64,000 nt of DNA from positions 749,196-813,195 of the forward strand of contig NZ_CP013141.1 of the NCBI RefSeq assembly GCF_001442535.1, given 5' to 3'. Source of the stretch: Lysobacter antibioticus. GTDB lineage: Bacteria; Pseudomonadota; Gammaproteobacteria; Xanthomonadales; Xanthomonadaceae. The translations under genes were made by a program, and so were the position numbers. The notes under the pieces were generated by a model. The model saw only the letters and a program-made list of their open reading frames with translations. It did not search any database and was not told where the DNA came from. This document shows, piece after piece, positions 1-64,000 of this stretch (its first letter is position 1; each line of letters starts with the position of its first letter).

Positions 1-17
1 GATCCAGACACGCTGTC

Positions 18-482
18 ATGCCGCTTTATGAATTATTGAGTGCGGAACGGGTCGCGATCGTGGTCGAACCCGGCGATCGCAACACCGTGCTCGATGTCGC
101 CGCACGCATGCTCTGCGACGGCAATGCCTCCACCGCGTTCGCCCTGCGCGCAAGCCTGGGCGAACGCGAACGCCTCGCCAGCACCGCCATCGGCCACGGC
201 GTCGCCATTCCGCACGCGCGCACGCCCTTGTTCGAAAACAGCCGCGGCGCCTTTCTAAGATTGGCCCAACCCATCGATTTCGGTGCCATCGACGGGCACC
301 CGGTCGACCTGGTCCTGGCCATGGCCATTCCCGAGCACCACGTCCAGCAACATCTGCAGTTGCTGGCCGAGCTGGCCGAACGCTTCGCCGATAACGGCTT
401 TCTCGATCGATTGCGCACGGCGCCGAACGTCGCCGAGCTGAGCTATCGCCTGCTCGACCACGTGCGCCGCAGCGCGGCCTGA
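18..482 (+). CDS. ptsN: PTS EIIA-Ntr regulatory protein
   Basis: A 154-residue EIIA domain of the fructose/nitrogen class. The signature ending in IPHAR places the phosphorylated histidine at about residue 66. EIIA-Ntr receives phosphate from HPr and regulates partner proteins by binding; it does not itself carry sugar. The gene lies directly upstream of hprK and rapZ, the conserved order downstream of rpoN in gammaproteobacteria. The start lies only 17 bases from the window edge, so upstream genes cannot be seen, but the length is normal for the family. The identification is secure. Confidence 0.93.
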   Translation: MPLYELLSAERVAIVVEPGDRNTVLDVAARMLCDGNASTAFALRASLGERERLASTAIGHGVAIPHARTPLFENSRGAFLRLAQPIDFGAIDGHPVDLVLAMAIPEHHVQQHLQLLAELAERFADNGFLDRLRTAPNVAELSYRLLDHVRRSAA

Positions 483-645
483 GCGTACTGATCTGAGCCG
501 TACTGATCCGGGCCCCGCTCGTTCCCCGAGCCGCTGAGCCGCCCCATCGGCTCGCCCGCCCTGCCTGCCTCACATCGCGCCGCGGATGCGATCGGCCCCG
601 CGCCGATGCGGACACTGCCGTCGCTTTGCTCGTAAACTTCCGCCC

Positions 646-1596
646 ATGAGCAAGAGCATCCGTGCAGGCGAACTGTTCGAACAGCAACGCGAGCGCCTCG
701 CCCTGCGCTGGGTGGCCGGCCAACGCGGCGACGGCCGCCTGGTCGAGGCGGTCAATACGGTCGCGCGGCGCCCGTCCCTGGCCGGCTATCTCAATGCGAT
801 CTATCCGAACAAGGTGCAGATCCTCGGCACCGAAGAGCTGACCTGGCTCGACGGTCTGGACTCGCGGCTGCGCTGGGAAACGATCGAGAAGATCATCCAG
901 TTCCGGCCCCTGGCCCTGGTCATCAGCAAGGACCAGCCCTGCCCCGAGGACCTGCGCATCGCCGCGGAGGAAACCGACACCCCGTTGTGGGTCTCGCCGC
1001 GCCGCGGTCACGAGCTGCTCAATCACCTGCAATACCATCTGGCGCGCGCGCTGGCGCCGCAGATCACCCTGCACGGGGTGTTCATGGAGATCTATTCGAT
1101 CGGTGTGTTGATCACCGGCGAATCCGGATCGGGCAAGAGCGAACTGGCGCTGGAACTGGTGACGCGCGGCCACCGCCTGGTCGCCGACGACGCGCCGGAA
1201 TTCACCCAGATCGCGCCCGACGTGCTCGACGGCACCTGCCCCGACATGCTCCAGGACCTGCTCGAAGTGCGCGGCCTGGGCGTGCTCAACATCCGCCAGA
1301 TGTTCGGCGACACCGCAGTCAAGAACAACAAATACCTGCGCCTGATCGTGCACCTGACCAAGCCGATGAGCGAACCGCTGCCGGCCGGCATGGAGCGCCT
1401 GACCGGCGACACCGGCATCCGCCGCGTACTCGACCTCGACGTGCCGATGATCACCCTGCCGGTCATGCCCGGCCGCAACCTCGCCGTGCTCACCGAAGCG
1501 GCGACGCGGCTGCACAGCCTGCGCATGAAAGGCCTCGACCCGGCCGCGGCCTTCATCGCCCGGCACAGCAACTTCCTGGAGCGCGGCGAATCGTGA
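646..1596 (+). CDS. hprK: HPr kinase/phosphorylase
   Basis: A 316-residue bifunctional HPr(Ser) kinase/phosphorylase. The Walker A loop GESGSGKS is at residues 158-165, and the family signature around [17 protein letters not shown] follows. The ATG at 646 was chosen because the protein then begins [14 protein letters not shown]; the 20 residues upstream in the same frame are arginine- and cysteine-rich and not family-like. It should modify Ser46 of the HPr encoded at 4397. A base resembling a -10 box (TAAACT) lies seven bases before the ATG. The stop codon overlaps the rapZ start. Confidence 0.95.
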
Positions 1597-2504
1597 GCAA
1601 CTCCCCCTTCGACACCGCCTCGGCCGCCGAGAGCAACGCCTTCACCCTGGTCATCGTCAGCGGCATGTCCGGCTCGGGCAAGTCGGTGGCGCTGAACACC
1701 TTCGAAGACCTGGGTTTCTACTGCGTCGACAACCTGCCGGCGGAACTGCTACCGCAGTTCGTGCAGAACGTGATCAAGGCCGAGGAAGGCATGCCGACCA
1801 AGCTCGCGGTCGGCATCGACGTGCGCAATCGCCATAGCGACCTGGCCAATATTCCCGAATGGCTGTCGGCGGTGGGCGCGCTCGGCGCCGATCCCAGGCT
1901 GGTGTTCTTCGAGTCCAGCGACGGCGTGCTGCTCAAGCGTTATGCCGACACCCGCCGCCGCCATCCGCTGAGCCAGTTCGGCCTGGCCCTGGCCGATGCG
2001 ATCTCGCTCGAGCGCCAAGTGCTCAAGCCGCTGCGCCAGATCGCCGATGCGATCGTCGACACCAGCGAGCTCAACGTCCATCAGTTGCGTCGCCACGTCA
2101 TCACCGAATTCGCGATGGGCGGCGACGCCGGCATGTCGCTGTTGTTCGAGTCGTTCGCCTATCGCCGCGGCGTGCCGGCCGACGCCGATTTCGTGTTCGA
2201 TGCGCGCGGCCTGCCGAACCCGCACTGGAACCCGGCGCTGCGGCCCTTGTCGGGCCGCGACGGCGGCGTGCGCGATTATCTGGAGGCGCAGGCCGACGTG
2301 AACCTTTACGTCGAGCAGATCAGCCAGTTCCTCGACACCTGGCTGCCGCGCCTGCAGGCCGACAGCACGCGCAGCTACGCGACCATCGCCTTCGGCTGCA
2401 CCGGCGGGCGCCATCGCTCGGTGTACCTGGCCGAACGCATGGCCGAACACGCCCGCACCCGCGGCTGGAACGAAGTCGCCGTGCACCATCGCGAGCTCGA
2501 CTGA
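1593..2504 (+). CDS. rapZ: RNase adapter / nucleotide-binding protein RapZ
   Basis: A 303-residue member of the RapZ (YvcJ) family. The P-loop GMSGSGKS lies at residues 24-31, and the conserved C-terminal segment [12 protein letters not shown], implicated in RNA and metabolite binding, is intact. The GTG at 1593 shares bases with the hprK stop (GTGA), so translation is probably coupled. The open frame extends 200 codons further upstream, but that part lies antiparallel in frame over hprK and is not coding. In enterobacteria RapZ directs RNase E to the small RNA GlmZ; the target here is unknown. Confidence 0.95.
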
Positions 2505-2573
2505 GCCCCGCTGCGCGGCTCATCCAGCCCTCGAACGCAGCCCTCCCTGAGCGCATTAACGAAGCCCTTTCAG

Positions 2574-2713
2574 CTCTCCCTTTGCAAAGAGGGGCTAGGA
2601 AGGGATTTGCTCTTAGGCACCATCCAGGCGTACGCGCAGAGCAAATCCCCCGCGCCCGCCGTCTTCGATCGGCTTCGTACCACGCGGGGCGCCGCCCCGT
2701 TTGCAAAGGGGAC
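2574..2713. repeat. Dispersed palindromic intergenic element
   Basis: Within the 420-base gap between rapZ and the EF-hand gene, the short motif built from CCCTTTGCAAAG and GGGATTTGC occurs three times in alternating orientation: about 2574-2611, 2636-2660 and 2693-2713. The same motif recurs at 9911-9950, 10056-10098, 37182-37216 and 37306-37330. No transposase is linked to any copy. The rest of the gap (2505-2573 and 2714-2925) shows no gene. Confidence 0.6.
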
Positions 2714-2925
2714 GGACTGTCGTGTTGGAGCGCCCGCGAAGCCCAGCCGCGCGCAACGCCCTTCGCGGCGATATGAACGCGCTCTGAGCCTCGCCCTGGA
2801 CCGGCTTGGCGTCCTTACAAAATTTTCCCATTGCCGTGTCGCGACGCTTGCAAGCCTCGCCTTAGTTTCGTGGTGTGCCAGGGCCTGATCGCTCCGGTGC
2901 GTCTCCATCCCCACGGAGCAACGAC

Positions 2926-3282
2926 ATGAAAGCCATGATCCGCCGCCTCGCGCCGATGCTGCTTGCGGTCGGTGCATTCGCCTTGCTGCCGGCCACGATG
3001 GCGCAGGCGCAGTCCGCACCGCCGGGCGATGCGATGCAACGCACCGAGCCGCCGGTCAACGACCAGCGCGGCCAAGCGCCTACCCCGCCGCCGGCCGACA
3101 CCACGGTACCGGCGAGCTTCGTCGACCTCGACCGCAACGGCGACAACAAGATCAGCCGCGACGAAGCCGCGCTCGATGCGCGCCTCGCCGCCAATTTCGC
3201 CATGCACGATCACGACGGCGACGGCGCCTTGTCGCTGGCCGAATACCAGGCCGGCGATGGCAAGCGCGGCGGCGACAAGTGA
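2926..3282 (+). CDS. Exported EF-hand calcium-binding protein
   Basis: A 118-residue protein with a signal peptide ending about residue 26 (ATMAQAQS), a proline/alanine-rich spacer, and two EF-hand loops. The first, DRNGDNKISRDE, keeps acidic or polar ligands at positions 1, 3, 5, 9 and 12 but lacks the usual glycine at position 6. The second, DHDGDGALSLAE, is canonical. The ATG at 2926 follows a GGAG ribosome site. The next gene, a lipoprotein, lies 52 bases downstream. It probably acts in the periplasm; its partner is not evident. Together with its neighbour it interrupts an otherwise conserved PTS gene order. Confidence 0.8.
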   Translation: MKAMIRRLAPMLLAVGAFALLPATMAQAQSAPPGDAMQRTEPPVNDQRGQAPTPPPADTTVPASFVDLDRNGDNKISRDEAALDARLAANFAMHDHDGDGALSLAEYQAGDGKRGGDK

Positions 3283-3334
3283 CGCCACCGCGCCCGCTGC
3301 CGATCGCGCCCACTCCTGACCGCCAAGGATCGTC

Positions 3335-3679
3335 ATGAATATTTTCACCACTCGCGCGCGCGCTCATCCGCGTGCCCTGGCCGTAGCCTTGAGCGCCCTG
3401 TTCGCCGCCGGCGTGTTGAGCGGTTGCAACAAGCCCGACCCGGCTCCGATGGAATCGAGCGGGCCGGCCCCGGCCACCACCGACCCGGGGCCGGCACCGC
3501 CCGCGAACGACCCGGCACCGGCAACCGCCACGCCGCCCGGGGACATCCCGCCGGCGAACCTGCCGCCGCCGACCGATACCCCCAGCGACACCCCGCCGGT
3601 GCAGAACCCGCAGCCGACGCCGACCGACCCGACCGGGCCGCCACCGCCGGCCGAGGACCGAGCGCCGTCGATGCAGTGA
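3335..3679 (+). CDS. Proline-rich lipoprotein
   Basis: A 114-residue predicted lipoprotein. A hydrophobic signal is followed by the lipobox LSGC, with the acylated cysteine near residue 30. The rest is low complexity, made of proline, alanine, threonine and aspartate without a recognisable fold, so it is probably an extended envelope tether. It follows the EF-hand gene and may be co-transcribed with it. I do not recognise a functional family. The following 271 bases to 3950 hold no gene. Confidence 0.7.
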   Translation: MNIFTTRARAHPRALAVALSALFAAGVLSGCNKPDPAPMESSGPAPATTDPGPAPPANDPAPATATPPGDIPPANLPPPTDTPSDTPPVQNPQPTPTDPTGPPPPAEDRAPSMQ

Positions 3680-3950
3680 CGCGGCACCATCCGCAGCGCA
3701 GCGGGCCATCACAGCACGACCCGCCTGCGCTGTGATCCCGATCGGCCGCGGCGCCGGTCGGTCACGCTTCCATCGCGCCGGGGCACCCCGCTCGCGGCAC
3801 TGCACGCCCCGCACTCGCCCCGGCGGACTCGAAGAATCAAACAGTTGCCCGCCGCATTCCGGCCCTCGACCCGGAGCGTCCGTCGCCATGCCTGCGGACC
3901 GCCGCATTCGGCGCTTCCGGCTTGTCACTCCGCTCTGTTAAGTTGGAGGC

Positions 3951-4343
3951 ATGTCCGTCGGCGTCCTTCTCATCACCCATTCCGGTATCGGCAGCGCACT
4001 CGTCGCGGTCGCCAACCGCCTGCTCAACCCCTTGCCGCTGCGCACCGAAGCGCTGGAGGTCCCGTTCGACGCCGATCCCGACGCTCTGCTGCCGCTCGCG
4101 AGCGCGGCGCTGCGCCGCGTCGACGACGGCGACGGCGTGCTGGTGTTGACCGACCTCTACGGCGCCTCGCCGAGCAACCTCGCTGCGCGCGTGTCGCGGC
4201 TGGGCACGCCGGTGCGGCGCGTGTCGGCCTTGAACCTGCCGATGCTGCTGCGGGTGATGAATTATTCGGAGCTGGAACTGGACCAACTGCCGGCGATCGC
4301 CGCCGCCGGCGCCCGCAACGGTGTAATCCTGGATGACGCCTGA
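3951..4343 (+). CDS. PTS EIIA, mannose/fructose family
   Basis: A 130-residue EIIA of the mannose class. The N-terminal strand leads to LLITHSGIG with the phosphoacceptor at His10, and the DLYGASPSN segment matches the family. It stands without an EIIB, EIIC or EIID, the arrangement of regulatory EIIA-Man proteins found next to ptsH and ptsI in xanthomonads. A strong GGAGG site sits directly before the ATG. The gene is 53 bases from ptsH and probably in one transcript with ptsH and ptsI. Confidence 0.9.
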   Translation: MSVGVLLITHSGIGSALVAVANRLLNPLPLRTEALEVPFDADPDALLPLASAALRRVDDGDGVLVLTDLYGASPSNLAARVSRLGTPVRRVSALNLPMLLRVMNYSELELDQLPAIAAAGARNGVILDDA

Positions 4344-4396
4344 CCGCATGACGCGACTCGCAACGACGCGTAAGACCATTGCCTGAGGACCCCGAC

Positions 4397-4666
4397 ATGA
4401 TCGAACGCGACCTGACTGTTTCCAACCGACTCGGCCTGCACGCCCGCGCCACCGCCAAACTGGTGCAGGTGCTGTCGGCCTTCCGCAGCAACGCCACGCT
4501 TACCGCCAAGGGCCGCGAGGTCAACGCCAAGAGCATCATGGGCGTGATGCTGCTCGCCGCCGGACAAGGCACCCACGTCAAACTGCGCGTCGAGGGCGAG
4601 GACGAAAGCAACGCCGCCGACGCGGTGATCGCCCTGTTCGACCGTCGTTTCGACGAAGACAGCTGA
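4397..4666 (+). CDS. ptsH: Phosphocarrier protein HPr
   Basis: An 89-residue HPr. His15 in GLHARAT is the site phosphorylated by Enzyme I, and Ser46 in AKSIMG is the expected target of the HPr kinase at 646. The ATG at 4397 is preferred over an upstream TTG at 4379 because it gives the standard HPr start and follows a CTGAGGA ribosome site. HPr passes phosphate to the two EIIA proteins of this cluster. Confidence 0.95.
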   Translation: MIERDLTVSNRLGLHARATAKLVQVLSAFRSNATLTAKGREVNAKSIMGVMLLAAGQGTHVKLRVEGEDESNAADAVIALFDRRFDEDS

Positions 4667-4679
4667 GCCGGAGGCGCAC

Positions 4680-6389
4680 ATGAGGCAGGAATTCCAGGGT
4701 CATGGGGCATCGCGCGGCAGCGCGCTCGGCCGCGCCCGCGTCCGCCTGCCGCATGCGCTGGAAGTCGCCGAGGAACGCATCGGCCACGACCAGGTCGAAG
4801 CCGAGCTGGCCCGCCTGCACGTCGCCATCGACACCGTCCGCAACGAAATGCATACCCTGCGCGACCGCCTGCACGGCGCGCTCGCGCACGAGGTCGGCGA
4901 GTTCCTCGACCTGCACACCCTGCTGCTCGACGACCCGGAACTGCTGCACGGCCTCGACGAACTGATCCGCAGCGGCCACTACGCCGCCGACTACGCCCTG
5001 CGCCTGCAACGCGACCGCATCGCCTCGGTGTTCGAGGCCATGGACGACGCCTACTTCCGCAGCCGCGTCGACGACATCGACCAGGTGATCGGGCGCATCC
5101 ATGCGGCCCTGCACCGGCGCGATCACGATACCTCCGGGGTGGCCGGCGAGATTTTGGTCACCGACAACGTCGCCCCGGCCGAACTGGCGCAACTGCAGGC
5201 CCAGGGGGTGATGGCGATCGTCACCGCCGCCGGCAGCACCTTGTCGCACAGCGCCATCCTCGCCCGCAGCCTGCACCTGCCGCTGGTGGTCGGCACCGCC
5301 CAGGCGCTGCTGAAGATCAACGACGGCGACGCCCTGGTCGTCGACGGCGCCACCGGCACGGTGATCCTCGAACCCAATGCCGAGGACCTGCGCAGCCACC
5401 GCACCCGCACCCGCGAACTCGCCCGCGAACGCAAGCAACTGCACCGCCTGCGCCGCGAGCCGACCCGCACCCTCGACGGCGTCGACATCAAGCTCTACGC
5501 CAACGCCGAGTCGCGCGAGGACGTGGCCGAGGCGCATTCGCTCGGCGCCGCCGGCGTCGGCCTGTACCGCACCGAATTCCTGTTCCTGCAGCGCAACGAA
5601 CTGCCCGACGAAGACGAACAGTTCCGCGTCTATCGCGACGTCGTCCTCGGCATGACCGGCCGCATGGTCACCATCCGCACTCTCGACCTCGGCGCCGACA
5701 AGGCCGACAAGACCGGCCTGGCCCTGCGCGACGAGCCCAATCCGGCGCTCGGCGTGCGCGGCGTGCGCCTGTCGCTGGCCCGCGACGGCCTGCTCGAAAC
5801 CCAGTTGCGCGCGATCCTGCGCGCCTCCGGCTACGGCCCGGTGCGGATCCTGGTGCCGATGGTCAGCTCGGCCGAAGAGATGCGCCGTGTGCGCGAGCTG
5901 TTGAACCGCGTCGCCGCCGACCTGCGCCGGCAGGGCCAGGAGATCGCCGACGACGTGCCGCTCGGCGCCATGATCGAAGTGCCGGCCGCAGCCATCGCGC
6001 TGCCCGGCTACATCAACACCATCGACTTCCTTTCGATCGGCACCAACGACCTGGTCCAGTATCTGCTCGCGGTCGATCGCAACAACGAAGCGCTGAGCGA
6101 GCTCTACACACCGCTGCATCCGGCTGTGCTGCGGGTGATCCGCGACGTGATCCGCCTGGCTCAGGCGCGCGGCAAGCCGGTGGCGGTGTGCGGCGAAATG
6201 GCCGGCGACGCCAACTTCGCGCCCCTGCTGCTGGCCCTGGGGCTGGAGGAATTCAGCCTGCATCCGGCGACCTTGCTGGAATTGCGCCGCGCGATCCGCT
6301 CGCTCGACCTGAGCGTGCTGCGCAAACGCGCACCGGCGCTGCTGCGGGCGCGCGACCGCGCCGGCATCGAGGCCTGGCTGCGCGGCTGA
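4680..6389 (+). CDS. ptsI: PTS Enzyme I (phosphoenolpyruvate-protein phosphotransferase)
   Basis: A 569-residue Enzyme I. It takes phosphate from phosphoenolpyruvate and passes it to HPr. The active histidine is His190 within AAGSTLSHSAILAR, the PEP-binding domain carries the GVRGVRLSL motif, and the catalytic cysteine is Cys504 in VCGEMAGD. The start at 4680 follows GGAGG and lies 13 bases after ptsH. Length is normal and no N-terminal GAF domain is present, so it is the sugar/regulatory type and not PtsP. Confidence 0.96.
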   Translation: MRQEFQGHGASRGSALGRARVRLPHALEVAEERIGHDQVEAELARLHVAIDTVRNEMHTLRDRLHGALAHEVGEFLDLHTLLLDDPELLHGLDELIRSGHYAADYALRLQRDRIASVFEAMDDAYFRSRVDDIDQVIGRIHAALHRRDHDTSGVAGEILVTDNVAPAELAQLQAQGVMAIVTAAGSTLSHSAILARSLHLPLVVGTAQALLKINDGDALVVDGATGTVILEPNAEDLRSHRTRTRELARERKQLHRLRREPTRTLDGVDIKLYANAESREDVAEAHSLGAAGVGLYRTEFLFLQRNELPDEDEQFRVYRDVVLGMTGRMVTIRTLDLGADKADKTGLALRDEPNPALGVRGVRLSLARDGLLETQLRAILRASGYGPVRILVPMVSSAEEMRRVRELLNRVAADLRRQGQEIADDVPLGAMIEVPAAAIALPGYINTIDFLSIGTNDLVQYLLAVDRNNEALSELYTPLHPAVLRVIRDVIRLAQARGKPVAVCGEMAGDANFAPLLLALGLEEFSLHPATLLELRRAIRSLDLSVLRKRAPALLRARDRAGIEAWLRG

Positions 6390-6600
6390 TACGCGGTTGA
6401 TGCGCGGCCGCGGTCTGCGCGGCCTTGAGCCAGCGCCGCTTCGCCGCCGCGTCGTTCATCTCCAGGCGCCGCAATCACGCCTTGTTCCGACGCAAGGTTG
6501 AAAGCTGGGCTTTGTAAGCTGCAGGGGCGATAATCGCCGCATGAACATCTGACCCTCGCCGGCTTCGTGGCCGCGTCCGTCACCCGCCAGGAAGTACCGT

Positions 6601-7962
6601 ATGGCCGAAGCCGTCCGCCACGACAAAACCGCACGTCAGCTGCGCCTGCTCTCCGACGCGCTCGACAGCGGTCGTCTGGGGCCGGTGCGGCGCCTGGTCA
6701 ACACCCTCTCCCCGGCCGAGATCGGCAACCTGCTCGAATCGCTGCCCCCGGGCAAGCGCGTGGTGGTGTGGGGATTGGTCGACCCGGAAGACGACGGCGA
6801 GGTGCTGGTCCACGTCGGCGAGGAAGTGCGCGAAAGCCTGCTCGCGGACATGGACACCGACGAGATCGTCGCCGCGGTCGAAGACCTCGACATCGACGAC
6901 TTGGCCGACCTGGTCGAAGACCTGCCCGACACGGTCATCGACGAAGTGCTCAAGTCGATGGACCGCGAGAACCGCGAGCGGCTCGAACAGGTCCTGTCGT
7001 ATCCGGAAGACACCGCCGGCCGCCTGATGAACCCGGACGTGGTGACGGTGCGCGCCGACACCACCATCGACGTGGTGCTGCGCTACCTGCGCCTGCGCGG
7101 CGAACTGCCCGAACACACCGACCATCTCTACGTGGTCAGCCGGCGTCATCAATACCTCGGCCGCATCGCCCTGGCCGCGCTGCTCACCCACGAGCCCGGC
7201 ACCGCGATCAACAAGCTGATCGACGACGAACAGCCGGCGATCGACGTCGGCGAAACCGCCGCCGAAGTCGCGCGTCAGTTCTCCGACCACGACTGGATCA
7301 GCGCCCCGGTCGTCGACGACAACAACATCCTGCTCGGCCGCATCACCATCGACGACGTCGTCGACATCATTCGCGAGCAGGCCGAACACCAGGCCTTGAG
7401 CGCGGCCGGCCTGGACGAGGACGAAGACTTGTTCAGCCCGGTCCGGCGCGCGTTCCGGCGCCGCCTGATCTGGCTGTCGATCAATCTGTGCACGGCCTTC
7501 CTGGCCGCCAGCGTGGTCGGCCAGTTCGAGGACAGCATCGCCAAGCTGGTCGCCCTGGCCGCGCTGATGCCGATCGTCGCCGGCATGGGCGGCAACGCCG
7601 GCACCCAGGTGCTCGCGCTGATGATCCGCGGCCTCGCCCTGGGCCAGATCGGCGCCTCCAACGTCGGCGTGCTGCTGCGCAAAGAATTGATGGTCGCGTT
7701 GATCAACGGCCTGGTGCTCGGCGTCGGCCTGGGCCTGATCGTGCTGGTCTGGTTCCGCCAGCCCGGCTTGTCGCTGGTGATCGGCGCCGCGTTGACCATC
7801 AACCTGCTGACCGCCGCCGCGGGCGGCGTGCTGGTGCCGATCACACTCAAGCGGCTCGGCTTCGACCCGGCCCTCGCCGGCGGCGTGATGCTGACCACCC
7901 TCACCGACGTGATGGGCTTCCTGAGCTTCCTCGGCCTGGCGACGCTGATCCTGATCCGCTGA
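6601..7962 (+). CDS. mgtE: Magnesium transporter MgtE
   Basis: A 453-residue MgtE family channel. The N-terminal alpha-solenoid domain (about residues 30-135), a pair of CBS domains (about 140-260) and five C-terminal membrane helices (from about residue 295) are in the usual order; the pore helix region reads MPIVAGMGGNAGTQ. The N and CBS domains act as the cytoplasmic magnesium sensor in characterised homologues. An AGGAAG site precedes the ATG at 6601. It follows ptsI by 211 bases, the order common in xanthomonads. Confidence 0.95.
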   Translation: MAEAVRHDKTARQLRLLSDALDSGRLGPVRRLVNTLSPAEIGNLLESLPPGKRVVVWGLVDPEDDGEVLVHVGEEVRESLLADMDTDEIVAAVEDLDIDDLADLVEDLPDTVIDEVLKSMDRENRERLEQVLSYPEDTAGRLMNPDVVTVRADTTIDVVLRYLRLRGELPEHTDHLYVVSRRHQYLGRIALAALLTHEPGTAINKLIDDEQPAIDVGETAAEVARQFSDHDWISAPVVDDNNILLGRITIDDVVDIIREQAEHQALSAAGLDEDEDLFSPVRRAFRRRLIWLSINLCTAFLAASVVGQFEDSIAKLVALAALMPIVAGMGGNAGTQVLALMIRGLALGQIGASNVGVLLRKELMVALINGLVLGVGLGLIVLVWFRQPGLSLVIGAALTINLLTAAAGGVLVPITLKRLGFDPALAGGVMLTTLTDVMGFLSFLGLATLILIR

Positions 7963-8043
7963 AGCGGCCTACGCCAAAAGTTGCGCTGTCTTCTCCTTCC
8001 CTGTTCAACAATGCCCTCGCGCGGTGATTGGCGAGTCGACTGG

Positions 8044-8781
8044 TCAATCGACCGGTATGCAGGAATGCGATATCCAGACTTCGAGCGGCAATGGCTTATC
8101 CGGCGCGCCCTTCGGCAGCATCGTCGGCAACTTCAGCAACGGACAGCCCTTGGCGTTGAAAAAGGCGACGACCGATTGCTTCAAGCGCTCCGCATCCGGC
8201 TGATCGGAAGGTGAAAAGTACTTAATGTGGCTGGAGTAATCTTTCGCCACGCGCTCGGCGCCGGGTGCGTCGAAATGATCCTTGCTCAAATTCGCCCGCA
8301 GGTCGTTGATCAAATCCCGGGACAAGGCACCTCGGAATTGGATGTAGGTCAGACGCGATTGAACCAACTGCGGCGCTACCTTACCCAGCTCTGCGGTGGT
8401 AAGGGTAAGCTTTTGCTTCAACTCCTTGCTAACGGTCGCGCCTTCTTTGATGGCGCGGTCGCGATCGCGAAAAGCTTGATCGCGTTCTTTCCTGGCTCTA
8501 CCGGCTTCGGCCTTGGCCCTATCCCGAAGTGCTTCCGCCTCCCTGGCTTCCTTCTTAATGTTCTCCACGACCAGCTTGCCAGTCTGGAACTGCGTGATGA
8601 CGGCGACGCTGCCGATTACTCCCACGACAATGCCGGCGATGATCTTCAGCCATTCGGAGGCAATGCCGATACGCAACTGGCGCGGGGCACTGGCGATATC
8701 AAACGCTAATTTTTCCGTTTCAGCTCGTGCTTTCTCGATCTGAGCCACCTTGAGCTGATCGTCCAGGCTAACCATCGTCAT
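8044..8781 (-). CDS. Membrane-anchored coiled-coil protein of unknown function
   Basis: A 245-residue protein I do not recognise. A charged N-terminal helix (residues 6-35) leads to one membrane segment at about 46-65, then a long charged coiled coil (about 75-130, rich in Glu, Arg, Lys, Ala). The C-terminal 100 residues form a small globular domain with an alternating pattern (IKYFSPSDQ ... AERLKQSVVAFFNAKGC) that resembles the small domains used to sense ligands, but this is only a visual impression. The start at 8781 follows a GAGGGGA ribosome site. Base composition is more AT-rich than in adjacent genes, a possible sign of transfer. The 290 bases upstream to 9071 hold no supported gene. 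Confidence 0.75.
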   Translation of the reverse strand: MTMVSLDDQLKVAQIEKARAETEKLAFDIASAPRQLRIGIASEWLKIIAGIVVGVIGSVAVITQFQTGKLVVENIKKEAREAEALRDRAKAEAGRARKERDQAFRDRDRAIKEGATVSKELKQKLTLTTAELGKVAPQLVQSRLTYIQFRGALSRDLINDLRANLSKDHFDAPGAERVAKDYSSHIKYFSPSDQPDAERLKQSVVAFFNAKGCPLLKLPTMLPKGAPDKPLPLEVWISHSCIPVD

Positions 8782-9071
8782 CGTTTCCCCTCCCCGATCT
8801 ATCGCACGGCCAAATGTTCTCTGATGGCACCAGAAGCCGGAATGATGATCAACGCGCTTCTAGTCGTTGGAACGCAGGGAGGTTCGGGCAACGGTCATCT
8901 CTGGCCAAACCAAGGCAAGCCCGCCGGCTCCGACCCGAAGCCGTCCAGCCCCCGTCCGTCCAGACTGCATCCACGTCAAGTCGGACTGCGGAAAGACGGA
9001 TCTGCCATCCAAAGCTTGAATCACGCATCGCTCGCCGCCGATGATGCGTCTACCTATAGTGGAGAACGTCG

Positions 9072-9905
9072 ATGCCGCATGGCCGTCCGCTTCGTCTCGC
9101 AGTCGCCCTGTTGCTAGGCAGCTCGCTGGTGTTCGGCGCCGCTTGCGCGCCCACCTCTTCTACCCGACCCGACGCCGCCCCCATGTCCGACACCAGAGCG
9201 CACGGCCATTTCGTTTCGCGCGAACTCGAACGCGATGGCATCGTCCATCGCTATCAAGTGTTCCTGCCATCGCGCCGCGCCGGCGGCGAACGGCCGGCCT
9301 TGATCATGTTCCTGCACGGCTCGGGCGAGCGCGGCGACGACAATCGCAAGCAGGTAGAGGTCGGGCTCGGGCCGGTGGTCCGCTCGCGGCTCGACGAATT
9401 TCCCGCGATCGTCGTGTTCCCGCAGATGCATTCGGACCAGGCCGACCTCGAACGCTTCGGCGACACCGCCTTCGCGATCCTCGACGCGGTGCAGGCCGAA
9501 TTCGGCGGCGACCCGCAGCGGGTGTTGCTGACCGGCCTGTCGCTCGGCGGCTATGCCAGCTTCGAGCTGGCCCTGATGCAACCGGAGCGCTTCGCCGCGG
9601 TGGTGCCGATCTGCGGCGGCTTCGACCCGCCGGAAGCGCAGTTCGTCGCGCGCCGCAAAGCGCTGGGCGGCGTGTCCAGCCACGACGAAGCCGCGCGGAA
9701 ACTGCGCGGCATTCCGTTCTGGGTCTTCCACGGCGCGAAAGACGACGTGGTGTCGGTGGAAAACTCGCGCCAGATGGTCGACGCCTTGAAGCGCGCCGGC
9801 GCCGAGGTGCGCTATACCGAATTCCCGGAAGCGAACCACAACAGCTGGGACCCGGCCTACGCGACCGCGGCGCTGTGGCCGTGGTTGTTCGCGCAGCAGA
9901 AGTGA
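9072..9905 (+). CDS. Lipoprotein alpha/beta hydrolase (esterase/depolymerase-like)
   Basis: A 277-residue predicted lipoprotein with an acylated cysteine near residue 25 (FGAAC). The hydrolase fold shows an oxyanion-hole segment FLHGSGERGDD, nucleophile Ser157 in GLSLGG, an acid at Asp224 or Asp225 in HGAKDD, and His256 in ANHNSW. This pattern matches the family that includes LpqC-type and polyhydroxybutyrate depolymerase-like esterases. It probably acts at the outer membrane or in the periplasm; the substrate is unknown. A TATAGT hexamer lies 12 bases before the ATG. Confidence 0.85.
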   Translation: MPHGRPLRLAVALLLGSSLVFGAACAPTSSTRPDAAPMSDTRAHGHFVSRELERDGIVHRYQVFLPSRRAGGERPALIMFLHGSGERGDDNRKQVEVGLGPVVRSRLDEFPAIVVFPQMHSDQADLERFGDTAFAILDAVQAEFGGDPQRVLLTGLSLGGYASFELALMQPERFAAVVPICGGFDPPEAQFVARRKALGGVSSHDEAARKLRGIPFWVFHGAKDDVVSVENSRQMVDALKRAGAEVRYTEFPEANHNSWDPAYATAALWPWLFAQQK

Positions 9906-9910
9906 GGGGA

Positions 9911-10098
9911 AAGCAAATCCCCCAGCCCCTTTTCCAAAAGGGGGGAATCTTCGGGGTGGTCGTGTCGCGGTCGTAGATCAAGGTTCTCGACGCATTGCAG
10001 CGTCTCCGGAACCGTCACGCGACGAATCCTGTCACCCTACGAAAACCCCGATATGGGTTCCCCCTTTGAAAAAGGGGGGCCAAGGGGGATTTGCCCTT
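9911..10098. repeat. Palindromic dispersed element with inverted ends
   Basis: The gap between the hydrolase and the phnA-like gene is bounded by two inverted copies of the CAAATCCCCC / GGGGGATTTG motif, each next to an internal CCCCTTTTNNAAAAGGGG palindrome (about 9911-9950 and 10056-10098). The layout resembles a small non-autonomous element of about 190 bases. It sits between convergent genes, where it may also act as a terminator. Confidence 0.55.
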
Positions 10099-10132
10099 GC
10101 CCCTTGCGCCAGCTTTTACCCAGCAGCCCCGC

Positions 10133-10345
10133 TCAAGCCTTCTTCAAGAACTCGGTCTTCAGCACGAGTCCCTTGACCTTGTCGACGTTGCACTCGATCT
10201 CGCCTTCCTCGTCGGTCAGGCGGATGTTCTTGCACAAGGTGCCGCGCTTGAGGGTCACCGAGGTGCCCTTCACTTTCAGGTCTTTGATGAGCAGCACCGA
10301 GTCGCCGTCGGCGAGCGGGGTGCCATTGCTGTCTTTCACGATCAT
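10133..10345 (-). CDS. PhnA/YjdM-family protein (C-terminal domain only)
   Basis: A 70-residue protein equal to the C-terminal PhnA domain (VKDSNGTPLADGDSVLLIKD and the rest of the small beta barrel). The N-terminal zinc ribbon of full-length PhnA/YjdM is absent. Despite the name, members are not shown to break phosphonates. The ATG at 10345 gives the usual start of this short family. An alternative ATG at 10393 overlaps the pyrB stop and has an AAGGGC site upstream, adding 16 residues; it cannot be excluded and would couple the gene to pyrB. Confidence 0.8.
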   Translation of the reverse strand: MIVKDSNGTPLADGDSVLLIKDLKVKGTSVTLKRGTLCKNIRLTDEEGEIECNVDKVKGLVLKTEFLKKA

Positions 10346-10392
10346 CTCGATATCCGGTAAACGGCCGCGCCCCAACGGCGCGGCGAAAAACA

Positions 10393-11328
10393 TCAGCCCT
10401 TGAGCAGGGCCTCGAGCACCGCCATGCGCACCGCGACGCCATTGGCGACCTGGGTCAGGATCAGCGATTGCGGACCGTCGGCGACTTCGTCGGTGATCTC
10501 GACGCCGCGGTTCATGGGCCCCGGATGCATCACCACCGCATCGGCCGCCGCGCGCTTCAGGCGCGCCGCGCTCAAACCGTAGTCGCGGTGGTAGTCCTGC
10601 AAGGAACTGACCAGGCCTTCTTCCATGCGCTCGCGTTGCAGGCGCAGCATCATCACCGCGTCGACGCCGTCGAGCGCGGCATCGAAGTCCTGGGTCACGG
10701 TGCAGCCATCGAGGGTGCCGTCGTCGGGCAGCAACGAAGCCGGTCCGCAGACGCGGATCTCGCCCATGCCGAGCGTGCGCAGGGCTTGCAGGTCCGAGCG
10801 CGCGACGCGCGAATGCTTGACGTCGCCGATCATCGCCACGCGCAGGCCCGAGAAATCGCGGCCCTTGGCCTGGCGCAGGCTGAGCATGTCGAGCAGGCCC
10901 TGGGTCGGATGCGCGCTGCGGCCGTCGCCGGCGTTGACCAGGCAGGTGCCTTCGCGCGCCTGCGCGGCCAGCGCGGCAACCGCGCCGTCTTCGCGATGGC
11001 GGACGATGAAGCCGCGCGTGCCCATGGCTTCGATGTTCTTGAGCGTGTCGAGCGCGGTCTCGCCCTTGCTCGTCGACGAGGTCGAGGCATCGAAATTCAA
11101 CACGTGCGCGCCCAGTTGCTGGGCGGCGAGCTGAAAGCTCAAGCGGGTGCGCGTGGAGGGTTCGAAGAACAGCGTGCAGACCGCGATGCCGTCGAGCGCG
11201 CGGCGATCGTAATGGCCCTCGGCGAAGGCCTGGGCGCGGATCAACAGGGCTTCGAGCATCTCGCGCGAAGCGTCGGCCAGGCTCAGCAGATGGCGCGAGC
11301 CGGCGACGATGGAAACGGGGGCGTTCAT
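10393..11328 (-). CDS. pyrB: Aspartate carbamoyltransferase catalytic subunit
   Basis: A 311-residue ATCase catalytic chain, the committed step of pyrimidine synthesis. The carbamoyl-phosphate motif STRTR is at residues 58-62, and HPTQGLLDML marks the second active-site loop. The ATG at 11328 overlaps the ruvX stop as ATGA, so the upstream part of the longer open frame is discarded. It forms a unit with algH and ruvX, as in Pseudomonas and xanthomonads. No pyrI or pyrC-like partner is adjacent. Confidence 0.95.
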   Translation of the reverse strand: MNAPVSIVAGSRHLLSLADASREMLEALLIRAQAFAEGHYDRRALDGIAVCTLFFEPSTRTRLSFQLAAQQLGAHVLNFDASTSSTSKGETALDTLKNIEAMGTRGFIVRHREDGAVAALAAQAREGTCLVNAGDGRSAHPTQGLLDMLSLRQAKGRDFSGLRVAMIGDVKHSRVARSDLQALRTLGMGEIRVCGPASLLPDDGTLDGCTVTQDFDAALDGVDAVMMLRLQRERMEEGLVSSLQDYHRDYGLSAARLKRAAADAVVMHPGPMNRGVEITDEVADGPQSLILTQVANGVAVRMAVLEALLKG

Positions 11329-11819
11329 ATGTGCGGAAGCTCGTCGATATCGGTTGCGTCGTCGGGTGAGGCCAGCCAGCGTTCGACGATCACCGCCGCG
11401 GCCACCGCATCCAGCGCCTCGGCATCGCGGCGGCGCTTGCGGCCTTCGGCGCGGTCGGCGGCGAAACGGTGCGCGGCCTCGATCGAGCTGGAACGCTCGT
11501 CGACCAGCACCACCGGAAGTTTGTAGCGCACCCGCAGTTGCCGGGCGAACTCGATCGCGCGCGTGCGCGCCGGCTGATCGTTGCCATCCAGGGTCATGGG
11601 GTCGCCGACGATGAAACCGTCCGGGCGCCACTCTTTGTGCAGACGGTCGATGGTGCCCCAGTCGGGACCGGCGCCGTGCACGTCGATGACCGCCAACGCA
11701 CGGGCGCCGTAGCCGAAGGCGCTGCCGACGGCGACGCCGATGCGGCGCGAACCCACGTCGAACCCAAGCACGGTGCCGTCGCGGCGGATGCTGACAGGCT
11801 TGCTCGCCACCGAACTCAT
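11325..11819 (-). CDS. ruvX: Holliday junction resolvase-like RuvX (YqgF)
   Basis: A 164-residue YqgF-family RNase H-fold protein. The acidic motif [12 protein letters not shown], the GDPMTLDGN loop and the VDERSSS segment carry the expected active-site positions. Family members take part in 16S rRNA 5' maturation. The start at 11819 and the stop at 11325 overlap algH and pyrB respectively by ATGA, so the three genes are probably translated from one message. Confidence 0.94.
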
Positions 11820-12382
11820 GCGTGACCGGCGTAGTCGGCCAGGTGGGCGAAATCGACGCCGATGCGCCCCGCCGCCGCCTGCCAGCGCACATCGAGCGGC
11901 AGCTCGAACAGCAGCTCGGCGTCGGCCGGCGCGGTCAGCCAGTCGTTCTCGGTGATCTCGTGTTCGAGCTGGCCCGAACCCCAGCCGGCGCAGCCCAGCG
12001 CGACGATGGCATTGTCCGGGCCTTCGCCCTTGGCCATCGCTTCGAGGATGTCGCGCGAGGTGGTCAGGAACAGGTCGTTGCCGATCACCAGGGTCGAGTC
12101 CCAGCGGGTGCCGCCGTCGTGCAGCACGAAGCCGCGTTCGGGATGGACCGGGCCGCCGGCCAGCACGACCTGCGAACGCAGCGATTCGTCGCCGCCGTCC
12201 ACGCCCATCTGCCCGAACACTTCGCCGAGCGTGTATTCGGAAGGGCGGTTCACCACGATGCCCATCGCACCGTCGTCGTCGTGCTGGCAGATCAGCGCCA
12301 CGCTGCGGGAGAAATTGGTATCGGCCAGCGCGGACAGCGCGATCAGGACCTGATTGGCGAGGGGTGTGGGCATCACGGACAT
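11816..12382 (-). CDS. algH: YqgE/AlgH family protein (UPF0301)
   Basis: A 188-residue member of UPF0301. Typical motifs are [19 protein letters not shown] and the C-terminal [11 protein letters not shown]. In Pseudomonas the gene was linked to alginate regulation, but the biochemical function remains unknown. It is the first gene of the algH-ruvX-pyrB unit and is divergent from tag across a 202-base gap that shows no other gene. Confidence 0.93.
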
Positions 12383-12584
12383 GGCCCCATTCTAACCGCC
12401 CCGGCGCGAATTCGGACCCGAAAACGCGCGGTCCACGGCCGCCCCCGAGGGCCTGCGTCCCGAATCCAGGACATGTCCCGGCCCGCATACGGCGCGCACC
12501 CGGCCATACGGTCCGCGGTCCCATCCCCCTGGATTCCCCCGGGCCCGCGCACCACAATCCAGATCCGCATCCCACGAGGTTCCC

Positions 12585-13295
12585 ATGTCGGGCTATTGCG
12601 ACATCGCACCGGGCCATCCGGTCCACGGCCACTACCACGATCACGAATACGGCTATGCGCGGCGCGAGGAAGCCGAGCTGTTCGAGCGCCTGATCCTGGA
12701 AATCAACCAGGCCGGCCTGAGCTGGGAAACCATCCTGCGCAAGCGCGACGGCTTCCGCCGCGCCTACGGCGGTTTCGACGTCGACACCGTCGCCGGCTAC
12801 GGCGAGAACGAGCGCCTGCGCTTGCTCGAAGACGCCGGCATCATCCGCAACCGGCTCAAGGTGGACGCCGCGATCCACAACGCCCAGGTCGTTCAGGGTC
12901 TGCGCAAGAGCCACGGCGGCTTCGCCGAATGGCTCGACGCCCACCTGCTGTTGGACGGCCGGCCGCGCGACAAGGCCGCCTGGATCAAGCTGTTCAAGCA
13001 GACTTTCCGCTTCACCGGCGGCGAGATCACCAACGAGTTCCTGATGAGCCTGGGCTACCTGCCCGGGGCGCATCGCCAGGACTGCCCGGCCTACCGGTGC
13101 ATCGAACAGCAAGGGCCGTATTGGCAGCGAGCGCAGGCCCTGGCCGCGGCGTCCGCCCCCGCGCCGGCTGCGAACAAGGCCGTTGCGGCGAAGACCGCAA
13201 AGAAGGCTGCTGCGACGAAGACCGCAAACAAGGCCGTGAAGAAGGCAGCGGGCAAGCCGGCGGCTCGCAAGCCAGCGGCCCGTAAGCCGCGCTAA
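12585..13295 (+). CDS. tag: DNA-3-methyladenine glycosylase I with a basic tail
   Basis: A 236-residue Tag-family glycosylase that removes N3-methyladenine. Zinc ligands are predicted at Cys5 and His18 and in the C-terminal HRQDC (His-x3-Cys); the catalytic-site segment QAGLSWETIL is intact. After about residue 190 the protein gains an unusual tail of about 45 residues made of Ala, Lys, Pro and Thr (AAKTAKKAAATKTANKA and KPAARKPAARKPR), like histone H1 or AlgP-type tails. This should raise nonspecific DNA affinity; the standard enzyme ends before it. Confidence 0.93.
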   Translation: MSGYCDIAPGHPVHGHYHDHEYGYARREEAELFERLILEINQAGLSWETILRKRDGFRRAYGGFDVDTVAGYGENERLRLLEDAGIIRNRLKVDAAIHNAQVVQGLRKSHGGFAEWLDAHLLLDGRPRDKAAWIKLFKQTFRFTGGEITNEFLMSLGYLPGAHRQDCPAYRCIEQQGPYWQRAQALAAASAPAPAANKAVAAKTAKKAAATKTANKAVKKAAGKPAARKPAARKPR

Positions 13296-13325
13296 GCACC
13301 CGAAACTGAACATCACGGACGCGCC

Positions 13326-13415
13326 GGATCTGGCTTATCCGGATCTGGCTTATCCGGATCCGCCCTATCCGGGTCTGGCTTATCCGGATCCGCCCAAGCC
13401 GGATCCGCCTTCGCA
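13326..13415. repeat. 15-bp tandem minisatellite
   Basis: Five consecutive 15-base units based on GGATCTGGCTTATCC run from 13326 to 13400, followed by a partial unit. Units 1 and 2 are identical; units 3 and 5 share the variant GGATCCGCCC. The array fills most of the 170 bases between tag and the DUF4153 gene. There is no spacer, so it is not a CRISPR. Confidence 0.9.
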
Positions 13416-13466
13416 AGCGGCTCCGACGCAATCGCGATCATCCAGGCCATCGATCAAGGACAGAAC

Positions 13467-15263
13467 ATGAGCACGGCCCCGGCACTGCCCCGCTCCACCC
13501 GCGGCTTCATCGTCGCCGTCGCCCTGCTGCAGGGGCTGTTGCTGTATCTGGCCCGCAGCGGCCACGTCCTCGATGGCCACAGCACGCAAATCGGCTGGTA
13601 CGCCCTGGTGCTGTCGGTGCCGAGCGCGATGATCCTGTCGGTGCAGGCATTGCGCGACCGCCGCTTCTGGGAGCAAAGCCTCGGCCTGGCTGCGATCTAT
13701 GCCGCGCTGGCCGCGTGGGCCGGCTGGAGCGCCACCGGCGCGCCGCAGATCAAGGCCGGCGCGGTGCTGTGGCCGTTCGCCGCGAGCGTAGCGATCGCCT
13801 TGTTCATCGCCCTGCCCTACCTGCAATGCCGCATCCAGCATCGGCGCTGGAGCGCGCCTTACCCGGACCTGTTCGAGTACGGCTGGCAGAACGCGCTGAC
13901 CCTGATCCTGACCGGCGTGTTCGTCGGCATCAGCTGGGGCGTGCTGGCCCTGTGCACGGTATTGTTCAAGCTGATCGGCATCGAGTTCTTCGGCGACCTG
14001 TTCTCGGACCCGCGTTTCGCCTATCTCGCCACCGGCACCATGGTCGGCCTGGGCATCCTGGTCGGACGCACCCAGCAGCGGCCGGTGCAGGTCGCGCGCC
14101 AGATCCTGTTCGCGATCTTCAAGGGCCTGCTACCGCTGCTGTCGCTGATCGCAGTGGTGTTCGTCCTCAGCCTGCCCTTCACCGGGCTCGACGCACTCTG
14201 GCGCACGCGCTCGGCGACGCTGATCCTGATGTGCCTGATCGCCCTGCTGGTGCTGTTCGTCAACGCCGTCTATCAGGACGGCGAAGGCGAACCGCCCTAC
14301 CCGCTGTGGCTGCGGCGCATCGTCGAAGCCGCCCTGCTGAGCCTGCCGGTATACGCATCCCTGGGCTTGTATGCCTTGGGCCTGCGCATCGTCCAGCACG
14401 GCTGGACCGGCGACCGTTTCTGGGCCCTGGTCGCCTCGCTGCTGCTCAGCGGCTATGCCTTCGGCTACGCCTGGGCCGCGCTGCGGCCACGCCAAGGCTG
14501 GTTGCGCCCGTTGATGCGGGTCAACGTGATCGTCTCGTTGGCCGCGCTGGCATTCGCCGTCGCCGCCAACTCCTGGCTGCTCGACCCGCATCGGCTCAGC
14601 GTCGGCGACCAGTTCGCACGCCTGCGCGACGGCCGCGTCGCCGCGGAAGACTTCGACCTCAAGCACCTGCGCTTCGATAGCGGCCGCCGCGGCTACGAAG
14701 CCTTGCTCGCCCTGCGCACAGATCCCAAGTTCGCCGCCGCCGCGGAGAAAGCCGAGCTCGAACGCGTGATCGCGCTGAAAGACCCCTGGGTTTACGACTC
14801 CGAACACCCCGACAAGCTGCCGAAGACCCTCACCGCGCTACGCCAGCGCATCAAGTCCGCGCCGGGTGCCGACGCACCGGACCCGACCTGGCTGCAGGTC
14901 GTGCTCGACCGAAAGCTATCCACGCCCGACTGCCTTGACGAACACTCCGAATGCCTGCTGCTCACCCCAGATCTCGATCGCGATGGCCGCAACGACTACC
15001 TGCTGTGCAGCACCCAAAAGTACAGTGCCAGATGTTTCGTTTACGCCCTTGAGCATGGAACCTGGATCAAGATCGGCGACAGCCATGTGGGCGCTGAGTT
15101 CGACGCTATCGAATCGGCCCTGCGCAAAGGCGACGTCCGCCCGGTGCCCCGTCGCTGGGCCGACTATCAGTTCGGCGAGGGCGGCGAGGTGATTCGGCTG
15201 GAGCTTGAGCGGGTGGAGCGGGTGAAGGCGGCTGAGCCGGCCGAGACTGAGAAATCTAAGTAG
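13467..15263 (+). CDS. DUF4153 multi-pass membrane protein
   Basis: A 598-residue membrane protein with about ten to twelve hydrophobic segments between residues 12 and 375, matching DUF4153. The C-terminal 200 residues are soluble and include CLLLTPDLDRDGRNDYLLC, which looks like the calcium-binding FG-GAP type loop (DLDRDGRND) flanked by cysteines. DUF4153 has no assigned function. An AAGGACAG site precedes the ATG. A degenerate copy of the CGGCGCAAGCCG repeat follows at about 15293-15317. Confidence 0.85.
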   Translation: MSTAPALPRSTRGFIVAVALLQGLLLYLARSGHVLDGHSTQIGWYALVLSVPSAMILSVQALRDRRFWEQSLGLAAIYAALAAWAGWSATGAPQIKAGAVLWPFAASVAIALFIALPYLQCRIQHRRWSAPYPDLFEYGWQNALTLILTGVFVGISWGVLALCTVLFKLIGIEFFGDLFSDPRFAYLATGTMVGLGILVGRTQQRPVQVARQILFAIFKGLLPLLSLIAVVFVLSLPFTGLDALWRTRSATLILMCLIALLVLFVNAVYQDGEGEPPYPLWLRRIVEAALLSLPVYASLGLYALGLRIVQHGWTGDRFWALVASLLLSGYAFGYAWAALRPRQGWLRPLMRVNVIVSLAALAFAVAANSWLLDPHRLSVGDQFARLRDGRVAAEDFDLKHLRFDSGRRGYEALLALRTDPKFAAAAEKAELERVIALKDPWVYDSEHPDKLPKTLTALRQRIKSAPGADAPDPTWLQVVLDRKLSTPDCLDEHSECLLLTPDLDRDGRNDYLLCSTQKYSARCFVYALEHGTWIKIGDSHVGAEFDAIESALRKGDVRPVPRRWADYQFGEGGEVIRLELERVERVKAAEPAETEKSK

Positions 15264-15292
15264 CCAAAACTGCACCTGATCGCCGCCCCCTT

Positions 15293-15317
15293 TTAGGAAC
15301 GGCGCAAGCCGTAACCC
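15293..15317. repeat. Degenerate copy of the AGGAGCGGCGCAAGCC repeat
   Basis: The sequence TAGGAACGGCGCAAGCC differs by one base from the core of the repeat found at 25685-25752, 52350 and 61592. It lies between convergent genes. No other feature is seen between 15264 and 15453. Confidence 0.55.
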
Positions 15318-15453
15318 ATCTTCGCGATTAGCGACAGTTCCGACCTCTAACGAGGCGGAACCAAAGCTGTGCGCCCCATGCTGATAGAGCCAGCTCACCA
15401 AGCCTATTTGCTTCACCGTCTAGGAACATCAAGCCAGCCCGAGCGAGGAGCCT

Positions 15454-15855
15454 TCACAGCCCCCGAGCGCACGCATCGCGCCACCGAAAATAGATATCGG
15501 TCGGAAACAGCTTGCTGAGCTCGGGCACCCTCGCCGCCGGGACGAGGCCATTGCAGCCACGATATTTCACTTCCACGAGGACATGCTGCACCGAGCCTAC
15601 GGACTCAGTGAGCACCAGACGTCCTCTTCTTCTTTGCCAGGTGCCTGTCTGCTGGTTCTTAGGGCAGATATCGCAGTTCTCAGAAGACACGTATGTGCCG
15701 TCCTTGTGCAGATCAAAGGAGCTGGTAACCCCTATTCCCCTCACCCAGACCTCGCCGCGCGCCTCCGTTTCGCCACGCCCCTCCGTTTCCATCGAACAAG
15801 ATGCAATCGAAAGCAACAAAGACACGCCAAGGCATCGAAGAATCTGAAGACTCAT
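15454..15855 (-). CDS. Small lipoprotein, candidate immunity partner of the RHS protein
   Basis: A 133-residue predicted lipoprotein beginning MSLQILRCLGVSLLLSIASC; the acylated cysteine would be Cys20 and the following Ser suggests outer-membrane sorting. The mature part looks like a short beta barrel or sandwich (FDLHKDGTYVSS, GTWQRRRGRLVL) with four further cysteines. A GGAGG ribosome site precedes the ATG at 15855. It starts 11 bases after the stop of the RHS gene on the same strand. That position and its envelope location are those of immunity proteins; the role is inferred from context only and I do not recognise the family. Confidence 0.75.
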   Translation of the reverse strand: MSLQILRCLGVSLLLSIASCSMETEGRGETEARGEVWVRGIGVTSSFDLHKDGTYVSSENCDICPKNQQTGTWQRRRGRLVLTESVGSVQHVLVEVKYRGCNGLVPAARVPELSKLFPTDIYFRWRDACARGL

Positions 15856-15866
15856 GTCACCCTCCG

Positions 15867-18800
15867 TCAATGTTTTCCATAGCTCCCATTCGCAATCGAG
15901 GGAATCCTGTTAGCGGTATCCCGGATCGCCCGGAGAATAACCCTCCTACATTTTTCATCGCACCTATCAAGCTGCCTAAGCTTGGCAGCGAGGCAACGCA
16001 ATTCAGCGGCATGCGCCGAAAACTCACTGAGCATTCTTTGCGCGGTATCGTCATCAGCAAGATACCTCACATCACCGTGACCCGACTCCCAAAAATTCTC
16101 CGTGCATATACTTGGAGAGAGACCTCGAGCAGTCTTGATGTGCGAGCTTTCATGGGCAAGAACACAGTCTCTTATCGGACCTGGGCATTCGCCATAAGCC
16201 CATGCAAGAGTCCTTTCGTTAACAATAGGAAGCAGTTCCCCTCCCTTACACGCAACCCATCCAAGCACATCATCTCCTGTTACAAACCCGGGGCCCAATG
16301 CGGGGCTCAAACCGTAAAGATCCCACTTTGAAAGCGGGGAAGAATCTGAATAGGCATAAGTAGCAACACCACCTTTCAGACCGATAGGATCACTCTGAGA
16401 ATACCTACCTACCGCTGAATCATAATCACGGAAATAGTTATAACTCATCCCACTTACAGCGTCATGAAGCTGCCCTGGAAATCTCATATCCAGCACGAAA
16501 GCGATTCCATCTTGATCAGGGTCTTGATTCGGTGACCCGCTGCCGAACGCCTCACCTTTTATATCCCAATTCCATACAGCCACATTCCGGACCGCATCTA
16601 TGACGACCCGCGGCGTCGCCAAATGATCTGGCTCGATGTAATGAAGCGCATTGTTTCCGACAAACAAACCAACAGGAAGATGGTCCATCCAAACGACTTG
16701 CTGAACCAGATTCCCATTGCCGTCGTACTCTCCTAACCGCCTGCCAGACTCATCATAAATAGAAAAGGAGTTCCCGCTTTCTGTCTGTTTACGAACCAGC
16801 TCGCCGCGACCATTATAGAAATAGGTCTTCAGCAACGTCGGACCTTGTTTGAGCTCACTGCTTCGACCCGCATCGTTATAGACGAAGGTTTTGCCATCGA
16901 CTTGCGTGGCATTGCCGCTTGCATCGTAGCTACGAGAACTGCCCGAGTTTGCGTGAATCAATCGATGACTATCGGCCGGATAGGTGTATGTGTGAGCACC
17001 TCCGGCGTTCGCGAAACTCAGACGATTGCCTGTCGCATCATAGGTATAGCTCTCAATCGCTTCATTCGTAGGCCCGTCGCGAAGGTGGGTCAGACGGTTT
17101 AGCGCATCGTAGCTATAGGCCAGCAGCGGATTCGCTGTACCTGCGGGAGTCAGTTTATTGATATTGCTGACAGCATCGAAACCGAGACCGAAAGACAGAC
17201 CACCGGGTGCGGGATCAGAGACCGCGGCAGGGCGATAGTCAAGATCGAGCGGGCGCGCCATGACCCGCCCATTGCCATAGGTCCAACCCACAGCGGGACC
17301 GAATGCCTGATAGCTCACTTGGCTTAACAACATCTCGGCTACCCCCCCGGCACCGCCCTTGGCATCGATCCGGCTAATGCGCCCCTGCACATCGCGTCGA
17401 TACTCAACCGTCGCACCGTTGGGGTATGTGATGCGGCTTAATTGCCCAGCCAAATCGTAGGCGTATTGCAAGGTAAATACCTTGCCGTTCGTAGTCTGGA
17501 CTTTACGCACTGTGTGACCGAAGCGATCGTAGCAATATTGCGTACTCCCGCTGAAGTCGGCCATCAAAGTCAAACGCCCTTGAGTGAAATTTTCGCCTGC
17601 AGGGCAAACGGCCGGCACACTGTCGTAGACATAGGCCTCATTAAGGCCGCTAGTCGGATAGCTGACGGCGACTAAGCGATTGAGTGCGTCGTAGCTATAG
17701 GTGCGCTCGACACCACGCGCATCCGTATCGCCCTTGAGGTTACCGGCACTGTCATACAAGAAAGTGCTGACACCCGTGTCCGGGCTCGATAGGCGGACTT
17801 TATCGCCAAATCCGTTGTACCCGTATGCCGTCTTCAGGCCCTTCGGATCACTAACCTCAGTTAGACGATCAAGCGCATCGTGTTTGAACTCGCTCTTGGC
17901 ATTGATGCCGCCGACGTCCTGCAGGGTCTTGGCCAAGCGATCGAGCGGATCGTAGTCGTTGTCGGTCTTGCGGCCGAGCGCATCGGTGGTGACGTCGCCG
18001 TTGCCGTTGGCGTCATAGCTGAAGCCGGTCGGGTGACCCTCCGCGGTCTTCGCCGTCTTGAGTTGGCCTAACTGGTTATAGACCCGTGACAGGGTACGCA
18101 TCAGCGCCCCGTTGCTGTCGTTCGTGTCTTCCTTGGTCCGGTTGCCGGCGTTATCGAGCGTGTAGTGAATGCGGTTGCCGGCGTTGTCGTAGATGTCGGT
18201 CAGGCGATGTGCCGCGTCGTATTCGTAGCGCACGAACATGCCGTCGGGCTGGATGACCTTCTTGATCTGGCCAGTCAGGTCGTACTCCATGCGAGTGATC
18301 GCATCATCGGCTTCCGAGCCGTTATTGGTGCCGCGCACCTTGCGTGCCGCCAGCCAACCGCGCGGGGTGTATTCCAGATCGGTCACGACGCCGTTGGCGT
18401 CCTTGCTCGACAGCGCTCGGCCGGCGACGTCGTAACGCAGAAACTCGGTGGCGTGGCCGAGCGCGTCGGTGATCTTCCACAGGTCGCCCTTGCGGTAGGC
18501 GCAGGTTGCAGGCGATGCGGCGCAGGCCGGGTCGTCGCTGGCGTAGTACGAATAACTGGATACGTCGGCCACATCGGTCCGCGGCCCGTCGACGGCCTTG
18601 ACCGCGCCGAGCACCGGGCAGTTTCCGCCCGCGGCGACATCGGCCGCCTCGCAATAGGTCGTAGTCGTGGTGCGCTCGGCATTGGTGACCGGATCGACCT
18701 GGGTCGAGGTCACGACTTGGCCGCGGTCGTTGTGGGTCCACTTGGATTTGGCGATCAGGGCATCCGTGTTATTGAGCGTGCGCCTTTCGGTGGGCCGCGA

Positions 18801-20714
18801 GTACGCCGCATGCCAATCGGTTTGAATCGTGCGCGTATGCGGCATTACTCCCGCGCCCGAACTTAAGCCCTCTTTACGACTCGTCTCCTGGAACTGGTCG
18901 TATACATAGTTCGTTCGCGCACCCAATGAAGTCTTGCTCCACTGTCGCCTATTAGCCGAGTAGAACGCTGTCTCTGGCGCAGTTACCGATCCATCGGTCG
19001 TAGCGACCGCGATTTGAGTGGGTTGGCGAAAGGCCTCGGTAGAGAAGGTATAGGTTTTTACCGCACCCGTCGGCAAAGTCACTGTCGTCGTACCGTTTGC
19101 GTTATACGCAAGCGAGACCTTGCCCGCTCCACCGGCATGATCGCTGATTGTCACGCGCCCGTATTCGTCGTAATCATAGGTCGCATAACGCTGACCGTTT
19201 TCATCGACCACCCCCGTCAAATGATGCGGGAACAACTTGGGGTCGCAACCGGGAATCGCTGCTCCTGTCGCCGTGCGGCAAAGATGATCTGCTTCGGCAT
19301 ACAGGTACTCGGGACCCTCGCCGGCCTCGGGCCCCGCCTTGCTGACATGCGTCAACCGGCCCATCGAATCATAAACATACTCGACGAGCGACTTGCCGTC
19401 GGCTTCGATCCGCCCGATGCGAACGCCGTTATCGTCCAGACTCGGTTGAGCCGCGAGGACATAATGTAACGAAATCGCTCTTCCCGACGGGCTGCGAATA
19501 CGCAGCAAGTCTCCCGCAACCAGACAGATTGCGGACTGGACATCAGCCTCGGTGCAGTAACTCACGCTATAAAATCGACCGCCGCGATCGAAACCGACCA
19601 AACGGCCTGCTTCGCTGAACCATACAAGCTCCCCTGCGCCCGAGGAGAGACGCCAGCGACCGTATTGAGCGGCCACGGCATCCGGCTCACGAACCAAGAT
19701 CACGCCAGGACGGTTCGTCGAACGGTAGGTGGTTTCCGTCACCTTCGTCATAAGCTCAAAGTAGCCATCGGACCTTACCCAGGTCTGCGGCAACCCGTTG
19801 TACATCATCATCTGGGCCGAATAGGAATGCGCCCAGTTGTCTCCCAGCCCGGATTGCAACGACAAATCCCGCACGGAGTTGTACACCCGCTGGAACGTGT
19901 CGCCTTCCCAGTCGAAGTCGCTATCGCGATATTCCTTATTGCCGGTGGCCGCAACGGCTGGATTTCCGTCCTTGCAGCAAGAATCGTACTGGGCGGACTT
20001 CTTGGAAATCGTCCCTCTGGCGGTATTGGTACAAACCAGCGGCCACTTGATGGTCGAATTCGCATACGCCGCTGAAAATGTCGCCGGGCAACGATACCAA
20101 TCCCTCCTTGTGATATACCAAGGGTGAATTTGTGTCGGCGAAACCTGAACATCGAGCCTACGCGCGGATGGCTCAGCGCTAGTGTAATTACGCGATTGAT
20201 AGAGATATTCGCCTTGCGGCGTCCAACTGATAGTGCTCGGCTCGTAGGCGCCGGAATAGGTACCGTTTACTGGCTGGCTATAGAGGGATGATCTATAAGC
20301 ATCGACCGCCATCGTCGCCTCGTCGCCGCACCAAATGGAAGCGTCCGGAGCCGTTACCGCACCGGTGGAATTGGCTGAATTGCAGCCACGCCAGGTGCTT
20401 ACATAGTTGGCCCGATAGAAATCATCGATGTAGATCGGCGTACGACGCTTGGTCTTATATTCCCGGAAGAAATTGCCAGGCCCAATCTCGCGAGTGGAAT
20501 CCACTTCCAAGAGCGAATTCCCGATCGGCGTCGCCGGCTCCGTACGAATGTAGCTCTCAGCTTCGCCCAAAGTATTGAAACACGCCGTCTCCTGCCCCGG
20601 CATATAGCGCGTGGCGCAGTACTGGTCGGCCGCCAGCGAAACGCCGGGAAGCAGCAAAATCGCCAACGTCGCACAGACGAGGGATACGAAGCGGAGCAAT
20701 GCGCTATGCGCCAT
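15867..20714 (-). CDS. Exported RHS-repeat protein with C-terminal zincin-like toxin domain
   Basis: A 1615-residue RHS/YD-repeat protein. A Sec signal peptide ends near residue 28 (PGVSLAAD). A DUF6531-like region starts about residue 247 (GNPAVAATGNKEY). YD repeats such as YEYDAAHRLTDIYDNAGN fill residues 500-1420. The RHS core ends in DPIGLKGG ... DLYGL at residue 1469. The last 146 residues are a variable tip containing LAHESSHIKTA: His1521, Glu1522 and His1525 form an HExxH zinc site, with Glu in EFSAHAAELRCL as a possible third ligand. Such cages release C-terminal toxins in contact-dependent competition. The 5' and 3' thirds are AT-richer than the middle. No VgrG or PAAR domain is seen. 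Confidence 0.9.
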   Translation of the reverse strand: MAHSALLRFVSLVCATLAILLLPGVSLAADQYCATRYMPGQETACFNTLGEAESYIRTEPATPIGNSLLEVDSTREIGPGNFFREYKTKRRTPIYIDDFYRANYVSTWRGCNSANSTGAVTAPDASIWCGDEATMAVDAYRSSLYSQPVNGTYSGAYEPSTISWTPQGEYLYQSRNYTSAEPSARRLDVQVSPTQIHPWYITRRDWYRCPATFSAAYANSTIKWPLVCTNTARGTISKKSAQYDSCCKDGNPAVAATGNKEYRDSDFDWEGDTFQRVYNSVRDLSLQSGLGDNWAHSYSAQMMMYNGLPQTWVRSDGYFELMTKVTETTYRSTNRPGVILVREPDAVAAQYGRWRLSSGAGELVWFSEAGRLVGFDRGGRFYSVSYCTEADVQSAICLVAGDLLRIRSPSGRAISLHYVLAAQPSLDDNGVRIGRIEADGKSLVEYVYDSMGRLTHVSKAGPEAGEGPEYLYAEADHLCRTATGAAIPGCDPKLFPHHLTGVVDENGQRYATYDYDEYGRVTISDHAGGAGKVSLAYNANGTTTVTLPTGAVKTYTFSTEAFRQPTQIAVATTDGSVTAPETAFYSANRRQWSKTSLGARTNYVYDQFQETSRKEGLSSGAGVMPHTRTIQTDWHAAYSRPTERRTLNNTDALIAKSKWTHNDRGQVVTSTQVDPVTNAERTTTTTYCEAADVAAGGNCPVLGAVKAVDGPRTDVADVSSYSYYASDDPACAASPATCAYRKGDLWKITDALGHATEFLRYDVAGRALSSKDANGVVTDLEYTPRGWLAARKVRGTNNGSEADDAITRMEYDLTGQIKKVIQPDGMFVRYEYDAAHRLTDIYDNAGNRIHYTLDNAGNRTKEDTNDSNGALMRTLSRVYNQLGQLKTAKTAEGHPTGFSYDANGNGDVTTDALGRKTDNDYDPLDRLAKTLQDVGGINAKSEFKHDALDRLTEVSDPKGLKTAYGYNGFGDKVRLSSPDTGVSTFLYDSAGNLKGDTDARGVERTYSYDALNRLVAVSYPTSGLNEAYVYDSVPAVCPAGENFTQGRLTLMADFSGSTQYCYDRFGHTVRKVQTTNGKVFTLQYAYDLAGQLSRITYPNGATVEYRRDVQGRISRIDAKGGAGGVAEMLLSQVSYQAFGPAVGWTYGNGRVMARPLDLDYRPAAVSDPAPGGLSFGLGFDAVSNINKLTPAGTANPLLAYSYDALNRLTHLRDGPTNEAIESYTYDATGNRLSFANAGGAHTYTYPADSHRLIHANSGSSRSYDASGNATQVDGKTFVYNDAGRSSELKQGPTLLKTYFYNGRGELVRKQTESGNSFSIYDESGRRLGEYDGNGNLVQQVVWMDHLPVGLFVGNNALHYIEPDHLATPRVVIDAVRNVAVWNWDIKGEAFGSGSPNQDPDQDGIAFVLDMRFPGQLHDAVSGMSYNYFRDYDSAVGRYSQSDPIGLKGGVATYAYSDSSPLSKWDLYGLSPALGPGFVTGDDVLGWVACKGGELLPIVNERTLAWAYGECPGPIRDCVLAHESSHIKTARGLSPSICTENFWESGHGDVRYLADDDTAQRMLSEFSAHAAELRCLAAKLRQLDRCDEKCRRVILRAIRDTANRIPSIANGSYGKH

Positions 20715-20928
20715 GACAGGTCATCCGATGAAGAGAGCCGCGGGGCGGCTGGAACGTCCTTGGTCCTATGCAGTCGAAGGCGGTGCCGGCGAGTACGTGA
20801 AAGCGACCGAGTCGGGCTTTGGCCCGTGGCGATGATCACGCTTGGCGATCTCATCTTTCAAGACGCGCGCGCTGCAATTCGCCGATTTGTGAATTCAGGC
20901 AGCCCAAAGCACATAGCGCGCAAACAAA

Positions 20929-20948
20929 AACCCGGCCGGAGCCGGGTT
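20929..20948 (-). terminator. Rho-independent terminator after pilU
   Basis: An eight-base stem (AACCCGGC/GCCGGGTT) with a CCGG-containing loop is followed on the minus strand by a run of T residues (GTTTTTGTTTG). It lies 32 bases beyond the pilU stop and so ends the pilT-pilU direction of transcription. Confidence 0.85.
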
Positions 20949-20979
20949 CTTCATTCGCAGCGATGCCGCCGCCGATGCC

Positions 20980-22158
20980 TTAGCGCACTTCGGCCACTTC
21001 GACGCCGTCCATGCCTTGCGACAAGGTGCGCGCGTCGCCGCCCTGGGCGAGCTTGATGCGCAGGCGCACTTCGTTCTGCGAGTCGGCGTAACGCAGGGCG
21101 TCTTCGTAACCGATCTCGCCGGCCTGGTAGAGCTCGAACAGGGCCTGGTCGAAGGTCTTCATGCCGAGCTGCACGGATTCCTTCATCAGTTCCTTCAGCT
21201 TGTGGATCTCGCCGTCGCGGATGTAGTCCTGGGCCAGCGGGGTGCCGAGCAGGATTTCCATGGCGACGCGGCGGCCCTTGCCGTCCGGGGTCGGGATCAG
21301 CTGCTGGGCGACCACGCCCTTGAGGTTAAGCGACAAGTCCATCAGCAACTGGTCGCGGCGGTCCTCGGGGAAGAAGTTGATGATGCGGTCCATCGCCTGG
21401 TTGGCGTTGTTGGCGTGCAGCGTGCACAGCACCAAGTGACCGGTTTCGGCGAAGGCGTTGGCGTGGTCCATGCCTTCGCGGGTGCGCACCTCGCCGATCA
21501 TGATCACGTCCGGCGCCTGGCGCAGGGTGTTCTTGAGCGCGTTCTCCCAACTGTCGGTGTCGATGCCGACTTCGCGCTGGGTGATGATGCAGCCTTCGTG
21601 GCGGTGGACGAATTCGATCGGGTCTTCGATGGTGATGATGTGTCCGGTCGAGTTCTGGTTGCGGTAGCCGATCATCGCCGCGAGCGAGGTCGACTTACCG
21701 GTACCGGTGGCGCCGACGAAGATGATGATGCCGCGCTTGGTCATCGCCAGCGTCTTGATGATCGGCGGCAGGTTCAGTTCTTCGACGGTCGGGATCTTGG
21801 TCTCGATGCGGCGCAGGACCATGCCGACCTGGTTGCGCTGGTAGAAGCAGCTCACGCGGAAGCGGCCGACGCCGGTCACGCCGATGGCGAAGTTGCACTC
21901 GTGGGTCTTTTCGAACTCTTCACGCTGCTGCGGGCTCATCACGTTGAGCACGAGATCGCGGCTCTGCTGCGGCGTCAGCGGGTTCTGGGTGATCGGGCTG
22001 ATCTTGCCGTGGACCTTCATCGACGGCGGCATGCCCGAGGTGATGAACAAGTCCGAGGCGCGCTGGTGCGCCATCAGCTTGAGGAAGGAGGTGAAGTCGA
22101 TGGCGCCGGTGGCGGGGCTGGCCGGGCCGGCCGGATTCGGATTGGCTGGGTTGTTCAT
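20980..22158 (-). CDS. pilU: Type IV pilus retraction ATPase PilU
   Basis: A 392-residue PilT-like hexameric ATPase. An N-terminal PAS-like part (about 20-110) precedes the RecA core with Walker A GATGTGKS, the Asp box ITIEDPIEF, Walker B DVIMIGEVR and His box HLVLCTLHANN. The proline-rich N-terminus and the long C-terminus distinguish it from PilT. PilU supports PilT in pilus retraction at the inner-membrane base. It is 104 bases downstream of pilT in the same direction. Confidence 0.94.
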   Translation of the reverse strand: MNNPANPNPAGPASPATGAIDFTSFLKLMAHQRASDLFITSGMPPSMKVHGKISPITQNPLTPQQSRDLVLNVMSPQQREEFEKTHECNFAIGVTGVGRFRVSCFYQRNQVGMVLRRIETKIPTVEELNLPPIIKTLAMTKRGIIIFVGATGTGKSTSLAAMIGYRNQNSTGHIITIEDPIEFVHRHEGCIITQREVGIDTDSWENALKNTLRQAPDVIMIGEVRTREGMDHANAFAETGHLVLCTLHANNANQAMDRIINFFPEDRRDQLLMDLSLNLKGVVAQQLIPTPDGKGRRVAMEILLGTPLAQDYIRDGEIHKLKELMKESVQLGMKTFDQALFELYQAGEIGYEDALRYADSQNEVRLRIKLAQGGDARTLSQGMDGVEVAEVR

Positions 22159-22262
22159 GGGGCTACCTCCTCGGGAGGTCTGGAACTAGGGGAAGTCGTG
22201 CGCAAGCGGCGGTCGGCGCGGTGCGGAGGCCGGCGAAGCGGAATACTTCGCCGGCGGGCGCA

Positions 22263-23300
22263 TCAGTCGAACAAACGCTTGTCCTTCGCGTACTCGCGCG
22301 CCTGCGGCCGCAGGATCATGCCGCGCTTGACGAGGTCTTGCAGGTGCTGGTCGAGCGTCATCATGCCGTGGCTCTGGCCGGTCTGGATCGCCGAGTACAT
22401 CTGCGCGACCTTGTCTTCGCGGATCAGGTTACGGATGGCGGGGATGCCGACCATGATCTCCCATGCCGCGGTACGACCGCCGCCGACCTTCTTGAGCAAG
22501 GCCTGCGAGATCACCGCGCGCAAGGACTCCGACAGCATCGAACGCACCATCGGCTTTTCGCCGGCGGGGAACACGTCGATGATGCGGTCGACGGTCTTGG
22601 CCGCCGACGAGGTATGCAGGGTGCCGAACACCAAGTGGCCGGTCTCGGCCGCGGTCAGCGCCAGGCGTATGGTTTCCAGGTCGCGCAACTCGCCGACCAG
22701 AATATAGTCGGGGTCTTCGCGCAGCGCCGAACGCAAGGCCTCGTTGAAGCCGTGGGTGTCGCGGTGGACTTCGCGCTGGTTGATCAGGCACTTCTGCGAG
22801 GTGTGCACGAACTCGATCGGGTCTTCGACCGACAGGATGTGCGCGTACTCGTTCTTGTTGATGTGGTCGATCATCGCCGCGAGCGTGGTCGACTTGCCCG
22901 AACCGGTCGGGCCGGTCACCAGGATCAGGCCCTGCGGCTGTTCGATCAGCTGGCGGAAGATCGGCGGGCAGCCGAGGTCTTCCAGCGACAGCACTTCCGA
23001 CGGAATGGTACGGAACACCGCACCGGCGCCGCGGTTCTGGTTGAAGGCGTTGACGCGGAAACGCGCCAGGCCAGGAATCTCGAACGAGAAGTCGACCTCG
23101 AGGAATTCTTCGAAGTCGCGGCGCTGCTTGTCCGACATGATGTCGTAGACGAGCGCATGGACCTGTTTGTGGTCCAGGGCCGGAATGTTGATGCGGCGTA
23201 CGTCGCCGTCGACCCGGATCATCGGCGGCAGACCTGCCGACAGATGAAGATCGGATGCTTTGTTCTTAACCGAAAACGCCAGAAGTTCGGCGATATCCAT
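22263..23300 (-). CDS. pilT: Type IV pilus retraction ATPase PilT
   Basis: A 345-residue retraction motor. Motifs: Walker A GPTGSGKST, Asp box LSVEDPIEF, Walker B DYILVGELRD, His box HLVFGTLHTSS and the C-terminal AIRNLIRE signature needed for retraction in characterised PilT. The ATG at 23300 follows GGGAG; five extra codons upstream are discarded. It is divergent from yggS, the order known from Pseudomonas and xanthomonads. Confidence 0.96.
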   Translation of the reverse strand: MDIAELLAFSVKNKASDLHLSAGLPPMIRVDGDVRRINIPALDHKQVHALVYDIMSDKQRRDFEEFLEVDFSFEIPGLARFRVNAFNQNRGAGAVFRTIPSEVLSLEDLGCPPIFRQLIEQPQGLILVTGPTGSGKSTTLAAMIDHINKNEYAHILSVEDPIEFVHTSQKCLINQREVHRDTHGFNEALRSALREDPDYILVGELRDLETIRLALTAAETGHLVFGTLHTSSAAKTVDRIIDVFPAGEKPMVRSMLSESLRAVISQALLKKVGGGRTAAWEIMVGIPAIRNLIREDKVAQMYSAIQTGQSHGMMTLDQHLQDLVKRGMILRPQAREYAKDKRLFD

Positions 23301-23460
23301 GCGTGCTCCCCGCACTGCAGGGACCCGTCATCCGGGTCCGTGAAAAGCCAGCCTCAAGGGCTTGATTGCAACTTCAAGCTGGAACCAAACCACCCCTGCG
23401 AGGCAGTATAGCCCCCTCACGGCATGTCCGATCCAGCCCTTTCACTACAGGATTCCCCTC

Positions 23461-24159
23461 GTGCACGAGCACGTCCTGCACGACATCTTGCATCAGTTGA
23501 CGCATACGGCGCATGACGCCGGAAGGCCGGTACCTCGATTGCTTGCGGTCAGTAAGACCCGGGATGAGACGGCGGTCGCGAATCTGGCGCTGAAAGGGCA
23601 AACCGCGTTCGGGGAGAACTACGTTCAGGAGGCCCTGGCCAAGCAAAACGCGATGGCCGGGACCGCCGCGGCCGGGCTGGCGCTGGAGTGGCACCTGATC
23701 GGCCACCTGCAGTCGAACAAGGCCGCCGAGGCCGCCACGCGCTTCGATTGGGTCCAGACCGTCGACCGGCTGAAGCTGGTGACGGCATTGGCCCGCCACC
23801 GGCGCGCCGACCAGGCCGCGCTCAACGTATTGATTCAAGTGAATATCGACGACGAAGCCAGCAAGCACGGCTGCCGTCCTGACGAGGTCGAGGCGCTCGC
23901 GACCGCGATCGCGGCCGAGCCGCGACTGCGCCTGCGCGGGCTGATGGTGATCCCCGCGCCGCACGACGAACCTGAGTTACTACGCCCGGCGTTCCGGCGC
24001 AGCAAGCAGTTGTTCGACTCGCTCACTCAAACTCACCGCAGCGTCGACACCTTGTCGATGGGTATGAGCGACGACTACGCGGTGGCGATCGCCGAGGGCT
24101 CGACCATGGTCCGGATCGGCACCGCCCTGTTCGGGGCGCGGACCAAGCCGCAGGCCTGA
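23461..24159 (+). CDS. yggS: PLP homeostasis protein YggS (PROSC family)
   Basis: A 232-residue YggS-type protein. The pyridoxal phosphate lysine is Lys32 in LLAVSKTR, and GENYVQEALAK, WHLIGHLQSNK and LSMGMSDDY are family motifs. These proteins bind PLP and balance B6 vitamers and amino-acid pools; no enzymatic reaction is known. The GTG at 23461 gives the normal family length and follows ACAGGA; a longer frame starting at 23362 overlaps the promoter region of pilT. Confidence 0.92.
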   Translation: MHEHVLHDILHQLTHTAHDAGRPVPRLLAVSKTRDETAVANLALKGQTAFGENYVQEALAKQNAMAGTAAAGLALEWHLIGHLQSNKAAEAATRFDWVQTVDRLKLVTALARHRRADQAALNVLIQVNIDDEASKHGCRPDEVEALATAIAAEPRLRLRGLMVIPAPHDEPELLRPAFRRSKQLFDSLTQTHRSVDTLSMGMSDDYAVAIAEGSTMVRIGTALFGARTKPQA

Positions 24160-24235
24160 GTCCCACGGACGGTGCCGGGCGGACGGCGCCGACCGCGGTT
24201 GTTATCCTGCGGGCCGGTCTCCGCAGTGGTCGAAC

Positions 24236-25072
24236 ATGTCCGAATCCGCTTCTCTCCCCTCCGGGCCGATCGCCTTCATCGGCGGCGGCAACATGGCGCG
24301 CAGCCTGATCGGCGGCCTGGTCGCCCGCGGCGTCGCCGCGCGCGACATCCGCGTCGCCGAGCCCGTCGAGGCCCTGCGCGCTGCCTTGCAACGCGATTTC
24401 GGCGTGCAGTGCTTCGACGACGCCAAGGCCGCGGCCGAGGGCGCGTCGGTGTGGCTGCTCGCGGTCAAGCCGCAGGTCATGCGCGAGGTCTGCGCGAGCC
24501 TGGCGGCGCAAGCCGCCGCGCAACGCCCGCTGGCGATCTCGATCGCCGCCGGCATCACCGCCGGCCAGCTCGACCGTTGGTTGGGCGGTGGCGCCGCGGT
24601 CGTGCGGGCGATGCCTAACACCCCCGCCCTGCTCGGCGCCGGCATCACCGGGCTGTACGCCAACGCGGCCGCGGCCTCGCGCTTCGGCCAGGCGGCGAGT
24701 CTGCTCGATGCGGTCGGGCCGACCGTGCGCATCGACGAGGAAGCGCAGATGGACGCGGTGACCGCGGTCTCCGGCAGCGGCCCGGCCTATGTCTTCCTGC
24801 TCGCCGAGGCGATGCAGCAGGCCGGCCAGGTCCAGGGGCTGAGCGCCGAGGCGGCGCGCGCCCTGGTCCGGCAGACCCTGCTCGGTGCGGCGACCATGCT
24901 GACCCATAGCGAGGAGCCGGCCGAAATGCTGCGCGCACGCGTGACCTCGCCGGGCGGCACCACCCAGGCCGCGATCGAGACCTTCGAGGCCGGCGGTTTC
25001 CGCGCCCTGGTCGACCGCGCAATCGCTGCGGCGACCGAGCGCGGCCGCCAGTTGTCGGCGGCGAACGAATGA
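24236..25072 (+). CDS. proC: Pyrroline-5-carboxylate reductase
   Basis: A 278-residue reductase for the last step of proline synthesis. The Rossmann motif FIGGGNMARS is near residue 14, and the C-terminal signature around TVSGSGPAYVFLLAEAM and SPGGTTQAAI is complete. It lies 76 bases after yggS. The stop overlaps the start of the DUF4426 gene by ATGA. Confidence 0.95.
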   Translation: MSESASLPSGPIAFIGGGNMARSLIGGLVARGVAARDIRVAEPVEALRAALQRDFGVQCFDDAKAAAEGASVWLLAVKPQVMREVCASLAAQAAAQRPLAISIAAGITAGQLDRWLGGGAAVVRAMPNTPALLGAGITGLYANAAAASRFGQAASLLDAVGPTVRIDEEAQMDAVTAVSGSGPAYVFLLAEAMQQAGQVQGLSAEAARALVRQTLLGAATMLTHSEEPAEMLRARVTSPGGTTQAAIETFEAGGFRALVDRAIAAATERGRQLSAANE

Positions 25073-25542
25073 GCCGGCTCGCAGGCATAGCCGCGGCCGT
25101 CGCCATGCTGGCGCTGCTCGCCGGCTGCGGCGGCGAAGGCCCGGCGCCGGCGCAGAATCCGAATGCCGCGCGCAGCGAGGAAGTGGTGCGCGTCGGCGAC
25201 ATCAGCGTGCGCGCCAGCGCCATCCAGGCCAAGCAGTTGTCGCCGGCGATCGCCCAGCGTTACGGCGCCAGCCACGACGAACGCACGGTGCTGGTAGTGG
25301 TGTCGCTGCGCAAGGGCGACGACGCGACCTCGGTATCGGTGCCGGCGAAAGTCACGGTGACCAGCGTCGATCTGCTCGGCCGCAAGCAGGCCCTGAGCAT
25401 GCGCGAGATGCGCGACGGCGAACTGCTCGACTACGTCGGTGTGGTCTCGATCTCGCCGCCGGACACCTTGCGCTTCGACGTCAAGGCGGTCGGCGAGCAG
25501 GGGCAGCGTTATACCTTGCAGTTCAATCGGGATTTTTTCTGA
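25069..25542 (+). CDS. DUF4426 lipoprotein
   Basis: A 157-residue predicted lipoprotein with lipobox LLAGC and the acylated cysteine at residue 20. The remainder matches the DUF4426 pattern (all-beta, ending YTLQFNRDFF). This family is commonly found beside proC and yggT in gammaproteobacteria; its function is not known. It is translationally coupled to proC by an ATGA overlap. Confidence 0.85.
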   Translation: MSRLAGIAAAVAMLALLAGCGGEGPAPAQNPNAARSEEVVRVGDISVRASAIQAKQLSPAIAQRYGASHDERTVLVVVSLRKGDDATSVSVPAKVTVTSVDLLGRKQALSMREMRDGELLDYVGVVSISPPDTLRFDVKAVGEQGQRYTLQFNRDFF

Positions 25543-25595
25543 GGGGCCGGTCGCTCCGAATGGGCAGACTTGCCGCATCGCGCTGAAGTCTCTGG

Positions 25596-25615
25596 ATCCC
25601 CGCTTTCGCGGGGAT
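25596..25615. repeat. Dispersed hairpin element
   Basis: A perfect eight-base stem, ATCCCCGC/GCGGGGAT, with a TTTC loop, flanked by CTGG and GACGA. This form is widespread between genes of xanthomonads (from general knowledge). It may act as a terminator for the yggS-proC unit, although no run of T follows. Confidence 0.6.
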
Positions 25616-25684
25616 GACGAGCCAAGGCAGTGAGGACCCGTGTTTTCGTCGATTACTGGCCTGACGCGGTCGTTCGATTATCGC

Positions 25685-25752
25685 GGTCGCGGCTTGCGCC
25701 GCTCCTACCCTTTGCTACGTCGCCCAGGGTAGGAGCGGCGCAAGCCGCGACC
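25685..25752. repeat. Perfect 27-nt inverted repeat
   Basis: The arms at 25685-25711 and 25726-25752 are exact reverse complements, separated by 14 bases. Each arm is one copy of the GGTCGCGGCTTGCGCCGCTC repeat, which also occurs singly near 52350 and 61592 and in degenerate form near 15300. The pair lies between convergent genes and could fold as a strong transcript hairpin. Confidence 0.9.
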
Positions 25753-25778
25753 ACGTCCCCACGACCGCCGACGCACCG

Positions 25779-26777
25779 CTACGGCCCCGGCAACAACCCA
25801 TTGCGCGTCAACACATCGACGCGGCGGCGTTCGTTGGCGTCGAACCCCTGCAATAGCGAAGCCATGCGCTGCCGGCGCTGGCTGTCGCTGAGCGCGGTAT
25901 CGGCCAGCACGCGTTGGCGTTGGGCAGCGTAGCGACGCAAGCGGTCCTGCCACTGCGCCTTGCGCGCATCCAACTGCGCCAGGCGTTGCGCGGCCTCGCG
26001 TCCATATAAGGCTTCGCGTTCGGCGTAGCGCGTGGCGGCGTCGACCCGACGCGCTTCGAAAGCGCGGCTTTGCCGCACGGCGCTGTCGAGTTCCAGACCT
26101 TGCGCCCGCTCGGCCTGCCATTGCGGGTCCAAGCGCGCGTCCAGTTCGGCCACACGTCTTGCGCGCGTGGCCTCATCGAGACTGCGGTCGGCCAACAACC
26201 TGCGCCGTGCGAGCGCGTCGTCGTAGGCGCGCTCTTCCTCGCCGTACCAGGCCTGCGCGAGTTCGGCGCCGAGGCGTTCGCGGCGCAGCGAACGCACCCG
26301 CGCCACCGCGGCCTCCATGTCGCGCGCCTCGTGTCCGGCCGCGACCGAATCGCGCTCCAGGGCGACATAGGCATCGAACCAGGCCAGCACCGTCGCCAAC
26401 GCATCCGCAGCCAGATGCGGCTGCAGATGCGCGATCAGCGCGACGCGGATCGCTTCCGGCGATTGCTCGCCGGTGCGGCTGAGGAAGTAATCGAACAAAC
26501 GCCGCAGTTCGCGATCCGGCTGCGGGCGCCCCCGCGCGTCGACGCGCACGCCGCCGTCGACTTCGGTGTCGCGCAGCGAATCGGCCCGCGCCCCGATACT
26601 GGCGGCCGACGCGCCCGCGGAAACCGCAACCGCGAGCGGTGGATCGATGTCGCGCACGCCGGTCACGGCCGAGCTGGTCATCGCCGACCCCTCGTCTCGG
26701 CTCGACAGCCACCACCCGCCCGCCAGCATCGCGGCGAAGGCGCAAGCCGCCGCGAGCATGCCCGGCACCGGCCGCAT
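25779..26777 (-). CDS. lifO: Lipase chaperone (foldase)
   Basis: A 332-residue membrane-anchored lipase-specific foldase. An N-terminal membrane helix (about 8-25) is followed by an Ala/Ser-rich linker and the diagnostic motif RRLFDYFLS at residues 92-100, then an all-helical arginine-rich domain that wraps the lipase. It starts three bases after the lipase stop. The known role is folding the secreted lipase in the periplasm before type II export. Confidence 0.93.
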   Translation of the reverse strand: MRPVPGMLAAACAFAAMLAGGWWLSSRDEGSAMTSSAVTGVRDIDPPLAVAVSAGASAASIGARADSLRDTEVDGGVRVDARGRPQPDRELRRLFDYFLSRTGEQSPEAIRVALIAHLQPHLAADALATVLAWFDAYVALERDSVAAGHEARDMEAAVARVRSLRRERLGAELAQAWYGEEERAYDDALARRRLLADRSLDEATRARRVAELDARLDPQWQAERAQGLELDSAVRQSRAFEARRVDAATRYAEREALYGREAAQRLAQLDARKAQWQDRLRRYAAQRQRVLADTALSDSQRRQRMASLLQGFDANERRRVDVLTRNGLLPGP

Positions 26778-26780
26778 CGC

Positions 26781-27725
26781 TTACAGACCGGCGTTCTTGA
26801 GGCGGTTGACCTGACTGCGATAGACGCTGGTCGGGCTGGAACTGAAGAGGCCGCGCAGGCCGGCTATCTGGTTGACCTCGTCGAGATGGTTCCAGCCGTA
26901 GTCGTCGCGGATCACCTGGCCCCAATGCGAGGAACAGCGCCCGACCAGGCCGTCGTTGGCTTCGCCGCCGAACAACAGGCCGCCGGCGACCATCGCCACG
27001 TCGGAGGCGTCGAGCAGATGGGTGCCGCGCGAGGTGCCGCCGAGCGAGTAATAGCGAATGCCGTTGACGCTTGCGGCGCCGGAACCGCAGGCGGTGGTCG
27101 GCGCGCCCTGCGGATAGCGCGCGTTGAACCGCGCCGAACCGGCGCTTTCCAGCGCGGCCAGGGCGGCCAGCGAATCCTGGGTGTCGTCGCTGCCCGACAA
27201 CAGGCCGATCAGACCGGCGAAAGCGTTGACGAACGATGCGGCCAGGGGCCGCAGCGGCGAGCCTTCGGGCAGGGTCGTGCCGACGAAATCGGCGACCTTG
27301 CTGCCGGCATGCGGCGAGCCGACCGAGGTCATCGACGCGACCAGGTCCGGGCGCACCGCGGCGACATAGCGCGCGGTCGGGCCGCCTTGGCTGTGGCCGA
27401 TCAGATTGAACCTGCCGTAGCCGTGCAGGGCCTGCAGATGTTCGAGTTGGTCGATCAGGGCTTCGCCGCGGACTTCGTTGGATTGGGTCGCGGCCACTTG
27501 CGCGACGTGCACGCGGGCGCCACCGGCACGCAGGGCCTCGGGAATGCCGAACCAGTAGTCGTAGACGCCGCCGATCGCATCGAAGCCGAACAGGCCGTGC
27601 ACCAGCACCACCGGGTGGCGGGTCCGGGTGTAGTCGTCGGCCGATGCCGGGAACCCCCCGGCCAACAACAGACAGGCCAGCAGCAGCGGTGCGCGCAACA
27701 GGCGCCGGTAATGAAGTCGCGACAT
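26781..27725 (-). CDS. Secreted triacylglycerol lipase, family I.1/I.2
   Basis: A 314-residue lipase precursor with a signal peptide ending near residue 29 (FPASAD). The oxyanion segment VLVHGLFG is at 41-48, nucleophile Ser112 in GHSQGG, acid Asp258 and His280 in NHLDEVN; Cys213 and Cys264 are placed as the disulfide of Pseudomonas/Burkholderia lipases. The ATG at 27725 follows GGAGG. The adjacent foldase gene confirms the chaperone-dependent class. The 277 bases up to the next gene on the other strand hold no gene and should contain both promoters. Confidence 0.95.
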   Translation of the reverse strand: MSRLHYRRLLRAPLLLACLLLAGGFPASADDYTRTRHPVVLVHGLFGFDAIGGVYDYWFGIPEALRAGGARVHVAQVAATQSNEVRGEALIDQLEHLQALHGYGRFNLIGHSQGGPTARYVAAVRPDLVASMTSVGSPHAGSKVADFVGTTLPEGSPLRPLAASFVNAFAGLIGLLSGSDDTQDSLAALAALESAGSARFNARYPQGAPTTACGSGAASVNGIRYYSLGGTSRGTHLLDASDVAMVAGGLLFGGEANDGLVGRCSSHWGQVIRDDYGWNHLDEVNQIAGLRGLFSSSPTSVYRSQVNRLKNAGL

Positions 27726-28002
27726 GATCCCTCCGATCGTGGGTGGACGTCGGCAGGCACCGACGGCCCGACTGTACGAAGCGGTATGGTCAACACACGC
27801 CGCGCTGCACCATACGGCGACGAACTGTGATCCCGCCGTGCGATTCCGCCGTTTACCCGGCCTGGCGGGGCCTGCGATTGCTGCGCTGCACCCAAATCTG
27901 CGCCGTCCGGGCCGGCGTGCCGGGCACTGGCGGCCCACGGTGCTCGCCGCGGATCGCCGGCTTGGCCGACAATCCCCGCTTCGCCGTCAGCATCGGAACC
28001 CC

Positions 28003-28797
28003 ATGGGCCCGCAACGCATCGTCTGCCTTACCGAAGAGCCCACCGAAACGCTGTACCTGCTCGGCGAACAACACCGCATCGTCGGCATCAGCGGGTTCAC
28101 CGTGCGTCCGGCGATCGCGCGCAAGGAAAAGCCCAAGGTCAGCGCCTTCACCAGCGCCAAGATCGGCGAGATCCTCAAGCTGCAGCCCGACTTCGTGGTC
28201 GGCTTTTCCGATATCCAGGCCGAGATCGCCAGCGAGCTGATCAAGCACGGCATCGAAGTCTGGATCAGCAACCACCGCAGCGTCGCCGGCATCCTCGACT
28301 ACATCCGCCGCCTCGGCGCCCTGGTCGGCGCCGGCGACCGCGCCGATGCCCTGGCCGGCGAATACGAGCGGCGCATCGCCGACGTGCAGGCGCGCGCCGC
28401 GGCGATGCCGCGCCGGCCGCGGGTGTATTTCGAGGAGTGGGACACGCCGCCGATCACCGGCATCCGCTGGGTCTCGGAACTGGTCGGCATCGCCGGCGGC
28501 GACGACGTCTTTCCCGAACGCGCGGCGATGTCACTGGCGCGCGACCGGATCCTGGCCGACCCGCTCGAAGTGGTGCGGCGCGCGCCGGACCTGATCCTCG
28601 GCAGCTGGTGCGGCAAGAAATTCCGCCCCGAACAGGTGGCGGCGCGCGAGGGCTGGGACGCCATCCCGGCGGTGCGCGACGGCGAACTGCACGAGATCAA
28701 GTCGCCGATCATCCTGCAGCCCGGCCCGGCCGCGCTGACTGCGGGGCTGGATGCCCTGAGCGCGATCGTCCAGGCCTGGTCGGCCAAACAGCGCTGA
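28003..28797 (+). CDS. BtuF-like cobalamin-binding protein
   Basis: A 264-residue periplasmic-binding-protein fold of the cobalamin/Fe-siderophore class (start RIVCLTEEPTETLYLLGE, then GSWCGKKFRPEQV). No signal peptide is visible from the ATG at 28003, although upstream in-frame codons exist to 27724; those are arginine-rich and not signal-like. No permease or ATPase is adjacent, and no cobalamin riboswitch was recognised upstream. The specificity is inferred from family resemblance only, and export is uncertain. Confidence 0.8.
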   Translation: MGPQRIVCLTEEPTETLYLLGEQHRIVGISGFTVRPAIARKEKPKVSAFTSAKIGEILKLQPDFVVGFSDIQAEIASELIKHGIEVWISNHRSVAGILDYIRRLGALVGAGDRADALAGEYERRIADVQARAAAMPRRPRVYFEEWDTPPITGIRWVSELVGIAGGDDVFPERAAMSLARDRILADPLEVVRRAPDLILGSWCGKKFRPEQVAAREGWDAIPAVRDGELHEIKSPIILQPGPAALTAGLDALSAIVQAWSAKQR

Positions 28798-28861
28798 CAT
28801 TGCTGAGCGTGCGCCGACGCCGCGATTGCACCGCGGCGCGGGCGGTGCGAAGGTGCCGGTC

Positions 28862-29287
28862 ATGGCCGAGCCCATCCACATCGTCTATGCGCGCGAAGCG
28901 ACGATCGAAGTCGCCGAGTTCCGGCAAGTGCTCGAACGCTCCGGTCTCGGCACCATCCGTCCGGTCGCCGACGAGCCGCGGCTGCAGGCCATGTTGTCGG
29001 CCGCGAACCTGATCGTGACCGCGCGCCTGGACCGGGCCGATGCGACCCTGGTCGGCGTGGCTCGCTGCGTCACCGATTTTTCCTGGTGCTGTTATCTGTC
29101 CGAACTGGCAGTGTCGGCCTCGGCGCAAGGGCTCGGCATCGGCAAGGGTCTGCTCGACGAAGTGCGGCGCCAGGTCGGGCCGAGCGTCAGCGTGATCCTG
29201 GCCTCGGTGCCGGACGCAGTCGGTTTCTACGAACGCGCCGGCATGGCGCGGATGCCGGACACCTTCTGGTACAAGCGCGAGCACTGA
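28862..29287 (+). CDS. GNAT family N-acetyltransferase
   Basis: A 141-residue GNAT protein. The acetyl-CoA loop is seen as SASAQGLGIGKGLLDE, with the C-terminal VGFYERAGM. The ATG at 28862 follows GAAGGTG and is preferred to an upstream start at 28826. It is convergent with the AAC(6')-like gene. The substrate is unknown. Confidence 0.85.
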   Translation: MAEPIHIVYAREATIEVAEFRQVLERSGLGTIRPVADEPRLQAMLSAANLIVTARLDRADATLVGVARCVTDFSWCCYLSELAVSASAQGLGIGKGLLDEVRRQVGPSVSVILASVPDAVGFYERAGMARMPDTFWYKREH

Positions 29288-29329
29288 GGGGCGCGGCCGA
29301 CACCGGTGACGCCTATCGCGGCAGCCGCT

Positions 29330-29797
29330 TCAGCCGGGCTCGCGCAGACGCTTGCGGAAATACACCACGCGCTCGGTCTCGTCGAAACCGCAGGCCGCGT
29401 GGGCGCGATGGCTGGCGTGGTTGTCGAGCAAGGCATCCGAAGCCAGTTCGCTGGCACCGCGCTGCAAGGTCCACTGCTCGACCGCGACGATCAGGGCGCG
29501 ACCGGCACCGCGGCCGCGCCACTGCGCCTGCACGTACCAGCCTTCCAAAAAACCCACCGGCGAGCTCTCGGTGCCGTTGACGTAGTCGTTGCGCAAACTG
29601 GCTTCGGCGAAGCCGTACACGTCGCCGTCGGCATCGACTACGAGGAATACGACGGCGCTTTCGGGCCGGGCGAGCATCTGTTCGATGTCGCCGGCATGCT
29701 GGGCCGGGTCCGCCTGCGGCCACAACACCTGGCGCAGCCGCGACCATGCGCCGACATCGGCGGCGGTCGCGGCGCGCACGCGCCAGGCGGGTGTCAC
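29330..29797 (-). CDS. AAC(6')-like aminoglycoside N-acetyltransferase
   Basis: A 155-residue GNAT protein from a GTG start that overlaps the pdxH stop (GTGA). The sequence has the specific marks of the AAC(6')-I group of Acinetobacter type: VLWPQ near the start, [18 protein letters not shown] in the middle, the acetyl-CoA loop RGRGAGRAL, and the C-terminal [13 protein letters not shown] and [10 protein letters not shown]. These proteins acetylate the 6'-amino group of aminoglycosides. Whether this chromosomal copy confers resistance is not shown by sequence. Upstream ATG codons lie inside pdxH. Confidence 0.82.
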
Positions 29798-30399
29798 GGA
29801 TACAGCATCCGCTTGCTCCAGTCGCCGGCGCGGTCGCATTCGTAGGACCAGCGCTCGTGCAGGCGGAAGTCGGCGCCATACCAGAATTCGATCTTGTCGG
29901 CGCGCACGCGCAGGCCGGTCCAACGCGGCGGGCGCGGCACGTCGCGGCCCTCGAACTGCTGCTCGGCCTGGGCCAGCCGCTGCTCGAAGGTCTCGCGATC
30001 GGCCAGGGTCTCGGACTGCTTCGAAGCCCAGGCGCCGAGCTGGCTGCCGCGCGCGCGCGTGGCGAAATAAGCATCGGCCTCGGCATCGCCGACCACTTCC
30101 ACCGCGCCTTCGATGCGCACCTGTACGCCGTGCCGCACGCGCGGCCAATGGAACAACAGCGCGGCATGCGGGTTGGCCTGCAGTTCGCGGCCCTTGCGCC
30201 CGTCGAGGTGGGTGTAGAAGACGAAACCGCGCGCGTCGTGCGCCTTCAGCAGCACGGTGCGCGCCGACGGCCGCGCATCGAGCGAGGCGGTGGCGACGGT
30301 CATCGCGGTCGGGTCGGGCTCGCCGGCGGTGCGGGCTTCTTCGAACAGCGTATCGAAGGTGGCGAGGGCTTCGTTGAGCAGGTCGTGGGTCGTGGTCAT
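29794..30399 (-). CDS. pdxH: Pyridoxamine/pyridoxine 5'-phosphate oxidase
   Basis: A 201-residue FMN-dependent oxidase that makes pyridoxal 5'-phosphate. Landmarks are [30 protein letters not shown] and the C-terminal signature from [13 protein letters not shown] to KRMLYP. The ATG at 30399 is chosen because a CACAAT hexamer lies exactly six bases upstream and the family starts here; the frame extends upstream over the divergent kinase gene. Confidence 0.94.
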
Positions 30400-30404
30400 T
30401 GCGC

Positions 30405-30411
30405 TATTGTG
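30405..30411. promoter_or_regulatory. Overlapping divergent -10-like hexamers
   Basis: Between the pdxH start (30399, minus) and the kinase start (30417, plus) only 17 bases remain. On the plus strand TATTGT (30405-30410) ends six bases before ATG; on the minus strand CACAAT (30411-30406) also ends six bases before ATG. This fits leaderless transcription in both directions. No clear -35 box was found in either direction. Confidence 0.4.
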
Positions 30412-30416
30412 AGCCG

Positions 30417-31334
30417 ATGTCGCCGCGCCCGCATCCGTCCGCCCTATCCGGCAAAGATCCCGGCCAAGCACTGGGCCGAAGCGCCGGCCGGGACCGCGCC
30501 GATGCAGCCGGCTCCCCATCGACAGACTCTGAAGCAACGGGCTTCGAACCGGCCTGCGTCGCCCGCGTGCTCGACGACGCGCTCACCGCGAACGCCCGCA
30601 TCTATGCCATCTGCGGCCTGCAGGGCAGCGGCAAATCGACGCTGGCGGCGCAGGTGGCGGCGCTCGCTCGGTCGCGCGGGTTGCGCGTGGCGGTGTTGTC
30701 GATCGACGACTTCTATCTCGGCCGGCGCGAACGCCTGCGCCTGGGGCGCGAGGTCCATCCACTGCTGGCCGCGCGCGGGCCACCTGGCACCCACGAAGTC
30801 GGGCTGGCCTGCGAGGTGCTCGACCGCTTGCGCGCCGGCGCCTGCGTACGCTGGCCGCGCTTCGACAAGCTGCGCGATACACGGGTCGTGCCGTCGCGTT
30901 GGGCACAGGCCGAAGCCGTCGACCTGACCCTGTTCGAGGGTTGGTTCCTGAAGACGCCGATGCAATCCGCGGCCGAACTGGTCGCGCCGATCAACGCGCT
31001 CGAACGTAATGAGGACGGCGACGGCCGCTGGCGCGCCTACTGCAACGCCGCCCTGGGCTGCGACTATCCGACGCTGTGGTCGCGCCTGGACCGTTTGCTG
31101 TTCCTGCAGCCGCCGGGTTTCGAGGTGGTGGCCGAGTGGCGTTGGCAACAGGAGTGCGCGATGCAGGCGCGGCGCCCTCGTCGCCAGGCGATGACGCGGG
31201 CACAGGTGGAGCGCTTCGTGAGCCTGTTCGAACGGGTCAGCCGGCAGGCGCTGGCGCGGCTGCCGCAGATCGCCGAGGCGAGCCTGTGCCTGGATGCCTC
31301 GCGACGGGTTCTCTCACCCGCGAACTGGCCATGA
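30417..31334 (+). CDS. D-glycerate 3-kinase-like P-loop kinase
   Basis: A 305-residue P-loop kinase. Walker A is [38 protein letters not shown] and FEGWFL match the GLYK group related to phosphoribulokinase and pantothenate kinase. That group phosphorylates D-glycerate at the 3 position. The first 45 residues are low complexity and likely disordered. The start at 30417 is supported by its spacing to a TATTGT hexamer. Confidence 0.82.
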
Positions 31335-31340
31335 CGCAGC

Positions 31341-31377
31341 GAGTGACGAAGCGACGGCAATGCCGGCTTCGTCACTC
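31341..31377. terminator. Convergent stem-loop between kinase and dodecin genes
   Basis: Arms GAGTGACGAAGC (31341-31352) and GCTTCGTCACTC (31366-31377) are perfect complements around a 13-base loop that can itself pair (CGGCAATGCCG). It lies between the stops of two convergent genes. No T run follows, so action as a terminator is inferred from position. Confidence 0.55.
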
Positions 31378-31400
31378 CCGATCGGCCGCAGCGGTCGCGC

Positions 31401-31604
31401 TTACTTCACGACGAACGTCACCTTCAGGTTGACCCGCCATTCGGTGATGTTGCCGGCATCGTCGGTGACCACCTTGACGTCGTTGACCCAGGCGCCCTGG
31501 ATGTTCTTGACCGACTCGGCACATTTGGCCAGTCCGGTCTTGACCGCGTCCTCGATGCCGATGGTGGACGAGGTATTGAGTTCGATGACTTTGGCGACCG
31601 CCAT
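31401..31604 (-). CDS. Dodecin flavin-binding protein
   Basis: A 67-residue dodecin. The motif [18 protein letters not shown] and the flavin-stacking Trp in GAWVNDVKV are present. Dodecins form hollow dodecamers that store flavins or CoA. An AGGAGA site precedes the ATG at 31604. It stands alone between the kinase and aroK. Confidence 0.92.
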
Positions 31605-31743
31605 GGTCTTTCTCCTGATGGGTGCTGCGAATGGGCGTCCCGTGGGACCGCCCGCCGCCTGCGCGGCGACGGAGATCCGAGCCTAGGCCGGCGCCTGTTA
31701 AGACGACGCAAGCACCGTCGCACGGCCGCCCTACTGCGTGCCC

Positions 31744-31749
31744 TACAAT
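31744..31749 (+). promoter_or_regulatory. TACAAT box six bases before aroK
   Basis: TACAAT is followed by six bases (CGGAGC) and the aroK ATG. The same hexamer with the same spacing occurs before the starts at 35832 and 36892. As a -10 box it would place the transcript start at or beside the start codon; the GGAG inside the spacer could serve instead as a ribosome site for a longer transcript. Confidence 0.45.
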
Positions 31750-31755
31750 CGGAGC

Positions 31756-32324
31756 ATGAACCCCGCCAGCAACCTGATCCTGGTCGGCCCCATGGGCGCC
31801 GGCAAGACCTGCATCGGCAAACGCCTCGCCGAGCATTTCGGCCTGCGCCTGGCCGATGCCGACCGCGAGATCGAGCAACGCGCCGGCAGCAGCGTGGCGG
31901 CGATCTTCGAACACGAAGGCGAAGCCGGTTTCCGCGCCCGCGAAAGCGCGGTGCTCGCCGAGTTGCTCGCCGGCGACGGCTTGCTGCTCGCCACCGGCGG
32001 CGGCGCGGTGCTTGCCGCCGACAATCGGCGCTTGCTGCGCGAGCGCGGTTTCGTGGTGCAACTGCTGGTCACGGTCGAGCAACAGCTCGAACGCCTGGCC
32101 CAGGACCGCAGTCGTCCCCTGCTCGCCGGCAGCGACCGCGAGCAGGTGCTGCGCACGCTGGCCGCGCAACGCGCGCCGCTGTACGCCGAAGTCGCCGACC
32201 TGCGCTTCGACACCGGCGCGCTGAGCTCGGCCGAGGCCGCGACCCGGCTCGCCGAGCAACTCGATCCGCTCTGGCGACGCCCGCAGGCCTCGTCGGCGCC
32301 TCACCCTTATTCCGGAGTCAATGC

Positions 32325-32328
<4 letters not shown>
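31756..32328 (+). CDS. aroK: Shikimate kinase
   Basis: A 190-residue shikimate kinase. Walker A GPMGAGKT is at residues 11-18, DADREIEQR holds the shikimate/Mg site, and FRARESAVL and LATGGGAVL follow in order. The start is fixed by family length. The stop overlaps the aroB start as ATGA. Confidence 0.95.
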
Positions 32329-33431
<1,103 letters not shown>

Positions 33432-33492
33432 GTGCGCAGCACGCGGGTGCGGCCGTCGGCCGCCGCACCGGCCCTGCACCAGGCATCTTGGC

Positions 33493-34170
33493 TCAAGGCC
33501 AGCCGACGGCGTGTTGCAGATACTCGATATGCCCGGGCAGCAGTTCGGTGACATAGAGCGTGGTCAGGATCGGATGATTTCCCCAGACGACGCCGCAGCG
33601 CGTATTGACCGGATTCACGCCGGCGTCGCGTTGGGTGTACTGGACCGCCGGGTTGTCCGGCGCGCCGACGTTGTTCGCTAGGCCGAGCGCCCAATGTTCC
33701 CAAGTCCGCCAAAGGTCCGAGGCCATGACGATGGAGTACTGGGTCGGCGCGGTGCCGTCGTTGCCCGATAAGGTCAGCCCGCTGAGGATCATGCACAGAC
33801 GCGCCAGCGCGCGGGTGCAGGCCTGTTTCGCCGCGGCGCTGCCGGGCGCCGCATCGTTGCAGGCGGTGGCGGCGTTGGCCGCGATAATCTGCGCCTGCGC
33901 ATCGGCGGCCGCATTGCCGAAGGTGTCGTGGACCCAGTCGACGAACCCCGGATTGAGCACGAACTCTTCGGCCTCGGCGTCGAACGACCAAGCCTGGTCG
34001 AAGATGGTCGGCGGCGTATTGGCGGCATGCCCGCCGGGGCCTCCGAACAAGGCATAGCCCCAGCACGGCGCATCGGGATTCGGATCGGCCCAATCGGGAT
34101 CGACCTCGGCGCCGGGACCGAGATGGTTGCTGGCAAGTCCTTGCAATTGTGCGGCAGTCAATACGGGCAT
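33493..34170 (-). CDS. Hypothetical protein, unrecognised family
   Basis: A 225-residue protein from an ATG at 34170. There is no signal peptide or membrane segment. It is rich in Asp, Asn, Pro and aromatic residues at the ends and has an Ala-rich helical middle (about 88-130) with five cysteines overall. The C-terminal part (CGVVWGNHPILTTLYVTELLPGHIEYLQHAVGW) is the most conserved-looking. I do not recognise it. It is divergent from another unknown gene at 34366, so the two may be related in function. The frame upstream of 34170 crosses that gene and is not used. Confidence 0.65.
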   Translation of the reverse strand: MPVLTAAQLQGLASNHLGPGAEVDPDWADPNPDAPCWGYALFGGPGGHAANTPPTIFDQAWSFDAEAEEFVLNPGFVDWVHDTFGNAAADAQAQIIAANAATACNDAAPGSAAAKQACTRALARLCMILSGLTLSGNDGTAPTQYSIVMASDLWRTWEHWALGLANNVGAPDNPAVQYTQRDAGVNPVNTRCGVVWGNHPILTTLYVTELLPGHIEYLQHAVGWP

Positions 34171-34365
34171 CGGGGCGGGCTCCTGGTGGTCGGAAAAGAT
34201 CGAAGGCGGTGCGCTCGCAACGAACGCCCTGCCTGCATCCACTACCCGAACTAACGCAGCGGCGTCGCACCTGTGAACCCCGTCGCGGGCTCGGCGCCAG
34301 GTTTCACAGCGCGTCTGCCCGCACGTTTCCAGCCTTGCACCACCCGCGCTGAGGATCGGCATCGC

Positions 34366-34953
34366 ATGGCCCTGAACCCCCTGGAACTGCTGCTTCTGCA
34401 CAACGCCCTGACCCGACCGTCGCCTGCGACGAATGCGGCGGGCGCCGGCCAGCCCACTTCCGCACAACCCGCCGCCGTCACCACCAAGGAGCCGTCCATG
34501 GCCAACCAGTTCGAATTCCTCGACAAACATTTCGACCCGACCGATATTCCCGAAGTCGCCGCGCAGACCGCCTACGAGCGCTTCGGCAATTACCCCAACG
34601 CGCGCACCAGCACGGTGATCTTCAACATCAGCTGGGCCGCGCTCACCGACGCGATCAAGCATGCGGTGCTGAACTACACCAACGGCGGCGTCTACGACAC
34701 CTCGGCCTTCGCCACCCTCAGCGCCGATGGCAATCAGTGGAACATCGTCGTGACCGGCCTGCAGTACGTGAATGCTTCGCGCACGATCGTGCGCGGTCGC
34801 CCCGAGTACGAGATCAACGAGTACAACAACGGCTCGGTCTTCGTCAAAGCCGAGGCGCTCGGTGCGCAATTGCTCGGCGAGGTCGTACACCTGGACACCG
34901 GCTTCGGCACCTGGGTGCAGCAGGTTCAGCTCAAGAACCCGGCGACGTACTGA
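34366..34953 (+). CDS. Hypothetical protein, unrecognised family
   Basis: A 195-residue protein if it starts at 34366 (after GAGGA), or 151 residues from the ATG at 34498, which has a better AAGGAG site seven bases upstream. The first 44 residues are low complexity and could be an untranslated leader or a disordered tail. The rest (NQFEFLDKHFDPTDIPEVAAQ onward) is a mixed alpha/beta domain of compact size without cysteine, signal peptide or membrane helix. I do not recognise the family. Its promoter region is shared with the divergent unknown gene at 34170. Confidence 0.6.
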   Translation: MALNPLELLLLHNALTRPSPATNAAGAGQPTSAQPAAVTTKEPSMANQFEFLDKHFDPTDIPEVAAQTAYERFGNYPNARTSTVIFNISWAALTDAIKHAVLNYTNGGVYDTSAFATLSADGNQWNIVVTGLQYVNASRTIVRGRPEYEINEYNNGSVFVKAEALGAQLLGEVVHLDTGFGTWVQQVQLKNPATY

Positions 34954-34973
34954 CTTCGCCAGCCACCGACAGA

Positions 34974-34999
34974 CGAAGCCCCGCCATGGCGGGGCTTCG
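34974..34999. terminator. Perfect 26-nt palindrome between convergent genes
   Basis: CGAAGCCCCGCC pairs with GGCGGGGCTTCG around a central AT. It begins 20 bases after the stop of the plus-strand gene and precedes the stop of the minus-strand hydrolase at 35068. Placement suggests a bidirectional terminator; there is no T run. Confidence 0.65.
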
Positions 35000-35067
35000 C
35001 ATTGCCGGGCGAACCGAGCGGATCGAGCGGATCGGGACCGACCCGCTGACGGATCCGCCGCCGAGCT

Positions 35068-35715
35068 TCAGGCGGCCGCCCGGTTGCGGGCCCGTGCGCG
35101 CTGGTTGGATGCATGCGGGTTGTCGAGGTAGGGCTCCGCACCGGTGTGCACCGCATCGATCCATTCGTCGGTGCTCAGCACCGCAGCGAAGCGGCTCTGG
35201 AACACCACCATGAACACGCGATGGATCTCTTCGGCGCTGGCATGGCCGGCGCTGTTCTCGTACGACAGCGAACCGCTGGCGTCGTGCAGGAACTCCACGT
35301 TCAAGTTCAGATGCGCGGCCTCGAACACGGTGGATGCGTCGCAATTGTGGGTCATGTAGCCGATCACGCTGAGGGTGTCGATGCCGTTGGCTTCGATCCA
35401 CTGCTTGAAGTCGGTGCCGGTGAACACGCTCGGAAAATTCTTCTCGATGTAGTGATCGCGCGGGCGGCTGGCGACGACGTCGTTGAGCTCCCAGCCCGGA
35501 GTGCCCTTGTCGAACACCGGCGAACCGGCCGGCGCGGTGTTCTGCACCACCACCACCGGCACCCCGGCGGCGCGCGCGGCGTCCATGGCACGGCCGATGT
35601 TGGGCAGGGTCTTGGCGACCGGCGGGTATTCGATCGGCAGGCCGTCGGCGAAATAGTCGTTCTGCACGTCGATCACGACGAGGGCGCGTTTGCGGCTGGT
35701 GGACGAAGCGTTCAT
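35068..35715 (-). CDS. Isochorismatase-like cysteine hydrolase
   Basis: A 215-residue protein of the isochorismatase superfamily. The triad is Asp16 in VVIDVQND, Lys92 in YIEKNF and Cys125 in GYMTHNC. The ATG at 35715 follows GGAGA. The family includes nicotinamidases and ureidoacrylate hydrolases; the substrate is not clear. It is divergent from a GlxA/FtrA-type regulator, which probably controls it. Confidence 0.87.
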   Translation of the reverse strand: MNASSTSRKRALVVIDVQNDYFADGLPIEYPPVAKTLPNIGRAMDAARAAGVPVVVVQNTAPAGSPVFDKGTPGWELNDVVASRPRDHYIEKNFPSVFTGTDFKQWIEANGIDTLSVIGYMTHNCDASTVFEAAHLNLNVEFLHDASGSLSYENSAGHASAEEIHRVFMVVFQSRFAAVLSTDEWIDAVHTGAEPYLDNPHASNQRARARNRAAA

Positions 35716-35819
35716 GAGGGGTCTCCGGAAAGGGGGGCTGCGAGGTGGGCTCATTGTTCGCTTTCGCCGACCCGGCCGATACTGGCCCAAATGACAATAT
35801 TCGATAGGATCGGGCCATG

Positions 35820-35825
35820 TACAAT
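35820..35825 (+). promoter_or_regulatory. TACAAT box six bases before the FtrA-like regulator gene
   Basis: TACAAT ends six bases before the ATG at 35832, matching the spacing at aroK and at 36892. If it is a -10 box, the upstream ATG at 35817 cannot be the translation start, because it would lie ahead of the transcript. Confidence 0.4.
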
Positions 35826-35831
35826 CAGGCC

Positions 35832-36806
35832 ATGAACGAATCCGCCGACTCCCAGCGCCTGGCCGTGGTCGCCTTCGACCGCATCAGCCCCTTCCACCTG
35901 TCGGTGCCCTGCCTGGTGTTCGATAACCGCGAAGGCGACCGCGACCTCGACCTGCCGCAATTCGACCTGCGCGTCTGTGCCGCCGAGCCCGGCCGCCTGC
36001 GCACCCGCGCCGGTTTCAGCATCGAGACGCGCTACGGCCTGCAGGCCCTGCGCAGCGCCGACACCATCATCGTGCCGTCCTGGCGCGACGCCGACGAGCG
36101 CCCGCCGGAGCCCTTGCTCAAGGCCTTGCGCGGCGCACATGCGCGCGGCGCCCGCATCGTCGGCCTGTGCCTGGGCGCCTACGTGCTGGCCGAAGCCGGC
36201 CTGCTCGACGGCCGGCGCGCGACCACGCACTGGCATTGGAGCGAGCACTTCGCCGCGCGCTATCCGCAGGTCGCGCTGCAACGCGATGTGCTCTACGTCG
36301 ACGACGAACGCATCACCACCTCGGCCGGCACCGCCGCGGCGCTGGATTGCTGCCTGCACCTGCTGCGCGGCATGCACGGCGCCGAGATCGCCAACCGCGT
36401 CGCCCGCCGCCTGGTGGTCGCGCCGCACCGCCAGGGCGGGCAGGCCCAGTACATCGAACAGCCGCTGCCGGCCTCGGCCCAGGACGACCGCCTGGCCACG
36501 GTGCTGGCTTGGGCGTTGGCCCATCTGGACCAGGCGCACAGCCTGGACGCCCTGGCCGAACGCGCGCTGATGAGCCGACGCACCTTCACCCGCCGCTTCC
36601 GCGACAGCACTGGCACCACGGTCGGGCAATGGCTGACCGGCCAACGGCTGGCGCGTGCCCAGCGGCTGCTGGAAACCAGCGACGCCAGCCTGGACGCGAT
36701 CGCCGCCGAGACCGGCTTCGGCACCCCGGCCTCGCTGCGCCAACACTTCGCCGCCCAGCTCGGCACCTCGCCCTCGGCCTACCGACGCGGTTTCCGCGGC
36801 GCCTGA
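35832..36806 (+). CDS. GlxA/FtrA-family AraC-type transcriptional regulator
   Basis: A 324-residue regulator. The N-terminal DJ-1/PfpI-like amidotransferase domain (about 8-185) has a nucleophile-elbow Cys in GLCLGAYVLAEAG, and the C-terminal AraC helix-turn-helix pair (about 215-320) includes RTFTRRFRDSTGTTVGQWL and the second helix LRQHFAAQLGTSPSAYR. The start at 35832 is preferred to 35817 for the promoter reason given above. It faces the isochorismatase-like gene across about 115 bases. Confidence 0.88.
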   Translation: MNESADSQRLAVVAFDRISPFHLSVPCLVFDNREGDRDLDLPQFDLRVCAAEPGRLRTRAGFSIETRYGLQALRSADTIIVPSWRDADERPPEPLLKALRGAHARGARIVGLCLGAYVLAEAGLLDGRRATTHWHWSEHFAARYPQVALQRDVLYVDDERITTSAGTAAALDCCLHLLRGMHGAEIANRVARRLVVAPHRQGGQAQYIEQPLPASAQDDRLATVLAWALAHLDQAHSLDALAERALMSRRTFTRRFRDSTGTTVGQWLTGQRLARAQRLLETSDASLDAIAAETGFGTPASLRQHFAAQLGTSPSAYRRGFRGA

Positions 36807-36879
36807 AAGTACCGCCGACGCAACGCTCCGGGGTGCGGACCGCGACAACGGGCCCGGTCGGCGCGGGCCCCGCAACCGC

Positions 36880-36885
36880 TACAAT
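36880..36885 (+). promoter_or_regulatory. TACAAT box six bases before the WGR gene
   Basis: TACAAT ends six bases before the GTG at 36892, and no ribosome site is visible in between. This supports the GTG as a leaderless start. Confidence 0.45.
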
Positions 36886-36891
36886 CGCCGG

Positions 36892-37146
36892 GTGCGCCTC
36901 CTTCTCCAACAACGGCCGGAAGGCCGCGAAGCTCCCCGCTTCGTACAGCTGATGCTGCAGCCCGACTTGCTCGGCGGCTGGACGCTGCTGCGCGAAACCG
37001 GCCAGATCGGCGGCCGCAGCACGGTCCGGCGCGAGCAGTTCATGGACCACGACAGCGCCCTGGCGGCGCTGGAACAGGCCCGCGACCAACAGCTCAAGCG
37101 CGGCTTCCAGCTGATGTTCTCGCAGGGCGCCGAAGCGCCGCGATGA
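36892..37146 (+). CDS. WGR-domain protein
   Basis: An 84-residue protein that is nearly all WGR domain: MLQPDLLGGWTLLRETGQIGG supplies the Trp and Gly of the motif, with Arg following in GGRSTVRR. WGR domains bind nucleic-acid ends in PARPs, but stand-alone bacterial copies have no fixed role. The GTG start is supported by the TACAAT box upstream. Confidence 0.8.
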   Translation: MRLLLQQRPEGREAPRFVQLMLQPDLLGGWTLLRETGQIGGRSTVRREQFMDHDSALAALEQARDQQLKRGFQLMFSQGAEAPR

Positions 37147-37181
37147 GGCTTTCCCTGGGTCGGTCCGGTCGGGCGGGAACA

Positions 37182-37330
37182 GCAAATCCCCCCTGCCCCT
37201 TCAACAAAGGGGAGAACGGCGCGGTTGCGCGACGCTCGGTCGCTGGCCGCCAGGTGGTCGCTGCGGCGATAGTGCGGCGGTCGGCGTCCTCCCATCGAGA
37301 GGTCTTCCCCCCCTTTGTTGAGGAAGATCG
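37182..37330. repeat. Dispersed palindromic element upstream of hemE
   Basis: Two inverted copies of the CAAATCCCCC/CCCTTTGTTGAGG motif (about 37182-37216 and 37306-37330) enclose about 90 bases. This is the same family as at 2574 and 9911. It fills most of the 306-base gap before hemE, which contains no gene. Confidence 0.55.
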
Positions 37331-37452
37331 AAGGCGACCGGCTCCACGCCTCCACGACCTTGCCCCATCCACCCCATTCCTGCGCAGCCCCACCGGCTCG
37401 TCGCATTCCACCTTTCCCTCCCATTGATGGCGCACTTCGCCACGGTTCTCTC

Positions 37453-38529
37453 ATGTCCAATCCTTCTCCCGTCAACGACCGCTTCCTGCGCGCATTGCGT
37501 CGCCAACCCGTCGATCGCACGCCGGTCTGGCTGATGCGCCAGGCCGGCCGCTATCTGCCGGAATACCGCGCCACCCGCGCCCAGGCCGGCAGCTTCCTCA
37601 ACCTGGCCAAGAACCCGGAGCTGGCCTGCGAGGTCACCCTGCAGCCGCTGCGCCGGTTTCCGCTCGATGCGGCGATCCTGTTCTCCGACATCCTGACCGT
37701 GCCCGATGCGATGGGCCTGGGCCTGTATTTCGCCGACGGCGAAGGCCCGAAGTTCGAGCGCCCGATCCGCTCCACCGCCGACATCGACCGCCTTGCCGTG
37801 CCCGACATGGGCAAGGAACTGCGCTACGTGATGGATGCGGTCAGCACGATCCGCCGCGAATTGAACGGCTCGGTGCCGTTGATCGGTTTCTCCGGCAGCC
37901 CATGGACGCTGGCCTGCTACATGGTCGAAGGCGGCGGCAGCGACAACTACTCCAAGGTGAAGTCGCTCGCCCTCAACGATCCGGCGGCGATGCACCGTCT
38001 GCTGAGCGTGGTCACCGATGCGGTGATCGAATACCTCAAGGCCCAGCACGCCAGCGGCGCGCAGGCGCTGCAGGTGTTCGACACCTGGGGCGGCGTGCTG
38101 TCGCCGTCGATGTACCGCGAGTTCTCGTTGCGCTATCTGCAACGCATCGCCGCCGAACTGCCGCGCGGCGACGGCGACGAACGCGCGCCGCTGATCCTGT
38201 TCGGCAAGGGCAACGATCCCTATATCGAAGACCTCGCCGCGAGCGGCGCGGAAGCGGTCGGTGTGGACTGGACCATCGGCCTGGGCGACACCGCGCGCCG
38301 CATCGGCGGCCAGGTCGCGATCCAGGGCAACCTCGATCCGGTCACTTTGTACGCCACGCCGGAAACGATCCGCGGCGAAGTCGGCCGCGCGCTCGACGAT
38401 TACCGCGACGGCAACGGCGGCTCGCGCGAAGGCCACGTCTTCAATCTCGGCCACGGTATGTCGCCGGACATGCAGCCCGAGCACGTCGCGGCGATGGTCG
38501 CGGCGGTGCACGAGCTGAGCGCGCGCTGA
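37453..38529 (+). CDS. hemE: Uroporphyrinogen decarboxylase
   Basis: A 358-residue UroD, which makes coproporphyrinogen III in heme synthesis. Signatures [15 protein letters not shown] near residue 24 and [19 protein letters not shown] near 140 are complete. The ATG at 37453 gives the family start; the frame upstream runs into the repeat region and is not used. Confidence 0.96.
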
Positions 38530-38587
38530 GGCTCGCGGGTCGGTGCGGGTCCGCGCTGATGCGCTCCCGTCGACTGTCCTCCCCCTA

Positions 38588-38613
38588 CCCCTCTCCCGTG
38601 AACGGGAGAGGGG
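38588..38613. terminator. Stem-loop after hemE
   Basis: An 11-base perfect stem (CCCCTCTCCCG/CGGGAGAGGGG) with a TGAA loop, 59 bases after the hemE stop. A half copy (CCCCTCTCCCG) follows at about 38639. It lies between convergent genes. The flanks suggest a dispersed repeat that may also terminate transcription. Confidence 0.65.
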
Positions 38614-38685
38614 CTAAAGCAGGTCGCCACGGGCGCAACCCCTCTCCCGCTTGCGGCGGCCGAAGGCCGGATAACGCCAGGCGGG

Positions 38686-41600
38686 TTACACAAGCCTCCG
38701 ATCAACCTCCGTCTTGCGCGACAGCACCGCGTCCATGGCTTCGCGCAGCAGGGTGCCGGTCACCGGCTTGCGCAGGAAACGGTCGAAGCCGGCCGCTGTG
38801 GCCTGCGGTTCGGCGTCGGCATCGGCGCGTGCGGTCACCGCGATCAAGGGCTGCGCGAAACCCTGCGAGCGCAGCTGGCGGGCCAGGTCGAGGCCGTTGA
38901 TGCCGGGCAGGTCGAGATCGAGCAAGGCCAGGTCGAAGTGCCCGGTCGCCACTTCGGTCAGCGCCGCCAGGCCGTTGCCGACATGGGCGACGCGATGCCC
39001 CTGCGCGCGCAGCAGGCCGGCGATGACTTCGGCTACGGTCGCATCGTCTTCGACGAGCAACAACGACAGCGGCGCGGCGTAGGCGATGGATGCGGATTCG
39101 TCGTGCCTGCGCGGCGGCGGCGCGACGTTCTGCAGCGGCAGATCGAAGACGAAACGCGCGCCCTGCCCCGGTTCGCTGTAGACGGTGATGTGGCCCTCCA
39201 TCGCCGCCGCCAGCTCCTGGCAGATCGCCAGCCCCAGGCCGCTGCCGCCGTAGCGCGCCGCGGTGCGGGCGCCGTCGCCCTGCTCGAAACGGCGGAACAG
39301 ACGGTTCTTCTGTTCCTCGTTGAGGCCGGGGCCGGTGTCGGCGATCTCGAAACGCACGCCCTGCGGCTTCAGCGATTCCACGCGCAGACTGACCTTGCCT
39401 TCGTCGGTGAACTTGATCGCATTGCCGAGCAGGTTGAGCAGGATCTGGCAGACCCGGCTGACGTCGCCGCGCAAACCCGCAGGCGCGCCCGATGAGATGT
39501 CGATCTCGAAGGCCAGACGCCTCTGGCGCGCCAGCGGCGCCATCAGGTTGCTGGCTTCCTCGACTAGCGCGCGCAGGTCGAAGGCTTCGTCGGCGAGTTC
39601 GAGCTTGCCCGATTCGATCCGCGCCAGGTCCAAGGCATCGTTGACCAGGCGCAGCAGGTGCTCGCCGGCGCGGCGCACCGCCAGGGTGTAGCTGCGCTGG
39701 CGTTCGTCGAGCGGGGTGTCGAGCAGGAGTTCGCTCATGCCGAGCACGCCGGTCATCGGCGTGCGCACTTCATGGCCGAGGGTGGCGAGGAAGCGGGTCT
39801 TGGCGAGCGAGGCCTGCTTGGCGACTTCGCGTTCGTGTTCGGCGCGTTGCCAGGCCAGGCGCCGGCGTGCGCGCCGGCGGTAGGCGAACCAGAGCAGGCC
39901 GAGCAGCGACAGCACCAGGGCGATGAAACCGGTGATCGCCCATGGGCTCCACCACCACGGCGAATCGACATGGAGGGCGATGACCTGCACTGGCGTCCAC
40001 ACGTTGTCGGCGCTCTTGGCCTTCACTTCCAGGCGGTAGTCGCCGGGCGCGAGCTGCGAGAAATTGCGTTCGCCGCTGGCGCCGACATCGACCCAACCGG
40101 GATCGTAATTGCTGAGCCGGAACCGGTAACGATTGGTCTGGGCATTGTTGAACGACAACAGTCGCGCCACGATGCGCAGGTCGCGATCGCCATCGGCGAT
40201 CGTAATAGGCGCGATGCCATCGGCGATCGGAATGGGCGCGATGCCATCGGCGTTCGTAATAGGCGCGATGCCGTCGGCTATGGCGGTCCGCGCGATGTCG
40301 TCGACGATCGTTACTGGAGGAACGCCGTCGGACCAAATCCCCTCGAACGCGACCGGTGCGCGCTCGACCGCAGTAACGGCAGCCGCCGCATTCGCGACCG
40401 GAAACGCGATGCGCTCGTTGCGCCGCCGCACTTCGATGGTCTCGATGATCAGCGGCGGCGCGCGCTCGATCGGCCGCACCACCGCCGGGTCGAACAGGAT
40501 CAAGCCTTCCGGGCTGCCGACCAGGATGCGGCCGTCGCTCGGGCGCGCCTGCGGCCGTTCCAGGAATTCCTGGCTCGGCAAACCGTCCTTGACCCCGTAC
40601 ACGCGTACCGAACGCAGTTGCGGGTCGACCCGCACCAGGCCGCGCGTGGTGGTCATCCAGACCAAGCCGGCGCGGTCGACGATCAGGCCGCGCGCTTCGG
40701 TCATCGGCAGCCCGGCGCGGGCGCCGAGACTCGACTCGCGTTGCAGGCGCACGCCGTCCCAGCGATAGGCCTCGAGCGTGCCGAAACCGGCCGCCCACAT
40801 CCGCGCGCGCCCTTCGAAAGCGAAAGCATGCACCGGTTGCGCCGGCGAACCCGGTACCGCATCGAAGCGGCGCGCGGCCGCATCCCAGCGCCACAATCCC
40901 TGCGAACTGGAGACCCACAAGACGCCGTCGGGGCCGTTGCCGCTTTGTTCGAGCACCGCGTCCTTCGGCAGGCCGCGCTCGCCGAAGGCGAACGACTCGC
41001 GTACGCGACCGTCGAGATCGCGCGCCTGCAGATCGCCGTCGCTGCCGAGCAACCAGATCAGTCCTTGGCTTTCGACCAACTCGGCGGTGGTGCCGCCGAT
41101 CGTCGGATCGCGGACGCTGTCCAGGCTCCAGTTGCGATGCGCGCCGGTGGTCGGATCGATGCGCGCCAAGCCGCCGTAGTAAGTCACCCAGACCTGGCCG
41201 GCGCGATCCTGCAGCACCCGGTCCAGGCCCAGGTTGCCGCTGAATCCCTTGGCGACATGCACGACGTGCCCGGTCTCCGGATCGAGACGGTCGAGCACGC
41301 CGCCGCTGCCGACCAGCCACATGTCGCCGCTCTGCGCCGGGGCGATGCCGCGCACGCTGGCGTTGCCCAGGGTCGCGGGGTCGTCGATGCGCCGCGTCAG
41401 CACCGAGAACTGGCGCCAGTTCGGCGGCAGATACCACAGGCCGTGGCCGTTGCTGGCGAACCACAGGCCGCCCTCGCGATCCTCGTAGGCGCCCGACCAG
41501 TTCGGCCGCACCAGGCCCTGGCTGGTGCTGCTGAACAAGGGCACCACCGCGATCCCTTCGGCGTTGCCGATACCCAGGCCTTCCGGCAGATCGAACCAGT

Positions 41601-42441
41601 ACTGGCCGGTGCGATCGCGGCGAAGCACGTCGATGATGGTCTTGTCGGGGGCGAAGCGCGCCCACGGTTGCGCTTCGTAGCGGCCGTTGGGACGGCGCAC
41701 GCCGACGCCGTGCGGCGTGCCGAACCAGGCGGTGCCGTCGCTCTCGAAGGTGATGGTGTTGACGATGACCGAAGCCAGCGCCCGGTCGGGTACGCGCTCG
41801 AAATCGCGCCCGGTCCAGCGCGCCGCGCCGGCCAGCGTGCTCACCCACAGCGTGCCGTCGGGGGCGACGCTGAGGTTGGCGATGCCGTCGCTGGGCAGGC
41901 TGCGCGGATCGCCTTCGCGGGCCGCGTAACGGGTGATGCTGCCGTCGATCGCCATCCGGTGCAGGCCGCCGTGGGCGGTGCCGAACCACAGCGTGCCGTC
42001 GGGCGTGGAGGCGATCGACCAGATGTTGTTGTCGTGCAACCCCGGCGTATTGGCGCGGTCGTAGTAGCGGAACTGCTTGCGCTCGGCGTCGAGCATGGCC
42101 AGGCCGGACTGGCTGGTGCCGATCCAGACCCGGTTGCGCGCATCCACGTGCACCGCCCACAGGAAGTTGTCGCGCAGGCCCTGTTCGCGCCGCCAGACCC
42201 GGTAGCCGCTGCCGTCGTAGCGGGCGAGGCCCTCGCTGGTGGCCAGCCACAGATAACCTTGGCGGTCTTCGGCGATGCGGTTGACGGTGTTCGACGGCAG
42301 GCCGTCGGCGACCGTGAGCTGGCGCGGACGCGGCGTCTCGGGCAGGCCGGCCATGGCGGTCGGGAACATGCCGGTCGGAAGCGCGACGCAAAACAGCGCC
42401 GCCCAGGTCAGCGCGAACAGCCATCGAATAGTGCGCCGCAT
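38686..42441 (-). CDS. Hybrid sensor histidine kinase with two-component propeller (copy 1)
   Basis: A 1251-residue hybrid kinase. Signal peptide/anchor (1-31), two-component regulator propeller repeats (about 35-640, for example DRQGYLWLATSEGLARYDG), Y_Y_Y domain (about 720-800), one membrane helix near 815-835, HisKA with His890 in GHEVRTPM, HATPase with GSGLGLAIC, and a C-terminal receiver with the phospho-Asp in LLDLDLPG and Lys in FLRKPV. It has no DNA-binding output. A block of 27-base repeats lies before the Y_Y_Y domain. The start follows GGGAG. It is the last of three tandem paralogues. Confidence 0.93.
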   Translation of the reverse strand: MRRTIRWLFALTWAALFCVALPTGMFPTAMAGLPETPRPRQLTVADGLPSNTVNRIAEDRQGYLWLATSEGLARYDGSGYRVWRREQGLRDNFLWAVHVDARNRVWIGTSQSGLAMLDAERKQFRYYDRANTPGLHDNNIWSIASTPDGTLWFGTAHGGLHRMAIDGSITRYAAREGDPRSLPSDGIANLSVAPDGTLWVSTLAGAARWTGRDFERVPDRALASVIVNTITFESDGTAWFGTPHGVGVRRPNGRYEAQPWARFAPDKTIIDVLRRDRTGQYWFDLPEGLGIGNAEGIAVVPLFSSTSQGLVRPNWSGAYEDREGGLWFASNGHGLWYLPPNWRQFSVLTRRIDDPATLGNASVRGIAPAQSGDMWLVGSGGVLDRLDPETGHVVHVAKGFSGNLGLDRVLQDRAGQVWVTYYGGLARIDPTTGAHRNWSLDSVRDPTIGGTTAELVESQGLIWLLGSDGDLQARDLDGRVRESFAFGERGLPKDAVLEQSGNGPDGVLWVSSSQGLWRWDAAARRFDAVPGSPAQPVHAFAFEGRARMWAAGFGTLEAYRWDGVRLQRESSLGARAGLPMTEARGLIVDRAGLVWMTTTRGLVRVDPQLRSVRVYGVKDGLPSQEFLERPQARPSDGRILVGSPEGLILFDPAVVRPIERAPPLIIETIEVRRRNERIAFPVANAAAAVTAVERAPVAFEGIWSDGVPPVTIVDDIARTAIADGIAPITNADGIAPIPIADGIAPITIADGDRDLRIVARLLSFNNAQTNRYRFRLSNYDPGWVDVGASGERNFSQLAPGDYRLEVKAKSADNVWTPVQVIALHVDSPWWWSPWAITGFIALVLSLLGLLWFAYRRRARRRLAWQRAEHEREVAKQASLAKTRFLATLGHEVRTPMTGVLGMSELLLDTPLDERQRSYTLAVRRAGEHLLRLVNDALDLARIESGKLELADEAFDLRALVEEASNLMAPLARQRRLAFEIDISSGAPAGLRGDVSRVCQILLNLLGNAIKFTDEGKVSLRVESLKPQGVRFEIADTGPGLNEEQKNRLFRRFEQGDGARTAARYGGSGLGLAICQELAAAMEGHITVYSEPGQGARFVFDLPLQNVAPPPRRHDESASIAYAAPLSLLLVEDDATVAEVIAGLLRAQGHRVAHVGNGLAALTEVATGHFDLALLDLDLPGINGLDLARQLRSQGFAQPLIAVTARADADAEPQATAAGFDRFLRKPVTGTLLREAMDAVLSRKTEVDRRLV
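40189..40296. repeat. 27-bp in-frame tandem repeat inside sensor kinase 1
   Basis: Four successive 27-base units (from 40189, 40216, 40243 and 40270) encode the nine-residue motif ADGIAPI plus two variable residues. The first three units are nearly identical and the fourth is divergent. The other two kinases lack the block, so it is an insertion in the linker between the propeller and the Y_Y_Y domain. Confidence 0.9.
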
Positions 42442-42565
42442 CCGGACTCCCTCGCCACAACGCGCGGCGATCCGGGATCGTCGCAATGTGTGTGTCCTCG
42501 CGCAAGCGCGGCCGCAGCCAAGTCCGTCGCCCATCCGCCCGCGGCCGCGAACGCCGGCGCTGCAT

Positions 42566-45500
42566 TTACTGCGGCGGCGCGTGCCCCATCGCCGCGGCGA
42601 CCGCTTCGGCCAGCATCGCGCCGGTGACCGGCTTACGCAGGAAGCGGTCGATGCCGGCCTCGCGCGTCTGCGGCTCGGCGTCCGGATCGGTGCGCGCGGT
42701 CACCGCGATCAATGGCCGCTCGAAACCCTGCGCGCGCAATTGCCGCGCCAGGTCCAGACCGTTGAGCCCGGGCAGGTCGAGATCGAGCAGGGCCAGATCG
42801 AAATGCCCGGTCGCCACTTCGGCCAGAGCGGCCAGCCCGTTGGCGACATGGGTCACGCGATGGCCTTGCGCGCGCAGCAGGCCGGCGATGACTTCGGCCA
42901 CGGTGGCGTCGTCTTCGACCAGCAGGATCGCGCGCGCTTGCGCACGGCGCGTCACCGTCGGCGCGGCCTCCGAATCGGCGCTCGGCGGCGGCGGTGCCGC
43001 CACCGGCAGCAACGGCACGTCGAAGATGAAGCGTGCGCCCTGGCCGGGTTCGCTCTGCACCGCGATATGCCCTTCCATCGCCGCCGCCAGCTCCTGGCAG
43101 ATCGCCAGGCCCAGGCCGCTGCCGCCGTAGCGCGCCGCGGTGCGCGCGCCTTCGGCTTGTTCGAAACGGCGGAACAGCCGCGTCTTCTGTTCTTCGTTCA
43201 AACCCGGGCCGGTGTCGGCGACCTCGAAGCGCACGCCCTGCGGCGCCAGCGCGTCGACGATCAGGCTGACCTTGCCGTGCTCGGTGAACTTGATCGCGTT
43301 GCCGAGCAGGTTCAACAGGATCTGGCAGACCCGGCTCGGATCGCCGCGCAGACCCTGCGGCGCGCTCGAGGTGATGACGACATCGAAGGCCAGCCCGCGC
43401 TGGCGCGCGAGCGGCTGCATCAGCCCGGTGACTTCGTCGACCAGCCCGCGCAGGTCGAACGGCCGGTCTTCGAGTTCGAGCTTGCCCGATTCGATCCGCG
43501 CCAGATCCAGGGCGTCGTTGACCAGCCGCAGCAAGTGCTCGCCGGCGCGGCGGATCGCCTCGGTGTAACTGCGCTGGCGCGGGTCGAGCGGCGTGTCCAG
43601 CAGCAACTCGCTCATGCCGAGCACGCCGGTCATCGGCGTGCGCACTTCGTGGCCGAGCGTGGCGAGGAAGCGCGTCTTCGCCAACGAGGCCTGTTCGGCG
43701 AGTTCGCGCTTGTGCACGGCCAGTTGCCAGTCGCTGCGGCGGCCGAGGCGGCGCCGATACACCAGCGCGCCGATCCCGAGCAGCAGCAAGGCGATCAATA
43801 CGAAACCGACCTGGGCCCAGGTCGCGCGCCACCACGGCGGCTTGACGTGCAGGGTGAAGGCGACCGGATCGGACCAGATGCCGTCGGCGCCGGCGGCCTT
43901 CACCTGCAATCGGTATTCGCCCGGCTCCAGGCGCGAGAACACACGCTCGCCGTTGGCGCGTTGTTCGATCCAGTCCGGGTCGTAGCCCTCGAGTTTGAAG
44001 CGGTAAGTGTGCGAGCGCGGATCGAGGAAGGACATCAGCCGCGCGACCACGCGGAAATCGCGATCGTCGGATTCCAGTTGCACGGTGTCGTGCTGGACCG
44101 GCAACGACCACTCGTCCTCTTCGCGGCGCACGCTCAGGCTTTCCAGCGACAGCCGCGGCGGCCGCGAACGCGGGAACGGCGTATTGAGATCGAACAGCAC
44201 CAGGCCGTCGAGCGACAAGGTCGCGGCGATGCCCTTGGCACCGCGCTGCGGCGCGGTGCGGTTCAACTCGACGTTGGGAATGCCGTCGCCGAGGCCGAAC
44301 AGGCGCAGGCGCTTGTCCTTCGGCGAGACCAGCAGCAGGCCGCGCGAGGTGGTCGCCCAGACCATGCCCGCGTCGCTGACCAGCAGGCCCGACACGCTGG
44401 TGTCGGGATAACCGGCGCTGTTGTCGATGCGTTGCTCGAACGCGAGCTGGCCCTCGGCCCAGCGATACGACTCCAGCGCGCCGTTGCGCGCGATCCACAA
44501 CCGATGCGGACCGGCGAAGGCCATCGCCTGGATGTCGCCGAACGCGCCGCCCGGCACGACGACGAAGCGCTTGCCGTCCCAACGCCGCAAACCGGCGGTA
44601 CCGGCGAACCAGGGCTGTTCGTCGGGGCCTACCACGAAGGTCGCGGCGCCGGTGGTGAAACCGGCGGTCGAGAACACCCGTTCGATCTCGCCGGACGGCA
44701 GACGCTCGCCGGCGGCGTTGTAGCGGCGCGCGCTGCCGTCGGAAAACCACAGCCACAGGCCGCCGTCGGGCAGTTCGTGCAGGAACCACACCGTGGTGCC
44801 GAGTTCGCCGGCGCCGAACGGCCAGTTGCGCGCCTGGCGCGTGGCCGGGTCGAACAGACTCAAGCCGCTGGAATGGCCGATCCACAGCTTGCCGTCGGGC
44901 CGCAGATACAGGGTATGCATCCACTTCAGGCCGAGTTGCCGGTTATCGGCGACCGGTTCCAGCACGCGCGCATCGCGGCGCAGGCGATACAGATCGGTCG
45001 CCGACAGCATCCAGAAACCGCCCTCGCCGTCGGGCGCGATGTCGCGCACGTCGAGGCGATCGATCTGGATGCCGCCGACCGAGGTGATCGAAGCGAAACG
45101 GTTCCAGTCCGGCGGCAGGTACACCAAGCCCTGCGAATAGGTCACCAGCCACAGCCCGCCTTCGCCGTCGCGCAGCATCTGCTGCAGGCCGCTGCGGCGA
45201 TCCCAGATGCCGTCGCCGGCATCGTCCTGCAACAAGCGCGCCTCGCCGTTGCGGTCGACGCGGTAGAGGCCGGCGGTGGTGCCGATCCAGCGTCCGCCGG
45301 ACTGATCGCCGACGACGATGGCGTTGGTGGTCTGCTCGCCGAGCGCCCACGGCGCCGGGGTCATGCGGTCGTCGGTGCCGAGCCGGAACAGGCCGCGCTG
45401 GCTGCCGACCCAGATCGAACCGTCGGTTTCGCGCGACAGCTCGCCGATGCGCACGCCGGCGGTGTCGTCGCGGCCGATCGGGCCGAAGCGGCCGCGCTCG

Positions 45501-46096
45501 AAGCGCACCAGGCCGTGCATGGTGCCGACCAGCAAGCGACCGCGATCGTCGCTGAGCAAGGCCGTCACCGGTCCCGGCGGCAAGCGTTCGCCGGCGCCGA
45601 CACCGGGGGTATAGCGCGACAAGCGGCCATCGGTGTCGATGCGGCACATCTCGCCGTCGTAGGTCGCGGTCCAGATCGCGCCGTCGGGGGTGCCGGTCAT
45701 GTAGGAGACATCGTCGCTGCACGAAGCGTCCTGGCCTTCGAAGGCGACCCGGACGAATTCCTTGCGATCGCTGCCGAGCCAGCTCAGGCCGTCGCGGCTG
45801 GCGACCCAGACGCGGTCGCGGCCGTCGACGTAAACGTCTTCGATCATGTTGTCCGGCAGCGAGCCGGACAGGCCGATGATGTGGCGCCAGACGGTGAATT
45901 CGACGCCGTCGTAACGCGCCAGGCCGTCTTCGGTCGCGATCCACAGATAGCCCTGGCGGTCCAGGTCCATGCTCACGACCGACTTCGGCAACCCCTGTTC
46001 CTGGCCGTAACGGCGGAAACGCGGCGTTTCGGGAAGGCGTGCCTCTGCCTGCATGGCGAACAGCAACATCAGCAGACACAGACAACGTCCCAGCAC
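42566..46096 (-). CDS. Hybrid sensor histidine kinase with two-component propeller (copy 2)
   Basis: A 1176-residue paralogue of the flanking kinases. The GTG start at 46096 follows a perfect AGGAGG and gives a signal peptide (LCLLMLLFAMQAEA). Propeller repeats with WIATEDGLARYDG motifs fill about 20-600; a Y_Y_Y domain, a membrane helix near 735-755, HisKA with His816, HATPase and a receiver follow. The periplasmic half is clearly diverged from copies 1 and 3, while kinase and receiver are close to identical, so signals differ but phosphotransfer chemistry is shared. Confidence 0.93.
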   Translation of the reverse strand: MLGRCLCLLMLLFAMQAEARLPETPRFRRYGQEQGLPKSVVSMDLDRQGYLWIATEDGLARYDGVEFTVWRHIIGLSGSLPDNMIEDVYVDGRDRVWVASRDGLSWLGSDRKEFVRVAFEGQDASCSDDVSYMTGTPDGAIWTATYDGEMCRIDTDGRLSRYTPGVGAGERLPPGPVTALLSDDRGRLLVGTMHGLVRFERGRFGPIGRDDTAGVRIGELSRETDGSIWVGSQRGLFRLGTDDRMTPAPWALGEQTTNAIVVGDQSGGRWIGTTAGLYRVDRNGEARLLQDDAGDGIWDRRSGLQQMLRDGEGGLWLVTYSQGLVYLPPDWNRFASITSVGGIQIDRLDVRDIAPDGEGGFWMLSATDLYRLRRDARVLEPVADNRQLGLKWMHTLYLRPDGKLWIGHSSGLSLFDPATRQARNWPFGAGELGTTVWFLHELPDGGLWLWFSDGSARRYNAAGERLPSGEIERVFSTAGFTTGAATFVVGPDEQPWFAGTAGLRRWDGKRFVVVPGGAFGDIQAMAFAGPHRLWIARNGALESYRWAEGQLAFEQRIDNSAGYPDTSVSGLLVSDAGMVWATTSRGLLLVSPKDKRLRLFGLGDGIPNVELNRTAPQRGAKGIAATLSLDGLVLFDLNTPFPRSRPPRLSLESLSVRREEDEWSLPVQHDTVQLESDDRDFRVVARLMSFLDPRSHTYRFKLEGYDPDWIEQRANGERVFSRLEPGEYRLQVKAAGADGIWSDPVAFTLHVKPPWWRATWAQVGFVLIALLLLGIGALVYRRRLGRRSDWQLAVHKRELAEQASLAKTRFLATLGHEVRTPMTGVLGMSELLLDTPLDPRQRSYTEAIRRAGEHLLRLVNDALDLARIESGKLELEDRPFDLRGLVDEVTGLMQPLARQRGLAFDVVITSSAPQGLRGDPSRVCQILLNLLGNAIKFTEHGKVSLIVDALAPQGVRFEVADTGPGLNEEQKTRLFRRFEQAEGARTAARYGGSGLGLAICQELAAAMEGHIAVQSEPGQGARFIFDVPLLPVAAPPPPSADSEAAPTVTRRAQARAILLVEDDATVAEVIAGLLRAQGHRVTHVANGLAALAEVATGHFDLALLDLDLPGLNGLDLARQLRAQGFERPLIAVTARTDPDAEPQTREAGIDRFLRKPVTGAMLAEAVAAAMGHAPPQ

Positions 46097-46282
46097 GGGT
46101 TCCTCCTGGACCGCGAGCGAAGCCCCCGGTGCGGTCGAGCGCTATCGTCGCAACGGCTTCCCGCAGGCGCAAGCGCGGCTCATTGTGCGACATCCATCCG
46201 GTTCATCGAAACGTCCGCAGCGAGTGCGCGGGCCGCAACTGCGCATCGTGTCACGATTGCGCCCGTGCCAGCGCCGCAGCGA

Positions 46283-49200
46283 TCAATGCTTCGCCGCCCG
46301 CACCGCGGCCACGGTGTCGGCGAGCATCGCGCCGGTCACCGGCTTGCGCAGGAAGCGATCGAAGCCGGCCTCGCTCGCTTGCGGCTCGGCATCGGCGTCG
46401 GCGCGCGCGGTCACCGCCACCAAAGGCTCGGCGAACCCCTGCGCGCGCAACTGGCGGGCGAGGTCGAGGCCGGTGATGCCGGGCAGATCGAGGTCGAGCA
46501 GGGCCAAGTCGAAATGCGCCGTGGTCACTTCGGCGAGCGCCGCCAGGCCGTTGGCCACATGCGTCACCCGATGGCCCTGGGCGCGCAGCAGACCGGCGAT
46601 GACTTCGGCCACGGTCGGGTCGTCTTCGACGAGAAGCAAGGCCAGCGGACCGATCTGCGGCCCACGCGTCGCGGTCTCGGGCGATTTCGTGCTCGCCGGC
46701 GGCTCGGCGTTCGGCAGCGGCAGCTCGAACACGAAATGCGCCCCCTGGCCGGGTTCGCTGTGCACGGCGATATGCCCTTCCATCGCCGCCGCCAGCTCCT
46801 GGCAGATCGCCAGGCCCAGGCCGCTGCCGCCGTAGCGCGCTGCGGTGCGCGCACCGTCGGCCTGTTCGAAGCGGCGGAACAATCGCGCCTTTTGTTCTTC
46901 GTTCAAGCCCGGGCCGGTGTCGGCGACCTCGAAACGCACGCCCTGCGGCGCCAGGGCATCGACGATCAGGCTGACCTTGCCCTGTTCGGTGAACTTGATC
47001 GCGTTGCCGAGCAGGTTCAACAGAATCTGGCAGACGCGGCTGGCGTCGCCGCGCAGTCCGCGCGGCGCGCTCGGCGCGATCAGCACTTCGAAGGCGAGCC
47101 CGCGCTGCTGCGCGAGCGGCCTCATCAGCTCGGCGGCCTGTTCGATCAGGGCACGCAGATCGAAGGACTCGTCGGCGAGTTCGAGCTTGCCCGATTCGAT
47201 CCGGGCCAGGTCCAGGGCGTCGTTGACCAGGCGCAGCAAATGCTGGCCGGCGCGCAGGATCGATTCGGTGTAGCCGCGCTGGCGCTCGTTCAAGGGCGTA
47301 TCCAGCAGCAACTCGCTCATGCCGAGCACGCCGGTCATCGGCGTGCGCACTTCATGGCCGAGGGTGGCGAGAAAACGGGTCTTCGCCAGCGAAGCCTGCT
47401 TGGCGACTTCGCGTTCGTGCTCGGCCGCTTGCCAGGACAGCCGGCGTTGCAGGCGGCGCCGGTACGAGGCGGCGATCCACCACACCAGCAAAGCGATCAG
47501 TCCCGCCAACGCCGCCAGCGCCGGCGGCGTGCGCCACCACGGCGGCCGCACGTTGAATTCGAGGGTGCGCTCGACCGCGGCATTGCCGTTGGCGTCGACC
47601 GCACGCGCGTGCAGAACGTAACTGCCCGACGGCAAGCCGGCGAACACGCGCTCGCCGCTGTTGCCGACCGACACCCAATCGCTGTCGTAGCCTTCCAGGC
47701 GGGTGTAGTAACGATTGGCCTGCGGATCGTCGAACGACAGCAAGCGCAGCTGCACGCGCATCTCGCGGTCGTCCGGCGCCAGCGACGGAATCGTCGCGTA
47801 GCGCGCGGCGCGCGTCGCCCCGGCCGGCAGGGAAGAACCCTGCAACGGCAGCGGCACCCAACGCCCGTGCCGGCGCACGTCGAGCTGATGCCACTGCAGG
47901 CGCGGCTGGCGCGGCGGCGGGTCGGCCAGTTCGGTGTCGACCAACACCACGCTGCCGTCCGACAGCGCCGAGGCGAGCACGCCGCCAGGGGTCATGGTCG
48001 AACCGCGGCGGATGAATTCCTGGCTGCTCATGCCGTTCTGGACACCGAAGTGACGCAGTTGGCGCGCCTTCGGGTCCCAGCGGAACAGGCCGCGCGAGGT
48101 CGGCATCCAGATCCGGCCGAGGCGGTCGCGGAACAGATCGGTGGCCTCGACCGCGGGAATGCCCTCGGCCACGCCGATCCGCGCTTGTAGACGCCACTTA
48201 CCGCCGTCGCGGCGGTAGTGCTCGAGTCCGTTGAGGGTCTGCAGCCACAGGCTGTCGGCGGCATCGAAGACGAAACCGAACACGCGCTCGCGCGGCAGGC
48301 CTTGCACCGCTTGCATGCGCTTGCCGGCGGCATCGTGACGCAACATGCCCTGCCCCGAGGCGACCCACAGCACGCCGTCGGGCGCGAGCTTCATCGACCC
48401 GAGGTCGCCGACGCCGATGCCCTGCTCGGGCCCGACCAGGATCGTCGACAAGACTTTGCCGGTGTCGGTGTCGCGCTGCTGCAGGCCCTGGGTCAGGAAC
48501 GAAATCCACAGCGTGCCGTCGCGCGCGATCAGCATCCGCTCGGGCTCGCCGTTGAGCGCCGGCTCCGGCGTGTCCACGGTCCAGTCGCGCCAGACCCCGG
48601 AAGGATCGATCCGCACCACGCTGTTGCGGCTGGTCGCGACCCAGAGCCGGCCCTTGCGATCTTCGACCGCGGCATTGGGCACGCTGTGGCCGATCGAATC
48701 GTGCGGCCCGTCGCTGACCGGCTCGACCACGCCGTCGGCGCCGAGGCGTTCGATCTCGCCGCGCGCGCCGAGCAGCCACAGCCCGCCGCTCGCCGACGGC
48801 GCCAGCGAAGGATAGAGCTCGCTCGACAAGGTGCCGCGCTCGCGCGAGTACTGGGCGACGCGGCGCCAGTCCGAGCGCAGATAGCCCACGCCGGTGCCTG
48901 CGAACGGAAACCAGAACGAGCCGTCTTCCTGGCCGACGATCTGCTGCACCGGCCGCGCCGGCCGCGCCGGACCGAGCGTCGCCGGCACCGGCACCGCATT
49001 CGGCGCCACCCGCCAGATGCTGCGCTGGGTGCCGAGCCAGAAATTGCCGCCGCGATCGGGCGCCAGGGTCAGCACCGCATTGAGACTGCCGAACATCACC
49101 GAATAATCGGGATCGGTCCAGCGACCGTCGCCTTCGCGCCGGTACAGGCCGGTCTTGGTGCCGACCCACAGTTGATCGCCGACCGGGGTGACCGAGAAGA

Positions 49201-49858
49201 TCCACGGCGCCGGGTCTTCGCCGGGCACGGCGACGCGTTCGAAGTCGCTGCCGGTCCAGCGCGCCAGCCCCTTGAAGGTGCCGACCCACAGATCGCCGCG
49301 GCCGTCGTAGGCCAGCGACAGCACCGTTTCCGCCGGCAGGCTGCGCAGGTCGCCGGGTTTGGGCACGAAACGGGTGATGCGGCCGTCGCGGTCGAGCCGA
49401 TGCAGACCGCCGCCGTAGGTGCCGAACCAGACCTCGCCGTTGCGGCTGGCGACGGCGAAGGTGTCGTCGCTGCCGATCTCGGGGCGTTCGGCCTGGCGGT
49501 AATGGACGAAACCTTCGCGTTTGCTGTCCATCATGCTCAGGCCGCGGCCCTCGGCCGCGACCCAGATGCGGTCGCGATCGTCGACCGAGACCAGGGTCAG
49601 GTCGTTGCCGGGCAAGGATGCCGGGTCGCCGGGCGTATGCCGCCAGACCTTCATGCCGATGCCGTCGTAGCGCGCCAGGCCGTCGGTCGTGGCCAGCCAC
49701 AGATAGCCGGCGTGGTCGAAGGCCATGCCGTTGACCTTGCTCGACGGCAGCCCGTCGGCGACGCCGATGATGCGCGCGCGCGGAACTTCGGGCACGGCCG
49801 CCCCGGCCGCCCAAGAGGCGCCCAGGCACAGACAGGCGGTTAGCAGCGCTCGCAGCAT
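46283..49858 (-). CDS. Hybrid sensor histidine kinase with two-component propeller (copy 3)
   Basis: A 1191-residue paralogue and the first in transcription order. The ATG at 49858 follows AAGGAA and begins a signal peptide ending near residue 20 (SWAAGAA). The domain order matches copies 1 and 2; His835 is the phosphorylated histidine in LGHEVRTPM. Upstream in-frame codons to 50026 lie in the divergent promoter region before the YceI gene and are not used. Copies 3, 2 and 1 are spaced by 186 and 124 bases, so each may have its own promoter. Confidence 0.93.
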   Translation of the reverse strand: MLRALLTACLCLGASWAAGAAVPEVPRARIIGVADGLPSSKVNGMAFDHAGYLWLATTDGLARYDGIGMKVWRHTPGDPASLPGNDLTLVSVDDRDRIWVAAEGRGLSMMDSKREGFVHYRQAERPEIGSDDTFAVASRNGEVWFGTYGGGLHRLDRDGRITRFVPKPGDLRSLPAETVLSLAYDGRGDLWVGTFKGLARWTGSDFERVAVPGEDPAPWIFSVTPVGDQLWVGTKTGLYRREGDGRWTDPDYSVMFGSLNAVLTLAPDRGGNFWLGTQRSIWRVAPNAVPVPATLGPARPARPVQQIVGQEDGSFWFPFAGTGVGYLRSDWRRVAQYSRERGTLSSELYPSLAPSASGGLWLLGARGEIERLGADGVVEPVSDGPHDSIGHSVPNAAVEDRKGRLWVATSRNSVVRIDPSGVWRDWTVDTPEPALNGEPERMLIARDGTLWISFLTQGLQQRDTDTGKVLSTILVGPEQGIGVGDLGSMKLAPDGVLWVASGQGMLRHDAAGKRMQAVQGLPRERVFGFVFDAADSLWLQTLNGLEHYRRDGGKWRLQARIGVAEGIPAVEATDLFRDRLGRIWMPTSRGLFRWDPKARQLRHFGVQNGMSSQEFIRRGSTMTPGGVLASALSDGSVVLVDTELADPPPRQPRLQWHQLDVRRHGRWVPLPLQGSSLPAGATRAARYATIPSLAPDDREMRVQLRLLSFDDPQANRYYTRLEGYDSDWVSVGNSGERVFAGLPSGSYVLHARAVDANGNAAVERTLEFNVRPPWWRTPPALAALAGLIALLVWWIAASYRRRLQRRLSWQAAEHEREVAKQASLAKTRFLATLGHEVRTPMTGVLGMSELLLDTPLNERQRGYTESILRAGQHLLRLVNDALDLARIESGKLELADESFDLRALIEQAAELMRPLAQQRGLAFEVLIAPSAPRGLRGDASRVCQILLNLLGNAIKFTEQGKVSLIVDALAPQGVRFEVADTGPGLNEEQKARLFRRFEQADGARTAARYGGSGLGLAICQELAAAMEGHIAVHSEPGQGAHFVFELPLPNAEPPASTKSPETATRGPQIGPLALLLVEDDPTVAEVIAGLLRAQGHRVTHVANGLAALAEVTTAHFDLALLDLDLPGITGLDLARQLRAQGFAEPLVAVTARADADAEPQASEAGFDRFLRKPVTGAMLADTVAAVRAAKH

Positions 49859-50076
49859 TCGGTTCCTTCCCCGGGTGGAACGCGGCGTCCCAGCGCCCGT
49901 CTTGTTCGTTCCCTCGGGTACTAGGCTCGGCGATACCGCCTGTACGAAGCAAGGGGCACGCCTCGCGGAGGCCGAACTCCCCGGCGGGCGGGCGGTCGAA
50001 ACGGATCGTTGCGCGTGCCTAGACACGACTTTGCGCGGCTGTGCCTAGAATCCACCCGAACCTTGCCGGAGCCGTC

Positions 50077-50823
50077 ATGCCTCTCATCCGCCGTTGCGCC
50101 GTCGTCCCCGTTGCGCTGGCCGTACTGCCGCTCGCGCTGGCGGCGGCCGCTGCGCGCGCGGCCGAGCCGCAGCGCTACGGCCTGGACCCGGTGCACACAC
50201 GGGTGATGTTCGCGGTCTCCCATGCCGGCTTCTCTCAGGCCATCGGCACGGTGTCCGGCGCCAGCGGCAGCCTGCTGTTCGACCGCAACGACTGGCGCGG
50301 CGCCAAGCTCGAGGTCAGCGTGCCGCTGACCCGGCTCGACCTCGGCGACGCCAAGTGGAACGCCGCCACCCTCGCTGCCAACCTGCTCGACGGCAAACGC
50401 CACCCGCTCGCCCGGTTCGTTTCTGAAACCGTCGAGCCGCTGCCGAGCGAGGGCGAAACCCCGTCCGACCGCGCCCGGGTCTGCGGCGCACTGAGCCTGC
50501 ACGGCGTCACCCGCCCGCTGTGCATGGACGTGCGTCTGAACGCCTTCAAGCGTCACCCGCTGCCGCCGTTCCGCCACACCGCCGGCTTCTCGGCGACCGC
50601 GCGCCTGAGCCGCGCCGAGTTCGGCATCGACGCCTGGAAGTCGGTGATCGGCGACGAGGTCGAGCTGCGCATCGAAGCCGAAGCGGTGCGCAACCAGCAT
50701 CTCGGCAACGACCCCTCCAACGACAGCGAACCGATTCCGGACGGCACTTTGCCTTCAACCAGCGACGAAACACCCGATCCTTCCACCAGTGCAGCCACGC
50801 CCGAACCGGAGCCCCGCCGATGA
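50077..50823 (+). CDS. YceI-family periplasmic protein with acidic tail
   Basis: A 248-residue YceI (lipocalin-like, isoprenoid-binding) protein. A signal peptide ends near residue 28 (AAAARAAEP), then YGLDPVHTRVMFAVSHAGF opens the barrel. After about residue 205 a 40-residue tail rich in Pro, Ser, Thr, Asp and Glu is added, unlike the second YceI nearby. The ATG at 50077 follows GGAG. The stop overlaps the cytochrome b561 start (ATGA). Confidence 0.88.
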   Translation: MPLIRRCAVVPVALAVLPLALAAAAARAAEPQRYGLDPVHTRVMFAVSHAGFSQAIGTVSGASGSLLFDRNDWRGAKLEVSVPLTRLDLGDAKWNAATLAANLLDGKRHPLARFVSETVEPLPSEGETPSDRARVCGALSLHGVTRPLCMDVRLNAFKRHPLPPFRHTAGFSATARLSRAEFGIDAWKSVIGDEVELRIEAEAVRNQHLGNDPSNDSEPIPDGTLPSTSDETPDPSTSAATPEPEPRR

Positions 50824-51440
50824 CTCTCAAGAACACCGCCGTCCGCTGGGGTCCGATCAGCCAGTTGCTGCACTGGGCGGTCGTGCTGTTGATCGCCGCC
50901 ATCGCCATCATCGGCCTGACCATGACCGACATGAGCAACGGCCCGTCGAAGATCAAGATCTACGCGCTGCACAAGTCGCTCGGCCTGACCCTGTTGAGCC
51001 TGGTCGTGCTGCGCCTGCTGTGGCGCTTATATGCCGGCACCCCGCGCCCGGTCGCGGGCACGCCGCACTGGCAGGAGCGCATCGCCTCGCTGACCCATTG
51101 GGCCTTGTACGCGCTGATGTTCGCCCTGCCGATCTCGGGCTGGGTGTTCAACTCTTCTTCCGGTTACCCGCTGCAGTATTTCGGCTGGTTCAACCTGCCG
51201 CGCATCGCCGAACGCAGCGAAGACCTGTCGCGCCTGAGCCACGACATCCACGAATACGGCTTCTGGCTGCTGCTCGCCCTGGTCCTGGCCCATGCCGGCG
51301 CGGCCTTCTACCACCATCTGTTCCAGAACGACGACACCCTGACCCGGATGCTGCCGGGCCGCCGCAAAGCGCAGCCCGTCCTGGCCGCCTCTCCTTCCCC
51401 ATCCCCCTCGCAAGTTCCGGAGCACCCCGATGCCGATTAA
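50820..51440 (+). CDS. Cytochrome b561
   Basis: A 206-residue diheme b561 of the bacterial CybB family. Four membrane helices lie at about 18-36, 55-72, 92-112 and 150-170; heme ligands are expected among His in QLLHW, LHKSLG, HDIHEYG and LAHAGAAFYHH. It accepts electrons from quinone pools and in many genomes is paired with YceI. The C-terminal 30 residues are Ser/Pro-rich. Its end overlaps the second YceI by 11 bases. Confidence 0.92.
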   Translation: MTLKNTAVRWGPISQLLHWAVVLLIAAIAIIGLTMTDMSNGPSKIKIYALHKSLGLTLLSLVVLRLLWRLYAGTPRPVAGTPHWQERIASLTHWALYALMFALPISGWVFNSSSGYPLQYFGWFNLPRIAERSEDLSRLSHDIHEYGFWLLLALVLAHAGAAFYHHLFQNDDTLTRMLPGRRKAQPVLAASPSPSPSQVPEHPDAD

Positions 51441-51984
51441 ATCCCTCGCCCTGGCCGGCCTGCTGTTCGCCGCCACCGCGCCCGCGTTCGCCGCCGACTA
51501 TGTCCAGCAGCCCGGTTCCAGCCTGACCTTCGCCACCCAGTACCAAGGCGAAGTGTTCGCCGGCAACTTCCCCGGCTTCACTGCCCGCCTGAGCTTCGAC
51601 CCGGCGCATCTGAACACCTCCAAGCTCGACGTGGTGATTCCGCTGGCCGGCGCCAACACCAAGAACAGCGAGCGCGACGACACCCTCAAGGGCGTGGATT
51701 TCTTCAGCATCGCCAAGTTCCCGCAGGCCCGTTTCACCGCAACCAAGTTCCGCAGCCTGGGCGGCAACAACTACGCCGCCGACGGCAGCCTCAACCTGCG
51801 CGGCGCGACCAAGCCGGTCACCCTGACCTTCACCTGGGCCGCGGGCGCGAAGCCGGTGTTGGCCGGCAAGGCCACCGTCAAGCGCCTGGATTTCGGCGTG
51901 GGTGGCGGCGATTGGGCCGACACTTCGATCATCCCGAACGAAGTGGCGGTCAGCACCAAGGTGACCTTCGCCCCGGCGAAGTGA
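51430..51984 (+). CDS. YceI-family periplasmic protein
   Basis: A 184-residue YceI protein with a cleavable signal peptide ending at about residue 22 (AFAADY). The barrel is complete (LTFATQYQGEVFAGNFPGF to IIPNEVAVSTKVTF). It completes a YceI-b561-YceI unit; such genes are often induced by base or redox stress in other bacteria. GGAG lies before the ATG, inside the preceding gene. Confidence 0.93.
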   Translation: MPIKSLALAGLLFAATAPAFAADYVQQPGSSLTFATQYQGEVFAGNFPGFTARLSFDPAHLNTSKLDVVIPLAGANTKNSERDDTLKGVDFFSIAKFPQARFTATKFRSLGGNNYAADGSLNLRGATKPVTLTFTWAAGAKPVLAGKATVKRLDFGVGGGDWADTSIIPNEVAVSTKVTFAPAK

Positions 51985-52039
51985 GTTGGTGGCGCGCCGC
52001 GATGGCGCGCCGTAGCGAGCGCATTGCCAGGTATCTGCC

Positions 52040-52378
52040 GTTGCTGCACGATTGCTGTTGCTGTTGCTGTGCGTAGCCTCGCATTAGCGAAGGCAAAAGA
52101 AGACCCGAAGGGCGGCGCGCAAGGATGCGCGCCGTTTTTCATCGGGACAGGGATGTCCCGTATGAAAAATCCCCGCGTATGCACCGCTCGTGCGGGCTTG
52201 TGATTCAAAGAAAAGCATTTTTCTTTGGTTACCTTTCTTTTGTTGCTTATGACAAAAGAAAGTAACCCGCCGCTTTAGTGGCGGAAGCTTTAAGCGTTTG
52301 ATCCTGATCTTGATCTTGCTTGATATAAGCGCCGCGAGTTCCTCACAGCGCGGTCGCGGCTTGCGCCGCTCCTACCCT
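52040..52378 (+). repeat. Long dispersed intergenic repeat, copy A
   Basis: About 340 bases that match 61265-61617 in order and orientation. Shared parts, in order, are a GTTGCTGTGCG segment, a hairpin with T run, a GGGACAGGGATGTCCC hairpin with TATGAAAAAT, a stretch around TGTTGCTTATGAC, AGTAACCCGCCGCTTTAGTG, and the GCGGTCGCGGCTTGCGCCGC repeat at the end. It fills most of the 452-base gap after the second YceI. Small open frames within it are not considered genes. Confidence 0.85.
52114..52139 (+). terminator. Terminator hairpin within repeat copy A
   Basis: A seven-base stem GGCGCGC/GCGCGCC with a six-base loop is followed by GTTTTT. It lies 130 bases after the YceI stop on the same strand and so would end the YceI-b561 transcript. 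Confidence 0.75.
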
Positions 52379-52436
52379 TTGGATCGCAGGCACTCGCAGC
52401 AGTCGCTACCAACAGACGCAAGTAGGCGATCACCCC

Positions 52437-52685
52437 TCACCCCGCGCGCCCCAGCAACACCCCCACCGCCGCCGCATCGAACGGCCAATCCAACTCGACC
52501 CCGGCCGCCTCATCGCGCAAAACCGGCACCCGCATTCCGTACAAGGCCTCCAATCGCTCGTCTTCGTCGATGAAGACGCTCTCGAACTCGGGCGCGCGGG
52601 CTTGCGCGAGCACCTCCAGCGCGAGGTCGCACAGGTGGCAGTCGTCGCGCTGGAACAGGGTCAGGACGGGTACGGTCGTGGTCAC
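52437..52685 (-). CDS. Glutaredoxin-like thiol protein
   Basis: An 82-residue thioredoxin-fold protein of the glutaredoxin-like (DUF836) class. The redox motif is CHLC in LFQRDDCHLCDLALEVL, and RVPVLRDE supplies the cis-proline. The GTG at 52685 was chosen because the family begins just before the first strand. It is divergent from sdaA. Confidence 0.82.
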   Translation of the reverse strand: MTTTVPVLTLFQRDDCHLCDLALEVLAQARAPEFESVFIDEDERLEALYGMRVPVLRDEAAGVELDWPFDAAAVGVLLGRAG

Positions 52686-52833
52686 GGCAATGCGGCGCAG
52701 TATGGCGTCGGAAACAGGTCGACCCGGGTAGAATAAGCGGCTCCGCGCCTGTCGCGGCATCGCCGTCCGGATGCCGGCAGCGCGCGGTCCGCCAGCATCG
52801 TCCGACTTCTTCCTTCGTTGGAGCAGCAAGCCC

Positions 52834-54237
52834 GTGGCAGTCAGCAGTTTCGACCTGTTCAAGATCGGCATCGGCCCGAGCTCGTCCCACACCGTCGGCC
52901 CGATGCGCGCCGCCGCGCGCTTCATCGAGCGCTGGCTCATCGAAGGCTGCAACAGCGAAGCCGAAGGTGCCGACCTTGCCCGCACCGCGCGCGTGCGCGC
53001 CGAAGTGTTCGGCTCGCTCGCGCTGACCGGCCGCGGCCACGGCACCGACAAGGCCGTGCTGATGGGGCTGGAAGGCCATTGGCCGAACCTGATCGATCCC
53101 GACATCATCCCGGCCGCGCTCGAACGCATCCGCAGCACCAAGCGCATCCGTTTGTTCGGCCGCCACGAGATCGGCTTCGACGAGAAGCACGATCTGATCA
53201 TGAACAAGCGCCAGAAGCTGCCGTTCCACACCAACGGCATGCGCTTCACCGCCTACGACGCGGCCGGCGAGGTCATCGCCACGCGCGACTACTACTCGGT
53301 CGGCGGCGGCTTCGTGGTCAACCAGGACGAAGCGGCCGAAGACCGCATCGTCGCCGACACCACCGATCAGCCCTATCCCTTCCATTCCGGCGACGAGCTG
53401 CTGGCGCAGGCGCAACGCAGCGGCCTCAGCATCGCCGAGATGATGATGGCCAACGAGCGGGTCTGGCGCAGCACCGAAGAAATCAACGACGGCCTCGACG
53501 CGATCTGGAACGCGATGCAGTCCTGCGTCGCGCGCGGCATCCGCGAAACCGGCACCCTGCCCGGCGGCCTGCATGTCTCGCGCCGCGCGCCGGCCTTGTT
53601 CGACGAGCTGTCGAGCAAGCCCGAAGCGGCGATGCGCGATCCGCTCACCGTGCTCGACTGGGTCAACCTGTACGCACTCGCGGTCAACGAAGAGAACGCC
53701 GCAGGCGGGCGCGTCGTCACCGCGCCGACCAACGGCGCCGCCGGCATCATTCCCTCGGTGCTGCACTATTACGACCGCTTCTGCCCCGGCGCCAACCTGC
53801 AGGGCGTGCGCAACTTCCTGCTGACCGCGGCCGCGGTCGGCATCCTATACAAGGAAAACGCCTCGATCAGCGGCGCCGAAGTCGGCTGCCAGGGCGAGGT
53901 CGGCGTGGCCTGCTCCATGGCCGCGGCGGGTTTGGTCGGCGCGCTCGGCGGCACCCCGAGCCAGATCGAGAACGCCGCCGAGATCGGTATGGAGCACAAC
54001 CTCGGCCTGACCTGCGACCCGATCGGCGGCCTGGTGCAGATTCCCTGCATCGAGCGCAACGCGATGGGAGCGGTCAAGGCCATCAACGCCTACCGCATGG
54101 CCATGCGCGGCGACGGCAAGCACAAGGTCAGCCTCGACAAGGTCATCAAGACCATGCGCGACACCGGCCGCGACATGCAGGACAAGTACAAGGAAACCTC
54201 GCGCGGCGGCCTGGCGGTCAACGTCATCGAGTGCTGA
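52834..54237 (+). CDS. sdaA: L-serine ammonia-lyase (4Fe-4S serine dehydratase)
   Basis: A 467-residue single-chain L-serine dehydratase that yields pyruvate and ammonia. The N-terminal beta domain ([20 protein letters not shown]) and the catalytic alpha domain are fused. Cysteines in [19 protein letters not shown] and [14 protein letters not shown] segments provide the 4Fe-4S ligands. The GTG at 52834 follows GGAG at a long spacing. It is oxygen-sensitive in known cases. Confidence 0.94.
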
Positions 54238-54244
54238 GGCGAGG

Positions 54245-54904
54245 ATGAGCGCGCCGCTCCGGCACCGGGACGAAGGCCGGAGCCTCGGCGTCTTCGCCGA
54301 TCGCATCGAGGTGTCCTGCCCTCGCTGCGGTCAGGCCGGCGTCGTGCGCGCCGATTGGCGCGACCGGCAATGGCATGCGCTCTTCGTCTGCGCGCACTGC
54401 GCGCTGGAAGCCCGCAGCGAACGTTGCGACTGGTTCGGCGAAGTCTGCGTCCATGGAAGACGGCCCTGCGGCTACTGCGGCCATCAATGGCTGCGCATCG
54501 ATCGGCTGCGCCCCGCTTCGGCGCAGGCGCGGCACGTGCACGAGTGCTCGTCGATGCATCTGGACGAGTCCTTGCCGGTGCAATGCCCGATCTGCACGCG
54601 CAGCAGCGAGGTGAAGATCGACGCCGTGCGGCGGCGTGGACGCGACGGGCTCGACCCGCATTTCGGTCTGCCGCTGCGACTGGTGGAAACGACCCGAGCC
54701 GGCCTGTTGTGGGTCTATAACGCGCAACACCTCGACGAACTGCGCCGCTACATCGCCGCCGACCAGCGCGAACGCCGGGGCGTAACCAACAGGAGCATGA
54801 TCTCCCGCTTGCCGACCTGGATGAAACTCGCGCGCCATCGCCCGCTGATGCTGAAGTCGCTCGACCGGCTCGCCGCCTTATCGTCACCGCCCAAGCGCGC
54901 ATGA
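54245..54904 (+). CDS. Zinc-ribbon protein of unknown function
   Basis: A 219-residue protein with four CxxC knuckles: CPRC and CAHC (about 25-52), CGYC (about 76-79) and CPIC (about 114-117). These suggest two zinc ribbons. The C-terminal half is basic and helical with many Arg and Lys, in keeping with nucleic-acid contact, but I do not recognise the family. It begins seven bases after sdaA and its stop overlaps the hydrolase start (ATGA), so the three genes look like one operon. Confidence 0.75.
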
Positions 54905-55626
54905 CGCCGATGCGCTGCATCGTCCTGCCCGGCATGGACGGTACCGGCGAGCTGTTGTCGGACTTCGTCGCGGCGATGGCACCGGAGTTCGCCACCGAAG
55001 TGATCGCGTACCCGCGCGACCGCCCGCTGGGCTACGACGAACTGGTCGCGCGGGTGCGCCCGCAGTTGCCGACCGACGAACCTTATTTGCTGATCGGCGA
55101 GTCGTTCTCCGGCCCCATCGCGATCCGCCTCGCCGCATCGAAGCCGCCGAGTCTCGCTGGCCTGGTGCTGTGCGCCTCGTTCGCGCGGGCGCCGCGGCCG
55201 CCCGGCTCGCCCTTGAACGCGGCAACGCTGGCGCGGCTCGCCGGGCTGCTGCCGCTGGCCCGCATGCCGACGCGCTGGGTCGCGACGGCCATGCTCGGCC
55301 GCTGGTCCTCGCCGCAGTGGCGCGCGCGCCTGGGCCCGCTGTTGGCTTCGCTGGACCCGGCTGTGATGCGCCATCGCCTGCGCGAAGGCGGCGCGGTCGA
55401 CGTCACCGCGGCGCTGGCCGAGATCGCCTGCCCGCTGCTGTACCTGCGCGCGCGCCGCGACCGGCTGGTCTCGGCCGACAGTTGGCGAAGCATCGGCGAG
55501 GCCCGGCCTGACGCACGCTGCATCGAGATCGACGCGCCGCATTTCCTGCTGCAGGCCCACGCGCCCGCTGCGGCGGCGGCCGTACGCGCCTGGCACGACG
55601 AGTTCGCGAATACAGGCGGCGACTGA
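54901..55626 (+). CDS. Alpha/beta hydrolase
   Basis: A 241-residue alpha/beta hydrolase without a signal peptide. The oxyanion segment is [10 protein letters not shown], the nucleophile Ser lies in GESFSG, the acid in RARRDRLV and the His in DAPHFLLQ. It resembles small cytoplasmic esterases or thioesterases; the substrate is unknown. It is coupled to the zinc-ribbon gene. Confidence 0.85.
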
Positions 55627-55762
55627 GGCCCGGCCCGCGACGGCGCAGCCCGCGCCTCGCCCTGCGAGCGGCATGCACCGTTTGCGACGACCGCGCGATT
55701 TCACCGCATTTTGCCCTGCAACATGTGACTACTATCGGCCAGCGCCAGCCGGAGTCACCTCC

Positions 55763-58636
55763 ATGCCAGCCCGCTTGAGCCGTCGCGACTTCCTCAAAGG
55801 CAGCCTGGTGGCCGGGATCACGGTGTACATCGCCGCCCCGGGCAGCGCCGCCATCGCCGCTCTGTTCGAGCGCGAACGCATCCGGCCGTTGCCCTGGGAC
55901 GCCAAGACCGGGCACATCCGCTACCGCAGCGACGCCACCGCCAAGGTCACCGGCGAAAAGCTCTTCAGCTACGACATGCGCTCGCGCGACCTGCCCGGCT
56001 GGCCGCCCGAACAGGCCCACGCGATGCTGCTGCGGGTCACCCGCGCCGATCGCGTGTTCGAAGGTTTCGACCTGTCCTCGCTCGACCCGGGCCTGCAGCC
56101 CGACCGCATCGTCACCGCCGCCGACCTGCTGCGCGACGGCGTCGCCTTTCCGAAGTTCTACGGCGAGGACATGCTGCTGCCCGCCGGCAAGACCCCGGCC
56201 TATCTGGGCCAGGCCGTAGCCTTGCTGATCTGGAACGATTTCGCCCGCTTCCGCGCCGCCAAGAGCCGGCTCAAGTTCCGCGACGAGCTGATCCGCTGGG
56301 GCGCGCACAGCGGCCTGCTCGAACGCGCGCCCTGGGCCAGCTTCCGTTACGTGCGCGTAGGCGGCACGACGCCGTTCGACGACGACGCGTATTCCAGCCT
56401 CAAGGACAGTCCGCTGTTCCCGTCCGGCTACCGCAAGCAGACGCCGCAGTGGCCGCTGGCCGATGCCATGGGCGCGATCGATGCCCAGGGCATGGCCCAT
56501 GCCGAGGCGATCGCGGCCGAACTCGACCGGCCCGGCGCCGGCAAACAGGTATTCGAGCGCGAGTACTTCTCGCAATCCATCGACACCGCGGCGATGGAAC
56601 TCGACAACGGCAACGGTTGGTTCGACGCCGCCAGCGGCACCCTGCACGCAGTGTCGGCGACCCAGTCGCCCAACGAAGTCGCCGAAGACGGCGCGCGCAT
56701 GCTCGCCGCCAGCCGCTTCGCGGTGAAGCGCCTGGTCCTGCATCCCTGCTACACCGTCGGCTATGGCTCCAAGGACCACAACCCCTACCCGTTCTACGCG
56801 CTGATGGCCGCGCTGTACGGCGACGGCCGGCCGGTGCGGCTCGCCAACGACCGCTACGAACAGTTCCAGTCGAGCCTCAAGCGCCACAGCTTCCGCATGC
56901 GCTACCGGCTCAAGCTCGATCGCGCCAGCGGCAAGTTCGAGGTATTCCAGGGACGCATGCAGGGCGACGGCGGCGGCCGGATGAATTTCTCGCCTTCGGT
57001 CTGCCTGGTGGCGGCGACCGCGGCGCAGTCGATCTACTATTTCCCGCGCAGCGACCTCGCCAGCACGGTGATCGCCTCGCATGCGCTCGATGCCGGTTCG
57101 GCGCGCGGCTACGGCACCCTGCAAAGCATGGGCGCGACCGAGATGCTGGTCGACGAGGTCGCCGCCGAACTCGGGCTCGACCCGATCGAACTGCGCCTGC
57201 GCAACGTGTTCGCCACCGGCATGAAAAACACCCAGGGCGCGATCCCCGGCGGCTTGCAACGCGCCGAAGAAATCCTGCGCAAAGCCCGCGAGCATCCATT
57301 GTGGACCGAGCGCGCGGCGCGCAAGCGCGAGTACGAGGCAGCGCACCCGGGCAAGCGCTACGGGGTCGGCTTCGGCTGCGTGCAGAAGGACTACGGCACC
57401 GGCGCCGAGGCCGCGTTCGCCGAAGTCGCGCTCGACCGCAGCGGCCGCATCGTCCTGCGCCACATCGGCATCGAGATGGGCACCGGCATGGCCACCAGCC
57501 AGGCCGCGGTCTGCGCGCAATGGTTGGGTCGGCCCGCCGACGAGATCCGCACCGGCGAAACCGACTGGCGCGAACTGCCGATGTTCGCCACCGACGATCC
57601 CTGGCTGATGTCGGCCGCGGTGCAGGACGCCCACGTCGGCGATCCGCGCTGGACGCCCAACTACGCCAGCCCCAGCAGCGCCAGCAATTCGGCGTATTTC
57701 TTCAGTCACGCCACCCGCGAAGCGGCGCGGCTGCTGTTCACCCAAGGCCTGTGGCCAGCCGCTCAGGCGATCTGGAGCCAGGGTTTCGGCGGCGGCCAAC
57801 TCTCGCCGCTGGCGATACGGCGCGAGGACGCGCGTTGGGTCGAAGGCCGACTCACCGCCGGCGGCCTGGCGCCGTTGGACCTGCGGCAACTCGCTGCGAA
57901 GGCCTACGAACTGGGCCTCGCCACCGGCGCGATCGTGCACACCTTCAATCGCTGGCAATGGGCCGAGGCGGAATTCCCGCTGGGCGACGACGCGCGTCTG
58001 CCGCTGGACGGTCTGGCCCTGCGCTGGGGCGACGGCGGCGAGCTGCCGCCCGGCGAATCCCGACCCGGGACGGCGACCGCCAACGGCTACCGCATGGTCG
58101 AACGCACGCGCGTGTTCTACCCATCTCCGCAACGCAATAACGCCGGCGTCGTTTACTACAGCGCCATCGGCACCATCGCCGAAGTCGCGGTCGACACCGC
58201 CACCGGCCGGGTCGAACTGCTCGACCACCATTCGATCCTCGAATGCGGTGCGCCGATCGTGCCCGAGTTGGTGTCCAGCCAATTGCAGGGCGGCCTGGCG
58301 ATGGGCATCGGCCATGCCCTGCACGAATTCCTGCCGCTGTACGAAGACGGCCCCGGCAACGGCACCTGGAACTTCAACCGCTACGCCCTGCCGCGCGCGC
58401 ACGACGTCGCGGTGTGGCGGCAGAGCAGCGACATCCTGCCGCCGCTGTCGCAGACCGACGCGCCCAAAGGCATGGCCGAGGTGGTGATGATCGCGGTGGT
58501 GCCGGCGATCGTGAACGCCATCGCCCACGCCACCGGCCACCGTTTCCGCGAACTGCCGGTCACCCCCGACAAGATCCTCGCCGCCGCTGCCGATGCCGAC
58601 GCAACCGCCGCTGCCGCCCGGGAGGCCCGCGTATGA
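55763..58636 (+). CDS. Molybdenum hydroxylase large subunit (periplasmic aldehyde/xanthine oxidase family)
   Basis: A 957-residue molybdopterin-cytosine-dinucleotide subunit related to isoquinoline 1-oxidoreductase beta and membrane aldehyde dehydrogenase AldH. A twin-arginine signal (LSRRDFLKGS) starts the protein. Molybdopterin contact regions are seen in GARMLAASRFAVK, RGYGTLQSMGATEM and GMGTGMATSQAAV-like segments, and the catalytic base is probably Glu906 in PKGMAEVVM. The three-gene order Mo subunit, 2Fe-2S subunit, cytochrome c indicates electron delivery to the respiratory chain. The substrate, an aldehyde or N-heterocycle, is not defined. The start follows GGAG at 55751. Confidence 0.9.
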   Translation: MPARLSRRDFLKGSLVAGITVYIAAPGSAAIAALFERERIRPLPWDAKTGHIRYRSDATAKVTGEKLFSYDMRSRDLPGWPPEQAHAMLLRVTRADRVFEGFDLSSLDPGLQPDRIVTAADLLRDGVAFPKFYGEDMLLPAGKTPAYLGQAVALLIWNDFARFRAAKSRLKFRDELIRWGAHSGLLERAPWASFRYVRVGGTTPFDDDAYSSLKDSPLFPSGYRKQTPQWPLADAMGAIDAQGMAHAEAIAAELDRPGAGKQVFEREYFSQSIDTAAMELDNGNGWFDAASGTLHAVSATQSPNEVAEDGARMLAASRFAVKRLVLHPCYTVGYGSKDHNPYPFYALMAALYGDGRPVRLANDRYEQFQSSLKRHSFRMRYRLKLDRASGKFEVFQGRMQGDGGGRMNFSPSVCLVAATAAQSIYYFPRSDLASTVIASHALDAGSARGYGTLQSMGATEMLVDEVAAELGLDPIELRLRNVFATGMKNTQGAIPGGLQRAEEILRKAREHPLWTERAARKREYEAAHPGKRYGVGFGCVQKDYGTGAEAAFAEVALDRSGRIVLRHIGIEMGTGMATSQAAVCAQWLGRPADEIRTGETDWRELPMFATDDPWLMSAAVQDAHVGDPRWTPNYASPSSASNSAYFFSHATREAARLLFTQGLWPAAQAIWSQGFGGGQLSPLAIRREDARWVEGRLTAGGLAPLDLRQLAAKAYELGLATGAIVHTFNRWQWAEAEFPLGDDARLPLDGLALRWGDGGELPPGESRPGTATANGYRMVERTRVFYPSPQRNNAGVVYYSAIGTIAEVAVDTATGRVELLDHHSILECGAPIVPELVSSQLQGGLAMGIGHALHEFLPLYEDGPGNGTWNFNRYALPRAHDVAVWRQSSDILPPLSQTDAPKGMAEVVMIAVVPAIVNAIAHATGHRFRELPVTPDKILAAAADADATAAAAREARV

Positions 58637-59220
58637 GCGCCTCGCCGATCCGCACCCGCCCGCTCGCGCTGGACATCAACGGTCGTCGCCACGGGCCGGT
58701 CGACGTGCCCGAGGACATGATGCTGGTCGATGTCCTGCACGAATATCTCGGCCTCACCGGCACCCGCTTCGGCTGCGGCCAGGGCGTGTGCCGCGCCTGC
58801 ACGGTCATCGTCGACGACGAGCACGGGCCGCGCGAAGTGCGCAGTTGCATCACCGGCGCGCACTACTTCAACGGCAAGCGCATCCGCACCGTCGAAGGCC
58901 ACGCCGAGCGCGACGACACCGGCAGGCTCAAGGCACTGTCGCCGGTGCAGCAGGCCTTCCTCGATCATTTCAGTTTCCAGTGCGGCTATTGCACGCCCGG
59001 TTTCGTCAACGCCGCCACGGTCCTGCTCGAACGCCTGGCCAAGCGGCCCATCGCCCACAGCGAGGTCGAGCACACCATCACCGAGGCGCTCGATCCGCAT
59101 CTGTGCCGCTGCACCGGTTACGTGCGCTATTACCAGGCGGTGAAACAACTGGTGCTGGAAACGCCCGGTCTAGTCCGCGACACCGAGGCCGCGCGCAAGC
59201 CGCGGGAGGGCACGCCATGA
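58633..59220 (+). CDS. 2Fe-2S small subunit of the molybdenum hydroxylase
   Basis: A 195-residue subunit with two clusters: a plant-ferredoxin type site (CGQGVCRAC plus the Cys in VRSCITG) and the helical site (CGYC and CRC near the C-terminus). It has no signal peptide and would be carried across the membrane together with the twin-arginine subunit. Its start and stop overlap the neighbours by ATGA. It transfers electrons from the Mo site to the cytochrome. Confidence 0.93.
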   Translation: MSASPIRTRPLALDINGRRHGPVDVPEDMMLVDVLHEYLGLTGTRFGCGQGVCRACTVIVDDEHGPREVRSCITGAHYFNGKRIRTVEGHAERDDTGRLKALSPVQQAFLDHFSFQCGYCTPGFVNAATVLLERLAKRPIAHSEVEHTITEALDPHLCRCTGYVRYYQAVKQLVLETPGLVRDTEAARKPREGTP

Positions 59221-60506
59221 GCCGGCGCCGCTGGAAACGTCTGCTGGTCTGGGCGCTGGCGATCGTGGCGATCGTGCTGCTCTGGATCGTCGGCAGTTGG
59301 TTGGTGCAGCGTTGGTATCAGCGCGGCCCGGCCGTGCAGGTCCAGGCCAGCGCCGAACAGATCGAACGCGGCCGGTACCTGGTCGCGGCCGCGGATTGCG
59401 CGGCCTGCCACACCGCCGACGGCGGCGCGCCGTTCGCCGGCGGGGTGCCGCTGGCCTCGCCGTTCGGCGTCATCCACGGCACCAACATCACCCCGGATAC
59501 GCAGACCGGCATCGGCCGCTACAGCGCCGACGAATTCTTCCATGCGATCACCCGCGGCGAGGCGCGCGACGGCCACCAGTTGTATCCGGCCATGCCCTAC
59601 GTGTCCTACAAGACCCTGGCGCGGGCCGACAGCGATGCCATCTACGCCTATCTGATGACGCGCCCGGCGGTGCAGCAGGAGAACCGCGCCAACGGCGTCG
59701 GCTTCCCCTTCAACATCCGCACCGGCATCCATGCCTGGAACCTGCTGTTCGCCGGTGCCGACGCCCAGCCCGCCTCGCAAGGCAGCTCGGCGGCATGGAA
59801 GCGCGGCGAATACTTGGTCGAAACGCTCGGCCATTGCGGCGAATGCCACAGCCCGCGCGGCTGGCTCGGCCAGGTCGATCGCGACCGTCCGTTGACCGGC
59901 AACGACCGCCTTGGTCGCTATGCCGCCCCGGACCTCACCCCGACAGGCTTGGCGGCGCGAGGCTGGGACCGCGCCAGCCTGCGCGCCTACCTCGCCACCG
60001 GCACCGCGGCGCCAGCGGTGGCCTCGGACGAAATGCTCAAGGTGGTGAACCTGTCGACCAGCCGGCTCGACGGCAAGGACCTCGATGCCATCGCGACCTA
60101 TCTCAGCGGCGATTCGCCCCACCCCGCCACGGCGCTTGCGCGCCCGACCGCCGCAGCCGCCCCCTCGCCTGCGCAGGATGGCTATTTCGCCCTATGCGCC
60201 GGTTGCCACGGCCGCGACGGCCAAGGCGTGCCGCACGTCGCCCCGGCCCTGCACGGCAACAGCAGCCTGCGCGATGCGAACCCGCACAACCTGATCGTCG
60301 CCATCCTCGACGGCTTGCCGGAGCACGACCTCCCAGGCCTGGAACGCATGCAGGAGATGCCGGGGTTCGGCGATCAGCTCGACGACGCTCAAGTCGCCGA
60401 ACTCGCCGCCTGGCTGCGCGCCCGCTACGGTGGCCGCGACGAGCCGGTGCCGGCCGATCGGGTACGCGCGCTGCGTGCGGCAACGCCGGAGTCAGGCCAT
60501 CGTTGA
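59217..60506 (+). CDS. Triheme cytochrome c subunit of the molybdenum hydroxylase
   Basis: A 429-residue membrane-anchored cytochrome. One N-terminal helix (about 9-28) is followed by three heme c sites: CAACH at 61-65, CGECH at 207-211 and CAGCH at 327-331. This is the layout of the cytochrome subunits of acetic acid bacterial dehydrogenases, which reduce ubiquinone or a terminal oxidase. It completes the operon that starts at 55763. Confidence 0.93.
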   Translation: MSRRRWKRLLVWALAIVAIVLLWIVGSWLVQRWYQRGPAVQVQASAEQIERGRYLVAAADCAACHTADGGAPFAGGVPLASPFGVIHGTNITPDTQTGIGRYSADEFFHAITRGEARDGHQLYPAMPYVSYKTLARADSDAIYAYLMTRPAVQQENRANGVGFPFNIRTGIHAWNLLFAGADAQPASQGSSAAWKRGEYLVETLGHCGECHSPRGWLGQVDRDRPLTGNDRLGRYAAPDLTPTGLAARGWDRASLRAYLATGTAAPAVASDEMLKVVNLSTSRLDGKDLDAIATYLSGDSPHPATALARPTAAAAPSPAQDGYFALCAGCHGRDGQGVPHVAPALHGNSSLRDANPHNLIVAILDGLPEHDLPGLERMQEMPGFGDQLDDAQVAELAAWLRARYGGRDEPVPADRVRALRAATPESGHR

Positions 60507-60550
60507 GGCCTGCCTGCGCTTAAGTCGTGGGCGGCGCGTGCGCGCCTGCC

Positions 60551-61006
60551 TCAATCGTCGTAGGCCTGGGTCGATGGCGTTTCGACGATGCGGGGATCGT
60601 CGTGACGCGTGGCGTAATCGCGCGGGCTGACCAGCTTCATCGCGCAGTCTGCCGGGTCGCCTTCGATAAAGATCGCGGCGCCGCGCAGTTGCGCATGCAC
60701 GGCCTGTTTCGAACGTCGGCCATCGCGGGTGAAGTAGGTCGCTCGGTGGCCGCGCAGCACCACCGCATTGGCGCCTTTTTCCTGCGCCACCTCGGCGAGA
60801 CGGTTGAAAGCGAGCCGGTAACTCACCGCCGTCGGCATACGGTCGATCGTGCCCTCGCTGACCCGGCTGCCGGCTTCGATCTCGACCGTATCGAGCTTCC
60901 GATGCGCACAGCTCGGCGCTTCGACGATCACCGGCGGCGTCGCCAAGGCCGGCATCGCCCACATCAAGCCGCATACCGCAACAGCGCACGACAGTCGCAA
61001 GTCCAT
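60551..61006 (-). CDS. Exported hypothetical protein
   Basis: A 151-residue protein with a signal peptide ending near residue 22 (MPALATPP). The core AFNRLAEVAQEKGANAVVLRGH resembles the helix-loop of YbjQ/RcsF-type small domains, where a GANAV motif recurs; this is a visual similarity only. Cysteines at about 33 and 126 may pair. It is convergent with the cytochrome gene. Function unknown. Confidence 0.75.
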   Translation of the reverse strand: MDLRLSCAVAVCGLMWAMPALATPPVIVEAPSCAHRKLDTVEIEAGSRVSEGTIDRMPTAVSYRLAFNRLAEVAQEKGANAVVLRGHRATYFTRDGRRSKQAVHAQLRGAAIFIEGDPADCAMKLVSPRDYATRHDDPRIVETPSTQAYDD

Positions 61007-61264
61007 AGCTCGTCCCCTGGTGGCCGGTCCGCGCGGACCGCATGCCCTGGACTATAGCGGCAAGCGCTGAGGCGATTTGTAACAGTTCTCGATGCTGTCG
61101 CCGGGCGTCGGCTCGGCCATTCGCCGCAAGTCGAAGCGCCCGAGCGTTTCAATCGCGGCCTCATCGAAGCGCTCGCGGCGCTCCGCGGCCGCGGCTTGTG
61201 ACCGAAGGAAATCCAGTCAGACGCCGCTTCTACCCCTAAGCCATCGCAGCCGCACGATTACCGC

Positions 61265-61617
61265 TGCCATTACGTCATCGTCACCGTTGCGGTTGCTGTG
61301 CGCGGCATCGTGCACGCGATGCAAGTGAAGACCCGGAGGCCGGCGCGCAGGGATGCGCGCCGTTTTTCATCGGGACAGGGATGTCCCGTATGAAAAATCA
61401 CCGCGTCGGCAACGAACGTGCGGGCCTGTGATTCAAAAGAAAGCAACTTCTTTGGTCACCTTTGACCGAAGGGAATCCAGACGGACTTTTGTTGCTTATG
61501 ACTGAGAAAGTAACCCGCCGCTTTAGTGGCGGAAGCTTTTGGCGTTTCATCCTGATCTTGCTTGAAAGAGGCGCCGCAAGGCCATCGCAGCGCGGTCGCG
61601 GCTTGCGCCGCTCCTAC
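61265..61617 (+). repeat. Long dispersed intergenic repeat, copy B
   Basis: The second copy of the repeat at 52040. It carries an insertion of about 20 bases (around GACCGAAGGGAATCCAG, 61464-61483) that copy A lacks; a near copy of the insertion lies outside at 61201-61217. It includes the terminator-like hairpin at 61342-61367. The whole 1.2-kb gap from 61007 to 62225 contains no gene; the part before 61265 holds fragments of the same repeats. Confidence 0.85.
61342..61367 (+). terminator. Terminator-like hairpin within repeat copy B
   Basis: Stem GGCGCGC/GCGCGCC with loop AGGGAT and a GTTTTT tail, as in copy A. No plus-strand gene ends close by, so here it appears to travel with the repeat. 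Confidence 0.6.
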
Positions 61618-61825
61618 AGTGGGCTTCCCAAGACGACGCCGCGCCGATCCTCGCGCCGCCGCAATCTCGCGCAATCTCGATGTTGCGCCGCGCCATAGCG
61701 CGTCGGCATGGTCGGCAATGACCTGCGATGAACCTCAATGTCCTTAAGACATCGCTCTATGTCACTGTTTTTCAAGATCAACAAGTTTCGTTTCGCGCTG
61801 CGACGCAGCAAATTCCTTCGCATTC

Positions 61826-61895
61826 GGCGAACGTTGTCATGCCGTTCTGTGAACCACAGCGCAAAGGCTTGAATGACGAGTTGACAACGTTGTCA
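61826..61895 (+). promoter_or_regulatory. Palindromic operator-like pair upstream of the chitinase
   Basis: A perfect 14-base palindrome TGACAACGTTGTCA lies at 61882-61895, and a partial copy sharing AACGTTGTCA lies at 61830-61839, 56 bases upstream. The central CG with flanking inverted arms is the form of LacI-family operators, and from memory it resembles the sites reported for N-acetylglucosamine regulators in Shewanella and xanthomonads. It is about 330 bases from the chitinase start. Confidence 0.5.
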
Positions 61896-62225
61896 CGCGA
61901 GCCCAGTTTGCCCACCAGCGAGCAGGCGCCCGTCCGGGCGTACCCAACGCAGCGTCATCGCAGGGAGGATGCCGAGGGATCGCGGCCCAGCCGCACAGCG
62001 ACACCGCGTACGACCGGCCTATCGCACCGGTCGCGCCGCCACGGCGGCAGTACGCCGCAGGACCGCAGCACAGCGCACGACGGCGCGAGCGCCGATCACT
62101 CGAGGAGGCACGAGCCTCCCATGCAGAACGGAAGGCCACGGCCTTTCTTCAAACACGGCGGGGAACTGCCGCTGGCCGGTCATGGCCGGCACTGTCTTGA
62201 CTATGCACGGGAGAGAGGAAGCATC

Positions 62226-64000
62226 ATGAGACACGCACGGTCCGCCAACCTGCTGTTGCTGTCCGCCATGCTCGCCGCGTCGTCGCTATCGACGGCGTAT
62301 GCGCAGGGCGCGTCCTGCACCGGGGTTCCTGCCTGGAACCCATCCACGATCTACAACGCCGGCGACAAGCTGACGTATCAGAACCACCTCTACCAGGCCG
62401 CCACCCAGATCTGGAACACGCCGCCGACGCATTGCCCGAGCTGCGGCTGGTACGTCGATCTGGGCGTCTGCGGCACCGGTCCCGGCAATCAATCGCCGAC
62501 CGTTTCGCTGACCGCACCGAGCAACGGCGCCAACTACAACGCCGGCGCCAACATCGCCGTCAGCGCCAACGCCGCCGACAGCGACGGCAGCATCGCCAGC
62601 GTCGAATTCTTCCGCGGCACCGCCTCGCTGGGCGTCGACACCAGCTCGCCCTATGGCGTTAGCTGGAGCAACGCGACCGCAGGCAACCACAGCTTCACCG
62701 CGGTGGCCAAGGACAACCAGAACGCGACCACCACGTCGGCCGCGGTCAGCATCACCGTCGGCGCCGGCCCGACCGACACCACGCCGCCGAGCGTGCCGAG
62801 CGGCCTGTCCTCGCCGTCGCAGACCTCCAGCAGCATCGCGCTGGCCTGGAACGCATCGACCGACAACGCCGGCGGCAGCGGCGTGGCCGGTTACGACGTT
62901 TACCGCAACGGCAGCCTGGTCGGCTCGCCGACGGGCAACAGCTACGTCAGCAGCGGCCTGGCCGCGAGCACCAGCTACAGCTTCACCGTGCGCGCGCGCG
63001 ACAACGCCAGTAATGCCTCGGCGCAGAGCGCATCGTTCAGCGCGACCACCAAGCCGACCGGTCCGGGCGGCAACAAGAAGGTGATCGGCTACTTCGTCCA
63101 GTGGGGCATCTACGGTCGCGGCTACCGGGTCAAGAACATCGACACCAGCGGTTCCGCGGCGAAGATGACCCACATCAACTACGCCTTCGGCAACGTCCGC
63201 AACAACCGCTGCGAAGTCGGCCTGACCATTCCGTCCGATCCGAACACCGGCGTCGGCGGCGATGCCTTCGCCGACTACACCAAGGCCTTCCAGGCCGGCG
63301 AAAGCGTCAGCGGCGCGAGCGACACCTGGGATCAGAAACTGCGCGGCAACTGGAACCAGCTCAAGCAGCTCAAGGCCAAGCACCCGAACCTCAAGGTGCT
63401 GATCTCGCTCGGCGGCTGGACCTGGTCGCGCGGCTTCTCCAGCGCGGCGCGTCCGGAGAACCGCCAGGCCTTCGTGGCCTCGTGCGTCGATGCCTACATC
63501 AAGGGCAACCTGCCGGTCACCGATGGTGCGGGCGGCCCGGGCGCGGCAGCCGGCGTGTTCGACGGCATCGACATCGATTGGGAATACCCGGTCGCCTGCG
63601 GCATCTCCTGCGGCGTGCCGGAGGACAAGGCCAACTTCAACGGCCTGATGGCCGAGTTCCGCAAGCAGCTCGATGCGGTGCGTCCGGGCCTGTTGCTGAC
63701 CGTCGCGGTCGGCGCCGGCATCGACAAGATCCGCGTCACCGACCCGGCCGCGTATCACCAGTACCTCGACTTCATCAACGTGATGACCTACGACTTCCAC
63801 GGTGCGTGGGATCCGAAGACCAACCATCACTCCGCCCTGTTCGCCTCGCCGAACGATCCTTCGACCGGCGACCAGAAGTTCTACAACTCCAACGACGCCA
63901 TCGAAGCCTTCCTGTCGCGCGGCGTGCCGGCCTCCAAGCTCAACCTCGGCATCGGCTTCTACGGCCGCGGCTGGACCAACGTGCCGAATGTGAATAACGG
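62226..64000 (+). CDS. Secreted modular GH18 chitinase (3' end outside window)
   Basis: The first 591 residues of a chitinase. Order: signal peptide ending near 26 (STAYAQ), a chitin-binding CBM5/12 module (about 30-75, with four cysteines and WNPSTIYNAGDKLTY), a bacterial Ig-like domain (about 90-175), a fibronectin III domain (about 188-275), then the GH18 barrel from about 283. The SLGGW strand and the catalytic DGIDIDWEYP are present, with the proton donor at Glu453. The frame is open to the window edge, so the end of the barrel is missing. Such enzymes are exported by type II secretion in Lysobacter. Confidence 0.95.
   Translation, partial: MRHARSANLLLLSAMLAASSLSTAYAQGASCTGVPAWNPSTIYNAGDKLTYQNHLYQAATQIWNTPPTHCPSCGWYVDLGVCGTGPGNQSPTVSLTAPSNGANYNAGANIAVSANAADSDGSIASVEFFRGTASLGVDTSSPYGVSWSNATAGNHSFTAVAKDNQNATTTSAAVSITVGAGPTDTTPPSVPSGLSSPSQTSSSIALAWNASTDNAGGSGVAGYDVYRNGSLVGSPTGNSYVSSGLAASTSYSFTVRARDNASNASAQSASFSATTKPTGPGGNKKVIGYFVQWGIYGRGYRVKNIDTSGSAAKMTHINYAFGNVRNNRCEVGLTIPSDPNTGVGGDAFADYTKAFQAGESVSGASDTWDQKLRGNWNQLKQLKAKHPNLKVLISLGGWTWSRGFSSAARPENRQAFVASCVDAYIKGNLPVTDGAGGPGAAAGVFDGIDIDWEYPVACGISCGVPEDKANFNGLMAEFRKQLDAVRPGLLLTVAVGAGIDKIRVTDPAAYHQYLDFINVMTYDFHGAWDPKTNHHSALFASPNDPSTGDQKFYNSNDAIEAFLSRGVPASKLNLGIGFYGRGWTNVPNVNN

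What the first reader, a model, noticed from the sequence alone, without database searches (positions are those of the whole stretch)
15454..16310. RHS toxin tip with HExxH zinc site followed by a lipoprotein candidate immunity gene
The last 146 residues after the RHS core motif (coordinates about 15870-16307) contain HESSH and seven cysteines, suggesting a zinc metallopeptidase toxin. The RHS protein has a Sec signal and the gene 11 bp downstream encodes a small lipoprotein, so toxin and antidote would both belong to the envelope. The HExxH motif, signal peptide, spacing and lipobox are seen directly; that RHS tips are toxins with a downstream immunity gene is established; the pairing here is inference. 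I do not recognise either the tip or the lipoprotein as a named family.
Basis: partly seen in the sequence, partly recalled or inferred. Interest (0 to 1): 0.72.

Follow-up and report, generated by a model that had tools for sequence, protein, structure and literature searches.

The report
RHS zinc-protease toxin with lipoprotein antidote
A bacterium's large secreted RHS protein ends in what looks like a small zinc protease that attacks rival cells in the space between their membranes, and the next gene very probably encodes the membrane-anchored antidote; the toxin family has no name yet but it is of a known kind.

Summary
In detail: the RHS gene (15867-20714, minus strand) ends in a 146-residue tip with HESSH and seven cysteines, and a 133-aa lipoprotein starts 11 bp downstream. 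HExxH is not chance: 18 of 18 aligned tips (window included) keep it, with a Glu 39 residues on (first E of EFSAHAAEL), the Ala three further and four cysteines. That is a gluzincin signature; no Pfam or NCBIfam family and no credible solved-structure relative was found.

The toxin-immunity reading is well supported. In the closest congener held, the flanks match (85-97%) while tip plus lipoprotein are both replaced. A second congener carries, at the same locus behind a related HExxH tip, a 57-60% identical orphan lipoprotein beside an orphan homologous to the partner of other tip relatives. All 23 family tips examined have a small protein with a hydrophobic N-terminus next door, against 6 of 12 RHS controls.

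Two corrections. Other RHS carriers share Sec-like leaders, some with cytosolic-looking partners, so it is the exported antidote that points to periplasmic action. And the lipoprotein's wider family is mostly not RHS-linked, while tip relatives use at least three other antidote families. Activity, zinc binding and neutralisation are untested.

The parts
15867..20714 (-). Sec-signal RHS carrier gene, 1615 aa (DUF6531, 11 RHS-repeat stretches, RHS core at aa 1407-1469)
20631..20714 (-). N-terminal Sec-type signal peptide of the RHS carrier (about 28 aa; cleavage site by eye)
   Evidence: no signal-peptide predictor was available
15870..16307 (-). C-terminal toxin tip, 146 aa, Cys-rich HExxH...ExxA family with no Pfam/NCBIfam match
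16140..16154 (-). HESSH, predicted zinc ligands His52/His56 and catalytic Glu53 of the tip
   Evidence: 18 of 18 aligned tips
16023..16025 (-). codon of tip Glu95, predicted third zinc ligand (SEFSAHAAEL)
   Evidence: E95 and A98 in 18 of 18
15454..15855 (-). 133-aa lipoprotein (lipobox IASC, Ser at +2), proposed immunity protein; CDIC family with four conserved Cys besides the lipid Cys

Best explanation
It is a polymorphic RHS toxin with its immunity gene. The RHS carrier is exported by Sec (leader seen in sequence) and, in a genome where no type VI sheath gene was found, presumably reaches neighbours by another, unidentified contact or secretion route (inferred). Its tip is released from the RHS shell (inferred from the RHS core) and acts in the target's periplasm as a small disulphide-stabilised zinc endopeptidase: His52 and His56 of HESSH and Glu95 bind zinc, Glu53 activates water (inferred from invariance). 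The producer protects its own periplasm with the lipoprotein encoded 11 bp downstream, whose folded part faces the periplasm from a lipid anchor (Ser at +2 suggests outer membrane, rule recalled) and blocks the tip by binding (inferred). Tip and antidote are exchanged together at a fixed chromosomal locus (shown by one pairwise comparison), and old antidotes are left behind as orphans (inferred from a homologous array in a congener).
For: Tip: HExxH, E95, A98, C20, C48, C68, C105 identical in 18 of 18 aligned tips; leave-one-out profiles recover each of the 18 (worst E 3.9e-14, optimistic because the alignment was shared). AlphaFold2 model from six sequences: pTM 0.73, mean pLDDT 73.9; block means 95 and 88 over residues 41-60 (HExxH helix 42-63), 83 and 96 over 91-110 (E95 helix 87-112), a beta hairpin before them. 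Exchange: against G001, the nearest of 19 congeners by the two flanking proteins, DNA identity is 85-97% upstream of and over the start of the RHS gene, 85% just past the locus, and 25-36% from 16330 to 15281, i.e. tip, lipoprotein and some 170 bp beyond. Ten RHS genes sit at this locus among the 15 genomes that hold both flanking genes; no two of the ten tips match by phmmer at E 0.01. Antidote archive: in G010 the same locus holds an RHS with a diverged HExxH tip of the same family, that tip's own partner, an orphan lipoprotein 57-60% identical to the window's, and an orphan CGG lipoprotein of the family that directly follows tip relatives in Pseudoxanthomonas, Thermomonas and Stenotrophomonas. 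Exported partner: 23 of 23 family tips, against 6 of 12 RHS genes with other tips, same procedure (Fisher p 0.0006). Partner families on the tip tree: 5 changes for 6 states, the minimum; 0 of 300 shuffles reached 5. No VipB/TssC gene in the genome.
Against: The lipoprotein's pairing with this exact tip is seen in one genome only. Of the other places of its family, one (G010) is at an RHS locus; 12 others examined show no RHS core motif, two were not examined. Tip relatives use other antidote families. No activity, zinc or binding data. Foldseek gave no PDB match at E 0.001 and VIA-align only middling Z (best 5.5), so the zincin fold is not confirmed by structure comparison. Half of the control RHS partners are hydrophobic too; the hydrophobicity cut (1.8) was set after seeing the values, two controls lie just under it (1.72, 1.66), and the 23 rows are not independent.
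Confidence: 0.82

Rival explanations
1. The tip is a toxin but the lipoprotein is not its antidote: it is a general envelope protein of the CDIC family that happens to lie downstream.
For: Other CDIC relatives lie beside TonB-like genes, next to a repeat-rich surface-protein gene (both named by eye), or in integron-like cassette arrays, without an RHS core motif in the 12 other places examined. Tip relatives have other partners.
Against: 11 bp spacing with its own ribosome site; joint replacement with the tip in G001; the orphan relative in G010 sits in a run of small genes behind an RHS gene, next to an antidote homologue of this tip family; each other family tip examined has a candidate exported protein in that slot.
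Confidence: 0.11
2. HExxH marks another metal enzyme or a structural metal site, not a peptidase.
Against: HExxH plus a Glu on a later helix is the gluzincin arrangement, as described for VgrG2b C-ter (H935, E936, H939, E983; PMC6899460, passages); the HExxH toxin families listed in PMC3482391 (ALF, HopH1, Tox-MPTase1-5; passages) are filed there as metallopeptidases.
Confidence: 0.1
3. The tip acts in the cytosol like many RHS toxins, and the lipoprotein is incidental.
For: RHS genes of the same genome with Sec-like N-termini have cytosolic-looking partners (L070, L072).
Against: Four cysteines identical in 18 of 18 and 23 of 23 candidate exported partners.
Confidence: 0.06
4. The RHS protein is an exported predation or host-directed factor and the tip digests extracellular or eukaryotic proteins.
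For: The carrier has a Sec-like leader and the genome no T6SS sheath gene; Lysobacter-type bacteria are known predators (recalled).
Against: A downstream antidote and orphan antidote genes are expected only if kin cells are targets.
Confidence: 0.07

Closest known systems
VgrG2b C-terminal domain / PA0261 and Tpe1/Tpi1 (T6SS periplasmic metallopeptidase effectors)
   Same: Small HExxH gluzincin with a Glu third ligand on a later helix; acts in the periplasm; antidote with partly conserved Cys that is periplasmic, or a predicted lipoprotein or membrane-anchored protein, in different species (PMC6899460, passages)
   Different: Carried by a VgrG spike through T6SS; here a Sec-signal RHS protein in a genome without a sheath gene; no sequence match to a solved structure of such a toxin; this tip is Cys-rich
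Tox-MPTase1-5 RHS-linked zincin toxin families (Zhang et al. 2012)
   Same: HExxH domain of RHS proteins, several with Sec/T2SS listed as route (PMC3482391, passages)
   Different: No Pfam family matched the tip at E 1, nor any of these for nine family members; conserved Cys set and ExxA are not among the motifs in the passages seen
Orphan immunity arrays left by effector displacement (Vibrio cholerae T6SS)
   Same: New toxin-antidote pair replaces the old toxin while old antidotes stay downstream (PMC5361080, abstract)
   Different: RHS locus, exported antidotes, Lysobacteraceae
NlpE (envelope lipoprotein)
   Same: Weak local similarity of the lipoprotein (NF007814 E 0.0014; cutF chain 2z4h E 0.11)
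   Different: 18.1 bits against a cut-off of 243; the CDIC Cys pair faces no Cys in the alignment to cutF

Membership tests
RHS polymorphic toxin-immunity locus | RHS repeats and RHS-associated core | tested here: met
   PF05593 3.2e-61, TIGR03696 54.6 bits over cut-off 32.5
RHS polymorphic toxin-immunity locus | C-terminal tip variable between strains behind a related carrier | tested here: met
   ten RHS genes at the same locus, no two tips matching by phmmer at E 0.01; G001 comparison
RHS polymorphic toxin-immunity locus | small gene directly downstream that switches with the tip | tested here: met
   partner families map on the tip tree with the minimum of changes
RHS polymorphic toxin-immunity locus | tip toxic, downstream protein protective | not testable with these tools
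   needs expression assays
MA(E) gluzincin peptidase | HExxH plus downstream Glu ligand conserved | tested here: met
   18 of 18 for HExxH, E95, A98
MA(E) gluzincin peptidase | zincin fold and metal-site geometry | tested here: inconclusive
   model pTM 0.73 with strands, then HExxH and Glu helices; no Foldseek match at E 0.001, middling VIA Z; coordinates not available for distances
Tox-MPTase1-5 / DUF4157 (Pfam) | profile match to the family model | tested here: not met
   tip: no Pfam match at E 1; among nine members only two weak unrelated families
VgrG2b C-ter / Tpe-Tpi | sequence kinship of the toxin domain | tested here: inconclusive
   no such chain among solved-structure sequences by single sequence or two profiles; a direct profile of that family was not compared
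VgrG2b C-ter / Tpe-Tpi | T6SS delivery | tested here: not met
   no VipB in the own genome (one contig, 99.99% complete); the same search rang in E. coli
VgrG2b C-ter / Tpe-Tpi | exported immunity protein | tested here: met
   lipobox in the window; 23 of 23 family tips with a hydrophobic-N-terminus neighbour
NlpE | score over the family cut-off | tested here: not met
   18.1 of 243 bits

The most novel reading that the evidence does not exclude
This is an undescribed family of disulphide-stabilised periplasmic zinc-peptidase tips in which one toxin fold is guarded by at least four unrelated families of exported antidotes, and in which antidote genes are stored for later use in two kinds of archive: runs of orphans at the RHS locus and integron-like cassette arrays, where a relative of this lipoprotein lies beside a SUKH-type antidote gene.
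Probability: 0.35. Interest if true: 0.62.

Novelty: new member of a known kind. Interest (0 to 1): 0.46.

Why it matters
It adds an unnamed, well-delimited zinc-peptidase toxin family to the polymorphic toxins and gives a clean natural series in which the same toxin fold is paired with different antidote families. That makes two questions directly testable with small proteins: how quickly antidotes are replaced relative to toxins, and how exported antidotes recognise a protease active site. The Sec-signal RHS carriers of these bacteria, in a genome without a T6SS sheath gene, also pose an open delivery question.

Tried and rejected

Rows dropped before counts: L017 (two internal stops) and L018 (31-residue match in a non-RHS frame), L059 (non-RHS frame). 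Five tip fragments (L043, L055, L056, L057, L066) are in the 23 but not in the tree. The L057 partner appears split over two frames; it was counted by its first 94-aa frame and left out. Controls left out of the 12: a 34-residue RHS tail (L046), two Thermomonas HExxH tips of other types (both with hydrophobic-N-terminus partners), and own-genome loci L068, L073, L074, L075 (no standard core-plus-tip read). Start codons were chosen for highest hydrophobicity in family and controls alike. The cut of 1.8 was set afterwards; at 1.6 the controls would be 8 of 12.

Full report
What is there. The RHS gene occupies 15867-20714 on the minus strand, 1615 aa, with DUF6531, 11 RHS-repeat stretches and the RHS core. 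It starts with a hydrophobic Sec-type leader (by eye). The 146 residues after the core (15870-16307) hold HESSH at residues 52-56 and seven cysteines. The next gene, 15454-15855, begins 11 bp after the RHS stop behind GGAGG and codes for a 133-aa protein with lipobox IASC.

Is HExxH more than chance? In shuffles of the tip's own residues it arises in 1,644 of 200,000, so by itself it would be suggestive only. Relatives decide. A 14-sequence profile found only the own genome in a sample of 354 of the phylum, so the family looks rare outside the order. In 18 tips long enough to align, window included, HExxH, Glu95, Ala98 and Cys20, 48, 68 and 105 are identical in 18 of 18, and leave-one-out profiles recover each of them (worst E 3.9e-14, optimistic because the alignment was shared). 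The His in EFSAHAAEL is not conserved; the first Glu is. HExxH followed by ExxA on a later helix is the gluzincin pattern (established knowledge; compare VgrG2b C-ter, H935/E936/H939/E983, PMC6899460, passages).

Does the lipoprotein belong to the tip? Three comparisons say yes. First, in G001, the nearest of the 19 congeners held (PilU-type ATPase 100%, other flanking gene 88% identical), the DNA is 85-97% identical upstream of and over the start of the RHS gene and 85% identical again just past the locus, but only 25-36%, background level, from 16330 to 15281: tip, lipoprotein and some 170 bp beyond are exchanged together; the RHS body between is a mosaic of 46-94%. Second, among the 15 genomes holding both flanking genes, ten have an RHS gene there, and no two of the ten tips match by phmmer at E 0.01. 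Third, in G010 the same locus has an RHS with a diverged HExxH tip (kin by family profile), its own partner, then a run of small genes that includes a lipoprotein 57-60% identical to the window's and a CGG lipoprotein. The CGG family is the direct partner of tip relatives in Pseudoxanthomonas, Thermomonas and Stenotrophomonas. G014 keeps a CGG orphan at the locus with no RHS core motif. Such archives are known from displaced T6SS effectors (PMC5361080, abstract).

Where does the toxin act? Each of 23 tips of the family (five of them fragments, window included) has within 200 bp a candidate small protein with a hydrophobic N-terminus; of 12 RHS genes with other tips, treated the same way, 6 do (Fisher p 0.0006). 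The cut of 1.8 was set after seeing the values, two controls lie just under it, and related rows are not independent, so the contrast is a guide, not a proof. The 22 downstream proteins and three orphans compared fall into four groups unlinked by phmmer at E 0.01 (CDIC, CGG, LPW, MRR) and three singletons. On the tip tree of 18 these labels need five changes, the minimum for six states; 0 of 300 shuffles reach five. So the antidote family changes with the tip clade while export of the antidote does not. This, with the conserved cysteines, points to the periplasm. The Sec signal of the carrier does not: RHS carriers with similar leaders in the same genome have partners that look cytosolic (L070, L072).

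Results against. One search gave 15 places besides the own one. One (G010, L021) is at an RHS locus; 12 others examined show no RHS core motif, mostly within 3.3 kb; two weak ones (L033, L034) were not examined. They lie beside TonB-like genes or a repeat-rich surface-protein gene (both by eye) or, in G027 and G080, inside arrays of attC-like repeats (attC recognised from memory). A profile of the family found 7 of 388 genomes of the order at E 0.0001; the one new relative (G591) has no RHS core motif within about 5 kb. The lipoprotein is therefore best seen as a recruited member of a wider envelope-protein family. Its pairing with this exact tip is seen once. A model of it from a single sequence was unusable.

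Mechanism, step by step. Shown by sequence: exported carrier, variable tip with invariant gluzincin residues, lipoprotein next door, joint exchange, orphan relative. Inferred: tip release from the RHS shell, delivery (no VipB gene in the own genome, so probably not by T6SS), zinc binding, proteolysis in the target's periplasm, neutralisation by binding. Substrates are unknown; VgrG2b C-ter, which works alike, was linked to cell-division damage and, in lysates with unphysiological amounts, to lipoprotein release (PMC6899460, passages).

Known or new. RHS tips with HExxH were catalogued as Tox-MPTase1-5 (PMC3482391, passages), and that paper names a lipoprotein antidote as exceptional (Imm65). 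VgrG2b/PA0261 and Tpe1/Tpi1 show periplasmic metallopeptidase toxins with exported antidotes. The present tip matches no Pfam profile, so it is a new, unnamed member of a known kind. Full-text searches for RHS with metallopeptidase, Lysobacter or zinc terms listed no title or abstract start that describes this family; beyond the listings I saw passages of PMC6899460 and PMC3482391 and the abstract of PMC5361080, and subscription papers are mostly not in that library.

Noticed in passing
L036:9534-12957 (G010, same locus): Run of small genes behind an RHS gene: the RHS partner, a lipoprotein, a membrane protein, a CGG lipoprotein, the CDIC lipoprotein and a further small protein; G+C at third positions 44-52% against 75-90% in the flanking genes. 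Looks like an archive of orphan antidotes.
   Followed up: partly
L087, positions 374-1184 of the reverse complement (G014, same locus): No RHS core motif, but two small lipoprotein-like genes remain, one of the CGG antidote family: antidotes without a toxin.
   Followed up: partly
L044:2884-14139 (G027) and L024 (G080): Integron-like arrays (15 attC-like sites by one pattern in L044) of small cassettes; one holds a CDIC relative of the window lipoprotein, its neighbour in L044 a SUKH-1 protein (PF09346, 1.4e-6), a superfamily known for antidotes.
   Followed up: partly
L038:6494-6910 and 10500-10925 (Thermomonas flagellata): Two further Cys-rich RHS tips with HEVLH and HEATH beside the CGG-linked tip, not compared with the window family by profile; both are followed by proteins with hydrophobic N-termini, one with an AAGC lipobox.
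   Followed up: no
L069-L072 (own genome): Other RHS genes with Sec-like leaders; their four tips lack HExxH; the L072 tip looks alike by eye to the tip of congener G003 at the window's locus (L082).
   Followed up: partly
window 17681-20530 against L080 (G001): The RHS body itself is a mosaic: 17831-18730 is 87-94% identical between stretches of 46-72%, suggesting recombination inside the carrier too.
   Followed up: no
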